Shown here: piece by piece, positions 1-50,460 of the stretch
Numbering within the stretch: position 1 is the first letter of the stretch
Layout: every line of letters begins with the position of its first letter
Assembly (NCBI GenBank): GCA_024958715.1
Contig: JANWUS010000084.1
Location: forward strand, 1-50,460
Origin: Cyanobium sp. FGCU52
GTDB lineage: Bacteria > Cyanobacteriota > Cyanobacteriia > PCC-6307 > Cyanobiaceae
Length of the DNA: 50,460 nt
Direction of reading: 5' to 3'
Notes under the pieces: generated by a model
Databases searched by the model: none
Told to the model about the DNA's origin: nothing
The model's input: the letters and a program-made list of their open reading frames with translations, nothing else
Made by a program: the position numbers and the translations under genes

Positions 1-216
1 CTGCGAGGCCAGAGCGCCTCCTGAGGGACGCGGAGCTTGCTACCTAATCAAGTGGTTATTTGACGAGAGATGCCATGTTGCCAGAATAGCGGGATGCCAG
101 CCCACAGCCGTACTCCCTCAGGATTGGAGCCTGGCTCTGGACCATCAACGAGGATCCACAACTGGGACCAAGACCCACCGTATTCATTGAGGATCAGCAG
201 GGTACATGGTGCCCGT
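1..216. other. No supported gene; lower-GC flank
   Basis: This stretch lies downstream of the broken UPF0126 gene. Open frames exist on both strands, but none has a recognisable family, a convincing start, or the strong GC bias at third codon positions of the genes further right. The base composition is visibly less GC-rich than the rest of the window. I cannot assign anything here; the neighbouring gene to the left may lie outside the window. Confidence 0.4.
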
Positions 217-862
217 TCAGTCTCTGTCAGTGACGTCCGGCAATCTGAACCAATCGGGAACCTTGAGCTGCCAGTGAATGGCACTGGCTCGGAAACCAAA
301 AATCAAGCCCATACAGATCAAAGAAACGAGATTCGGCTGGACTGATGTTGTTGACATCAACACTGCATAAACCAGGCAACCAAGGCTGACCGGAATGGCG
401 TAGCTCACGCTTCATCAGCAGATTGTCACGTCCTGCCAGCACATCGCGAATCAAGCCACCGCCAATCGCGGTGATGATCCCCAAGATGATCGGGGCCAAC
501 GGCAGACCAAAACCCAGCATCCAGGCTATCGCCGTACCCTGAATAGCGAAGAGGGCAATTCCCACCGCATCCAGGTAGAGCAGCACATTCTGAATCTTCC
601 GCCTGGAAATGAGGCGATAGGCCACAAAAGCAACGGTGCTTGCCAGCAGGGAGACCCAGATATAAAAAAGATCAGTGGCCCAGAACACATCCTGGCGCAG
701 GATCAGATCGCGAATCGTGCCGCCACCAATGGCAGTCATCAGACCCATGACCAAGGCTGTCAGCAGATCAACCCGGAACGGCGCCATAGCGAGAACGGCT
801 GTGGCAGCAAATGCCACGGTTCCGGCCACCGCAGCAATCTGGCTCATGTCATGCATGGTCAT
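217..862 (-). pseudogene. UPF0126 (YadS-like) membrane channel gene with an internal frameshift
   Basis: The family consists of small polytopic inner-membrane proteins related to trimeric intracellular cation channels; substrate in bacteria is unsettled. The first ~150 residues show both family glycine/RD motifs (GGGTIRD and GGGLIRDVLAGR) and hydrophobic helices. After the residues LLMKREL, near base 405-410, the frame becomes unrelated and stops at 227. The expected continuation (YAIPVSLGCLVYAVLM, then FGFRASAIHWQLKVPDWF) lies in another minus-strand frame ending at 217. Joined, the two parts give the normal family length of about 210 residues, so a small indel (one extra or two missing bases) broke one gene. 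ATG at 862 is chosen; ATG 856 and TTG 874 are alternatives. It is either a recent pseudogene or a sequencing error. Family assignment is confident; whether the break is real is not known. Confidence 0.7.
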
Positions 863-1246
863 CGCGTCAGACAACGCAAGGTGTTGAATCGCGTGCAGGC
901 CCGATTCCCATCGCAGACAACTGGCCCGAAAGTCTGACAGAGCGTTTCACACCTCATGCTCCGGAAGAAGCTGGCCTTTTCGCCCAGGCTGCGGATGACA
1001 GCCTGCACGAATCCGTGCCGCGGCTGCAGCAGTTTCCCTTTCGGCCTGACTACAATGGCAACACGCAGGAGATCGTGGCCTGCCTGTGGCGCCAGCGGAA
1101 GCAGGACGACGCCACACTTCAGCACCAGCAGGGCTGAGTTGCGAGAACACGCTCAATGGCTTTGCGGCACAGATCCATTGCAGTGCGGTTTGATCTGATC
1201 GTTTTCCAGAAAGACCCAAAGCGGGATCTCACGGCAGTGATCAAGC
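863..1246. other. Gene-free stretch of about 380 bases
   Basis: The region lies between the start of the UPF0126 gene and the end of the DUF4079 gene. I read all six frames. Open stretches of up to about 100 codons exist, but none contains a recognisable motif, membrane segment or plausible start with a Shine-Dalgarno sequence. It may hold the promoter of the UPF0126 gene or decayed coding sequence, but I see no specific evidence for either. Confidence 0.4.
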
Positions 1247-1957
1247 TCAGGGGGCAGGGGCCTGGGGCGGCGGCGGACAGCGCTGTTCGCTCCAGTTGCA
1301 GGCCCCGAGGAAGGGCTTCTGCCAGCTGAGCGGGATCGTGAGCAGATCGCGGCTGCCGGTGATGCCCTGCAGCGTGAACAGAACGGCCGCCAGTACGCTG
1401 GCGCTGACATGCAGCCGCCGCAGGCGAGGCTCCCTGAGGATCTCCGGCCGGGCCCCCAGCGAAAACAGCATCAGTCCCACCACGGCCACCCCGGCCCAGT
1501 AATGGGAGGTCCAGAACTCGGCGCTGAACGGGTTGTCGCTGAGGCGGAACACCTCCGGCTGGGCCCCGAGCCCCAGGATTCCGGCCCAGGTGAGGAGCGC
1601 GAAGCTGAGCCGGTAGGCCTTGGCTTTGACGCGCCACAACGCCACCAGCGAGACAAACGTGCCGATCAGCACCAGCAGCAGCGTCAGGGCCCGGGAGGTG
1701 CCGCCCTGGAAACTGCCGGGATCCCCCTTGGTGGCGATCACCACCGTGAGGGCGACCAGAACGATCCCCACCACCGCCACCGCCAGCCAGCTGCCGAGAT
1801 CGGCGTGATCCCGACCGGTGGTGGGGGGGAGCTTGGCCTTGTCGACCCGGCGGGAACGGGTCTGCACACCGAGGCGGATCGTCATGCCGATCAACGGATA
1901 GACGATCACCACCGCCAGGGCGGGATGGAGCACCCAGAGCCAGTCGACGGTGGACAT
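1247..1957 (-). CDS. DUF4079 family membrane protein
   Basis: This 236-residue polytopic membrane protein resembles DUF4079, found in cyanobacteria and plastid-bearing lineages and of unknown function. It starts at ATG with a hydrophobic N-terminus (VLHPALAVVIVYPLIGMTIR, residues ~9-28) typical of the family. Further membrane segments lie near residues 55-75, 90-110, 120-135, 150-170 and 185-200. The C-terminus ends in a proline-rich tail. It begins only 4 bases after the stop of the upstream DM13 gene on the same strand, so the two are almost certainly co-transcribed and probably translationally coupled. Both products are envelope proteins, which hints at a shared role in membrane redox or electron transfer, but that is inference from context. 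Confidence 0.75.
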   Translation of the reverse strand: MSTVDWLWVLHPALAVVIVYPLIGMTIRLGVQTRSRRVDKAKLPPTTGRDHADLGSWLAVAVVGIVLVALTVVIATKGDPGSFQGGTSRALTLLLVLIGTFVSLVALWRVKAKAYRLSFALLTWAGILGLGAQPEVFRLSDNPFSAEFWTSHYWAGVAVVGLMLFSLGARPEILREPRLRRLHVSASVLAAVLFTLQGITGSRDLLTIPLSWQKPFLGACNWSEQRCPPPPQAPAP

Positions 1958-1961
1958 AGGT

Positions 1962-2435
1962 TCAGGGGTTCAGAGGGGCCCAGGCCATTGTGGCGTTGAA
2001 TTTCTGGCACCAGATCAGCACCGATCGCTGCCCCTTCAGTTCGATCGAATCCGGGATCGGGTAGCTCTGGGCGCCGGAGGACGACTTGAGCGGGGCCAGG
2101 ATCGTGTAGGTGCCCGGCTTGAGCGGGTAGTGGGGCGGCTTGGTCGCCGCCAGCGGATTCGCCGAAGGGCTGAAGACCACCTTCAGGTCGGGGGCCTGGT
2201 CATTGGTCTTGAAATCACGGCTCAGAACCAGCACCTGCCGCCCCCCTTCCCTGCGGATCTGGATGCTGCCGGTCACGGGAGCCTCGGCCATGCGGAGCTT
2301 CCGGGCGGCCGCCGCCGCGGCCAGCCACGTCTCGGCGGGCGCGACCCCCCGATCCTGAGCCAGGACGGGAAGAGCGGGGACGCTCAGAATGGCCATGGCC
2401 AGAGCGCCCGCCAGGGTTGTCCTTCGAACGGTCAT
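1962..2435 (-). CDS. Exported DM13-domain protein
   Basis: The product has 157 residues. It begins with a clear signal peptide (MTVRRTTLAGALAMAILSVP followed by an ALPVLAQ cleavage region, about 26 residues), so it is exported to the periplasm or lumen. The mature part fits a DM13 domain: alternating beta strands, a central LVLSRDFKTNDQAPDLKVVF segment and a C-terminal VLIWCQKFN segment with the single conserved Cys. DM13 domains are proposed to bind a redox cofactor through that Cys; this is a family-level proposal. The ATG at 2435 was chosen because it is directly followed by the signal peptide; upstream in-frame sequence looks non-coding. It is the first gene of a two-gene operon with the DUF4079 protein and is divergent from the sigma-factor pair. 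Confidence 0.75.
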   Translation of the reverse strand: MTVRRTTLAGALAMAILSVPALPVLAQDRGVAPAETWLAAAAAARKLRMAEAPVTGSIQIRREGGRQVLVLSRDFKTNDQAPDLKVVFSPSANPLAATKPPHYPLKPGTYTILAPLKSSSGAQSYPIPDSIELKGQRSVLIWCQKFNATMAWAPLNP

Positions 2436-2583
2436 GTCAACGGCTCGGCGGTGGAGTGGGGTGGAACAGGGGGGCTGGAATCCGGAGGGATCGACCCCGC
2501 ACCTGGCGATTACCGCTGAGAGACCCGATCGGATTGGATCCCCGTAACCCCGCCGACACGGACCAGCGCCTCTCCTGCTCGAC

Positions 2584-2685
2584 GTGGTGCTGTGGGGACT
2601 CACCGTTCTCGGGATCGTGCTGATGCTCGGCGGGATCGTGCTGAGCCACAGTCCGGACCCATCCGATCCGGCGCCTCGCCGGTAG
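2584..2685 (+). CDS. Possible 33-residue single-helix membrane peptide
   Basis: A short frame opens with GTG and encodes one strongly hydrophobic helix (VLWGLTVLGIVLMLGGIVLS) followed by a Ser/Pro/Asp-rich tail ending in Arg-Arg. It ends 30 bases before the sigma-factor gene on the same strand and could be the first cistron of that operon. The sequence is too regular for a random GC-rich frame, but there is no obvious Shine-Dalgarno site and no upstream ATG, so it could also be chance. I recognise no family. Confidence 0.25.
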   Translation: MVLWGLTVLGIVLMLGGIVLSHSPDPSDPAPRR

Positions 2686-2715
2686 ACGGATGGCCGAGCC
2701 GCAGCGGCTGAACTG

Positions 2716-3300
2716 ATGGGAGCGAACCCCTTCGATACCGATGCGCCGGAGCAGGCGCGGGCGGAACCGGATCCCTCGGGATCCCCCTGCCCGTTCGAGG
2801 ATCTGGGCGCCCTCTACGACACCTGCGGCGGCCCCGTCTACCGCCTGGCCCTGCGCCTGTGCCGTTCCCGCCAGGAGGCGGAGGATCTCAGCCACGATGT
2901 CTTCCTGCGCTACTGGCAACAGAAGCGGTACGAGCCGGCGAGGGGTCCGGTGCTGGCCTACCTGCTGCTGCTGACCCGATCGATGGCGATCAACCGGCTC
3001 CAGAAACGCCGCAACCGCTGGCAACTGGTGCAGCGCTGGTCGGAGCAGCTGTTCCCCTCGGCGGTGCCCGGTCCGCACGACCATGCCGAGGCCGAGAATC
3101 TGGCCGAGCGGGTCCGCACGGCCCTGGCATCGATCCCCGCCAGTCAGCGTGAGGTTCTGGAGATGGCGTACTACGAGGGCCTGAGTCAGTCGGCGATCGG
3201 CGAGCGCCTGCAGGTGCCCCTCGGCACCGTGAAAACCCGCGCTCGGCAAGGACTGATCCGCCTGCGCGAGCTGCTGATCGATTTCCGGAGCGACCCATGA
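2716..3300 (+). CDS. ECF-type RNA polymerase sigma factor
   Basis: The 194-residue protein has the two-domain architecture of group 4 (ECF) sigma factors. Region 2 lies at about residues 28-95 (LYDTCGGPVYRLALRLCRSR, then AEDLSHDVFLRYW for core binding and -10 recognition). Region 4 lies at about 135-190 (LASIPASQREVLEMAYYEGL, then QSAIGERLQVPLGTVKTRAR), a helix-turn-helix for -35 recognition. Regions 1 and 3 are absent, as usual for ECF factors. The stop codon overlaps the start of the anti-sigma gene by 4 bases, which implies coupled synthesis of the pair. The target promoters are unknown; the divergent DM13/DUF4079 operon is an obvious candidate by position. Confidence 0.92.
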   Translation: MGANPFDTDAPEQARAEPDPSGSPCPFEDLGALYDTCGGPVYRLALRLCRSRQEAEDLSHDVFLRYWQQKRYEPARGPVLAYLLLLTRSMAINRLQKRRNRWQLVQRWSEQLFPSAVPGPHDHAEAENLAERVRTALASIPASQREVLEMAYYEGLSQSAIGERLQVPLGTVKTRARQGLIRLRELLIDFRSDP

Positions 3301-4037
3301 CCTTCCACGATGTCCCGCGCAAGGAAGAGGTCGACGCCCTGCTGGCGGGTCATGCCCTGGGCGACCTGGATGCCGACGAACGGCAGCGGCTGGCCGGCCT
3401 GCTGGAGCGGAACCCCGCCCTGCGACAGCGCCTGGATGAGTTCCAGACCACCCTGGAGTTGCTGCCCCTGGCCCTGCCGGCCACGGTGGAGCCTCCACCG
3501 AGGCTGCGCCGCCGCTTGCTGGCCCGGGAGGAATCCCCTGGCAGGCGGAGGCCGAGCACGGACGGCAGCGTCCGTGGCTGGCTGGTGCCGGCCGCTCTGG
3601 GAATCGCCCTGCTGGGACTGGGGTTCGAGCTGCATCAGACCCGGCAGGACCTGGCGCAACTGCAGCGGCAACTGCTGACCCAGGCACCACTGACCCGTTC
3701 GCCTGAGGCGGCGGTGATTCGCCGCCTGCCCTTGGCCGCAGCCGTTCCTGGTCTCCGGGCCAACGGCGAGGTCATGGTGACCGGCAACCCCAGCCACAAC
3801 GTGCTGATGCTGAATGATCTGCCGCCGCCCCCTGCCCATCACGTCTATCGGCTGTGGGCGAACGTCGACGGACGCAGGGTGGGCTGTGTCTCCTTCGTGC
3901 CGACCGAACAGGGCCATGTGGGGATGCTGATTCCACCGATGCCCACCAGCCTCGCCACGAGCGTGAGTGTGAGCGTGGAGAGCGATCCCGTGGGAGCGGC
4001 CCCTCAGGGCCCCATGCTGCTCAGCAGCAGGATCTGA
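3297..4037 (+). CDS. RskA-type transmembrane anti-sigma factor
   Basis: The 246-residue membrane protein should bind and hold the sigma factor encoded just upstream (4-base overlap). The cytoplasmic part (residues 1-90) has the helical anti-sigma start (LLAGHALGDLDADERQRLAG) but no HxxxCxxC zinc motif; the only cysteine of the protein lies in the outer domain. One transmembrane helix spans about residues 93-112 (GWLVPAALGIALLGLGF). It is followed by a short coiled coil and an extracytoplasmic RskA C-terminal domain with the characteristic RLWANVDGRRVGCVSFVP and PTSLATSVSVSVES segments. By family analogy the pair senses an envelope signal and releases sigma by regulated proteolysis; the signal here is unknown. 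Confidence 0.88.
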   Translation: MTFHDVPRKEEVDALLAGHALGDLDADERQRLAGLLERNPALRQRLDEFQTTLELLPLALPATVEPPPRLRRRLLAREESPGRRRPSTDGSVRGWLVPAALGIALLGLGFELHQTRQDLAQLQRQLLTQAPLTRSPEAAVIRRLPLAAAVPGLRANGEVMVTGNPSHNVLMLNDLPPPPAHHVYRLWANVDGRRVGCVSFVPTEQGHVGMLIPPMPTSLATSVSVSVESDPVGAAPQGPMLLSSRI

Positions 4038-4166
4038 AGCGGGAGGATCTCGATGGCTTTCGTAGCCAACCGCACAAGAGGGTCAGGGATGTGCGGAAGA
4101 CAATCGACGCGATTTTGGCGAAGAGAGCAACTTCACCATGACGTGTCAGCCCGCAGAAGAATCCGG

Positions 4167-4673
4167 ATGTTGCTCCTGAAGAAACTCAAGGGCGATGGCC
4201 TGTCGCTGCCACCGCGGCCAGCCGCCAAAGCGGTTGCCCTCGCATGGCTGGGTGGCTTTCTTGCCATCGCCGTCGTTGCCCTGCTGGCGGACTTTCTCTC
4301 CGTCGCCATGGTGCTTGGGTCCTTCGGCGCTACCTGCGTGCTGGTCTTCGGCTATCCCGATGTGCCATTTTCCCAGCCGAGAAATGTGATCGCCGGTCAC
4401 TTCATCAGCTCATTGACTGGCCTGATTTTTCTTGCCGCCTTTGGCCCTCATTGGTGGTCTGTCGCTCTCTCGGTTGGCACAGCGATCGCCCTGATGATGC
4501 TCACGCGCACGGTTCACCCGCCTGCAGGCTCGAACCCGGTGATCGTCTTTCTCACCCAACCACCATGGAGCTTCCTGCTGTTCCCCACGCTGATCGGGGC
4601 ATTGCTCCTGGTGGCCGTCGCTCTTCTCTACAACAATGCAACGCGAGATGGCAGATATCCCAAGTATTGGTAG
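4167..4673 (+). CDS. HPP family integral membrane protein
   Basis: The protein has 168 residues and at least four membrane helices. It carries the signature from which the family is named, TRTVHPPAGSNPVIV, plus the SFGATCVLVFGYPDVPFSQPRN segment preceding it. HPP proteins in cyanobacteria and chloroplasts have been linked to nitrite transport across membranes; that role is family knowledge and not tested here. ATG 4167 gives the normal family length; an upstream ATG at 4053 would add 38 Arg-rich residues with no membrane character. The gene has noticeably lower GC than its neighbours and stands alone between convergent units, which could indicate later acquisition. Confidence 0.82.
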   Translation: MLLLKKLKGDGLSLPPRPAAKAVALAWLGGFLAIAVVALLADFLSVAMVLGSFGATCVLVFGYPDVPFSQPRNVIAGHFISSLTGLIFLAAFGPHWWSVALSVGTAIALMMLTRTVHPPAGSNPVIVFLTQPPWSFLLFPTLIGALLLVAVALLYNNATRDGRYPKYW

Positions 4674-4731
4674 CCGCTGAAGGTCAACCCGAAGGGGCAT
4701 CAGCGAAACGCATTTCGGCGGGATGGAGCAC

Positions 4732-5901
4732 TCAGAAGAAGAACTTCACTCCGAGTTCCACTCCATTCTGATTGATCAGATAGGCACTCCTCGGGCTCTG
4801 ACCGTTGTCGCGGTCGAGATGCAGATAGCGCCAGGACACATCGAGCTGGGTTGAGTTGCCGATCGCATAACCCACGCCCACCTGCGCATTGGCCGACAGG
4901 TCACTGCCTCCCCCGACACCCGAGGTTCCCACGTCGCCGCGGGCGAACAGGCGCAGGCGCGGCGCCACAAACACCTGCCCCCAGGTGCCGAACAGGGCCT
5001 GGGCATAGGGCTGGCCGAAGGAGTCGCTGCGGCTGCGCAGCTGGAAGGACCCACGCTCGAGGGCATTGGTGATCGTCAGGCCCACATCCACGATCCGCAC
5101 CCCCGCATAGGGCACCACCGTGACCGCGCCGGGCCAGGCCACGGCCCTCTCCCGCTCACCGAAGCGGTAGCGCAGGGCGATGTCATAGAGGCCCTGCTCG
5201 CTGTCCAGGGTGGTGTTCAGGCTGCGGGCGATCTCGCGGTTCGAAAGCCCGGCCAGGGCCTGGAGGGCACGCCGGTCGCGGGAGGACAACCGCTCCCGCA
5301 GCCGCCCGTCCAGCCGGTCCCCGAGGCGGCCGTCCAGCCGATCGCCGAAACGCTCCCGCAGGGCCGCCAGCCGCTGCCCGTCGAGCCGCTCCCCGCGGTC
5401 GCGCTGGCGCAGCTTCTCCCGCAGCGGGCGGCGATCCTGCAGGCGGAGCAGGTCGACGATCGCCCCGCGCTCAGAGGGGAGGGCCGTGGCCTTCTCGCCT
5501 CGCACGCTCGTGTAGCTGACGTCGGTCATCAGGCCCACCCGGCCGTACTCGACGCTGCCCCGCAGGGAGAAGGCGGAGGTGAGGGCCCGCAGGGCCTGGC
5601 CCAGGCTGAAGTCCGCGTCGGCGGTGAAGCCGTTGATCGTGGTGCTGGTGGTGGTGCGAATCGGCGCGAAGCCGTAGAGCTCAAGCGTGCCGGCCCACGG
5701 GGACTCGGGCTTCACCTCCGGTGACGGCGTGGAGTCCGCCGGCCCATCACCGGCAGCGGCGGCGGCTGGTGGGGGAACCTCGGCCTGGGCCTGGGCCTCG
5801 TCGAGGGTGATCGGCTCGAGTTCCGCCGCGGCGACCGACGAGGCCAGGAGCAGGGAACCGGCAGCGACTCCGCAGCTCAGCAGCCGGGCAGGCAGGGCCA
5901 T
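4732..5901 (-). CDS. Outer-membrane beta-barrel protein with an Arg/Asp-rich insert
   Basis: The 389-residue product starts with a signal peptide (MALPARLLSCGVAAGSLLLA, cleavage near the AAAE at ~26) and an Ala/Pro-rich linker to residue ~68. It then shows amphipathic beta-strand segments of a small outer-membrane barrel (for example GTLELYGFAPIRTTT, VGLMTDVSYTSVRGEK, VTVVPYAGVRIVDVGLTI) and ends with the Phe-rich C-terminal strand GVELGVKFFF recognised by the BAM machinery. Between early strands (residues ~152-215) sits a highly charged helical stretch with repeated RLDGRL/GDRLDGRL/RERL units. I do not recognise the exact family; it resembles cyanobacterial OmpA-barrel-like or porin-like proteins. 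The upstream in-frame extension was rejected because the signal peptide starts at 5901. Confidence 0.7.
   Translation of the reverse strand: MALPARLLSCGVAAGSLLLASSVAAAELEPITLDEAQAQAEVPPPAAAAAGDGPADSTPSPEVKPESPWAGTLELYGFAPIRTTTSTTINGFTADADFSLGQALRALTSAFSLRGSVEYGRVGLMTDVSYTSVRGEKATALPSERGAIVDLLRLQDRRPLREKLRQRDRGERLDGQRLAALRERFGDRLDGRLGDRLDGRLRERLSSRDRRALQALAGLSNREIARSLNTTLDSEQGLYDIALRYRFGERERAVAWPGAVTVVPYAGVRIVDVGLTITNALERGSFQLRSRSDSFGQPYAQALFGTWGQVFVAPRLRLFARGDVGTSGVGGGSDLSANAQVGVGYAIGNSTQLDVSWRYLHLDRDNGQSPRSAYLINQNGVELGVKFFF
5257..5448 (-). repeat. Imperfect charged repeats inside the barrel gene
   Basis: About 190 bases encode short imperfect repeats of the type RLDG-R-LGD-RLDG-R-LRE-RL, with related DRR and ERLDG units on either side. 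At DNA level the units share CCGTCCAGCCG-like segments a few tens of bases apart. The tract is in frame and is dominated by Arg, Asp, Leu and Gly, quite unlike the flanking beta-strand sequence. It probably grew by slippage or short duplications. Confidence 0.55.
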
Positions 5902-5956
5902 GGGACGGGCAAATGGTGCCGAGCCTAGGGGGTGAACCCGGGGATGGGACCGATCG

Positions 5957-6376
5957 TCAGCCCCGCACGATCCGCTCGCGGCCCCAGGCGGCGGCCAGGC
6001 GCTCGTGAGCGGCCAGATGGCGGCGGATCGGCTCGCTCGGATCCTCGGCATAGCGGCGGCGCAGGTCGGCGGCCGGCGCCTCCAGGAGGCCTGGCAGGGG
6101 CAGGCTCGGGCCCTCGTCCTCACCCTCGAGGCGCAACGCCTCCGCCGACAGCACCTCCACCAGTTCCTCCTGCGGCGGGCCCTCACCACCGCGGCCCCGG
6201 CGACCCGGAGCACCGGAGAGGCGCCAGATCTGTACCTCGCTGGCGGGCGGACAGTGAAAGGTGAGCAATTCGAAGGGGAACACCACCCGCTCGAGATGAA
6301 CGGTGTCGGGGCCGAGGCAGCGCAGCACCAGCAGATGGGGACTCCCATTGCGATAGCCGCAGGCGAGGGAGGACAT
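5957..6376 (-). CDS. DUF1830-like cyanobacterial protein
   Basis: The protein has 139 residues; ATG 6376 is the first methionine before the conserved start of the domain. The N-terminal half (residues ~5-65) matches the pattern of DUF1830: a CGYRN start, LLVLRCLG, then ERVVFPFELLTFHCPP. Function is unknown. The C-terminal half is charged and helical, with Arg/Glu-rich segments, and has no motif I recognise. It follows the small-protein cluster on the same strand and precedes the outer-membrane barrel gene. It has no signal peptide or membrane helix, so it is presumably cytoplasmic. Confidence 0.65.
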   Translation of the reverse strand: MSSLACGYRNGSPHLLVLRCLGPDTVHLERVVFPFELLTFHCPPASEVQIWRLSGAPGRRGRGGEGPPQEELVEVLSAEALRLEGEDEGPSLPLPGLLEAPAADLRRRYAEDPSEPIRRHLAAHERLAAAWGRERIVRG

Positions 6377-6486
6377 GGCGATCCCGTGGGGAGGGAACAA
6401 TCCAGGCACCGGATCGCCTTCCGGAACTGTGATCCCGGCAACGAAGCGATGAGTTTGGGTGCTTCTACCCAGTGGGGAGGCTGTCT

Positions 6487-6750
6487 TCAGCCCCGGGGCT
6501 TGATCAGCTGGAGCACCTGGGGGCCGAGCCCACCGGCCCGCCGCTCGCACTCCAGCGATTTCAGGATCAGGCGGGCGGCTTCATCGGTGTCGCCGCGCTC
6601 GGCCGCCACCTTGGCGCGACCGTCAAGAGCGGCGGCCCGCTCAAGCAGGTGCTGGCGCCGCTCCGGATCCGATGCGGAGGCCGCCCCGGCAAGGGAGCGG
6701 GGAGGAACGGGACGGGCGGATGGGGACGTCAGGGTGCTCGTTCCTGTCAT
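6487..6750 (-). CDS. Small helical hypothetical protein (87 aa)
   Basis: The N-terminal 30 residues are Ser/Thr/Pro/Ala-rich and probably disordered. The rest is predicted helix (RRQHLLERAAALDGRAKVAA, then DEAARLILKSLECERRAGGL). There is no signal peptide, membrane helix or known domain. It lies 11 bases downstream of another small gene on the same strand, so it is probably the last of three co-transcribed small genes. The helical half, with GDTDEA, resembles the helical half of its neighbour (TRGDTSRTAWL), so the two may be distant duplicates; that is a weak visual similarity only. Confidence 0.5.
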   Translation of the reverse strand: MTGTSTLTSPSARPVPPRSLAGAASASDPERRQHLLERAAALDGRAKVAAERGDTDEAARLILKSLECERRAGGLGPQVLQLIKPRG

Positions 6751-6761
6751 GGAGAGGGACT

Positions 6762-6983
6762 TCAGGTGCCGGGTTCCTCGTGATTGCCGCCCAGGGCGGC
6801 AATCTGGTCCCTCAGCCAGGCGGTACGCGAGGTGTCGCCGCGGGTGAGGGCCACCGCCAGTGCGAATTCCAGCTTCTCCAGCTGGTGTTCGCTGGCCTCG
6901 GCGCGGGAGCCCCGGCCGGGCAGGTGGGAGGAGGACGCAGGAGACGGGGAAGTGGGGTAGGCCATCATCCGCTTTCTTCCCAT
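6762..6983 (-). CDS. Small helical hypothetical protein (73 aa)
   Basis: ATG 6983 is preceded by a GGGTGG sequence about 7 bases upstream and leaves a short gap to the preceding gene; ATGs at 6968 and 6965 are alternatives. The first 30 residues are Ser/Pro-rich; the remainder is a single amphipathic helical region (HQLEKLEFALAVALTRGDTS, then TAWLRDQIAAL) that could be a short coiled coil. No domain is recognised. It is the middle gene of a leftward run of three small genes. Confidence 0.5.
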   Translation of the reverse strand: MGRKRMMAYPTSPSPASSSHLPGRGSRAEASEHQLEKLEFALAVALTRGDTSRTAWLRDQIAALGGNHEEPGT

Positions 6984-7017
6984 GCTGCCACCCCGCGCCA
7001 GGGGGCGCGAGAGGTCG

Positions 7018-7317
7018 TCAGGCGGCAGAGATGTAGGGGACGTCGTCATCGTCCAGGGAAGCCGTCGGCACGGGGGCTGTCACGGGCTCGCTCTCGAGCA
7101 GATCGCGGCAGTCGCGCAGCAGGCGCTCCACGCTGTCGAGGCTCTCGAGCTGGGCGGGGTCCACGGCCTCGTCGTCCTGCTCGCGGGCGGCCAGCTCTCC
7201 TTCCATGGCCGCGAGCCGCTGCTCCAGGCTCACCAGCCGCTGGGAGAGGGCATGGATGGTCTCGGCGAGGTCGTGGGTGTTGCGGGTGATCCGGAAGGAA
7301 ACCGAAGAGGAGGTCAT
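7018..7317 (-). CDS. Small coiled-coil hypothetical protein (99 aa)
   Basis: The protein starts at ATG 7317 with a short beta-like segment (SSVSFRITRNTHD), followed by a heptad-rich coiled coil (HALSQRLVSLEQRLAAMEGE) and a second acidic helix (LDSVERLLRDCRDLLESE). It ends in an acidic Asp-rich tail. No catalytic motif, signal or membrane segment is present. The length and shape fit a small cytoplasmic adaptor or scaffold, but the function is unknown. It heads a leftward run of three small genes. Confidence 0.5.
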   Translation of the reverse strand: MTSSSVSFRITRNTHDLAETIHALSQRLVSLEQRLAAMEGELAAREQDDEAVDPAQLESLDSVERLLRDCRDLLESEPVTAPVPTASLDDDDVPYISAA

Positions 7318-7431
7318 CGCTGGCGCAGGCGGATGCCGGCATGACAACACAGGAGACAGCCCGCCTCAACCCGCCTTGGCGCTCATCTCCCAGACTGGCG
7401 GCGCACGAGCGGATGCGGGCCCGAGCCGCCG

Positions 7432-7953
7432 ATGACCTTCCCCTGGCACCTGGTGATCTACCTCGCGGCCGGCATGGGCGGAGGGCTGCTTGCTCTGCGC
7501 ACCGGCATTCCAGCCGCTCCCCTGGCCGGTGCCCTGCTGGGGGCAGGAGTGGTGAGCATGTCCGGCCGGCTGGAGATCGCCCAGTGGCCCACCGGCACCC
7601 GCACCCTGCTGGAGATCGCGATCGGCACCGTGATCGGCACCGGTCTCACGGCCGCCACCGTTCTCGAACTCGGTCGCCTCTGGCGGCCGGCCCTGCTGAT
7701 CACTCTCACCCTGGTGGCCACCGGCCTGGTGGTGGGGCTGTGGAGCAGCCGTCTGCTGGGCATCGATCCGCTGGTGTCGCTGCTGGGAGCCGCACCCGGG
7801 GGGATCAGCGGCATGAGCCTGGTTGGAGCCGAATACGGAGTGGGCGCCGCCGTGGCGGCCCTGCACGCGGTACGTCTGATCACCGTCCTGGTGGTGCTGC
7901 CCCTCGTCGTGCGCCTGGTGCTGCCTGCCGGGGGGGCCCCGCCCGGCGGCTGA
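7432..7953 (+). CDS. Single-domain AbrB-duplication-type membrane protein
   Basis: The protein has 173 residues and about five hydrophobic helices. It matches one unit of the family called AbrB duplication domain (formerly mislabelled ammonia monooxygenase): the start has PLAGALLGAGVVSM, and the core has LLGAAPGGISGMSLVGAEYG followed by AAVAALHAVRLITVLVVLPL. Most bacterial members carry two such units (about 350 residues); this one has a single unit, a form I associate with cyanobacteria. The biochemical role is unknown; transport across the inner membrane has been suggested. It stands alone, divergent from the small-protein run to its left. Confidence 0.75.
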   Translation: MTFPWHLVIYLAAGMGGGLLALRTGIPAAPLAGALLGAGVVSMSGRLEIAQWPTGTRTLLEIAIGTVIGTGLTAATVLELGRLWRPALLITLTLVATGLVVGLWSSRLLGIDPLVSLLGAAPGGISGMSLVGAEYGVGAAVAALHAVRLITVLVVLPLVVRLVLPAGGAPPGG

Positions 7954-8044
7954 ACCCCCATCCGTCCGGCCCACCGGCCCCCTTCACCCTGGACAGGTCA
8001 GCGGAGATCGATACCTTGGGACCCGCCTTCCGCCCCCTGACCCG

Positions 8045-8521
8045 ATGGCCTCCCGCACCCGGCCCACAGGCCCCACCGTGCGCCGCTCCCTGTGGCAGTC
8101 CGGGGTCGGCGCCGGACTCGCCCTGGTGGCTGTCGTCGGCGGTGCGCCCGCCGGGGCTCAGATCAGCGGCGAGAACAGCGCAGCGGCCAAGGGCGCCCAG
8201 ACATACTGCTTCATGCGCAACAACGGCAACAACCATGAGGTGAGCTGGACTGCCGCTTACGCCCTGATCAAGCGACAGAGCGCCAGCCTGTTCAAGACTT
8301 CGCCGGAACATGCCGCGGTGATGATCACCGAGGCCGTGGTGCAGAACCCGGGCAACTACCCCGATTGCGGCCGCTACCTCGGTGATCTCTACAGCCGTCG
8401 GGTGCGGATGGTGGCGAACCCTCCCTCCAGCGGTGACCCCACCGCCATTCCCACCGATGCGCCGGGTGGTAGTCCTGGTGCAACCGGTGGCATGACCCGC
8501 AGTGAGCGCTACGGCAACTGA
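8045..8521 (+). CDS. Small exported protein, DUF6554-like
   Basis: The 158-residue protein has an N-terminal Arg-containing region and a hydrophobic stretch ending in APAGAQ (residues ~18-39), consistent with a signal peptide. The mature domain contains two cysteines (TYCFMRNNGNNHEVSWTAAY and NYPDCGRYLGDLY) that could form a disulphide, then a Pro/Gly/Thr-rich tail. The conserved core resembles a cyanobacterial family that I recall as DUF6554; the name is from memory. The last 20 bases overlap the start of the downstream lipoprotein gene, so the two are translated from one message. Confidence 0.6.
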   Translation: MASRTRPTGPTVRRSLWQSGVGAGLALVAVVGGAPAGAQISGENSAAAKGAQTYCFMRNNGNNHEVSWTAAYALIKRQSASLFKTSPEHAAVMITEAVVQNPGNYPDCGRYLGDLYSRRVRMVANPPSSGDPTAIPTDAPGGSPGATGGMTRSERYGN

Positions 8522-8897
8522 TCGCCCCGGGCGCCGGCTGCTCGGCCGGGTCATGGGCAGCCTCCCCCTGGCCCTGCTCCTCCTGGCGGGCTGTGCCGAG
8601 GAACCCCTGCCCGAGCGTCGGCTCACCGTCGACGACTGCCTCAGGGACGTGCGCATGGACGACATCGATGACGCCAAGCGCCGCTGCGATCGCGTGGTGG
8701 CGGCCTTCCCCCGCGATCCCCAGCCCCTGAACGAGCGCTTCCTCCTGCACACCCTCGACGGCGACGACGAGGCCGCCTGCCGCGACATCGCCGCAGCGGT
8801 GAAGCTGGCCAAGTCGGTGCCGGCCGGCCGCCTCGATCCGATGCTGGCCCAGGAACTCAAGCTGCGTCAGGCCGCCTGCAGCAGCACCAGCAACTGA
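8502..8897 (+). CDS. Small lipoprotein
   Basis: The 131-residue protein has an Arg-rich n-region, a hydrophobic core and the lipobox LLLLAGC at residues ~25-31, so Cys 31 should be lipidated. Three further cysteines (DDCLRD, RRCDRV, AACRDI) and one near the C-terminus could form disulphides. The rest is helical and loosely TPR-like (DAKRRCDRVVAAFPRDPQPL). Start at ATG 8502 supplies the positively charged n-region; the internal ATG at 8553 would leave none. It overlaps the preceding exported-protein gene by 20 bases. The product may sit in the same envelope compartment as that protein; function unknown. Confidence 0.65.
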   Translation: MSATATDRPGRRLLGRVMGSLPLALLLLAGCAEEPLPERRLTVDDCLRDVRMDDIDDAKRRCDRVVAAFPRDPQPLNERFLLHTLDGDDEAACRDIAAAVKLAKSVPAGRLDPMLAQELKLRQAACSSTSN

Positions 8898-8931
8898 GCG
8901 CACCCCCCGCTCGCCTGGCCACCCCCGCCCT

Positions 8932-10566
8932 TCACCAGCCGTCCAGCAGGCGGCGCACCCGCTCGGGCAGGGCACGACGCCGCCAGCGCTCCCCGGGACT
9001 CTCCAGCACCCGGGAGATGCGCTCCGCCTTGTCGGCGATCAGATCATCGACCAGGGCATCGGCGGCTCCCAGCTGCAGCCAGTGGCTGGTGAGGCCGGCG
9101 GCCATGCCGATGCGGTGGCAGCGGTCTTCCGCCTGCTCCGCGTCGCCGGGGGTCCAGGGGCGTTCCACCAGCACCACGTGGCTGGCCCGATGCAGGGTGA
9201 AGCCGAGACCCGCCGTGCCGAAGGTGGCCACCAGCAGCGGACGCCGTCCCGCCTGGAAGGCATCCACCAGCGGCTGGCGGCGCGGGGGTGGCACGGCGCC
9301 GGTGAGCAGCACGGCCCGCTCGTCGCCGCCGCACTGGCGGTGCAGGCGACGGGCCGTGGCCACGAAGGCCGTGAACACCACCACCGCCTCCCCCTCGGAC
9401 AGGAGCCGGCGCACGAGGGCCAGGGCCACCGGGACCTTGTAGTGGGAGCCGATCAAACGCAGGGCGGTGAGCACCGCCAGCAGCTCCGCATCCCGGCGCA
9501 CCTCGCCCCGAAAGGCCCGTCGGCGGTAGTCGGCCACCCGGGCATCCAGCCGGCGTTCGAAGCCCCGGGCCGCCCCACCCTCCAGCTGCACCGGCACCAG
9601 CCGCCGCTCCTTCGGGGGGAGGTCGAGGCACTGCTGCTTGCGGCGATGCAGCAGCAGCGGGCGCACCAGGCGCTGCAGCTCCTCCAGATGGCTGGCCCCC
9701 CGGGCCTCCCACACACGCCGTCCGGCCTGCTCACGCCAGTGGCCCTGGCAGTAGCGCTCCTCGAAGGCCTGCTGATCGTGCCCCAGGGGATGGCCGATCG
9801 CCGCCAGCAACGGGAACAGCTGCACCGGCCGGCCGTTGCGCATCGGCGTGCCGGTGAGCAGCCAGGCGGCCCGCAGCCGCGGATGGCGCGCCAGACGCAG
9901 AAACGCCCGCGTACGGACCGCCGCCAGGGACTGGGCGAAGTGGGCCTCATCGGCGATCAGCACCGTCCCGGCCTCCGGCAGCTCCTGGGGCAGCCGGGCC
10001 CAGCTGTGCAGCTCCAGCCGCAGGCCCAGGGCCAGGGACTCCTGACGCCAGTGCGCATGGAGACCCGCCGGCGCCACCACCAGCACGCGGCAGTCGGCGG
10101 AGCGCACCATCCCGCGGGCGGCCACCAGCGCCGAGAGGGTCTTGCCCAGACCCATGGCATCGGCGAGAACGGCACCGCGGCGGGCCAGCAGCCAGCGGAC
10201 GGCGGCGCGCTGGTGGGCGAACAGGTGGCGGCCGTCGATCAGGGGGGAGCCGGGATCGGCCGCCGCCACGAGGTGGCGATGGGGCGGCAGGGGCGGCAGG
10301 GGCTGCCGCAGCCACACCAGCCAGCGCCGCAGTTCGTCGCTCACCGGGAACCGCCCCCCCAGCTTCTGTTCCAGGGCGGCGGCGGCCTCGAGGGGGAACT
10401 CCCAGCAGCCGCGACGGCTCAGCCAGCGCCCCGCGGGCCGCACGCTGCGCAGCTGGGCCTGGGTGACGGCATCGAACGGGCTCACCACCTCGATCAGGCC
10501 GGTGGGCCCCAGCCGCATCTGCACCAGCGATCCCGCCAAGACGCCAAAGTGCTGCCCTCGACACAT
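8932..10566 (-). CDS. SNF2-family helicase with a HARP-like N-terminus
   Basis: The protein has 544 residues. The SNF2 translocase core begins near residue 115 and shows motif I (DAMGLGKT, 136-143), motif II (DEAH, 206-209), motif III (LLTGTPMRN) and, in the second RecA-like half, motif V (FGTAGLGFTLHRAS) and motif VI (QAEDRCHRIGM). Before the core, residues ~20-70 (GLIEVVSPFD, then GRWLSRRGCWEFPL) resemble the HARP domain of SMARCAL1-type annealing helicases. In eukaryotes that combination rewinds RPA-coated DNA and remodels stalled forks. An ATP-dependent role on branched DNA is therefore plausible but inferred. It is transcribed away from an HNH endonuclease gene starting 48 bases away. 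Start ATG 10566 is chosen; a GTG two codons upstream is possible. Confidence 0.85.
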   Translation of the reverse strand: MCRGQHFGVLAGSLVQMRLGPTGLIEVVSPFDAVTQAQLRSVRPAGRWLSRRGCWEFPLEAAAALEQKLGGRFPVSDELRRWLVWLRQPLPPLPPHRHLVAAADPGSPLIDGRHLFAHQRAAVRWLLARRGAVLADAMGLGKTLSALVAARGMVRSADCRVLVVAPAGLHAHWRQESLALGLRLELHSWARLPQELPEAGTVLIADEAHFAQSLAAVRTRAFLRLARHPRLRAAWLLTGTPMRNGRPVQLFPLLAAIGHPLGHDQQAFEERYCQGHWREQAGRRVWEARGASHLEELQRLVRPLLLHRRKQQCLDLPPKERRLVPVQLEGGAARGFERRLDARVADYRRRAFRGEVRRDAELLAVLTALRLIGSHYKVPVALALVRRLLSEGEAVVVFTAFVATARRLHRQCGGDERAVLLTGAVPPPRRQPLVDAFQAGRRPLLVATFGTAGLGFTLHRASHVVLVERPWTPGDAEQAEDRCHRIGMAAGLTSHWLQLGAADALVDDLIADKAERISRVLESPGERWRRRALPERVRRLLDGW

Positions 10567-10614
10567 TGACACCCCTGGCACCCGGGGCAAACTTCCGCCA
10601 ATCGAGGCGCTTCG

Positions 10615-11064
10615 ATGCAGGCCAGGGATGGAGTGTTCCTCGAGGATCTCTGCCCCAAACTGCGCGACCGACACTGGCGGCGCTCCCTCCACGGCTTCAC
10701 CGGCCGCCGCTGCCTCTACTGCGGGGCCGCCTCCGAATCCATCGACCACGTGCATCCCCGCAGCCGCGGTGGCGGCAGCGTGACCGAGAACTGCGTGCCG
10801 GCCTGTCTGGGCTGCAACGGCGCCAAGGGCGACAGCGAAGTGTTCAGCTGGTATCGACGCCAGCCCTTCTACGACCCGCGGCGGGCGATGGCCCTGCGCG
10901 CCTGGACCGAAGGCGATCTGCGCCTGGCCATGCGCCTGCTGGAGTGGGTCACGCCCCCGGCCGCGATAGAGGCACCTGCAGCGGCCCGCGGATCAGGCCG
11001 TCGCGACCTTCACCAGACGCGACAGGCGGCCACGCCGTTGTGGCGCTGGCAGATGGCCTCCTGA
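10615..11064 (+). CDS. HNH endonuclease
   Basis: The 149-residue protein has a complete McrA-type HNH fold. Zinc-binding Cys pairs lie at residues 33/36 (CLYC) and 64/67 (CLGC). The catalytic ββα-metal motif is DHVHPRSRGG (Asp44-His45), ENCVPAC (Asn59) and CNGAKGD (Asn68). It should nick or cut DNA; sequence preference is unknown. It is divergent from the SNF2 helicase gene with a 48-base gap, so the two may share control. The last ~18 codons overlap, on the opposite strand, the end of a small membrane-protein gene; this C-terminal tail looks unstructured and is probably dispensable. Confidence 0.85.
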   Translation: MQARDGVFLEDLCPKLRDRHWRRSLHGFTGRRCLYCGAASESIDHVHPRSRGGGSVTENCVPACLGCNGAKGDSEVFSWYRRQPFYDPRRAMALRAWTEGDLRLAMRLLEWVTPPAAIEAPAAARGSGRRDLHQTRQAATPLWRWQMAS

Positions 11065-11363
11065 TCCCCAGGTCGCTCGGGAGCGAGCAGCACCGCCATC
11101 AACACGAGCGCGGCCGTGAGCAGAAGGGGAACGGCCGGCGTACCAGGGGCGGGCGCGACCGGACGGTGGCGAGCCACCCCCCGGCGCTGGCGCTGCCTGA
11201 GGGCGGCGGGGACGGCGCCACCGCCGGCGACCAGCTCCACCGGCAGCAGCACGGCTGGAGTAAAGAGAACCGGATGGGCGAAGACGGTGCGTGCGGGAAC
11301 GGCAACCGAACGGAAGGCGGAGTCCAGAGCGACATCGGACCCGGGGACGGCACGGAGGGCCAT
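11010..11363 (-). CDS. Small membrane protein with conserved Cys-containing tail
   Basis: The frame gives 117 residues. The N-terminal third (ALDSAFRSVAVPARTVFAHP, then VLFTPAVLLPVELVAG) is moderately hydrophobic. One clear transmembrane helix follows (PLLLTAALVLMAVLLAPE, residues ~79-96), then a short tail with two cysteines ending RHNGVAACRVW. The helix and the tail give it the look of a real gene, and I recall similar small proteins with a Cys-Arg-Val-Trp end in picocyanobacteria, though I cannot check this. It overlaps the HNH gene by 55 bases tail to tail, and its start is 9 bases from the earliest start of the divergent SDR gene. Function unknown. Confidence 0.55.
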   Translation of the reverse strand: MALRAVPGSDVALDSAFRSVAVPARTVFAHPVLFTPAVLLPVELVAGGGAVPAALRQRQRRGVARHRPVAPAPGTPAVPLLLTAALVLMAVLLAPERPGDQEAICQRHNGVAACRVW

Positions 11364-11372
11364 GGAACGGCA

Positions 11373-12329
11373 ATGACGAGTGATACAGGTGTACTCATGG
11401 AGGAGGCGGGTGTCAACCTCCCCGCCGCCGCGGCCGCCGGCATCGGGCGGATGCTGGTCCTCGGCGGCGGCTACACCGGACGTCGCTGTGCCGCCGCCCT
11501 GGCCCGCTCCGGCGTGGCGGTGACGGTGACCCACCGGCAGGCCCCCCAGCCTACGGCGGCCGCCGGCGGGCCCATACCCTGGCTGGCCTTCGACCCTGCC
11601 CGCGGCCTCCTGCCCGATGCCGATGCCCTGCGGGACATCACCCATCTGCTGGTGACGATCCCGCCGGACCCCGAAGGCCGCGATCCGGTGCTCACCCATC
11701 TCGGCAGCCTGCTGGACGGACTGCCGCTGCGCTGGGTGGGCTACCTCTCCACCACCGGTGTGTACGGCGACACCGGCGGGGCCTGGGTGGACGAATCCAC
11801 TCCTCCCGCTCCGGGGCTTGGCCGCAGCCGGGCCCGGCTCGCCTGTGAGCAGGCCTGGCGCGATCGCAACCTGCCGCTGCAGGTGTTCCGCCTGCCGGCG
11901 ATCTACGGCCCCAACCGCACGCCGTTCGCCAGCCTGCAGGACGGCACGGCCCGGCTGGTGCACAAGAGCGGCCAGGTGTTCTGCCGCATCCACGTGGACG
12001 ACATCGTGGGGGCGGTGCTGCACAACCTCGCCCTGCCGGCCAGCCGCCGGCCCGGCACCCTGATCGTGGCCGACGCCGCACCCTGCCCGTCGAGCGAGAC
12101 TCTTGGCTTCGCGGCCCATCTGCTGGGCCTGCCGCTGCCGCCGGCGCAGCGCTACGAGCAGATCGAAGGCAGCATGAGCCCGATGGCCCGCAGCTTCTGG
12201 AGCGAGAACCGGCGCGTGAGCAGCCGCCTCCTGCAGGAGCAACTCGGCTACCGCCTGCGCTACCCCACCTACCGGGAGGGTTTCCGCGCCAGCCTGGCCG
12301 AGGAGATGGGGGCGACCCCGCCGTTCTGA
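11373..12329 (+). CDS. SDR-type NAD(P)-binding protein
   Basis: The protein is an extended SDR / NAD-dependent epimerase-like enzyme of up to 318 residues. The nucleotide-binding glycine motif is LVLGGGYTGRRCAAALARSG at about residue 29. A sugar-epimerase-type active-site region follows (YLSTTGVYGD, then FRLPAIYGPNR), in which the canonical YxxxK is not obvious. The later segment VHKSGQVFCRIHVDDIVGAV is typical of the YeeZ-like subgroup. Substrate is unknown. The start is uncertain: ATG 11373 is used, ATG 11397 and ATG 11451 (immediately before the glycine motif) are alternatives, and 11373 lies only 9 bases from a divergent start. Confidence 0.75.
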   Translation: MTSDTGVLMEEAGVNLPAAAAAGIGRMLVLGGGYTGRRCAAALARSGVAVTVTHRQAPQPTAAAGGPIPWLAFDPARGLLPDADALRDITHLLVTIPPDPEGRDPVLTHLGSLLDGLPLRWVGYLSTTGVYGDTGGAWVDESTPPAPGLGRSRARLACEQAWRDRNLPLQVFRLPAIYGPNRTPFASLQDGTARLVHKSGQVFCRIHVDDIVGAVLHNLALPASRRPGTLIVADAAPCPSSETLGFAAHLLGLPLPPAQRYEQIEGSMSPMARSFWSENRRVSSRLLQEQLGYRLRYPTYREGFRASLAEEMGATPPF

Positions 12330-12346
12330 TCCCCTGCCGGGTGGGC

Positions 12347-12505
12347 CTATTGCTCACCCAGCCAGCGCAGGGGCTGCCCAGGATCCGCAAGGAAAGGCAG
12401 GTTGGTGTCGGCGGCCATCTTCTCCCACTTCACCTGGATCCAGCCCTTCTGGAACCCGAGCCCCAGGCCGAACACCAGCGAACCCACGATCAACCAGCGC
12501 AGCAT
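12347..12505 (-). CDS. 52-residue membrane protein
   Basis: The protein consists of one N-terminal transmembrane helix (MLRWLIVGSLVFGLGLGFQK) and a short cytoplasmic or lumenal tail (WIQVKWEKMAADTNLPFLAD). I recall a similar small conserved protein beside pdxA in marine picocyanobacteria, which supports it being real. Its ATG overlaps the proposed pdxA ATG on the other strand within the palindrome CATG at 12503-12506. It converges with the SDR gene, leaving 17 bases between the stops. Function unknown. Confidence 0.6.
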   Translation of the reverse strand: MLRWLIVGSLVFGLGLGFQKGWIQVKWEKMAADTNLPFLADPGQPLRWLGEQ

Positions 12506-13640
12506 GGCCGACGTTCCTCCCGGTTCCTCCCTTCTACAGCAGCCCCGGGGCGCCGGCAGGATCGCCATCAGCCTGGGGGATCCGGCCGGCATCGGGGCGG
12601 AGGTGACGCTCAGGGCCCTCGCGATCTCCCCGCCCGACACAGGAACGGTGGTGCTGGTGGGCTGCCGCCGCTGGCTCGAGGAGCAGCATCACCGGCTCAA
12701 GGCCCTGGCATCCGGCCCCCTGGCCGACCCGGCGGAGCTCACGGTGCTCGATCTGCCCCTGGGAGCGCCGGTGCGGCCCGGTGAGAGCGGAGCGGCGGCG
12801 GGAGAGGCCGGCTTCCGCTGGCTCACCCGGGCCGCCGAGCTGGTGCTCGAGGGCAGCTGCGACGCGCTGGTGACGGCCCCGATCGCCAAGGCCGGCTGGC
12901 ACCTGGCAGGCCATCCCTATCCCGGCCAGACCGAGCGGCTGGCGGAGCTGGCGGGCGTGAGCGAGGCCTCGATGCTGTTCACCGCCCGCTCCCCTGGCGG
13001 CGGCTGGCGCCTGAACACGCTGCTGGCCACCACCCACATCCCGCTGGCCGCCGTGCCGACCAGCCTCACGCCGGAGCGGGTGCAAGGAAAGCTCGAGGTG
13101 CTGCTGCGCTTCTGCCGTCGTTTCCAGGCGCAACCGAGGCTGGTGGTGGCCGGGCTCAACCCCCATGCAGGCGAGGAGGGGCGGCTCGGCCGGGAGGAAC
13201 GGGACTGGCTGATTCCCTGCCTGGAAGCCTGGCGGGCCGAGCATCCGGACGTGGTGCTGGAAGGGCCGCTGCCACCGGACACCTGCTGGCTGGAGGCCGC
13301 CGCCGCCTGGCGGGAGGAGGGCATGGGGCCCGACGGCTACCTGGCCCTGTACCACGATCAGGGGCTGATCCCGGTGAAGCTGCTGGCCTTTGACGCGGCC
13401 GTGAACACGAGCCTGGGGCTGCCGTTCCTGCGCACCTCACCCGACCACGGCACCGCCTTCGCGATCGCCGGCCGGGGCCTGGCCCGGCCGGACAGCATGG
13501 TGGCAGCGATCGCCGCGGCCCGCGAACTGGGCTGGCCGGCGACGGCGGGGGAGCTCAGGCCGCCCGGATCCGCATCAGCGCCTGGCCGAACTCCACCGGC
13601 GTTCCGTTCTCCACCAGGATCTCCACCACCTCGCCGCTGA
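12504..13640 (+). CDS. pdxA: 4-hydroxythreonine-4-phosphate dehydrogenase
   Basis: PdxA oxidises 4-phosphooxy-L-threonine with NAD in the DXP-dependent pathway to pyridoxal phosphate. The family signature near the N-terminus (ISLGDPAGIGAEVTLRAL) and the metal-binding/active-site segments (TAPIAKAGW, GHTE-like GQTERLAELAG, GLNPHAGE, YHDQGLIPVK) are all present. LPFLRTSPDHGTAFAIAG marks the C-terminal region. The typical length is about 330-350 residues. Here, from ATG 12504, it would be 378, because no stop occurs after the usual end (ARELGW) and the frame runs about 30 codons into the opposite-strand accB gene as a Pro/Ser-rich tail. The start is shared head to head with a small membrane-protein gene. 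Confidence 0.92.
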   Translation: MADVPPGSSLLQQPRGAGRIAISLGDPAGIGAEVTLRALAISPPDTGTVVLVGCRRWLEEQHHRLKALASGPLADPAELTVLDLPLGAPVRPGESGAAAGEAGFRWLTRAAELVLEGSCDALVTAPIAKAGWHLAGHPYPGQTERLAELAGVSEASMLFTARSPGGGWRLNTLLATTHIPLAAVPTSLTPERVQGKLEVLLRFCRRFQAQPRLVVAGLNPHAGEEGRLGREERDWLIPCLEAWRAEHPDVVLEGPLPPDTCWLEAAAAWREEGMGPDGYLALYHDQGLIPVKLLAFDAAVNTSLGLPFLRTSPDHGTAFAIAGRGLARPDSMVAAIAAARELGWPATAGELRPPGSASAPGRTPPAFRSPPGSPPPRR

Positions 13641-14040
13641 ACTCGGTCTCGAGTTCGTTCATCAGCTTCATCGCCTCGAGGATGCAGACAGGCTGGCCGA
13701 CGGCCACGCGTGTCCCCACTTCCACGAATGGTGGCTCGCCCGGAGCCGGTGAGCGATAGAAGGTGCCCACCATCGGTGCGCTGATCGTCTGCAGATCGCT
13801 GCGGGCGGCGGCGGCGGCCGGCGGGGGGGCAGAAGGAGCCGCAGGCGCGGCGGCGGGGACGGGCGCCGCCGGGGCAACCGCCGCCGGGAGCGGGGACGGG
13901 AGCACGGCGACCGGGGCAGGGGCCGGCAGGTTGCGGCGCACCTCCAGGCGGAAATCATCGCCTTCGAGCTTGAGCTCCTGGATGTCGCTGTCTCCCAGCA
14001 GGGCCAGCAACTGACGCAGTTGGTCGTGGTCGAGCTGCAT
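13555..14040 (-). CDS. accB: Biotin carboxyl carrier protein of acetyl-CoA carboxylase
   Basis: AccB carries biotin between the biotin carboxylase and carboxyltransferase subunits in the first step of fatty-acid synthesis. The 161-residue protein has an N-terminal helical domain (residues 1-40), an Ala/Pro-rich flexible linker (about 40-80) and the biotinyl domain (82-161). The biotin attachment motif is EAMKLMNE with Lys 125. The gene starts 5 bases after the efp stop, the usual efp-accB arrangement of cyanobacteria, so the two are co-transcribed. Its last 86 bases overlap the run-on end of pdxA on the other strand. Confidence 0.95.
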   Translation of the reverse strand: MQLDHDQLRQLLALLGDSDIQELKLEGDDFRLEVRRNLPAPAPVAVLPSPLPAAVAPAAPVPAAAPAAPSAPPPAAAAARSDLQTISAPMVGTFYRSPAPGEPPFVEVGTRVAVGQPVCILEAMKLMNELETEFSGEVVEILVENGTPVEFGQALMRIRAA

Positions 14041-14045
14041 GGCGA

Positions 14046-14606
14046 TCAGGACTCCCGGCCGAGGTAGCTGTCGCTGCGGGTATCGATCTTGATCTTCTCG
14101 CCGATCGAGATGAACAGGGGCACCATCACCTGGGCACCGGTTTCCACGATCGCAGGCTTGGTGCCGCCGGTGGCGGTGTCGCCCTTGACGCCGGGGTCGG
14201 TCTGGGTGACCTCGAGGACAACGGAGTTCGGCAGCTCCACCTCCAGCGGCTTGCCGTTCCAGTAGACGACGCTCACCTCCATGCCCTCCTTGAGGTACTT
14301 GCGGCCGTCACCGATCTGGGAGGCGGTGAGGCGGGTCTCCTCGTAGGAGGCCATGTCCATGAACACGTAGTCGTCGCCCTCCATGTAGGTGTGCTGGAGG
14401 GTGGCCTTCTCCAGCAGGGCCTGGGGAACGGTCTCGCCGGCGCGGAACGTCTTCTCGACCACGTTGCCGCTCTGCACGGCCTTCAGCTTGGTGCGCACGA
14501 ACGCCGACCCCTTGCCGGGCTTGACGTGCAGGAATTCGACGACTCGCCAGACCTGGCCATCCAGTTCGATCGTGGTGCCGGTGCGAAAGTCGTTGCTGGA
14601 GATCAT
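14046..14606 (-). CDS. efp: Translation elongation factor P
   Basis: EF-P binds between the ribosomal P and E sites and rescues stalling at consecutive prolines. The 186-residue length and three-domain pattern are normal: KOW-like domain I from the start ([20 protein letters not shown]), the tip loop KPGKGSA with Lys 32 as the residue contacting the P-site tRNA, and a C-terminal OB domain ending in [13 protein letters not shown]. It is the first gene of an efp-accB unit. The many Pro-rich proteins in this window (FtsY, AccB, PdxA tail) would be natural clients, but that is inference. Confidence 0.96.
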
Positions 14607-14716
14607 TCCGGCGGATCGGACGGATCGGGGGATTGTACGTCTGGCTACCGGGGGACCCCGGGGCGCAGGCCGGGCAGCGGCGGTGCGCTCGTGCCAGAGT
14701 CCGCTCAGTCACTCGG

Positions 14717-15844
14717 ATGCGGGCCATGGACCGGAGACCGACCGCCTTCGCCGGAGCCGCCGCGGGCGGCCGGCATCACCTGGCCACCGTGCTCACGGGC
14801 CTGGTCCTGACCCTCGTGCTCCTGCTGGTGCCGGCCGTCCCCGCACGGGCGGGCCTGCCCCAGGGCAACGCGGTCACCGATCCCGCGGCCCTGCTGCGCA
14901 ACGCCTTGCCGATCGAGCAGGGCGACCTGCAGGATCTCCAGCACCGGCTCGAGGCCACCAGCGACGACCTGCGGGCCAAGCGCTGGAGCGCCCTTTCCGG
15001 GGGCGTCCGCCGCAGCCAGTCCCTGCTCGCCGCCCGCCGCGGCGCGATCCTCAGCAGCTTCCCGGCCGAGCAGCGCGAGCGCGCCGCCGCACTGCTGGAC
15101 ACCCTCGAGACCCAGCTCCAGGACCTGGCGATCGCAGCTGAAGGCCAGCAGCGCGATCCCTTCCTGGCCACCCGCCATGAGGCCCTGACCAGCATCGGCG
15201 CCGCGGAAGCGCTGCTGGTGGGGCCGTTCCCGTTCACGATCCCGGCCGAGTACGACGACCTCCCCCGGCTGCTGGGGCGGGCCACCGTGCGGCTGACGAC
15301 CACCAAGGGCGATCTCACCGCCGTGGTCGACGGCTACAACGCCCCCCTCACGGCCGGCGCCTTCGTGGACCTGGTGCAGCGGGGCTTCTACGACAAGCTG
15401 CCCTTCACCCGGGCGGAGGACTTCTACGTGCTGCAGACCGGGGACCCCGCCGGCCCCGACGACGGCTACGTGGATCCGAAGACCCGCGCCGAGCGGCACG
15501 TGCCCCTGGAGATCCGGGTGCCCGACCAGGAGGCCCCCTACTACAACCAAACGTTCGAGGAACTGGGCCTGTTCAAGGCTCAGCCCGTGCTCCCGTTCAA
15601 CGCCAAGGGCACTCTGGGCTGGGCCCATTCCGACGAGCACCTCGACGACGGCTCCTCCCAGTTCTTCCTCTTCCTCTCCGAGCCCGAGCTCACACCGGCG
15701 GGTCTGAACCTGATCGACGGCCGCTACGCCGCCTTCGGCTACGTGGTGGACGGTTTCGACGTGCTCGACGAACTCACGGCCGATGACGGCATCGTGTCGG
15801 CGAAGCTGCTGGAGGGCGCGGAGAACCTCAGGCCCCACGCCTGA
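14717..15844 (+). CDS. Lumenal cyclophilin-type peptidyl-prolyl isomerase (CYP38/TLP40-like)
   Basis: The 375-residue protein resembles the cyanobacterial homologues of the thylakoid-lumen cyclophilin CYP38/TLP40, which in plants helps photosystem II assembly. A signal peptide (LATVLTGLVLTLVLLLVPAV, then PARAG) directs export. Residues ~45-165 form the helical N-terminal domain (LPIEQGDLQDLQHRLEATSD and the LLDTLETQLQDLAIAAEG coiled region). The cyclophilin barrel follows from about residue 190 (VRLTTTKGDLTAVVDGYNAP, then GAFVDLVQRGFYDKL and GSSQFFLFLSEPELT). The canonical Arg/Phe catalytic site is degenerate, as I recall for this subgroup. ATG 14717 is used; ATG 14726 is equally likely. It ends 5 bases before thiL. 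Confidence 0.85.
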   Translation: MRAMDRRPTAFAGAAAGGRHHLATVLTGLVLTLVLLLVPAVPARAGLPQGNAVTDPAALLRNALPIEQGDLQDLQHRLEATSDDLRAKRWSALSGGVRRSQSLLAARRGAILSSFPAEQRERAAALLDTLETQLQDLAIAAEGQQRDPFLATRHEALTSIGAAEALLVGPFPFTIPAEYDDLPRLLGRATVRLTTTKGDLTAVVDGYNAPLTAGAFVDLVQRGFYDKLPFTRAEDFYVLQTGDPAGPDDGYVDPKTRAERHVPLEIRVPDQEAPYYNQTFEELGLFKAQPVLPFNAKGTLGWAHSDEHLDDGSSQFFLFLSEPELTPAGLNLIDGRYAAFGYVVDGFDVLDELTADDGIVSAKLLEGAENLRPHA

Positions 15845-15849
15845 GCGCC

Positions 15850-16890
15850 ATGGACCGGACCGGGGGCGAGGACTCGGCGCCCGAGACCCTGGGGGATCTG
15901 GGCGAATGGGAGCTGATCCGCAGGCTCGGGTCCTTCGCGCCCGAGCACCAGTTCAGCGACGATGCGGCGCTGCTGCCGGCGGCCGCGCCCGGGGATGGCG
16001 GCCTGGTGATCAACACCGACGTGCTGGTGGAGGGGATCCACTTCAGCGACGCCACCACCGGGGCGGCGGATGTGGGCTGGCGGGCGGCGGCGGCCAACCT
16101 GTCCGATCTGGCGGCGATGGGGTGCTCGACCCTTGTGGGCCTCACGGTGGGCCTGGTGGCCCCGGCGGCCACGCCCTGGTCCTGGGTGCAGGAGGTGTAC
16201 ACCGGGCTGGCGGCAGCCCTGAAGCGCTACGGCGGCGTGCTGCTGGGCGGCGACTGCAGCGGCGGCGCCCAGCGGCTGCTGGCGATCACCGCCCTGGGGC
16301 GCCTGCCGACCGCCGGTGGTCCGATCCGCCGCGGCGACGGCCTCCCCGGTGACGTGCTGGTGGGCACGGGTCCGCACGGCCTCAGCCGCCTGGGGCTGGC
16401 GCTGCTGCAGGGGGACGTTCGTCTGCCAGCCGCCGCGGGCATCGACCCGGCGCTCCCGGATCTGGCGGCGCGGGCGCTCAAGGCCCACCGACGCCCACGG
16501 CCCCGGCTCGACGCGGTGCAGAACCTGATCGCCAGCCGACCGGCGCAGCTGCCCTGGCGGGTGGCAGGGTGCGACAGCAGCGATGGACTGGCGGCAGCGG
16601 TGCGCGCGATCGCGGCGGCCAGCGGCTGCGCGGCGCTGCTGGATCGGAAACGGCTGCCGCTGGATGGGGCCATGGCGGCGCTGCCACAGGCGGAGGCCTG
16701 GTGCCTGGGGGGCGGAGAGGACTTCGAACTGGTGCTGGCGCTGCCGCCGGCCTGGGCCGAAGCCCTGCTGGCGACCCTGCCGCACAGCAGCCGTTTCGGA
16801 GAACTGATGGCTGGCCCGCCGGGAGAGCTGCTCTGGACCCAGGGGGGGACCGTGACGGCCGGGAGCGGGGGCTACCAGCACTTCCAATAA
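15850..16890 (+). CDS. thiL: Thiamine-monophosphate kinase
   Basis: ThiL phosphorylates thiamine monophosphate to the coenzyme thiamine diphosphate. The 346-residue protein has the family hallmarks of the PurM-like ATP-binding fold: SDDAALLP near residue 37, INTDVLVEGIHFS metal-binding segment, LLGGDCSGG, the CDSSDGLAAAVRAIA segment, and GGGEDFELVLALP. The gene follows the cyclophilin gene by 5 bases and is followed by a strong hairpin shared with the convergent gap2 gene. The clustering with the cyclophilin is conserved in picocyanobacteria from memory, without an obvious functional link. Confidence 0.93.
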   Translation: MDRTGGEDSAPETLGDLGEWELIRRLGSFAPEHQFSDDAALLPAAAPGDGGLVINTDVLVEGIHFSDATTGAADVGWRAAAANLSDLAAMGCSTLVGLTVGLVAPAATPWSWVQEVYTGLAAALKRYGGVLLGGDCSGGAQRLLAITALGRLPTAGGPIRRGDGLPGDVLVGTGPHGLSRLGLALLQGDVRLPAAAGIDPALPDLAARALKAHRRPRPRLDAVQNLIASRPAQLPWRVAGCDSSDGLAAAVRAIAAASGCAALLDRKRLPLDGAMAALPQAEAWCLGGGEDFELVLALPPAWAEALLATLPHSSRFGELMAGPPGELLWTQGGTVTAGSGGYQHFQ

Positions 16891-16894
16891 AGAA

Positions 16895-16937
16895 TCCCCG
16901 TTCTCTGCAGCCCGTCAGAGCGCGCAGGGAACGGGGA
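16895..16937. terminator. Hairpin terminator between convergent thiL and gap2
   Basis: The arms at 16895-16908 (TCCCCGTTCTCTGC) and 16924-16937 (GCAGGGAACGGGGA) pair over 14 positions with a single G-U type mismatch, around a 15-base loop. The hairpin sits 5 bases after the thiL stop and about 30 bases after the gap2 stop, so it can act on both strands. There is no long T run, so termination might be only partly intrinsic. Confidence 0.7.
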
Positions 16938-16968
16938 CCTCATCAAGCGGGAACAGGCCCCGGCGTGC

Positions 16969-17991
16969 TCACTTCCAGTTGCGGGCCACCACTTCGGCGA
17001 GGTCAACCACGCGCTGGCTGTAGCCCCACTCGTTGTCGTACCAGGAGATCACCTTCACCATGTTGTCGCCCATCACCAGGGTGAGGTCGGCGTCCACGAT
17101 GGTGGACTCATTGGTGCCGGCGTGGTCGGAGGAGACCAGGGGCAGATCGCAGTACTTGATGATGCCCTTCATGCCGTTCTCGGAAGCGGCCTTGAGCACC
17201 CCGTTCACCTCGTCGCGGGTGGTGGCGCGGCTGATCTCGAGCACCATGTCCACCACCGACACGTTGGGGGTGGGCACCCGCAGGGCGATGCCGTTGAGCT
17301 TGCCCTTCATCGGCGGATACACCAGGGCCACGGCCTTGGCCGCACCGGTGCTGGTGGGAACGATGTTGATCGCGGCGGCGCGGGCACGGCGCAGGTCGCG
17401 GTGGGAGGCATCGAGGATGCGCTGGTCACCCGTGTAGCTGTGCGTGGTGGTCATCGTGCCCTTGACGATGCCGAACGCCTGATCCAGCACCTTGATGATC
17501 GGCGCCATGCAGTTGGTGGTGCAGCTGGCGTTGCTGAGGATGTCCCAGTCCTCGTGGCGGTACTCGTGGTCGTTCACGCCCACCACGAAGGTGCCCACGC
17601 CATCCCCCTTGCCGGGGGCCGTGATCAGCACCTTGCGGGCGCCGGCCTGGAGGTGTTTGCCCGCCCCTTCCTTGTCGATGAACACCCCCGTGGACTCGAT
17701 CACCAGATCCACCCCCCACTCCTTCCAGGGGAGATTGAGGGGGTTGCGGTCGGAGAAGCACTTGATCGCCTTGCCGTTGACGATGATCTCGTCGTCGGTG
17801 TGGCTCACCTCCGCATCGCGGATGTGGCCCAGCATCGAGTCGTACTGAAGCAGGTGGGCGTTCGTGCGCGGGTCGGAGGTGTCGTTCAGACCCACCACCT
17901 CGATGCCGGTGTTCGCACCCCGGCTGAGCCAGCAGCGCATGAAGTTGCGACCGATGCGGCCGAATCCATTGATCGCAACCTTCAGGGTCAT
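16969..17991 (-). CDS. gap2: Glyceraldehyde-3-phosphate dehydrogenase, Calvin-cycle type (Gap2)
   Basis: The 340-residue enzyme catalyses the reductive step of the Calvin cycle with NADPH or NADH. The NAD(P)-binding motif is [15 protein letters not shown] at residues 7-21. The catalytic Cys 157 lies in [11 protein letters not shown], with the downstream [20 protein letters not shown] segment containing the active-site His. The early loop [18 protein letters not shown] and the overall sequence match the cyanobacterial Gap2 rather than the glycolytic Gap1. It stands alone, with a hairpin after it and a possible -10 element about 48 bases before its ATG. Confidence 0.95.
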
Positions 17992-18038
17992 GGCGAAAAG
18001 CGGCGTAACCCGCTAGCAAGGGGGGAATTCGGCTGCTG

Positions 18039-18044
18039 ATCATA
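18039..18044 (-). promoter_or_regulatory. Candidate -10 element of gap2
   Basis: On the minus strand the hexamer TATGAT (one mismatch from TATAAT) lies 47 bases upstream of the gap2 ATG, in an AT-richer pocket (CTATTTCTGTATGATCAG). No good -35 hexamer is visible at 16-18 bases further upstream, so the assignment rests on the -10 alone. Confidence 0.35.
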
Positions 18045-18182
18045 CAGAAATAGGGGGCCGGCCCCCCTCCGAGGCCCGTGGCCACTGCCACCCCACCGGC
18101 TCCGCGCCCCGCAGCAACTCGTAAAGCCAGCCGGGGGGTTCCCGGCCTATTTTCAGCCCATCCCAGCGACGGATCCCTGCCC

Positions 18183-19616
18183 ATGCTCGACCGCCAGCGA
18201 CCACTCCACTTCATCGGAGTCGGCGGGATCGGCATGTCGGCCCTGGCGGGGATCCTGGCGGCGCGCGGCTTCCGGGTCAGCGGTTCCGATCCCCGCCGCA
18301 ACGCCGTCACCGACCGGCTGCGGGCCGACGGGGTGCGGGTGTTCGGCGAACAGGGGGCGGCGACACTGCAGACCCTGGCGGGCGAACCGGGGCAGGCGCC
18401 CCTGGTGGTGGTGAGTTCGGCCGTGCCGGAGTCCAACCCCGAACTCGCGGAGGCCCGCCGCCAGGGTCTGGAGGTGGTGCATCGCTCGGACGTGCTGGCG
18501 GCCCTCATCAACGATCAGCCCTCGATCGCCGTGGCCGGGAGCCACGGCAAGACCACCACCAGCACCCTGATCGCCACCCTGCTGGCTGCCACCGATCGGG
18601 ATCCCACGGCGGTGATCGGCGGCATCGTGCCGGCTTTCGGCAGCAACGGCCGCCACGGCAGCGGCACCCTGCTGGTGGCCGAGGCCGACGAGTCGGACGG
18701 CTCGCTGGTGAAGTTCCGCGCCCACCTCGGGGTGATCACCAATCTCGAGCTCGACCACACCGACCACTACCCCAACCTCGAGGCGCTGATCGCCACCCTC
18801 CAGCGCTTCGCCGCCGGTTCCCGCCGTCTGCTCGCCAACCGTGACTGCCCGATCCTGCGCGAGCACTTCGACGCCCAGGCCTGGTGGTCCACCGACCATC
18901 CGGAAGGGGTGGACTTCGCCGCCATCGCCCTGGAGGAACGGGGTGACGGCACCACCGCCGAATTCTTCGAGAACGGCCGCTCCCAGGGTCTCTTCGACCT
19001 GCCCCTGCCCGGCCGCCACAACCTCGACAACGCCACCGCCGCCCTGGCCGCCTGCCGGCTCGAGGGCGTTCCCTTCGAGGAACTGCGCCAGGCCATGGCC
19101 CGGCTGCAGCCACCGGGGCGCCGCTTCGACTGCCGTGGCCTCTGGCAGGAGCGGATCGTCGTCGACGACTACGCCCACCACCCCAGCGAGGTGGCCGCCA
19201 CCCTGAGCATGGCCCGGCTGATGGTGGAGAGCGGTCGCAGCCCCCTGCCGCGCGCACCCCAGCGCCTGGTGGCCGTGTTCCAGCCCCATCGCTACAGCCG
19301 CACGGCCCAGTTCCTGGGAGGCTTCGCCGAAGCCCTCACCGGCGCCGACGTGGTGCTGGTGGCCCCGCTCTACGCCGCCGGCGAGGCCCCGCTTCCAGGG
19401 GTCAGCAGCGACAGCCTGGCCCAGGCGGTGCGCCACCTCGCTCCGCACCTGCCGGTGGAGGTGGCCGCCAGCCTCGACGAGCTGGCCGCGAGGGTCGCCG
19501 CGACGAGCCGTCCCGGCGACCTTGTGCTGGCCATGGGCGCCGGCGATGTGAACGGTCTGTGGGACCGGCTGGGCGCCCTCGACGAACGGGGCCGTCCCAC
19601 GGCACTGGCCGCCTGA
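18183..19616 (+). CDS. murC: UDP-N-acetylmuramate--L-alanine ligase
   Basis: MurC adds L-alanine to UDP-MurNAc in the cytoplasmic stage of peptidoglycan synthesis. From ATG 18183 the protein has 477 residues, the usual length. The N-terminal UDP-binding motif is [20 protein letters not shown], the ATP-binding loop [11 protein letters not shown], followed by [16 protein letters not shown] and [13 protein letters not shown]. The C-terminal ligase domain includes [14 protein letters not shown] and FQPHRYSRT. An upstream in-frame GTG at 18078 would add 35 residues of low-complexity sequence and is less likely. The stop overlaps the murB start (TGATG), so the two enzymes are translationally coupled. 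Confidence 0.95.
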
Positions 19617-20518
19617 TGGCCGCCGCGATGGCGCTCCCGGAGGGCCTGCGCCAGGCCATCCCCCTGCTCGACTACACCACCTGGAAGGTGGGGGGGCCGG
19701 CCGAATGGTTCGCCGAACCCGCTGAGCGGGCGCAGCTGATTGCCCTGGCGGCCTGGGCGGCCTCCGAGGCGCTCGCGTTCCGCTGCATCGGCGCCGGTTC
19801 CAACCTGCTGGTGGCCGATGACGGTCTGGCGGGCCTCACCCTCTGCAATCGCCGCCTCCAGGGGAGCGTGCTCGACGCCGGCGAGGGATGGGTGGAGGCC
19901 GAGGCCGGTGAACCGATCCCCACCCTGGCCCGCAAGGCCGCCCGGGCCGGGCTGGCCGGGCTGGAGTGGGCCGTGGGCATCCCGGGCACCGTGGGGGGCG
20001 CTGTGGTGATGAACGCCGGTGCCCAGGGCGGTTGCACGGCCGAGTGGCTGCACTCGGTGGAGGTGATCGATCCCGCCCGCCCCTCCACGCCGTTCACCCT
20101 GATGGCCCACGAGCTCGACTTCGCCTACCGGCACAGCCGCCTGCAGCAGGAGCCGCTGCTGGTGCTGGCGGCCCGCTTCCGCCTGGAGCCCGGCCACAAC
20201 CCCAGCGAGGTGACGGGCCGCACCAGCGCCAACCTGCACAGCCGCACCAGCACCCAGCCCTACCAGCAGCCCAGCTGCGGCAGTGTCTTCCGCAACCCGG
20301 AGCCGGCCAAGGCCGGGCGGCTGATCGAGGCCCAGGGCCTCAAGGGCACGGCCATCGGCGGCGCCCAGGTGTCGCCGATCCATGCCAACTTCATCGTCAA
20401 CACCGGCGGCGCCACCGCCGCCGACGTGGCCGCCCTGATCCGGCTGGTGCAGGAGCGGGTGCGCGAGGGCCACGGGGTGGAGCTCCATCCCGAGGTGAAG
20501 TGGCTGGGCTTCAGCTGA
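19616..20518 (+). CDS. murB: UDP-N-acetylenolpyruvoylglucosamine reductase
   Basis: MurB reduces UDP-GlcNAc-enolpyruvate to UDP-MurNAc with NADPH and FAD, supplying the substrate of MurC. The 300-residue protein shows the FAD-binding segments [12 protein letters not shown] and [14 protein letters not shown], then [20 protein letters not shown]. The catalytic region [20 protein letters not shown] contains the active-site Ser, and [15 protein letters not shown] the C-terminal domain. The length and the YRHSRLQ segment fit type I-like or intermediate forms. The ATG overlaps the murC stop by one base. Confidence 0.95.
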
Positions 20519-20589
20519 TCCCGGAGCCCGACCCCTCCGGACGGCGGCCTGCCGGGACCTAGCCTGCTACCACCTCCCCCACGCAGCAG

Positions 20590-20931
20590 ATGGCTGGCTT
20601 CGGACTCCCCAACTTCGGTCAGCTCACGGAGGCCTTCCGCAAGGCCCAGCAGATCCAGCAGGATGCCCAGAAGCTCCAGGAGGAACTGGACGCCATGGAA
20701 CTGGAGGGTTCCAGCGCCGATGGCCGTGCCAGCGTCTGGCTGTCCGGCAACCAGCAGCCCCTGAAGGTGCGGGTGAGCCCGGAACTGGCGGCCGCCGGCA
20801 GCGAGGCCACCGAAACCGCCGTGCTCGAAGCCCTGCAGAACGCCTACGAGCTCTCCACCACCACCATGCGCGAGCGCATGGAGGCCCTCACCGGCGGCCT
20901 CGATCTCAACCTGCCGGGCCTGGGGGGCTGA
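20590..20931 (+). CDS. ybaB: YbaB/EbfC family nucleoid-associated protein
   Basis: This 113-residue protein matches YbaB/EbfC: an N-terminal helix ([20 protein letters not shown]), a central beta region ([20 protein letters not shown]) and a C-terminal helix ending in [10 protein letters not shown]. The family forms tweezer-like dimers that bind DNA. It follows murB by 71 bases. Its last 26 bases overlap the end of rsgA on the opposite strand, which is unusual for two conserved genes. Confidence 0.92.
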
Positions 20932-21973
20932 GCTCCGCCGCGCCTTCCTCCCCTTCCTCCCCCTGCTGACGCCGGCGGCGTCGGGAGCTGCGCCGTAACC
21001 GCGGGTCCAGCAGGGGCTCCAGCCGGTCACCCCGCAGACGCAGCCCGGCTTCGGGGGGTCGGGCACGGCCGACATCTGGACGGGCGTCCAGTTCCACCAG
21101 ACACTGGCCGTAGAGGCCATACCGATCCCAGTCGATGCCCATGGCGCAGCCGGGATCCCCCTGGTGGCGGCAGTTGCGGAAGCGGCAGGGGTTCACCGCC
21201 AGAACGCGCCTCAGCTCCGGGAACGCCAGGGCGAGGGCTTGGGGATCCCGCGGCAGCGCGGGGCGGTTGAAGCCGGGGGAATCGGCCAGCAGGGCTTCGC
21301 CGGCGGCGTCGGCCAGCGGAAACAGCTCGACGTGGCGGGTAGTGTGCCGGCCACGCCGCAGCCGGCCCGAGACGGCGTCGGTGCGCAGGGCGAGATCGGG
21401 CAGGAGGGCATTGAGCAGGCTGCTCTTGCCCACCCCCGAAGGCCCGCAGAGTACCGCGATGCCGGGCACGGCCAGGCTGGCCTGCAGGGCCTGCAGCCCC
21501 TCGCCGCTGCGGGTGGACACCGCCTGCACCGGATAGCCCCAGCCGCTGGCGCGTCCGGTCCACGCCGCCACGGCCTCCGGGGAGAGCAGATCGGCCTTGG
21601 TGAGCACCAGCTGCACCGGCCGGCCGGTGGCCTCGGCGGTGATCAGGAAGCGGGTGAGCTGGAGGGGATCGAGTTCGGGGTCCCGCAGGGCCACCACCAC
21701 CACCACCCGGTCCACGTTGGCCACCGACGGCCGCATCAGCAGGCTGTGGCGCGGCTCGAGGGCGGCCACGGCGCCCCTGCCGTCCGGCCAGTGGATGCCG
21801 TCCACCGTCACCCGATCCCCCACGCAGATGGTCTGGCCGCTCTTGCCCAGGCGGGTGCGACGGGTGCAGAGCAGGTCGGTCTCCCCGCTGGGGCCGGGCC
21901 GGTCGAGCCTGACCCGGCAGAAGTTGGCCTGCAGGGCCAGAACCCGACCCGTTCGCGCCGAGGTCGCCGTCAC
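20906..21973 (-). CDS. rsgA: Ribosome-small-subunit-dependent GTPase A
   Basis: RsgA is a circularly permuted GTPase that assists 30S maturation. The 355-residue protein has an N-terminal OB-like domain (residues ~8-80), then G4 ([10 protein letters not shown]), G1 ([19 protein letters not shown]) and G3 (DSPGFNRP), in the permuted order. A C-terminal zinc knuckle follows ([18 protein letters not shown]). The start is GTG at 21973, overlapping the stop of the tusA-like gene by 4 bases. The C-terminus carries an extra Arg-rich then Glu/Gly-rich tail that overlaps ybaB tail to tail. It is the last gene of the grpE-dnaJ-tusA-rsgA unit. Confidence 0.94.
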
Positions 21974-22239
21974 GGGTGGAGTCCGGCGGGCGGGTCAGCC
22001 CCACGCCGCACCCTGAGCCGCACCGCCGGCTCGCCCTCTTCAGGCACCAGGGGCTCGACCGCCACCTCGTGGCCCTCGCCCCGCAACCCCTCGGCCACCA
22101 TCCGTTCCGGCTCGCCGGCATCGAGATCCACCTGGAGCAGCTGCCCGGGGGCGAGGCGCTCGAGCGCCAGGCGGCTGCGCACGTAGTTGAGCGGGCAGGG
22201 GGTGCCGCGCAGATCGAGACGGGCCGCGGGATCGGGCAT
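21970..22239 (-). CDS. TusA/SirA-family sulfur carrier protein
   Basis: The 89-residue protein has the TusA signature with the sulfur-accepting Cys-Pro at the start of the first helix (DLRGTPCPLNYVRSRLAL, Cys 15). TusA-like proteins relay persulphide sulphur to tRNA thiolation, cofactor synthesis or sulphur oxidation enzymes. The gene starts 2 bases after the dnaJ stop and overlaps rsgA by 4 bases, so it is part of the chaperone/ribosome operon. Which partner it serves cannot be told from the sequence. Confidence 0.88.
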   Translation of the reverse strand: MPDPAARLDLRGTPCPLNYVRSRLALERLAPGQLLQVDLDAGEPERMVAEGLRGEGHEVAVEPLVPEEGEPAVRLRVRRGADPPAGLHP

Positions 22240-22241
22240 GG

Positions 22242-23357
22242 TCAGCCGAACAGGCCCCCGAACAGCCCGCTCTTGTGATGGGGCCGCTGACCCTTCTTGG
22301 TGTGATGGCCCGCCAGCTGCTCCAGCAGCTCCCGTTCCTCACCGCTCAGGCGGGTGGGCAGCGACACCTTGACGGTGAACTGGTGGTTGCCGCGGGCGAC
22401 GGGATTGCCCAGCCGTGGCACACCCTTGTTCTTGAGGGTGATCACGGCGCCGGGCTGGGTGCCGGCGGGGATCTCCAGCGGCTCCGGGCCGTCCACGGTT
22501 TCCACCTCGATCGTGTCGCCGAGGATCGCCTGCAGGTAGTTGAGCGAGACGTCGGACTGGATGGTGACCCCGTCGCGCTGCAGGTGGGGGTGAGCCTTGA
22601 CGCCGAGAAAGACGTAGAGATCGCCGGGAGCACCGCCGCGCTGACCCGCGTTCCCCTCGTTCGCCACCCGCAGGCGGGTGCCGGTGTCGACACCGGCGGG
22701 AATGTTGATGCGCAGCTTCTTGGCCACCTGCTGCAGACCCAGACCGTTGCAGTCGCCGCAGGGATCGGCGATCACCTGGCCGCTGCCGTCGCAGCTGGGG
22801 CAGGGCGCCACCTGGGTGAAGTTGCCGAAGGGGGTGCGGGTGGCGCGCCGCACCTGGCCGGCACCGCCGCAGGTGCCGCAGCTGGTGGGGCCGCTGCCGG
22901 ATCGGGCCCCGCTGCCGCTGCAGGTGCCGCAGGTTTCCAGATGGCGGATCTGCACCTCCTTCTCCACGCCGAACACGGCCTCGCGGAAGTCGATCGTGAG
23001 GTCGAGGCGCAGGTCGTCGCCCTGGCGGGGACCCCGGCGCCGGGGCGCGCCGGCGGCTCCGCCGCCGAAGCCGCTGAAGAAGGTCTCGAAGAGGTCGGCG
23101 AAGCCGCCCATGTCGCCCATGTCGGGCATGCCGGCGGCACCGCCGAGGCCCGCCTCGCCGAACTGGTCGTAGCGGGCGCGGGTCTGGGGGTCGCTGAGCA
23201 CCTCGTAGGCCCGCCCGATCTCCTTGAACCGATCCTCGGCAGCCGGATCCTTGTTCACATCCGGGTGGTACTGGCGCGCCAGGCGGCGGTAGGCCCTCTT
23301 CAGGGTGTCCGCATCGGCGTCCCGGCGCACCCCCAGCAGGTCGTAGAAGTCGGCCAT
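22242..23357 (-). CDS. dnaJ: Chaperone protein DnaJ (type I)
   Basis: DnaJ stimulates the ATPase of DnaK and delivers unfolded substrates. The 371-residue protein has the full type I layout: J domain with HPD at residues 31-33, a Gly/Ala/Phe-rich segment (~75-110), the zinc domain with four CxxCxGxG-type repeats ([32 protein letters not shown]) and two C-terminal beta domains. Its ATG overlaps the grpE stop, and the tusA-like gene follows by 2 bases. No CIRCE operator was found upstream of the unit. Confidence 0.96.
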
Positions 23358-24073
23358 CAGCCGCCCTGCTCCTCGCCGGCAGCCCCGGACGGACCCTCAC
23401 CCGCAGGACCGGGACCCATCGAGACCTTCACCAGGGCATGGCGCAGGACGCGGCCATCGAGGTGATAGCCCCGCTGCAGCTCCTCGATCACCACATCCTC
23501 GGGATGGTCGTGGCTCTCCTCCCGCAGCACGGCCTCATGCAGGTTGGGATCGAAGGGTTCCCCCTCCACCCGCATCGGCGAGACCCCCAGCTGCTTGAAC
23601 ACATCCACCAGCTGGCGGTAGAGACCCTGGTAGCTGCCGTGCAGGGCCTGGGCCTCCTCGTGCTGGGGCTTGAGCTGCTGGCGGGCCCGCTCGAAATTGT
23701 CCACCACCGGCAGGATCTCGCCGAGGGTGGAGCAGGTGATCTGCAGGCGCAGGTCGTCCTGGTCGCGGCTCTGGCGCTTGCGGTAGTTGTCGAAATCGGC
23801 CGCGATGCGCATGTACTGGCTGCGCAGGGCCTCGTGCTCGGCCTGCAGGGCGGCGAGCCGACCCTCCAGCCCCTGAAGGCGGGAGTCACCTTCAGCGGCG
23901 TCGGGGCTGGCTTCCGCCGCCGAGGTCTGCTGCTCCCCGACGGCCTCGACGCCGGTCCCCTCGGCAGCCTGAGCTTCGCCCTGGTCAGGATCCTGCTGGG
24001 GATCGAAGCGGGTCTCGCTGGCCGTGGAAGTGTCGCCGCTCATGCTGACTGGCACCGGGGAATCTGGAGACAT
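23357..24073 (-). CDS. grpE: Nucleotide exchange factor GrpE
   Basis: GrpE releases ADP from DnaK and acts as a thermosensor. From ATG 24073 the protein has 238 residues; ATG 24043 is an alternative. The N-terminal 75 residues are acidic and low-complexity. A long coiled coil follows ([20 protein letters not shown]), then the conserved [14 protein letters not shown] segment and the four-helix/beta-wing domain ([24 protein letters not shown]). It heads the grpE-dnaJ-tusA-rsgA operon and is divergent from the pilus motor operon, with about 190 bases between the starts. Confidence 0.95.
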
Positions 24074-24261
24074 GTTGATAGGCGGCGCGCTCTCCCCACA
24101 AGCGGCGGAAGCCCGCACCTCCGGCCCTGCGGTGGAGCAGGGGCCCCGGACAAACCGTAACGGGGAACGGTCAGCAGACGAATCACCGCCAGAATCGGGA
24201 AACAGTCGCTGCCGGGCCCCGCGCGACAGCGGCCCCCCATGTGCCAGCCCGTGCGCCAGCC

Positions 24262-25692
24262 ATGACGATCGACGCCAGCGGCAAGCCGTCCCTGTTCATG
24301 GACCTGGACCTCAGCCCAGGCACCGTCCCCCAGCAGGTCGCTGACGTCGACGCGGAAGATCTGGAGAACAGCAGCCGGGAGCAGGGCCAGTCCCCGGTGA
24401 TGAGCCTGGTGGACCGGATCCTGATCGAGGCCCTCACCAGCGGAGCCAGTGACATCCACGTGGAACCGCAGGAGGACGGGCTGCTGGTGCGCCTGCGCCA
24501 GGACGGGGTGCTGCGCCGGCTGGAACTGCTGCCGCGCACCCTCACCCCGGCGGTCACGTCCCGGCTGAAGATCATGGCCGACCTGGACATCGCCGAGCGA
24601 CGCATGCCCCAGGACGGCCGGATCCGAAGGAACTTCCGCGGGCGCATCATGGACTTCCGGGTGAGCACCCTGCCGAGCCGCCACGGCGAGAAGGTGGTGC
24701 TGCGGCTGCTCGACAGCGGCGCCACCCAGCTGGGACTGGACACCCTGATCACCGAGCCGAAGGCGCGGGCCGCCTTGCGGGAGATAGGCAGCAAGCCCTT
24801 CGGGATGATCCTGGTGACCGGACCCACCGGATCGGGCAAGTCCACCACCCTCTATGCCCTGCTGGCGGAGCGCAACGACCCCGGGATCAACATCTCCACG
24901 GTGGAGGATCCAATCGAATACTCCCTCAAGGGCATCACCCAGACCCAGGTGAACCGGGAGAAGGGGTACGACTTCGCCTCGGCCCTGCGGGCCTTCATGC
25001 GGCAGGATCCCGACGTGCTGCTGGTGGGTGAGACCCGCGACCTGGAAACGGCCCGCACCGCCATCGAGGCGGCCCTCACCGGCCACCTGGTGCTCACCAC
25101 CCTGCACTGCAACGACGCAGCCAGCGCCTTCGCCAGGCTCGATGAGATGGGCGTCGAGCCGTTCCTGGTGAGTGCCTCCCTGCTGGGGGTGATCTCCCAG
25201 CGGCTGGTGCGGCGCCTCTGCCCGCAATGCCGCATCGCCTATCACCCCGATGCCGAGGAACTGGGGCACTTCGGGCTGGTGGCCTCCGACGAGAGCAACA
25301 TCACCTTCTACCGGGCGAACACTGTCGCCCCGGACGACCCCCAGGCCTGTCCGGCCTGCCAGGGACGGGGCTACTCCGGCCGGGTGGGGGTGTACGAGAT
25401 CCTGGTGATGAACGAGACGCTCTCCTCGGCGGTGGCCAAGCGCTCGACCACCGAGGCCCTGCGGCGCCTCGCCCTGGAATCCGGCATGAAGACCTTGCTG
25501 GGCTACGGGCTCGACCTGGTGCGTCAGGGGCTTACCTCACTCGACGAGGTGGAGCGCATGCTGCTCACCGAAACCGGCCTCGAATCGGAGCGGAGGGCGC
25601 GGGCCCTGAGCTCCCTCAGCTGCCGGGGCTGCGGGGCCGGTCTGCAGGACGAATGGCTGGAATGCCCTTACTGTCTGAGGGTGAGACGGTAG
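24262..25692 (+). CDS. pilB: Type IV pilus extension ATPase PilB-like, short form with extra C-terminal zinc ribbon
   Basis: The ATPase powers pilus assembly from the cytoplasmic face of the inner membrane. The 476-residue protein begins near the N2 domain ([20 protein letters not shown]) and lacks the ~150-200 residue MshEN region found in full-length PilB. It carries Walker A ([12 protein letters not shown], Lys ~193), the Asp box (TVEDPIEYS), Walker B ([12 protein letters not shown]) and the His box (GHLVLTTLH). The usual CPQC...CPAC zinc site is present. A second, C-terminal zinc-ribbon-like pair (CRGCGAGLQ...CPYC, residues 454-472) is extra. ATG 24262 was chosen over GTG 24241. It leads a pilB-pilT-pilC operon. 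Confidence 0.9.
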
Positions 25693-25696
25693 GCCG

Positions 25697-26782
25697 ATGG
25701 CGAGCGATCTGCTGATCGAGGATCTGATGAACGAACTGGTGAAGGGAGGGGGCAGCGACCTGCACCTCGCCACCGGCCAGCCCCCCTTCGGTCGCTTCAA
25801 CGGCGAGCTGAGGCCGATCGTGCACGACCAGCGGCTGGATGAGGACAGCTGCAACCGCCTGATCTTCTCCCTGCTCAACAACTCCCAGCGCAAGCAGCTG
25901 GAGCAGAACTGGGAACTGGATTGCTCCTACGGCCTCAAGGGCGTGGCCCGCTTCCGGGTGAACGTCTATCGGCAGCGGGGCACCTACGCCGCCTGTCTGC
26001 GGGCCCTGGGCAACAGCATTCCGCCCCTGGATGCCCTCGGCGTCCCGCCGATCGTGGAGGAGATCTGCCGCAAGCCCAAGGGACTGGTGCTGGTGACCGG
26101 CCCCACCGGTTCGGGCAAGACCACCACCCTCGCCGCCCTGCTGAACCACATCAACAAGACGCGCTCGGAGCACATCATCACGATCGAGGATCCGATCGAA
26201 TTCACCTACCGCAATGAGAAATCGCTGATCCACCAGCGCGAACTCAACGAAGACACCCGCAGCTTCGGCAACGCCCTGCGGGCTGCCCTGCGGGAGGATC
26301 CCGATGTGATCCTGGTGGGGGAGATGCGCGATCTGGAGACGATCCAGCTGGCGATCACCGCCGCCGAAACCGGCCACTTGGTGTTCGCCACGCTGCACAC
26401 CAGCTCCGCCTCCCAGACCGTGGACCGCATGGTCGACGTGTTCCCCACGGGCCAGCAGACCCAGATCCGCGTGCAGCTCAGCGGCAGCCTGCTGGCGGTG
26501 TTCTCCCAGACCCTTTGCCGCCGCACGGCCGCACCGGCCGGCCAGTTCGGCCGGGTGATGGCCCAGGAGATCATGGTCAACAACCCGGCCATCGCCAACC
26601 TCATCCGGGAGGGCAAGACGGCCCAGCTCTATTCCCAGATCCAGACCGGCGCCCAGACGGGCATGCAGACCCTGGAGCGGGCACTGGCCAACCTGGTGAC
26701 CAGCGGCCAGGTGAGCCGGAACGAAGCGATGATGAAGACCACCCGGCCCGATGAACTGGAGCGCCTGCTCGAGCAGAGCTGA
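25697..26782 (+). CDS. pilT: Type IV pilus retraction ATPase PilT
   Basis: PilT disassembles the pilus to generate retraction force for twitching motility and DNA uptake. The 361-residue length is typical. Motifs are Walker A (GPTGSGKTTTLAALL), the Asp box (TIEDPIEFTYRN), Walker B (EDPDVILVGEMRD), the His box (GHLVFATLHT) and, near the C-terminus, AIANLIREGK, a variant of the PilT-specific AIRNLIRE motif with Ala instead of Arg at the third position. It lies 4 bases after pilB and 12 before pilC. Confidence 0.95.
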   Translation: MASDLLIEDLMNELVKGGGSDLHLATGQPPFGRFNGELRPIVHDQRLDEDSCNRLIFSLLNNSQRKQLEQNWELDCSYGLKGVARFRVNVYRQRGTYAACLRALGNSIPPLDALGVPPIVEEICRKPKGLVLVTGPTGSGKTTTLAALLNHINKTRSEHIITIEDPIEFTYRNEKSLIHQRELNEDTRSFGNALRAALREDPDVILVGEMRDLETIQLAITAAETGHLVFATLHTSSASQTVDRMVDVFPTGQQTQIRVQLSGSLLAVFSQTLCRRTAAPAGQFGRVMAQEIMVNNPAIANLIREGKTAQLYSQIQTGAQTGMQTLERALANLVTSGQVSRNEAMMKTTRPDELERLLEQS

Positions 26783-26794
26783 TTCCGGCCCGCC

Positions 26795-28039
26795 ATGACC
26801 TCTTTTGTCGTCACTTACACCACCCGGGCCGGGCGGCGCCGTCAGATCAGCCTCGAAGCCGACTCCCCCTCCCAGGCGCGGCGTACCCTGCGCAGACGGG
26901 GGATCCTGCCCAACACCCTCGTGCGCAGGGACATCAACAGCGCCACGGTGGCCGCCCCGCGGAGCCGCTTCGCCCTCACCCGGCCCAGCTGGCTGGAGGA
27001 GCGGGTGACCGTGAAGGACAAGGCCCTGTTCGCCAGCAAGCTCTCGGCCCTGGTGGATGCAGGGGTGCCGATCCTGCGGGGTCTGGAGCTGATGCGCACC
27101 CAGCAGCGCAAGCCGCTGATGAAGCGCGCCCTGACGGGCATGACCCGCGACGTGAACCAGGGCGACAGCCTGGGCAATTCCATGCGCCGCTGGCCGAAGG
27201 TGTTCGACAACCTCTCGATCGCCATGGTGGAAGCCGGCGAGGCGGGTGGCGTGCTCGATGAGACCCTGGCCCGGCTGGCCAGGCTGCTGGAGGAGAACTA
27301 CAAACTGCAGAACCAGGTGAAGGGCGCCATGGGCTATCCCGTCACCGTGCTGGCGATCGCCATCCTGGTGTTCCTGGGGATGACGATCTTCCTGATCCCC
27401 ACCTTCTCCTCAATCTTCGATCAGCTCGGCGCCGAACTGCCCCTGTTCACCCGCATGATGCTGGGCCTCAGCAACTTGCTGCGCTCCTCCTTCTCGATCC
27501 TGCTGGTGGGGGGCATCATGATCGGCGTCTATCTGTTCTCCCGCTTCTACGGCACGCCGGCCGGGCGCCGGCAGGTGGATGGCTTTCTACTGAAGATTCC
27601 CCTGTTCGGTGATCTGCTGCAGAAGACGGCCACCGCCCAGTTCTGTCGCACCATGAGCTCGCTCTCACGGGCCGGCGTTCCGATCCTGATGTCGCTGGAG
27701 ATCGTGCGCGAAACCACCAGCAACAGCGTGATCGGCGACGCGATCATCAACTCCCGCAACGAGGTGAGCGAGGGTCTGCCGCTAAGCACCGCGCTGGCGA
27801 TGAAGAACGTGTTCCCGGAGATGGCCACCAGCATGCTCTCGATCGGCGAGGAAACCGGCGAGATGGATGCCATGCTCTCGAAGGTGGCCGACTTCTACGA
27901 AGACGAGGTGACCACGATGGTGAAGGCACTCACCTCAATGCTGGAACCGGTGATGATCGTGCTGGTGGGTGTGATCGTGGGCTCGATCCTGCTGGCGATG
28001 TACCTGCCGATGTTTTCGGTGTTCGACAAGATCCGCTGA
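26795..28039 (+). CDS. pilC: Type IV pilus inner-membrane platform protein PilC
   Basis: PilC is the inner-membrane platform through which PilB and PilT act on the pilin fibre. The 414-residue protein has two repeated T2SSF domains. The first (FASKLSALVDAGVPILRGLE ... VEAGEAGGVLDETL) is followed by a transmembrane pair (VTVLAIAILVFLGMTIFLIP). The second (FCRTMSSLSRAGVPILMSLE ... LSIGEETGEMDAML) is followed by the C-terminal helix VMIVLVGVIVGSILLAMYLP. An N-terminal PilC-type basic segment is present. The gene ends the pilBTC operon and converges with the flavoprotein gene at a distance of 9 bases. Confidence 0.95.
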   Translation: MTSFVVTYTTRAGRRRQISLEADSPSQARRTLRRRGILPNTLVRRDINSATVAAPRSRFALTRPSWLEERVTVKDKALFASKLSALVDAGVPILRGLELMRTQQRKPLMKRALTGMTRDVNQGDSLGNSMRRWPKVFDNLSIAMVEAGEAGGVLDETLARLARLLEENYKLQNQVKGAMGYPVTVLAIAILVFLGMTIFLIPTFSSIFDQLGAELPLFTRMMLGLSNLLRSSFSILLVGGIMIGVYLFSRFYGTPAGRRQVDGFLLKIPLFGDLLQKTATAQFCRTMSSLSRAGVPILMSLEIVRETTSNSVIGDAIINSRNEVSEGLPLSTALAMKNVFPEMATSMLSIGEETGEMDAMLSKVADFYEDEVTTMVKALTSMLEPVMIVLVGVIVGSILLAMYLPMFSVFDKIR

Positions 28040-28048
28040 AACCCTCCC

Positions 28049-29365
28049 TCAGGCCGATTCCGGCGTAACGGCGCGGTGGGCAAGGGCCTCGGCGATCGCG
28101 GTGCCCGCCAGCCAGCCGGAGCTCCAGCAGTGCTGGAAATTGAACCCTCCGGTGACCCCGTCCACGTCCAGCAGCTCGCCCACCAGGTGCAGACCGGGGC
28201 AGCGCCGGCTCTCCATCGTGGCCAGATCCACTTCGCCCAGGGGAATGCCTCCGGCGGTCACGAATTCCTCGCCGAAGGGCCCCCGGCCGGCGATGGCGTA
28301 GCGGCTGTCCCGCTGGGCCATCACCAGGGCCTGGCGGTCGCGGCGGCCCAGATCGGCCCAGCGCAGGGCGGGATCGATGCCGCAGCGCTCGATCAGGTGC
28401 TGCCAGAGGCGGCGGCTGAGGCCCGGCCAGGGGCGGACGGCCGCCAGCTGGCGGCGCGGTTGCTCCCGGCGGCAGCTCTCCAGCAGGTTCTCCAGCTCTT
28501 CGGTGGTCCGCCCGCCGCTCCAGTCCACCCGCAGGTCGCCGCGATAGCCCCGCTCGCGCAGGGCACGGGCCGCGAAGGCCGTGAGCCGCAGGGTGGCCGG
28601 ACCACTCAGCCCCCAGTGGGTGATCAGCACCGGACCGCGCTGGCGATGGCGATGGCGCCGCTGGGAGGCCGGGGCTCCTGGCTCGGACGGTGGAAGCCAT
28701 TCCAGCTCCACCGGATCCATCACCACGCCTGCCAGGGACGCCAGGGGATGGTGGGCGAGGGAGAGGGTGAACAGGGAGGGCACCGGCGGCACCAGCCCGT
28801 GGCCCAATGAGGCCGCCAGGCGATGGCCCGTGGGATGGCTGCCGGTGGCCAGCACCAGCCGCTCGCAGGCGATCTGCTCGCCGTTCCGGATCGTCAGCCG
28901 GAAGCCCCCGTCCTCCAGCCGCTCGGCTCCCTTGAGGGCGCACCCCGGGGCCACCACCACGCCGGCGGCGGCGGCCGCGCGGCGCAGCGTCCCCACCACG
29001 GCGCTGGAGCGGTTGGCCCGAGGGAACAGGCGCCCGTCGGGTTCCTCCACCAGCTCGAGGCCATGGGCATCGAACCAGGCCACCGCGTCGCCGCTGGCGA
29101 AGCGGGAAAAGGGACCGCGCAGGGCCTGGCCGCCCCGGGGATAGTGACCCACCAGGGCCCGCGGATCCCAGCAGGCGTGGGTGACGTTGCAGCGGCCGCC
29201 GCCGCTGATGGCCACCTTGTGCAGGGTTTCGGCCGTGGCCTCCAGCACCAGCACGGCCGGCCCCTCGCTGCCGGGGCGCAGGCCGGCTTCGGCCGCGGCG
29301 ATCGCGGCCATGAAGCCGGCCGGACCGCCGCCGGCAACCACCACGGAGGCATGGCTGGGCAGCAT
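28049..29365 (-). CDS. HI0933/YhiN-type flavoprotein
   Basis: The 438-residue protein belongs to the HI0933-like (BaiN/YhiN) NAD(P)/FAD-dependent oxidoreductases. The FAD motif is VVVAGGGPAGFMAAIAAAEA at residues 8-27, the family-specific KVAISGGGRCNVTH follows, and the C-terminal FAD-contact segment is GLHLVGELLDVDGVTGGFNF, then QHCWSSGWLAG. Some members reduce steroid or bile-acid double bonds; the cyanobacterial substrate is unknown. Start ATG 29365 places the FAD motif at the N-terminus. It is divergent from dusA with a gap of only 6 bases between start codons. Confidence 0.88.
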   Translation of the reverse strand: MLPSHASVVVAGGGPAGFMAAIAAAEAGLRPGSEGPAVLVLEATAETLHKVAISGGGRCNVTHACWDPRALVGHYPRGGQALRGPFSRFASGDAVAWFDAHGLELVEEPDGRLFPRANRSSAVVGTLRRAAAAAGVVVAPGCALKGAERLEDGGFRLTIRNGEQIACERLVLATGSHPTGHRLAASLGHGLVPPVPSLFTLSLAHHPLASLAGVVMDPVELEWLPPSEPGAPASQRRHRHRQRGPVLITHWGLSGPATLRLTAFAARALRERGYRGDLRVDWSGGRTTEELENLLESCRREQPRRQLAAVRPWPGLSRRLWQHLIERCGIDPALRWADLGRRDRQALVMAQRDSRYAIAGRGPFGEEFVTAGGIPLGEVDLATMESRRCPGLHLVGELLDVDGVTGGFNFQHCWSSGWLAGTAIAEALAHRAVTPESA

Positions 29366-29371
29366 GGGGAG

Positions 29372-30400
29372 ATGGAGCACGCCTACCGCTTCAGTGTGGC
29401 CCCCATGCTCGACTGCACGGATCGGCACTTCCGGGTGCTGATGCGGCAGGTGAGTCGCCATGCCCTGCTGTACACCGAGATGGTGGTGGCCCGGGCCCTG
29501 CACCACATCCTGCGGGAGGGGCCGGCCGGCGGCGCCGGCGCCGTGGAGCGGGAGCAGCGGCTGGAGCGGCTGCTGGGCTTCGATCCCGAGGAGCGCCCCC
29601 TCGCCCTCCAGCTCGGGGGCGACGATCCCGCCCTGCTGGCCGAGGCCGCGCGACTGGGCGCGGAACGGGGCTACGACGAGATCAACCTCAACGTGGGTTG
29701 TCCCAGCGAGAAGGTGCAGCAGGGGCGGTTCGGGGCCTGCCTGATGGCCGATCCCCAGCAGGTGGCGCGCTGCGTGGCGGCGATGGCGGCGGCCAGCGCT
29801 CTGCCGGTGACGGTGAAGCACCGCATCGGCATCGACGAGCGCGACTCGTTCGAGGAACTGCTGGCGTTCGTCGATGCGGTGGCCGCCGGCGGCGCCCGAC
29901 GCTTCGCCGTCCATGCCCGCAAGGCCTGGCTGGAGGGGCTGGACCCGAAGCAGAACCGCACCATCCCACCCCTGCGCTGGGACCTGGTGCAGCGCTTGAA
30001 GCTGGAGAGGCCCGACCTGACCATCGAACTGAACGGCGGCCTGGTGGAACCCGACCAGTGCCGCCAGCAGCTCGCCGCAGGGATGGACGGTGTGATGGTG
30101 GGGCGGGCCGCCTACGAGCACCCCCTGCGCTGGAACGGCGTGGACGCCGACCTGTTCGGCGACGGCCACCCGCCGGCCCGGGCTTCCACGGTGGTGCGCG
30201 GCGTGCTGCCGCACGCCGACGGCTGGTGCGAACGGGGAGGGCGACTGTGGGCGATCGCCCGCCACCTGGTGCATGTGGTGGAGGGGGTCAGCGGTGCCCG
30301 CCACTGGCGCGCGTCACTCACCCGCGCCGCAGGAGCCCGCAACGCGGGGGTGGAGGTTCTTGAGGAGGCCGCCCGGCAACTGGAGGAGCGGGGCCTCTGA
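29372..30400 (+). CDS. dusA: tRNA-dihydrouridine(20/20a) synthase DusA
   Basis: DusA reduces uridines 20/20a in the tRNA D-loop using FMN. The 342-residue protein starts with the characteristic FSVAPMLDCTDRHFR, followed by LQLGGDDPALLAEAARL, then the catalytic-Cys loop EINLNVGCPSEKVQ and the phosphate-binding NGGLVEPDQC ... GVMVGRAAYEHP. VHARKAWLEGLDPKQNR is typical of DusA rather than DusB or DusC. ATG 29372 was chosen; ATG 29351 would overlap the divergent flavoprotein gene. Confidence 0.93.
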   Translation: MEHAYRFSVAPMLDCTDRHFRVLMRQVSRHALLYTEMVVARALHHILREGPAGGAGAVEREQRLERLLGFDPEERPLALQLGGDDPALLAEAARLGAERGYDEINLNVGCPSEKVQQGRFGACLMADPQQVARCVAAMAAASALPVTVKHRIGIDERDSFEELLAFVDAVAAGGARRFAVHARKAWLEGLDPKQNRTIPPLRWDLVQRLKLERPDLTIELNGGLVEPDQCRQQLAAGMDGVMVGRAAYEHPLRWNGVDADLFGDGHPPARASTVVRGVLPHADGWCERGGRLWAIARHLVHVVEGVSGARHWRASLTRAAGARNAGVEVLEEAARQLEERGL

Positions 30401-30431
30401 CGCCGACGGTCGGCCCAGTGGACCGCGGGCC

Positions 30432-30923
30432 TCAGCCCTCGGCGCCGCCGTAGTCGCCGCCACCGCTGCGACGGCGCCGGGCGCGGCCGCTGTCGAAGGC
30501 GTCGGCACCGCCGCGATCGCCGCCGTAACTGCGGTCTTCCCAGCCGCGGGCCCCGGAGCCTCGGTCACCGCCGCCGCCATAGCCGCCGCCGTAACCACCC
30601 CCTTCGCCGCCGCCGTAGCCGCCGCCACCACCGCCGTAGCCGCCGCGGCGGGGACCACCACCGCCACCACCGCCGCCGCCCGTGCGGGGTTCAGCCTTGT
30701 TGATGCGCAACGGACGACCCATCAGCTCGGCACCCTGGAGCGCATCGATGGCCCGGGTCTCGGTCTCGGCGTCGGCCATCTCGACGAAGGCGAAGCCGCG
30801 TTTGCGACCGGTGTCGCGCTCAAGGGGAAGCGCGCAGTTCACCACCTCGCCGTAAGGGGTGAAGAGTTCAACGACGTCCTCCTGCTCGGCGCGGAAGGGA
30901 AGATTGCCGACGAAAATGCTCAC
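30432..30923 (-). CDS. RRM-type RNA-binding protein with Gly-rich tail
   Basis: The 163-residue protein starts at GTG 30923 directly with the RRM (residues 1-75): RNP2 is IFVGNL and RNP1 is RGFAFVEM (43-50). The C-terminal half is Gly/Tyr/Arg-rich and probably disordered. Cyanobacterial Rbp proteins of this type bind single-stranded RNA; some respond to cold and some localise mRNAs for thylakoid proteins to the membrane. Which Rbp this corresponds to cannot be decided. It lies downstream of argH on the same strand, 152 bases away, and converges with dusA. Confidence 0.9.
   Translation of the reverse strand: MSIFVGNLPFRAEQEDVVELFTPYGEVVNCALPLERDTGRKRGFAFVEMADAETETRAIDALQGAELMGRPLRINKAEPRTGGGGGGGGGPRRGGYGGGGGGYGGGEGGGYGGGYGGGGDRGSGARGWEDRSYGGDRGGADAFDSGRARRRRSGGGDYGGAEG
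30567..30680 (-). repeat. Gly-Tyr repeat tract in the RRM protein gene
   Basis: Residues ~82-119 of the RNA-binding protein consist almost only of glycine with tyrosine every three to six residues (GGYGGG-type units). At DNA level this is a tract of repeated CCGCCGCC and GTAGCCGCC units. Such tracts change length easily by slippage and mediate phase separation in other RRM proteins. Confidence 0.7.
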
Positions 30924-31075
30924 TGACCGACTGGACCGAGGGGGGAAACCGGAGAGGGCTGGCACAACCCACCAACCGGTCCAAGATTAATGCCGTCCGC
31001 CGGTTTGTCCGGCAGTTGCAGCGGATCGTTTGCGGGCGGTCATCGAGCGGGCCGTGATCGAGCCGGTCGCTCCGG

Positions 31076-32500
31076 TCAGGCGTCGAGACGCTGCCGCGCC
31101 CGCGCCAGCTGCTGCCGCACCTGATCGAAGCCGGTGCCGCCTTCGCTGCGCCGGGCCTCCACCACCCTCCGGGGGGCGATGGCCTCGAAGATGTCGGCCT
31201 CGAACGCCGGGTGCAGGGCCTGCCAGCGCTCCAGCGGCAGATCCCGCAGCAGCACCCCTTCGCGCAGGCAGCCCTTCACCAGACCCCCCACCAGCTGGTA
31301 GGCCTCGCGGAAGGGCACCCGGCGGGCCACCAGGTAGTCGGCCACGTCGGTGGCGTTGGAGAAGTCGGCCTCCACGGCGGCCTCCAGCCGCTCCCGGCGG
31401 AAGCCGAGACCGTCCTCGAACAGGATCGCCATCGCCTCCAGGCAGTCGAGGCAGGTGCGCACCCCGTCGAACAGGGCCTCCTTGTCCTCCTGGAAGTCCT
31501 TGTTGTAGGCCAGCGGCAGGCCCTTGATCATCGTGAGGAGCCCCATCAGGTGGCCGAACACCCGGCCGCTCTTGCCGCGCACCAGTTCGGGAACATCGGG
31601 GTTCTTCTTCTGGGGCATCAGGCTGCTGCCGGTGGCGCAGCGGTCGGTGAGGGAGACGAAGGCGAACTCCTCGCTGGCCCACAGGATCACCTCCTCGCTC
31701 AGGCGGCTGAGGTGCACCAGGATCAGGCTCGCGGCCGCCATGAACTCCACGGCGAAATCCCGGTCGCTCACGGCATCGAGGCTGTTGGCATAGATCGCCT
31801 CGAACCCCAGCGCGGCGGCGGTGTGGCGGCGATCGATCGGCACGGGCGTGCCGGCCAGGGCGGCGGCGCCCAGGGGGCAGATGTCGACCCGACGGCGCAC
31901 GTCGGCCAGGCGGGAGCGATCGCGCTCGGCCATCTCCACGTAGGCCAGCAGATGGTGGGCCAGGCAGAGGGGCTGGGCCCGCTGCAGGTGCGTGTAGCCG
32001 GGAATCAGGGTGTCGGCGTGCTGCTCCGCCTGGGCCAGCAGGGCCCGCTCGAACCGCACCAGGGCTTCATCAATGGCGTCGATGCGGCGCCGCAGCCACA
32101 GGCGCACGTCTGTGCCCACCTGGTCGTTGCGACTGCGGCCGGTGTGCAGCTTCTTGCCCAGGGGGCCGAGGAGTTCGATCAGCCGGCGCTCGACGGCGAA
32201 GTGCACGTCCTCGTCGGCCAGACCGGGGTTGAAACGGCCCTGGGCGGCCTCGGCGCGGATCGCCTCCAGACCCTCCACCAGGCGCTCGGCCTCCGCCGGT
32301 TCGATCACGCCGCAGGCCCCGAGCATGCGGGCATGGGCCACAGAGCCGTCGAGATCCTCCTCCAGCAGGGCGATGTCGAAACCGATCGAGGCGTTGAAGC
32401 GCTCGATCGCCGGATGGAGGCCCTGCTCGAAGCGATCGCTCCATCCGCCGGCGCTGCCGCCGGTCACCCCGGACGCCTGGGGGGGGAGATCCGCTGCCAT
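31076..32500 (-). CDS. argH: Argininosuccinate lyase
   Basis: ArgH cleaves argininosuccinate to arginine and fumarate, the last step of arginine synthesis. The 474-residue protein shows the fumarase/aspartase superfamily segments: [16 protein letters not shown] with [22 protein letters not shown], and the signature [20 protein letters not shown] containing the mobile catalytic Ser loop. Start ATG 32500 gives the typical length with a short Ser/Gly-rich leader. It follows the GAF-PP2C phosphatase gene by 32 bases on the same strand. Confidence 0.95.
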
Positions 32501-32532
32501 CGGCTGGAGTTCACAGCCCCTCAGCTTGCCAC

Positions 32533-33966
32533 TCAGGGCCCACCGGGGGGCGGCAGGGGCGGCAGCATCACCTCCTCGCGCACCTTGAGCACCACCATCG
32601 AGGCGTCATCCTCCAGCTGGCGATCGGAACCGACGAACCCGTCGAGGCGGGCGAACAGCTGATCGAGGATGCGCTGCGCCCCCAGGCCGCTGCGGCAGGC
32701 CACGTGGAAGGAGCGCATCAGGCGCACCTCGTCGAAGCGCTCACCGCTGAAGCCCGGAGCCTCGGTGACGCCGTCGGTGTAATAGAGGAGCACATCGCCC
32801 GGATCCAGCTGCTGGCTGCCGCAGCCATACTCCGCCTCGCTCTGCAGACCGATCAGCAGACCCGGGGCATCCAGTCGCTCCACCCGACCCGCGGCCCGGC
32901 GCCAGAGGAGCGGGGGATTGTGGGCGGCATTGGCGTAGCGCAGCCGCCGGGTGGGGGGGTCGTAGTCGGAATAGAAGAGCGTGACGAAGCGGTGGGAGTG
33001 GGCCAGGTCCTCCTGGGCCAGCTGGTTGAGATCGTGGAGGATGCGGTCGGGCGGCAGGCCGCTGAGCACCTCGGCCCGCAGCATCCCCCGCAGCAGGGTC
33101 ATCAGCAGCCCGGCCGGGATTCCCTTGCCCATCACGTCGCCCATCACCAGGGCCCAGCGGCCCTGCTCCCGGCGCCGGCCGGCGGACTCGGGGATGGTGG
33201 GGATGAAGTCGTAATAGTCGCCGCCCACCTGGAAGGCGGGGCGACAGCGGGCCGCCAGCTCCACCCCCTCGATCACCGGACAGCGGTCGGGCAGCAGCTG
33301 GGCCTGGATCTCGGCCCCGGTGCTCATCTGGCGATCCAGGCGCTCATGGCGGCGCATGTCCTGCTGGAGCCCCTCGTTCTCCAGGGCCACGCCGGTGAGA
33401 TCGGCCACCATCTGCAGATGGCGGCGATGCACCTCGCTCCAGCCATAGCCGCGGCGGCCACTGAACACATACAGACGGCCCTGCTGGATGCTGCGGGCCA
33501 CCACCGAGGTGGCGAACACCTGGGCCTGGCCGAGCAGACGGCCCACCAGGGGATCGAGCACCGCCGTCACCGCCTCGCCGGAGGGACGCGACTGGAGCTG
33601 GGCATCGGGGAGGGCCGCAAGCTGGCGCAGCAGTTCGGCGCAGCGGTCGCCGCTGGTGGCCTGCAGCTGCTCCCGCCAGATGCGGCCGTCGGCATGGAAG
33701 GGAACCAGCAGGGCCCCCTCGGCCTCCACCAGCCGGGAGGCCACCAGGGGAACCAGTTCGAGGAAGCGGTTGAGGTTGGTGAAGCTGCGCAGGGCGAAAG
33801 CCAGGGACGCCAGCAGTTCCTGGTTGCGCCGCTGTTCCCGGCTGAGGCTGTCGAGCAGCTGGCGCAGCGCCGTGGCCGCCGTCAGCGGCGGAACGGGCCC
33901 CGGCGGCCGCCTGGCGGCGCTGGATCCCGGGGGCTGCTGGGGAGGGCTGGGCGGCGTGCTGGTCAG
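32533..33966 (-). CDS. GAF-domain PP2C (RsbU/SpoIIE-type) serine phosphatase
   Basis: After a Pro-rich leader and a helical linker ([20 protein letters not shown]) the protein has a GAF-like sensor region (about 100-215, [20 protein letters not shown] ... [15 protein letters not shown]). A SpoIIE-type PP2C phosphatase domain occupies about 240-460. Its metal-binding aspartates lie in [25 protein letters not shown] and YYTDGVTEA, then [10 protein letters not shown]. Such phosphatases dephosphorylate anti-sigma antagonists in partner-switching systems; no kinase or STAS partner lies nearby. The start is unresolved: a CTG at 33966 begins the plausible N-terminus, whereas the first GTG upstream (34089) would overlap ftsY by 74 bases. 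Confidence 0.82.
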
Positions 33967-34015
33967 GCGGCGGCCGCAAGGGAGCCGCAGGGTAGCAGCT
34001 CTGGGAAGGGGGATC

Positions 34016-35635
34016 TCAGCTGGCGAGCAGGGCTTCCACGAACTCGTAGCTGTTGAACGGCCGCAGGTCGCGGATGCCCTCCCCCGCACCGATGAAGCGG
34101 ATCGGCAGCCCCGCCTCGTGGGCCACGGCGATCGCCACGCCGCCCCGGGCGCTGCCGTCGAGCTTGGTGATCACCACCCCGGTGAGGCCGGCCGCGCCGG
34201 CGAAGGCCATCGCCTGGCGCAGGCCGTTCTGACCCTGGCTGGCATCGAGGATCAGCAGGGATTCCACCGCCGCCTCGGGAGCCAGCCTGTCGACGATGCG
34301 GCGCACCTTGGCGAGCTCCTCCATCAGGTTGTGCTTCGTCTGCAGGCGTCCGGCCGTGTCCACCAGCACCAGTTCGGTGCCCTGGGCCCGGGCCGCGCCG
34401 ATGGCATCGAACACCACCGCGGCCGGATCGGCATTGGCGGAGGGGTTGGCGATCACCGGCACGCCGCTGCGCTCCCCCCACACCTTCACCTGCTGCACCG
34501 CCGCGGCCCGGAAGGTATCGGCCGCGGCGATCAGGGCGCTGTAGCCGCTGCGGACCGCCAGGTTGGCCAGTTTGCCGAGGGTGGTGGTCTTGCCGACGCC
34601 GTTCACCCCCACCATCAGCCACACGTTGAGGCGATCCCGCTCCGGCGCCAGCAGGCTGCGGCCGCTGGCGGTGATCGGCTCCTCCAGCAGACCGCGCAGC
34701 TGCTCCTTGAGGAAGCGGATGCCCTCGGCCGGATCGACCACCTCCTCGTTGAGGCGCTGGCGCAGGGCCTCGAGCACCTGATCGGTGGCCTGCACGCCCA
34801 CATCGGCGCTCAGCAGGGTGCTCTCGAGATCGTCGAGCACCTCGGGGGTGAGGGGATCGTCGCCGAGACGCTCCAGCAGCTGGGTGACGAAGCCCCGGCG
34901 GGTCTTCTCCAGGCCCTGGCGCAGCCGTCCCAGCCAGTCGATCTCCTCGAGCGACACCTCCTCGACCCGGCGCCCCTGGGCCGCCAGCACCTCGGCCGAC
35001 CAGGTGAAGGTGTCATCGAAGGCGCCCAGCTCAGGCTCGGCCTCCGCCTCGCGGACGGGAGCCTGGGACGGTGCTGCTGCGGTGGCCACCGGCCCGGGAG
35101 CGGGGGCAGCGGCGGGAGCGGTGATCTCCTCGAGCCGCTGGCGGCGCTGGGCGGCCGCCAGCTCCAGCAGCGAGGGTCCGGGGGAAGAAGAGGTCGGGGC
35201 CTCCGGCGGGGCCGCCGGAGCCGGGGTCTCGGCCGCCACGGTGGCCGTCCACAGGGGAGCCGGGGGTGCTTCGGGAGCGGGGGGCTCGGCAGCGGCAGCC
35301 ACCGGAGCGGGCGGAGGCTCGGCGGCGGGTGCCGGAGCCGGAACGGGGGCAGGCGGCGCGGTGGCAGGCGGCGCGGCCTGGGCCCGCTGGGCCTCCTGCT
35401 CGGCCTTCAGGCGCAGATAGGCCTGGCGGGCCCAGGCCAGAGCGTCCTGGTCGACGGCGGCGGGCGCCGGGACATCCTCCACTGGCGGCGCGGCTGCCGT
35501 TGACTCCGCGGGCTCAGAGGCAGGTTGCGGCACAGCCGCGGCAGGCGCCTCCTCGACCGGCTCCAAAGCCGGAGCCGGCTCTGGATCGGGCCGGGCCTGG
35601 GGGGCCAGGCTGCGCTTGAACCAGTCGAACACCAT
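34016..35635 (-). CDS. ftsY: Signal recognition particle receptor FtsY
   Basis: FtsY is the membrane-associated GTPase that receives SRP-bound ribosomes. The 539-residue protein begins with a short amphipathic membrane-targeting sequence (MVFDWFKRSLAP). A long acidic Ala/Pro/Glu-rich A domain follows (residues ~15-200), then the NG domain. G1 is GVNGVGKTTTLGKL (~340), then DTFRAAAVQQ, G3 DTAGRLQ and G4 TKLDGSARGG. The C-terminal helix RFIGAGEGIRDLRPFNSYEF is canonical. The Ala/Pro-rich A domain is longer than in most bacteria. The gene follows nusB by 21 bases. Confidence 0.95.
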   Translation of the reverse strand: MVFDWFKRSLAPQARPDPEPAPALEPVEEAPAAAVPQPASEPAESTAAAPPVEDVPAPAAVDQDALAWARQAYLRLKAEQEAQRAQAAPPATAPPAPVPAPAPAAEPPPAPVAAAAEPPAPEAPPAPLWTATVAAETPAPAAPPEAPTSSSPGPSLLELAAAQRRQRLEEITAPAAAPAPGPVATAAAPSQAPVREAEAEPELGAFDDTFTWSAEVLAAQGRRVEEVSLEEIDWLGRLRQGLEKTRRGFVTQLLERLGDDPLTPEVLDDLESTLLSADVGVQATDQVLEALRQRLNEEVVDPAEGIRFLKEQLRGLLEEPITASGRSLLAPERDRLNVWLMVGVNGVGKTTTLGKLANLAVRSGYSALIAAADTFRAAAVQQVKVWGERSGVPVIANPSANADPAAVVFDAIGAARAQGTELVLVDTAGRLQTKHNLMEELAKVRRIVDRLAPEAAVESLLILDASQGQNGLRQAMAFAGAAGLTGVVITKLDGSARGGVAIAVAHEAGLPIRFIGAGEGIRDLRPFNSYEFVEALLAS

Positions 35636-35656
35636 CGCCTCGAAAACGCTCGCGGA

Positions 35657-36283
35657 TCAGACCTTCGCTGCGGTGAACCGCCGCAGCACGCCATTGATCA
35701 TGCGCCGTCCCTGCTCATCGCTGTAGCGGTTGGCCAGTTCCACCGCCTCGTTGCAGGCCACGGCGGGCGGGGTGGCGAACGTCTCCAGGTCCACCACCGC
35801 CAGCCTGAGGATGTCGCGGTCGATCCGGGGCAGCCGGCCCAGGCGCCAGCCCTCCATCACGCCGTCGAGGCGGGCATCGATCGCGTCGCGGCCCGAGAGC
35901 ACGGCCCGCACCCGCTCCACGGCGCCGCGGCGCACCTCGTCCTGATCGGAGAGGAGCAGGAGCCGGGGAAGCTCCAGGCTCGCGGACAGGCGGTTCAGGG
36001 CCTGCTCGGCGTGGGCCAGGCCGCCCTGGAGATGCTCGCGCACCTTCGGCAGCTGCCCCTCACCGCCCTCCTGCAGCTCGCTGTCCAGCAGGTCCTGCTG
36101 GGCCTGCTGCAGGTCCTCGGCTGAGCGATCAAGGGCATCGCGCACATGCTGGCTGAGGCTGGCCAGGGCCTGATGGAGCAGGGCCTCGAGCGAGGTATCG
36201 GCAGCCACCGGGGCGCCGCCGCGGTCGCTGGTCTGGCCGAGCATCAGCAGGGCCAGTTCACGGGAGAGGGTGCGACTCTGCAT
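35657..36283 (-). CDS. nusB: Transcription antitermination factor NusB
   Basis: NusB, with NusE/S10, binds boxA RNA and promotes antitermination in rRNA operons. The protein has 208 residues. The start QSRTLSRELALLMLGQTSD contains the conserved Arg-rich helix, and the C-terminal half (IDARLDGVMEGWRLGRLPRI, DRDILRLAVVDLETF, then VACNEAVELANRYSDEQGRR) is the diagnostic NusB core. A helical insertion of about 60 residues in the middle makes it longer than the E. coli protein (139); I recall long forms as normal in cyanobacteria. It overlaps the DUF502 stop by one base and precedes ftsY. Confidence 0.92.
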   Translation of the reverse strand: MQSRTLSRELALLMLGQTSDRGGAPVAADTSLEALLHQALASLSQHVRDALDRSAEDLQQAQQDLLDSELQEGGEGQLPKVREHLQGGLAHAEQALNRLSASLELPRLLLLSDQDEVRRGAVERVRAVLSGRDAIDARLDGVMEGWRLGRLPRIDRDILRLAVVDLETFATPPAVACNEAVELANRYSDEQGRRMINGVLRRFTAAKV

Positions 36284-37011
36284 CAGGAGAGCTGGGGGGC
36301 CCGCAGCTGGGCCATCAGGCTGGAGAAGCTGCGGCTGGACGAGGGTTCCTTGTCGTCGGGGCTGACGATGCCGGCGGAGATGATCGTGCGGAAGGCGTCC
36401 TCGACGCTGAGGTCGATGTCCCTGACGGAGGATTCGGGCACGACGGCATACCAGCCGGTGGTGGGGTTGGGGGCGGTGGGGATGAACACGCTCAGCATGG
36501 TGTCCTCGAAATCGGCCTGCAGCGACGAGGCCAGCACGCCGGTGACGAAGCCGAGGGCATAGAGCCCGGGACGGGGATATTCCACCAGCACCACCCGTCG
36601 GAACCGGCTCGAATTGTCCCGCAGGAAGGTTTCCAGGAGCTGCTTGAGGGTCTTGTAGACCGACCCGGCCAGTGGAATGCGCAGCAGGGTTCCCTCCCCG
36701 AACTCCAGCAGCCAGCGACCGACGATGTTGCGGGCCATCAGGCCGATCAGCAGGATGCCCAGCAGGGGAACCAGCAGACCCACACCAAGGTTGATCAGCT
36801 CCTGAAGGAGCGGATTGAGGGTGTTGAAGGGATTGAACTGCTTCGGAATCGACGTGAGGAACGCCAGGACGAAGCGGCTCACGGTGGTGGCCAGCCAGAT
36901 GGTGGTGGCCAGGGGGATCACCACCAGCAACCCGGCGATCAGGTCGTTCTTGAGGTCCTGCTGGAGACGGGTTCCCAGCGGCTCATCGGATCTGGGACTG
37001 GAGGAGACCAA
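36283..37011 (-). CDS. DUF502 membrane protein
   Basis: The 242-residue protein matches DUF502: LKNDLIAGLLVVIPLATTIW with the first helix at ~24-45, a second helix pair near residues 75-95 (LGVGLLVPLLGILLIGLMAR), then the soluble signature PLAGSVYKTLKQLLETFLRD, VVLVEYPRPGLYALGFVTG and VFIPTAPNPTTGWYAVVPE. The function is not established; a plant homologue family (COV) affects vascular patterning. It is followed with a one-base overlap by nusB and preceded by the HpsJ-like gene at 46 bases. Confidence 0.88.
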   Translation of the reverse strand: MVSSSPRSDEPLGTRLQQDLKNDLIAGLLVVIPLATTIWLATTVSRFVLAFLTSIPKQFNPFNTLNPLLQELINLGVGLLVPLLGILLIGLMARNIVGRWLLEFGEGTLLRIPLAGSVYKTLKQLLETFLRDNSSRFRRVVLVEYPRPGLYALGFVTGVLASSLQADFEDTMLSVFIPTAPNPTTGWYAVVPESSVRDIDLSVEDAFRTIISAGIVSPDDKEPSSSRSFSSLMAQLRAPQLS

Positions 37012-37057
37012 GGCCGGGGGGCATGGGCGGAACCCAAACCCTAACCAGCGGGCCTGC

Positions 37058-37708
37058 TCAGAGCACGCTGCCGAGGCAGAGGATCGTGAAGGCGATGATC
37101 AGCACGATGGCACCACCGGAGCCGGCATAACGGCGCTGGCTGATGGTGACCTTGCTGCTCTGCTCGGTCTGCTTGTACTGCTCCTCCAGCTGAGCGAGCT
37201 GACGGTCGATGAAGGCACGGGCGGACTGGGTCTTCTGGGCGTCGGTGGCGCCGGCGGGGACCTGGCCGCTGGCCTCGGCCTGCCGGATCAGCTGCTGCAG
37301 CAGGGCGGGATCGCGACTCTGCTGCCGAGCCATCTCCAGCTGACCCTTCTTGGCCGCAAGCTGCTGATCGGCCTGCTGCTGCAGGATCTGATCGCCGCCG
37401 AAGGCGATCGGCAGGGAGGCCGTGAGCAACACCGCCAGCAGACCGCTGATCACGCACACCGCCCAGAGAATGGGCGTGCGGGCCTCGCTCGCATCCTCCA
37501 GGCGGGAAGACAGGTACATGAGCACCAGGCCGATGAGGGCCATCGGCGACTGGTTGATCAGTCGCTCCACCACCAGTTGGCGGAAGGGCTCGGAGCCCCA
37601 GTCCCACAGCACCAGCACCCCGATCAGCTGCAGGGCGGTCAGCACCACCAGGGTGATGCCCATCCAGCGCAGCAGGGGACTGAACCGGGTGGAGGAACTG
37701 ACGGTCAC
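37058..37708 (-). CDS. HpsJ-like membrane protein
   Basis: The 216-residue protein starts at GTG 37708 (TVSSSTRFSPLLRWMGITLV). It has an N-terminal helix, a second helix (MALIGLVLMYLSS), a third (ILWAVCVISGLLAVLLTASL), a periplasmic or cytoplasmic coiled coil rich in Gln/Ala (QQQADQQLAAKKGQLEMARQ ... AFIDRQLAQLEEQYKQTEQS) and a C-terminal helix (GAIVLIIAFTILCLG). The layout is that of cyanobacterial HpsJ-like proteins, named for hormogonium polysaccharide secretion in Nostoc; whether this one has such a role in a unicellular species is unknown. It is divergent from queG by 54 bases. Confidence 0.65.
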   Translation of the reverse strand: MTVSSSTRFSPLLRWMGITLVVLTALQLIGVLVLWDWGSEPFRQLVVERLINQSPMALIGLVLMYLSSRLEDASEARTPILWAVCVISGLLAVLLTASLPIAFGGDQILQQQADQQLAAKKGQLEMARQQSRDPALLQQLIRQAEASGQVPAGATDAQKTQSARAFIDRQLAQLEEQYKQTEQSSKVTISQRRYAGSGGAIVLIIAFTILCLGSVL

Positions 37709-37762
37709 GCGGGTGGCTCTAACTGGTGGGGACTTTACCGGCAGTGCCCGAAGGCTCCAGCG

Positions 37763-38719
37763 ATGAACGGCGCGGATCTGCAGAGCCTTCGCGCGGAGCT
37801 GAAGGCGGAGGCGCAGGCGGTTGGATTCGATCCGGTGGGCATCGCCGCCGTTCCCGGAGGAACGCGGCTGGAGCTGCGCACCGCCGCCCTCGAGCGCTGG
37901 CTGGCGGCCGGTCACCAGGCCGACATGGCCTGGATGGCCGATCCCCGACGCCGGGCCGTGGAGGCCCTGCTGCCGGGCGTGCGGGCCCTGGTGGCCGTGG
38001 CCCTGCCCCACCACGTGAGCGCCGGGCGAAGGCCCGGATCGCTCAAGGTGGCCCGCTACGGCTGGGGGCGCGACTACCACCGGCTGATCGACGGCCGCCT
38101 GCGGCGGCTCGGTCGCTGGCTTGAGGCCAGGGCCCCCGGCAGCGCCTGGCGGGTGTGCGTGGACAGCGCGCCGCTGATGGACAAGGCCTGGGCGGAGGAG
38201 GCCGGGCTGGGATGGATCGGCAAGAACGGCAATCTCATCCACCGGCGCCGCGGCTCCTGGCTGCTGCTGGGCCATCTGCTCACCACCGTTCCCCTGCCCC
38301 CCGACCGTCCTGCGGAGTCCCTCTGCGGTCGCTGCCGGCGCTGCCTCGACGCCTGCCCCACCGGCGCCCTGCCGGAACCGTTCGTGGTCGATGCCCGCCG
38401 TTGCATCGCCTACCACACGATCGAGAACCGCGATCCCCTGCTGCCGGAAGAGATCGCCGCGTCCCTGGAGGGCTGGGTGGCGGGCTGCGATCTCTGCCAG
38501 GAGGTCTGCCCCTGGAACGGCCCCCAGCTGCCGAGGTCCGACGATCCCGAGCTGCAGCCACGGCCGTGGCTCCTGGATCTCCAGGCCGAAGAAGCCCTCG
38601 GCTGGAGCGACGAGCAGTGGGATGAACGCCTGCGGGCCTCGGCCCTGCGCCGCATCAAGCCTTGGATGTGGCGGCGCAATCTGCGGGCAGCAGTGGGAGA
38701 AAACCCTGCGGATCCCTAG
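37763..38719 (+). CDS. queG: Epoxyqueuosine reductase QueG
   Basis: QueG reduces epoxyqueuosine to queuosine at tRNA wobble position 34, using cobalamin and two 4Fe-4S clusters. The 318-residue protein has the N-terminal cobalamin-binding part (VALPHHVSAGRRPGSLKVAR, then RYGWGRDYH, and VDSAPLMDKAWAEEAGLGWI, GKNGNLI). The ferredoxin-like part has CGRCRRCLDACPTGAL and CDLCQEVCPWN, giving all cluster cysteines. The ATG at 37763 gives the usual start. A TPR gene and a topoisomerase gene follow in the same direction. Confidence 0.94.
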   Translation: MNGADLQSLRAELKAEAQAVGFDPVGIAAVPGGTRLELRTAALERWLAAGHQADMAWMADPRRRAVEALLPGVRALVAVALPHHVSAGRRPGSLKVARYGWGRDYHRLIDGRLRRLGRWLEARAPGSAWRVCVDSAPLMDKAWAEEAGLGWIGKNGNLIHRRRGSWLLLGHLLTTVPLPPDRPAESLCGRCRRCLDACPTGALPEPFVVDARRCIAYHTIENRDPLLPEEIAASLEGWVAGCDLCQEVCPWNGPQLPRSDDPELQPRPWLLDLQAEEALGWSDEQWDERLRASALRRIKPWMWRRNLRAAVGENPADP

Positions 38720-38745
38720 GCTGGCCCCATTCATGCCATAGCTCC

Positions 38746-39636
38746 GTGGGTCGCCGCAGGCTCTCGTTTCTCGCCCTGCCCCTGGTCACGACCCTGCTGC
38801 TTGGAGCGAGTCTCCCCGTCCGGGCCATGGTGCCCTACGTGTATCTGCCCCAGGAGAAGGAGCTGGAGGGCGCCGGGCTGGGGATCGCCCAGGCGGCCAC
38901 CCGCCTGCTGCGGCTGGGCCAGGCCGAGGATGCGGCCCGGCTGGCGGAGCTCACGGTCCGGCTGCTGCCGGACAATCCCCAGAGCTGGGTGCTGCTGGCG
39001 GAAGCCCACCTGCGCAGCAACAAGACCGACAAGGCCCTCTATGCCCTGAGCCGGGCCAAGCAGCTCGATCCCAACAACCCCGGCATCTGGTTCGCCGAGG
39101 GATCGCTGGCCCTGCGCAACGGCAAACCCGCCGATGCCCTCACCCTGCTGCGCAAGGGGCTCCAGCTGGATCCGAAGAACGCCAGCGCCTACTTCGACCT
39201 GGGCAACGCCCAGCTCCTGCTGGGCGATCCCACCGCCGCCCTGGGGTCCTTCGAGCGGGCCTCAGGCCTGCGCAAGGATTTCTGGGAAGCGATCAACAAC
39301 CAGGGGCTGGTGCTGTTCGAGGCCGGCCGCACCGGTGACGCGGTGAACCGCTGGCGGCGGGTGCTGAAGATCAAGCCCGACGCGGCCGAAACCACCCTGG
39401 CCCTGGCCACCGCCCTCTTCGCCGGCGGCGAGGGCAACCGCGCCGAAGCGGTGCGGCTCACCGAAGCCGCCCTGGCCGCCGACCCCAACTACGTGCTCGA
39501 CAGCTTCCAGAAGGAGCAGCTGTGGGGTCCGAAGCTGCGGGAGGCCTCCCGGAAGCTGCTGGCCCTGCCCGAGCTCAAGCCCGCCGTGGAGCGCGCCACC
39601 GCCAACGCCTCGGGAACCAGCGACAGCGAGGAATGA
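38746..39636 (+). CDS. Exported TPR-repeat protein
   Basis: The 296-residue protein starts at GTG 38746 with a signal peptide (RRLSFLALPLVTTLLLGASL, then PVRAM). The mature part consists of about six TPR units (for example NPQSWVLLAEAHLRSNKTDK, NPGIWFAEGSLALRNGKPAD, NASAYFDLGNAQLLLGDPTA, FWEAINNQGLVLFEAGRTGD). TPR solenoids bind partner proteins; in this position in picocyanobacteria a lumenal or periplasmic TPR protein is conserved from memory. The partner is unknown. Confidence 0.85.
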   Translation: MGRRRLSFLALPLVTTLLLGASLPVRAMVPYVYLPQEKELEGAGLGIAQAATRLLRLGQAEDAARLAELTVRLLPDNPQSWVLLAEAHLRSNKTDKALYALSRAKQLDPNNPGIWFAEGSLALRNGKPADALTLLRKGLQLDPKNASAYFDLGNAQLLLGDPTAALGSFERASGLRKDFWEAINNQGLVLFEAGRTGDAVNRWRRVLKIKPDAAETTLALATALFAGGEGNRAEAVRLTEAALAADPNYVLDSFQKEQLWGPKLREASRKLLALPELKPAVERATANASGTSDSEE

Positions 39637-39691
39637 CAGCCGGCCTCGATCTGTAGGCTGAGCCCCTTCCGCCCCACAGCCGCAGGACCGG

Positions 39692-42166
39692 ATGGCCGAG
39701 GAGCGTCCCGAGCCACGCATCGAGCCGATCGCCCTGCATCAGGAGATGCAGCGCTCCTACCTCGAGTACGCGATGAGCGTGATCGTGGGACGCGCCCTGC
39801 CGGACGTGCGCGACGGGCTCAAGCCGGTGCAGCGGCGCATCCTGTTCGCGATGCACGAACTCGGGCTGACGCCCGACCGCCCATACCGCAAGTGCGCCCG
39901 GGTTGTGGGCGATGTGCTGGGGAAATACCACCCCCACGGGGATCAGGCGGTGTACGACGCCCTGGTCCGGCTGGTGCAGAGCTTCGCCAGCCGCCACCCC
40001 CTGCTCGATGGCCACGGCAACTTCGGCTCGGTCGACGACGACCCGCCGGCGGCGATGCGCTACACGGAAACGCGGCTGGCCCCGATCGCCAACGAGGGCC
40101 TGCTCGATGAGATCGGCGAGGACACGGTCGACTTCGCCCCCAACTTCGATGGCTCCCAGCAGGAGCCCACCGTGCTGCCGGCCCAGTTGCCGTTTCTGCT
40201 GCTCAACGGCTGCAGCGGCATCGCCGTGGGCATGGCCACCAGCATCCCGCCCCACAACCTGGGCGAGGTGGTGGACGCCCTGATCGCCCTGATCCGCAGA
40301 CCCGACACCACGGACGAGAAACTGCTGACCCTGGTGCCAGGGCCCGACTTCCCCACCGGCGGGGAGGTGCTGATCGGCTCCGGCGTGCGCGACACCTACC
40401 TCACCGGCCGGGGCAGCATCCCGATGCGCGGCGTGGCCCACATCGAGGAGGTGCAGCCCGGCAAGGGCCGCCACCGGCGCGGCGCGATCGTGGTGACCGA
40501 GCTTCCCTATCAGCTCAGCAAGGCGGGCTGGATCGAGAAGCTGGCCGAGCAGGTGAACGAAGGCCGGATCACGGGCATCGCCGACATCCGCGACGAAAGC
40601 GACCGCGACGGCATGCGGGTGGTGGTGGAGCTGCGCCGCGATGCCAATGCCCAAACGGTGCTGGCGGACCTGCAGCGCCGCACCGCCCTGCAGAGCAATT
40701 TCGGGGCGATCCTGCTGGCGCTGGTGAACGGCCAGCCGGTGCAGCTGACCCTGAAGGAGATGCTCCAGCGCTTCCTGGAGTACCGGGAGCTCACCCTGAT
40801 CCGCCGCACCCGCCACGCCCTCAAACGCTGCGAAGACCGGCTGGAGGTGGTGGAAGGCCTGATCAAGGCCCTCGACCGGCTGAAGGAGGTGATCGAGATG
40901 ATCAGCGCCGCGGCCGATGCCGCCAGCGCCCGCGCCAGCCTGCAGGTGCACCTGGATCTGAGCGAGCGCCAGGCCGATGCCGTGCTGGCGATGCCCCTGC
41001 GCCGGCTCACAGGACTGGAACAGGAAGGCCTGCGCCGGGAAGCCGACGATCTGCGGGAGGAGCGGGCGGGCCTGCGCCACCTGCTCGACGACCGCGACGC
41101 CCTGCTGGACGCGATGGTGAGCGAACTGAAGGCGCTGAAGAAGCGCTACGCCACGCCGCGCCGCACCCGGCTGGTGGAGGGGGGTGACGATCTGGTGGCC
41201 CAGCGGGCCGCCGCCGTGCGGCCGAACGCCGAGGCCCAACGGCTGCAGGCGTTCGAGGCCCTGGCGGGCGACAGCCGGCTGCTGGTGCAGGACGACGGCA
41301 GCGTGCGGGTGGTGACCCCCCAGGTGCTGGGGCGCCTTCATCTTGAGGAGGCCTGCCCCTTCGGCGACCATCCCGCTCCCGCCCGGCTGATCCTGCCCAC
41401 CGCCGGCCAACCGGGCGTGCTGGCCTTTACGGCCGATGGACGGGTGGCGCTGCTGCGTTGGGAATTCTCCGCCCAGACGCCCGGCAGCCTGGAGAAGTTC
41501 CTGCCGGAGAGCCTGGCCGGCGAACGGGTGGTGCAGGTGCTGCCGCTGCCGATACCGCCCCGGGGCAGCCTGGGCCTGCTGAGCAGCGACGGCCGCTTCA
41601 AGCGTCTGCCGATCGAGGAGTTCCTCGAGCTCTCGGGCCGGGCCGCCACCGTGCTCAAGCTGCGGGACGGCGTGGTGCTGCAGCGGGTGGTGGCCTGCGA
41701 CGACCAGCACGATCTGGTGGTGGCCAGCAGCACCGGCCGGCTGCTGCGGCTGGCGATCAACGAGTCGAATCTGCCGGTGATGGGCCGGGCCGCCCAGGGT
41801 CCGGTGCTGCTGCGTCTTCTCCCGGGGGAGAGCGTGGTGGGGGCCGCCACGGCTGCCGCCGATGGACAGGTGCTGCTGGCCACCCGGCGCGGCCGCGTGA
41901 AGCGGCTGGCCATGTCCGGCCTGCGCCTCTGCCAGCGGGGCGATCTGGGACAGATCGGCATCCGCTTCCTCGAGCGCGACGATCGGCTCGTCGACCTGCA
42001 GGCCGACGGGGCGCCGGTGGTGGGGGCGCGGGTGAACGGCGTCACCGGCAGCCTGCGCTTCCTTCCCACCGACCTGCCCGTGGAGGAGGCCGACGGCACG
42101 GGTGAAGCCCTCGAACTGCCCACCGGCGTGGAACTGGCGGGACTGGTTCCCCTGGGCTGCCGATGA
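39692..42166 (+). CDS. gyrA: Type IIA topoisomerase A subunit (GyrA/ParC-like)
   Basis: The 824-residue subunit cleaves and religates DNA with its catalytic Tyr 124 in [10 protein letters not shown]. The winged-helix segment [17 protein letters not shown] contains Gln 85 where E. coli GyrA has Ser 83. The C-terminal beta-pinwheel (from about residue 510) has repeated strand units, but the GyrA box QRRGGKG is degenerate: the nearest match is [10 protein letters not shown]. The gene may therefore encode the second, ParC-like cyanobacterial A subunit and not the main gyrase; annotators usually call it gyrA. The stop overlaps the start of the next gene (ATGA). Confidence 0.88.
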
Positions 42167-42990
42167 TCCGGGGGCAGGGCCTGCAGCACAGGGCACGAGC
42201 CCGTCTGAGGCTCGCGCTCCTGAGCAGCGCGCTGGTGCTCCTGGGCAGCACGATCCCCGGCCGCGCCGACCGGGTGGCCGCGGCCCCGGTTCCCCTGGCG
42301 GGAGTCGAGGGCCAGGCGTTGCTGTGGCGCAGCGAGGCCCGGGCGGATTACGCCCCCCTGGCGCAGGAGTTCCTCACCCAGGCGAACCTGGCTTACTGCG
42401 GCGTGGCCAGTGCCGTGATGGCCCTCAACAGCATGGCGGTGCCGGCACCATCGGCGGCCGGCTATGGCCGTTACCGGTTCTGGACCCAGGAGAACCTGTT
42501 CCAGCCGGCCACGCAACCGTTCGTGCGGCCGGAGCGGGTGGCCCGGGAGGGGATGACGCTGGAGCAGCTGGCGGGACTGCTTGGTCGCCATGGCCTGAAG
42601 GTGCAGTGGTGGACGGCGGATCGCTTCGACGCCGCCTCCCTGCGGGGGCTGCTGCGCCGCAGCCTCGCCGATCCCGGCGACCGCCTGCTGGTGAACTACG
42701 ACCGGCCGCTGCTGGGTCAGGCGGGCGGCGGCCACATCTCTCCCCTGGCCGCCTACGACGTTCGCAGCGACCGGGTGCTGATCCTCGATGTCGCCCGCTA
42801 CCGCTACCCGTCGGTGTGGGTGCGGCTGGAGGATCTGCTGCGGGCGATGCAGAGCGTCGACAGCAGCTCCGGCCGCAGCCGGGGGCTGGTGCGGATCAGC
42901 GCTCCGCCGGCACCGGCGGCCGCGACGGCTCCGGCGGCATCAGGGGGGCCACCGCCGCCAGGAACCGTTCCGCCACCCGGTCCCAGCTGA
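42163..42990 (+). CDS. Phytochelatin-synthase-like exported cysteine peptidase
   Basis: The 275-residue protein begins with a signal peptide ([20 protein letters not shown]). The papain-like phytochelatin-synthase fold follows, with Cys 79 in [19 protein letters not shown], His 191 in [13 protein letters not shown] and Asp 209 in [16 protein letters not shown]. These spacings (112 and 18) are very close to those of the structurally studied Nostoc protein. Bacterial members mainly cleave Gly from glutathione and make little phytochelatin; export to the periplasm is suggested by the signal. It overlaps gyrA by 4 bases and ends with a Pro-rich tail of ~30 residues that overlaps the convergent GT4 gene by 95 bases. 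Confidence 0.85.
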
Positions 42991-44005
42991 ACCCCTGCAC
43001 ATGGGTGCGGCCGAAGCTGCGGCAGCGTTCCTGGAGCTCGGGATCCCCCAGCAGCTGCAACAGGGCCCCGGCGAGAGCCGCCGGATCCCTTGGGGGCACC
43101 AGCAGCCCCGCCTGGCCGTGGGGAACCACCTCCGGGATCGCGGCCGCGGTGGTGCTCACCACCGGCAGTCCGGCGGCCATGGCTTCCAGGAAGACGATGC
43201 CGAAGCCCTCCTGTTCCGAAGGAAGGCAGAACACGCTGGCGCGGCCGTACCAAGCCCGCACCTCGGCATCGCTGGCCAGGGCACCCAGCAGCTCCACCTG
43301 CTCCTCCAGGCCGAGGCGCTGCACCAGGGCCACCAGCTCGCCATGCTCGGGACCATCGCCGATCACCGTGAGCCGGGCCTGGGGCAGGCGCTGAACCACC
43401 GTGGCGAAGGCCGTGATCAGATCGGCGATCCGCTTGCGCGGGTACTGGCGGGCGACGCAGAGCACCCGGAACGGCTCCCGTTCCGGAGCGGCGGCGGCGT
43501 CCGCCGGCTGCCAGAGGGCGAGATCAATCCCCTCGGGCACCTGCCGCAGCCGCTCGGGTGGCACCCCGTAGTGGGCGTGGATCCGCTCGCAGCAGTAGCG
43601 GCTGGTGGAGAGCACCAGGTCGGCCCGGCGGGCGTTACGGCGTTCCAGGAGCGCGAGAAGGCCCAGCATCCGCCGCGGCCAGCCCCGTTCGCAGCGGGCC
43701 TCCTCGGCCAGCACCCCCTTGATGGAGCAGACGTAGGGCACCGGGCAGGCGCCCGCGAGGCGGAAGCCATCGATGTCGAAGCCGACGATCAGGTCGTAGG
43801 CGCCGCCGGCGAGGCGGCGGGGGAGGCGGAGGTTGTAGGCGAGCCGGCGAGCGAGCAGCGGCAGGCCGGCGGGTGGCGGCGGCAGGATCCGTTCCACCCG
43901 ATGGCCCCGGGCCGTGAGGGCCTCGGCCAGGCCACCGATCGCCACCGCCGTGCCGCTGCCCTCGGCCGCCTGCTGCAGCCAGGAATCGAGGAAGGCGATG
44001 CGCAT
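42896..44005 (-). CDS. Family 4 glycosyltransferase
   Basis: The 369-residue protein has the two Rossmann-like domains of GT-B retaining transferases. The N-terminal acceptor domain (MRIAFLDSWLQQAAEGSGTA, GGLAEALTARGHRVERIL) is followed by the donor domain with VLCVARQYPRKRIADLITAF, LTVIGDGPEHGELVALVQRL and the GT4 signature EGFGIVFLEAMAAGLPVVST, containing the E-x7-E motif that binds the nucleotide sugar. Sugar and acceptor are unknown; surface polysaccharide or glycolipid is likely. It lies 10 bases after purF on the same strand, an unexpected partner, and its C-terminal end overlaps the phytochelatin-synthase-like gene. Confidence 0.9.
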   Translation of the reverse strand: MRIAFLDSWLQQAAEGSGTAVAIGGLAEALTARGHRVERILPPPPAGLPLLARRLAYNLRLPRRLAGGAYDLIVGFDIDGFRLAGACPVPYVCSIKGVLAEEARCERGWPRRMLGLLALLERRNARRADLVLSTSRYCCERIHAHYGVPPERLRQVPEGIDLALWQPADAAAAPEREPFRVLCVARQYPRKRIADLITAFATVVQRLPQARLTVIGDGPEHGELVALVQRLGLEEQVELLGALASDAEVRAWYGRASVFCLPSEQEGFGIVFLEAMAAGLPVVSTTAAAIPEVVPHGQAGLLVPPRDPAALAGALLQLLGDPELQERCRSFGRTHVQGFSWDRVAERFLAAVAPLMPPEPSRPPVPAER

Positions 44006-44015
44006 CGCCGCCGGC

Positions 44016-45533
<1,518 letters not shown>

Positions 45534-45541
45534 GGGGTTCC

Positions 45542-47902
45542 TCAGTGGTCGGGCGGGGGACCGGCCGCCGCGAGACGGCGGGGGATCGCCTGCTCGTAGC
45601 TGCCCAGCAGGGCCTCGATCGGCAGGTGGAGCAGGGTGGTGCCGGCCTGCGCGAGGCTGAGGCTGGATCCGGCCTCCACCACCCCCAGGCAGCGGGCGGG
45701 TACGGCCGGCGCGGCCCGGTCGAGTGCCTCCTGCCAGGCCACGGTGGCGGCCGGGGGCACGCTCACCAGCACCCGGGCACCGCCCTCGGCGAACAGCAGG
45801 CGGTCGGGCCGCAGGTCGGCGGCGGGCAGCTCGATGTGGGCGCCGAGCCCGGAGGCGATGCAGCATTCGGCCAGCGCCACCGCCAGGCCGCCGTCGCTGA
45901 GGTCGTGGGCGGAGGCCACCAGCCCGGCGGCGATCGACTGCCGCAGGAAGCTCTGCACGCCGCGCTCGAGTTCCAGATCCGGCAGGGGCGGGCGGCCGGT
46001 GAGCAGGCCATGCACCACCGCCAGATAGCTGCTGGCGCCCAGCCCCACCCGTTCGTCGGCGGCGGCCTCCAGCGGTGCACCCAGCAGCCAGATCGCATCG
46101 CCCGGCGAGCGCCAGGCCAGGCCCCGCACCTGCTCGAGGTCGTGCACCAGGCCGATCATGCCCACCACCGGCGTGGGGTGGATGGGCTGCAGGCGGCCGT
46201 CCGGGAGGCGGGTTTCGTTGTACAGCGAGACGTTGCCGCCGGTGACCGGCGTGGCCAGCACGCGGCAGGCCTCCGACAGGCCGCGGCAGGCCATCGCCAG
46301 CTGCCAGTAGCCGGTGGCGGTTTCCGGGGAGGGGAAGTTGAGGTTGTCGGTGACGGCCAGGGGCTCGGCACCGGTGCAGCTGAGGTTGCGGGCCGCCTCG
46401 GCCACCGCGGCCATGCCTCCTCGCTCGGGGTCCAGGGCCACCCAGCGGTTGGGACAGTCGACCACCGCCGCCACGCCACGGCGGGCCGCGGCCATCGCGC
46501 CTTCCCCCTGCTGGGGCCGCAGCCGCACCACGGCCGCATCGGCCCCACCGGGCGGCACCACGGTGTTGGCCTGCACCTGGTGGTCGTACTGGCGGTACAC
46601 CCAGCGCTTGGAGCCGATGGTGGGGTCGTCGAGCAGGCGCAGCAGCACGTCGGCCCAGGGGACGGTGCCGTCGTCGAGGGCGATCCCGGACGGGCCGGCG
46701 GCGGGAAGGTCGTGCTCGCGCCAGTTCCAGTGCTCCCGGATCTCGGCCGGAGGCTCAGAGATGAGCTCATGGCGGTTGATCGGCGTGTCGTCCGCCAGGG
46801 CGCTGGCGGGCACCTCCGCCGCCACCTCGCCCTTCTGCAGCACCCGCACCACGTTCTCCTCCAGCACCCGGCCCACCACCGCGGCCTGCAGGCCCCAGCG
46901 GGTGAAGCGGGCCATCAGGTCGTGCTCGCGGCCGGGCTTGACCACGAACAGCATCCGCTCCTGGGATTCCGAGAGCAGGAACTCGTAGGGGGTCATGCCG
47001 GCCTCGCGGGCGGGCACGCGATCGAGATCCAGCTCGATGCCCAGGCCCCCTTTCGCGGCCATCTCCGAGCAGCTGCAGGTGAGGCCGGCGGCGCCCATGT
47101 CCTGGGCGGCCACCACATCGCCGCTCTGGAAGGCCTCGAGGCAGGCCTCGATCAGCCCCTTCTCCAGGAACGGATCGCCCACCTGCACGGCGGGGCGGTC
47201 GTCGAGAGAGGCCTCGGTGAGCTCGGCGGAGGCGAAGCTGGCGCCGCCCATGCCGTCGCGGCCGGTGGTGCTGCCCACATACACCACGGGATAGCCCACC
47301 CCTTCAGCACCGGAGCAGACGATCTCCTCGGTCTCCATCAGCCCCAGGGCCATGGCGTTGACCAGGGGATTGCCGGAGTAGCTGGGGTCGAAGGCCACCT
47401 CCCCGCCCACGGTGGGCACGCCCACGCAGTTGCCGTAGTGGGCGATGCCGGCCACCACGCCCTCCATCAGGCCCACGTTGCGCTCGTCCTCGAGCGGACC
47501 GAAGCGCAGGGCATTGAGGAGGGCGATCGGGCGGGCGCCCATGGTGAAGATGTCGCGCAGGATGCCGCCCACGCCGGTGGCCGCCCCCTGGAACGGCTCC
47601 ACGGCCGAGGGGTGGTTGTGGCTCTCGATCTTGAAGGCCAGCCGCTGCCCCTCTCCCAGATCCACCACGCCGGCGTTCTCGCCAGGGCCCACCAGGATGC
47701 GCGGACCGGTGGTGGGGAACCCCTGCAGCAGGGGGCGGGAGTTGCGGTAACAGCAGTGCTCCGACCACATCACCCCGAACATGCCCAGCTCGGCCCGGTT
47801 GGGAGCGCGGCCGAGGCGACGGCAGATCTCGTCGTAGTCGGCCTGGCTCAGGTTCTCCTTCTTCAGCGCTTCGGGCACCGAGTACGAGGGGGAGGCCACC
47901 AC
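45542..47902 (-). CDS. purL: Phosphoribosylformylglycinamidine synthase subunit PurL
   Basis: This is the small form (786 residues) of PurL, which works with separate PurQ and PurS subunits to amidate FGAR. Signature segments are [77 protein letters not shown] and [19 protein letters not shown]. It begins 54 bases after the PRC-barrel gene and is followed by purF, the usual purLF pair of picocyanobacteria. Confidence 0.96.
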
Positions 47903-47956
47903 GGCGCCGCAAACGCAACAGTTCCTCCAGTATCCGTTCCGGGGTGCCGGCCCCCC

Positions 47957-48814
47957 TCAGACCCAGGGATCGTCGTCGTCGCGGCCGCGGTAGCGGTCGG
48001 GCGGCCGCCGCTCCGGCCCGGGGGTCCGGGGCTCGGGGCGGGCATCACCGTCCTCGTGGACATCCTCGTCGATCCAGTCGTCGTAGGCGCCGGGCCCCAT
48101 GTCCTGCTCGGTGTCCTCCTCCCACGGCCGGCCGTCGTCCCGTCCGGGACGCTCCTGGCGCTCATCCCAGGGAGGCTCCTCCAGCCAGCCCTCCAGCCGA
48201 TCCTCCAGCCGTCCGCCAGCCTGCTGGAACTGGTCCCGCAGCCGGGCCGTCTCCTCGCCCACCTGATCGCGCCAGCGACGGGAGCGGCGCAGGAATTCCT
48301 GACGCACGCTCGCCCGGGCCAGGGGCAGGTCGTCGAGACCGCGCACGGCGCTGAACACCCGCCCGGGCTGCTGGTCGACGATGCGATCGGGAACCAGGCG
48401 CCAGCGGCTGCTGCCCGGCAGGCGCGGGTCGCTGCGGGACACCAGGTAGTGGCGGATCCGGCCGGTGCGCAGCTCCACCGCCGCATCGGCGATGCTGCCC
48501 AGGGGCTGGCCATCGCCGCCCAGCAGCACCGCCTCCAGCAGGGTGGGCAGGCGGCGCAGGGTCTCCGGATCGGTCTCCGAAGCCCCCCCGCGCACGAACG
48601 CCTCCGTCTCGCTCAGCCCCTTGAGCTGGTCGAGGCGCCACACCTCGCGCCGCTGACCGAAGGCCGAGGGGCGGCTGGCCCAGCCCAGCAAGCGATGCAC
48701 GGGAGGATGCATCCAGGCGATCGCCCCGGGGCCGTGGTCGAGGCCCTGATCGCAGCGCACCCGGCGCCGCAGCAGATCGCTCAGCAGCAGCTGCTCGGGG
48801 AGGGCCGACGGCAC
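47957..48814 (-). CDS. PRC-barrel domain protein
   Basis: The 285-residue protein carries two beta-barrel-like units resembling PRC barrels: residues ~8-65 (LLLSDLLRRRVRCDQG ... REVWRLDQLKG) and ~85-145 (LEAVLLGGDGQPLGSIADAA ... RHYLVSRSDPRLPGSS). The rest is charged, with a helical segment (LRDQFQQAGGRLEDRLEGWL) and a disordered Asp/Arg/Pro-rich C-terminus. It occupies the slot between dnaN and purL that is conserved in Prochlorococcus and Synechococcus from memory. PRC barrels appear in ribosome maturation factors and photosynthetic reaction centres; the role here is unknown. It starts 4 bases after the dnaN stop. Confidence 0.7.
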   Translation of the reverse strand: MPSALPEQLLLSDLLRRRVRCDQGLDHGPGAIAWMHPPVHRLLGWASRPSAFGQRREVWRLDQLKGLSETEAFVRGGASETDPETLRRLPTLLEAVLLGGDGQPLGSIADAAVELRTGRIRHYLVSRSDPRLPGSSRWRLVPDRIVDQQPGRVFSAVRGLDDLPLARASVRQEFLRRSRRWRDQVGEETARLRDQFQQAGGRLEDRLEGWLEEPPWDERQERPGRDDGRPWEEDTEQDMGPGAYDDWIDEDVHEDGDARPEPRTPGPERRPPDRYRGRDDDDPWV

Positions 48815-48818
48815 GGGC

Positions 48819-49970
48819 TCAGCTGCGGATCTGCACGGGCATCACCAGGTAGGTGAAGGTCTCCTCGCCATCCACCGGTACCAGCACCGCTGGGGTGGTG
48901 GGGGCATTGGCCTGGAGGGCGACCCGCTCCGCCGCCATGGCCTTGAGCCCATCGAGCAGGTAGCGGACGTTGAAGGCGATCCCCAGGGCCTCCCCCTCGA
49001 TCTCGGCGGCCAGGGCCTCCGAACCGCTGCCCACATCCTGGGCATCGGCCCGGATCATCACCTTGCCGGCCACGGGATCGGCGGAGAGCTTCACCACGTT
49101 GTTGTGCTGGTCCGCCAGCACCGCCACCCGCTCCAGGGCGGCCACGAACCCGCGCCGGTCGAGCGTGATCCGCCGCTGGAAGGCGGGGGGCAGCAGCTGG
49201 CGGTAGTTGGGGTAGGTGCCGTCGAGGCTGCGGCTGGTGAGCACCTGGTCGGCCGAGAGCACCACCACCTGGCCGCGCTCGCAGAACAGGCTCAGGGGCT
49301 CCGCCGAGGCGCGTCCCGCCAGCAGACGTTCCAGCTCCCGCAGGGAACGGGCCGGGACGGTGACCGCGAACGGTTCTCCCCCCTCGGCGGCAGCGTCCTC
49401 GGCGAGGGCGTGGGGCAGGCGCAGCACCGCCAGACGGTGGCCGTCGGTGGCGGCGCATTCCAGCCCTTCGGCACCGAGCTGCAGGTGCACGCCGGTGAGC
49501 AGCTGCTTGGCCTCGTCACCGCTGCTGGCGAACAGGGTGGCGCGCAGTCCGCGCACCAGGGACTCGGCATCGAGGCGGACCGGGGTGCCGGTCTGCACCA
49601 GGGGCAGATCGGGGAAGTCGTCGGCGGGCATGCCCCGCATGCGGTAGCTGCCGGAGTGGCTGGTGAGCTCCACCTGCTCCTCCCCCTCGGGGCAGCTCAG
49701 GGTGATCGGACTGTCGGCCGACAGCCGCGAGACGATCTCACCGAACAGGCGGGCGGGCAGGGTGATCGCTCCGCTGCTCTCCACCGCGGCGGGCAGGCTG
49801 GTCTGGATGCCGAGGCTGAGGTCGAAGCCGGTGAGGCTGAGGCGTCCGGTGGCGGCGTCAGCTGTGAGCAGCACGTTGGCCAGCACCGGATGGGTGGGGC
49901 GAGCGGCCACCGCCCGGCTGACGAGCTGAAGGCTGGAATTGAGTTCGGCCTGGGAACAGACCAGCTTCAT
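48819..49970 (-). CDS. dnaN: DNA polymerase III beta subunit (sliding clamp)
   Basis: DnaN forms the ring-shaped dimer that tethers the replicative polymerase to DNA. The 383-residue protein has the three-domain clamp layout, with the N-terminal MKLVCSQAELNSSLQLVSRA, the TDGHRLAVLRL segment of the second domain, RSLDGTYPNYRQLLPP of the hydrophobic-cleft region and the C-terminal VDGEETFTYLVMPVQIRS, where the last residues form the protein-binding cleft. It is transcribed away from the non-coding region on its right, the position expected beside a cyanobacterial replication origin. Confidence 0.97.
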   Translation of the reverse strand: MKLVCSQAELNSSLQLVSRAVAARPTHPVLANVLLTADAATGRLSLTGFDLSLGIQTSLPAAVESSGAITLPARLFGEIVSRLSADSPITLSCPEGEEQVELTSHSGSYRMRGMPADDFPDLPLVQTGTPVRLDAESLVRGLRATLFASSGDEAKQLLTGVHLQLGAEGLECAATDGHRLAVLRLPHALAEDAAAEGGEPFAVTVPARSLRELERLLAGRASAEPLSLFCERGQVVVLSADQVLTSRSLDGTYPNYRQLLPPAFQRRITLDRRGFVAALERVAVLADQHNNVVKLSADPVAGKVMIRADAQDVGSGSEALAAEIEGEALGIAFNVRYLLDGLKAMAAERVALQANAPTTPAVLVPVDGEETFTYLVMPVQIRS

Positions 49971-50460
49971 GGCAGGGGCGCGGTTGAAGAACGACGGACG
50001 GTCGGGCCCACGGTTTCACAGGGCGTGCGAAAGCGCAACGGGCCGAACCTTTTCCCCGGGTCTTCTGTTCTGAGATGGATCTGGATCTAGAAAGAGAAAA
50101 ACAACCCGTCGTAGAAGGGGGCGTGGAAACAGAGGAAAACCCGTGACTTCCCTGTGCAGGCGGCCTTTTCTGCTCCCGCATGCCTGGGGAATGTCTGGAA
50201 CGACCGAGCCCGGCAATCACCTTTTCCGCCGTTTCCCGGGGCTGGGGGAAAGCACGCGCCTGCCCAGGCTCCGTGGCCAGTTCGGTTCTCCCCTCAAGGG
50301 GGGGGCGGCTTTCCCCAGCCTTCCCTTGGGTCGGTTTGTCGACTGGCGCCGGTCCAGGCGCGCCGTTCGCTGCGGGCGCAGCCGGAGGGAGCCTGGCTCG
50401 CAGGCGCCCTAGGAGCCTGTCGCACATACCCCCCATAACCACCTTCTCCACAGACGCCCG
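49971..50460. other. Gene-free region upstream of dnaN, candidate oriC
   Basis: No gene-like frame is visible in these 490 bases. The region contains an AT-rich pocket (about 50084-50105) and repeated TTTTCC / GGAAAA cores on both strands (near 50050, 50122-50139, 50165 and 50221). A near-DnaA box, TTCTCCACA, lies at 50444-50452, one base from TTATCCACA or TTTTCCACA. GTTTCCACG on the minus strand (50122-50130) matches TTTTCCACA at 7 of 9 positions. In Synechococcus elongatus the origin lies next to dnaN with TTTTCCACA-type boxes. This region is thus a candidate origin, probably continuing beyond the window; no perfect box was found. The dnaN promoter must also lie here. Confidence 0.4.

Follow-up and report, generated by a model that had tools for sequence, protein, structure and literature searches.

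The 50,460-nucleotide stretch of Cyanobium sp. FGCU52 DNA analysed here (the window; contig C84, from a genome of 3.48 Mb) encodes an SNF2-type helicase with a HARP-like N-terminal domain, divergently oriented to a gene for a free-standing HNH endonuclease (Table 1). We propose, with a probability of about 0.5, that this helicase is a small HARP-like plus SNF2 translocase of the phage or plasmid type, which was captured on the chromosome of an ancestor of its family, the Cyanobiaceae, has been widely kept there and remodels branched DNA independently of the HNH protein. The phage helicase family as such is known; of interest here are its link to HARP and the finding that it has become fixed in a bacterial family. 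The HNH gene is the neighbour of the helicase gene, and a role as its partner is not shown.

Table 1. Features of the helicase and HNH region, in window coordinates
Feature	Coordinates	Strand	Basis or remark
SNF2-type DNA translocase, 544 aa, phrog_62 match, HARP-like N-terminal domain	8932..10566	-	ATG at 10566; Pfam, phrog_62, AF2
HARP-like domain, helicase residues 18–74	10345..10515	-	hhalign against viral N-termini; PF07443 matches in viral relatives; fold
Both lobes of the SNF2 motor core plus the C-terminal tail, residues about 111–544	8935..10236	-	Pfam; VIA-align
Divergent intergenic stretch, 48 bp	10567..10614	.	without a LexA-like box; true size varies with the helicase start codon
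Free-standing Zn-type HNH endonuclease, 149 aa	10615..11064	+	Pfam HNH 3.7e-9; 4h9d by profile; phrog_2214

The preliminary description had recognized an SNF2 helicase with its full set of motifs and, 48 bp away on the opposite strand, a Zn-binding HNH protein, and both identifications were borne out. Pfam returned SNF2-rel_dom (E = 7.4e-20) and Helicase_C (7.8e-13) for the helicase, and the motifs that place it in the SNF2 superfamily are intact: Walker A GLGKT (residues 139–143), DEAH (206–209), TGTP (238–241) and QAEDRCHRIG (478–487). Most of these positions are invariant across 29 aligned rows, which include the window and represent 29 of the 47 family helicases in the stretches examined. 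The AF2 model of the helicase has a mean pLDDT of 87.4. Comparison with solved structures by VIA-align, the rows of which mostly cover residues 85–532, that is, the motor outside the HARP-like domain, placed CSB (7oob_b) at the top with a Z score of 27.3 and an rmsd of 3.0 over 416 residues; this Pol II-bound CSB was tied within 1 Z unit with INO80 and ISW1, and no SMARCAL1 chain was named among the matches listed. Residues 1–16 of the helicase are poorly conserved and a TGA lies within the matched stretch of five same-genus relatives, so that the start codon is uncertain and the true intergenic gap may be nearer 96 bp. LexA control of the divergent pair was considered and dismissed, because LexA-like boxes lie between the two genes in just 1 of 47 stretches, about the background rate. 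Other open reading frames of the window encode a DM13 electron-transfer domain protein (1962–2603), an HPP transmembrane protein (4053–4673) and a DUF6554 protein (8045–8521).

The helicase N-terminus had been likened to the HARP domain of SMARCAL1, and here the direct profile search was negative: PF07443 matched neither the window helicase, even at E ≤ 10, nor any of the 29 aligned rows (the window and 28 relatives), nor anything in the window's own genome, and in the 291 genomes of the class it gave one weak match (0.0037, below the cut-off) in a short, unrelated-looking frame from another family. Taken alone, these negatives would refute the assignment; a transitive test through viral relatives reversed the verdict. 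Of 80 viral relatives, 17 had a PF07443 match at E ≤ 0.1, mostly weak and at best 1.1e-5 (the 80 frames include near-copies and one fragment, L314); in the viral locus L328 the profile reached 25.3 bits against a cut-off of 25. An HMM built from residues 15–80 of the family matched the viral protein L253 at positions 107–158 (domain E = 2.1e-6), and PF07443 matches the same protein weakly at 109–152 (0.022). By hhalign, the family N-terminus matched the realigned viral N-termini with 97.1% probability; none of 200 column shuffles scored as high (best 18.6 versus 49.9), the reversed profile scored 11.0, and among 27 windows along the viral helicases just the 4 overlapping the N-terminal region matched. 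The hhalign comparison is not wholly blind, because its viral stretches were drawn from an alignment (A5) that contained the family, and the PF07443 counts of 7/10 in a viral scan and 12/36 in alignment A5 refer to proteins chosen by eye among 38 frames, partly on their N-termini, and are not rates. Within the segment itself (residues about 18–74), P30, D32, G46, W55, F57 and P58 are invariant across the 29 aligned rows, and the model predicts a strand–strand–helix–strand–strand–helix order with a pLDDT of about 90 over residues 21–70. Remote sequence homology supports the reading of this domain as HARP-like; the likeness to HARP was upheld through the viral relatives, and the direct match to the HARP profile was not found.

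HARP may be one branch of a broader domain group that also takes in the HARP-like domain of the window helicase, because DUF5710 matched 7 of the 80 viral relatives (E ≤ 0.1), its best match (4.9e-7) being stronger than the best HARP match, and the two overlap in L311 and L328. Such overlaps in the N-termini of some viral SNF2 helicases (A6, L252–L331) suggest that the two Pfam families are related. On the viral contig L328 (935–3418), an SNF2 helicase has two HARP matches, echoing the tandem HARP domains of vertebrate SMARCAL1.

The helicase is homologous to phage helicases. The phage DNA helicase profile phrog_62 matched it with E = 5.2e-62 (best over 201–536, in two stretches), and the viral relative L257, which has a HARP match, fits the same profile over 22–535. 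The closest named record was the helicase of Cyanobium sp. FGCU6 (92% identity), found among the best 80 of 365 genome_contigs loci, all 80 being at least 65% identical. In the 291 class genomes, orthologue-grade matches occurred in the Cyanobiaceae and in one genome outside, G324 (45%, 7e-120), the helicase protein of which is identical to that of the plasmid pSYN7502.01; a gene near the helicase on the G324 contig reads as ParA-like, and an ATPase gene near the plasmid helicase is annotated with chromosome segregation. The five best matches in the plasmid collection came from Microcystis, Nostoc and Synechococcus PCC 7502 plasmids (39–45%), and relatives on viral contigs reached 44% identity. 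In a tree of 46 rows, the 9 family rows formed one branch with 100/100 support amid viral and plasmid rows, and a starred branch separates a group of 17 rows, of which 11 are viral and 6 are chromosomal SNF2 proteins; the tree is rooted at its midpoint, does not settle the order of donors and includes three wrongly picked frames with very long branches (L160–L162). The case for a mobile origin rests on the collections searched, namely the class genomes, plasmids, viral contigs and the best 80 of 365 loci.

Two observations on individual records arose from these searches. In the viral helicase relative at L265:1643–5110, the DEAH box itself is interrupted by a large insert whose ends look intein-like; Pfam Intein_splicing matches a single frame among the 80 viral ones (9.3e-7), which is presumably that of L265. 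A record filed as Bifidobacterium breve (L174) has the cyanobial helicase and HNH genes and is probably mis-binned.

The HNH protein belongs to PF01844, scoring 37 bits against a curated cut-off of 21.4, and it matched the phage profile phrog_2214 HNH (1.9e-20); its residues C33, C36, D44, H45, N59, C64, C67 and N68 are invariant across 29 aligned rows, window included. The closest solved structure by profile was 4h9d (E = 6.8e-9), and the ZRANB3 HNH did not appear in the profile list at E ≤ 1, an absence to which we give no weight. The structure prediction for the HNH protein had a mean pLDDT of 58.8, and its PDB search gave no match at E ≤ 0.001, so no conclusion was built on the model. The relatives of the HNH protein found outside the family are cyanophage endonucleases, which in the top rows of one comparison were 38–44% identical over 82–94 residues. 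Past a variable linker, the HNH protein ends in a conserved tail (window 11035–11061; orthologues L063–L118), -AA in 42 and -QAA in 32 of 56 printed frames and -MAS in the window; the tail, which we take to resemble an ssrA-type ClpXP degron, is also kept in genomes that lack the helicase. Genomes of genus g17, which are small (G017, corresponding to L096, G067, G095, G117, G136 and others), lack the helicase and carry a second, diverged HNH copy elsewhere, 55–60% identical to the window HNH.

To what extent helicase and HNH belong together was asked of 151 family genomes, in which strong matches (listed down to E = 8e-25 for the helicase and 3.6e-43 for the HNH) were found to the helicase in 106, to the HNH in 129 and to both in 105. 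The two genes are divergent neighbours in 104 of the 105, the exception, G018, having both at contig ends; in the best 80 of the 365 genome_contigs loci, the HNH is present in 78 and the other two loci end upstream of the helicase. The neighbourhood survey thus bore out the adjacency that had been predicted and not the partnership built on it, since the whole block is equally fixed. In a block control of 56 stretches, HNH and SNF2 genes lay within 1.5 kb of each other in 47/47; the block, of 13 genes, has 11 further neighbouring pairs, of which 10 did so in every stretch with both genes and the eleventh in 35/37. These values count pairs solely where both genes occur, in stretches mostly 13–16 kb long, and a distant relocation would not register. 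Counted unconditionally, accB, pdxA and the open reading frame at 11373 were present in 55 of 57 stretches and the open reading frame at 8045 in 53, one of the 57 being a second HNH locus and one being 3.5 kb long. Products of the block genes include EF-P, PdxA, a biotin-carrier protein, a cyclophilin and an AIR-synthase-related protein, and because all of it is conserved, the adjacency of helicase and HNH is explained without a partnership. Furthermore, 24 of the 129 HNH genomes, all of 1.9 Mb or less, have no strong helicase match (23 of them informative, as the HNH of G001 lies at a contig end), and in the nine that were measured 76–487 bp separate the HNH from the next block gene.

The preliminary description had raised the possibility that the pair is a split ZRANB3. 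Helicase and HNH would then form one machine of two proteins, whose translocation powers cutting at stalled forks. Besides the near-constant divergent arrangement, this interpretation would account for the confinement of both genes to the family among the 291 class genomes, apart from one helicase, and for genus g8 (6 genomes), which has a strong match to neither, so that joint gain or loss is possible; it could also draw on L328, the one locus among 86 viral, phage and plasmid loci with a C4-type HNH pattern near a helicase relative, where an HNH open reading frame lies just upstream of the HARP-SNF2 gene. Against it stand the equal fixation of the other block pairs and the genomes that keep the HNH without the helicase. 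None of the four plasmid regions read has such an HNH adjoining the helicase relative (an annotated HNH of pNOS7524.01 lies about 6 kb away), and no SNF2 gene accompanies the cyanophage-type HNH in the 13 viral-collection loci, within their available DNA; one of the 13, the IMG/VR viral contig L332, is in fact host DNA from this gene block and has the HNH without the helicase. ZRANB3 is a single protein with its HNH domain at the C-terminus. In the portion of PMC5481773 available, a helical insert of this domain (deletions 972–1010 and 975–1013) precedes the active site D1020–H1021, and its deletion abolishes nuclease activity. The first cysteine pair of ZRANB3 would lie before the insert; in the window HNH, just 7 residues separate C36 of the CxxC from D44 of the DH, which leaves no room there for such an insert. 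We therefore consider a split ZRANB3 improbable, and the partnership of helicase and HNH is not supported; the pair of activities is the only point in favour of a ZRANB3-like way of working. The preliminary description had named a HARP profile without a hit, together with genes that are not neighbours in related genomes, as the outcome that would overturn it. At face value half of this was found, the missing PF07443 match but not the loss of adjacency, and both halves mislead: the profile misses a domain that the viral relatives reveal, and the adjacency follows from the block. A conserved divergent pair can suggest a functional partnership where block synteny alone explains its adjacency.

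The helicase and nuclease had alternatively been suggested as a possible anti-invader system, which would work as DISARM, Zorya or Dpd do. PADLOC helicase models do match the motor (ZorD 2.5e-25, DpdE 8.5e-24), and kinship with mobile elements would suit a defence function, but the NCBIfam models score far below their cut-offs (ZorD 55.9/1500, DrmD 44.8/610, DpdE 34.2/500) and the genes sit in the conserved EF-P/PdxA/biotin-carrier/cyclophilin block rather than in a defence island. We dismissed the defence identities from PADLOC and NCBIfam as generic motor matches, and hold a defence role to have little chance of being correct. A transcription-linked translocase that moves or recycles RNA polymerase, as RapA or CSB-like proteins do, would fit the structural ranking, which is led by CSB bound to Pol II; however, motor matches of this kind are generic to SNF2, the RapA equivalog model gave 17.5 bits versus 576, and the HARP-like domain points to branched DNA, so that such a role appears equally unlikely. 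Nor do we see much likelihood that the helicase is a mobile-element relic that is weakly selected and has no set cellular role. Its strong matches are limited to 106 of the 151 genomes and missing from many small ones, as a relic might be, but the invariance of its motor motifs and its retention in the same genomic slot at 41–74% identity to the window speak against this reading.

We infer the direction of transfer, DNA substrate, rewinding activity and cellular role of the helicase, and suggest the following course for a captured, branch-remodelling translocase. Phages and plasmids would use such a helicase in replication or recombination; an ancestor of the Cyanobiaceae would have captured it from a mobile element, and the host would have retained it in most lineages. 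The enzyme most likely tracks on double-stranded DNA, and its HARP-like domain may act at branch points in rewinding or in fork or D-loop remodelling, as in SMARCAL1. It would work without the HNH, a nuclease that may be maintained independently and owe its fixed position to the conservation of the block. For SMARCAL1, as far as PMC4035279 was available, annealing requires no more than the second HARP domain plus the SNF2 motor next to it, and other SNF2 motors gain the activity when HARP domains are fused to them. Because the window helicase comprises little beyond this minimal annealing unit, it is a likely double-stranded DNA translocase that would recognise branches and rewind DNA.

A more far-reaching reading, which we offer tentatively and regard as unlikely on balance, is that phages, plasmids and a bacterial family carry true HARP-SNF2 annealing helicases. 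SMARCAL1-type fork remodelling would then exist in prokaryotes, the eukaryotic enzymes could plausibly derive from the phage pool, and this family would have turned a phage enzyme into a fork-rescue gene that it has widely retained. The accessible part of a 2022 review states that SMARCAL1 has no known homologue in prokaryotes (PMC9368896), and the titles and abstract openings of open-licence literature did not mention a HARP domain for any prokaryotic SNF2 protein. A HARP-like phage helicase family that became fixed in picocyanobacteria provides a small protein with which the statement in that part of the review can be tested directly (PMC9368896).

Comparison with known systems places the two proteins as follows. 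With ZRANB3/AH2 the pair appears, on sequence, to share an SNF2 motor and a Zn-type HNH as activities, and bacterial ZRANB3-like proteins are already mentioned in a figure legend of PMC5481773. Here, in contrast, motor and HNH are encoded by separate genes and not fused, the HNH is without the ZRANB3-specific insert and the helicase carries an N-terminal HARP-like domain. The HNH is also kept without the helicase in 24 genomes, and the plasmid helicases have no such HNH adjoining them; two genes, one of which is retained without the other, are not a ZRANB3. The closest solved relative of the HNH by profile, the Geobacter metallireducens HNH nicking endonuclease (4H9D), is, in the portion of PMC5481773 available, likewise among the closest structural homologues of the HNH of ZRANB3; unlike the Geobacter enzyme, the window HNH has a conserved extension past the HNH core (WYRRQxFYDPRRAMA...). 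Cyanophage HNH endonucleases are up to 46% identical to the window HNH over about 80 residues. Like SMARCAL1/HARP, the helicase has an SNF2 motor immediately preceded by a HARP-like domain, an arrangement comparable to the minimal annealing unit described in the available part of PMC4035279; it differs in having a single diverged HARP-like copy that escapes PF07443, and its annealing activity would be deduced from this likeness. Jumbo-phage SNF2 helicases have been proposed, according to the part of PMC7824862 available, as stand-ins for UvsW in recombination. The plasmid versions and many of the viral ones carry additional N-terminal sequence that is missing from the window helicase, which shares with phage helicases the SNF2-type profile phrog_62, as a version that has become a widely kept chromosomal gene.
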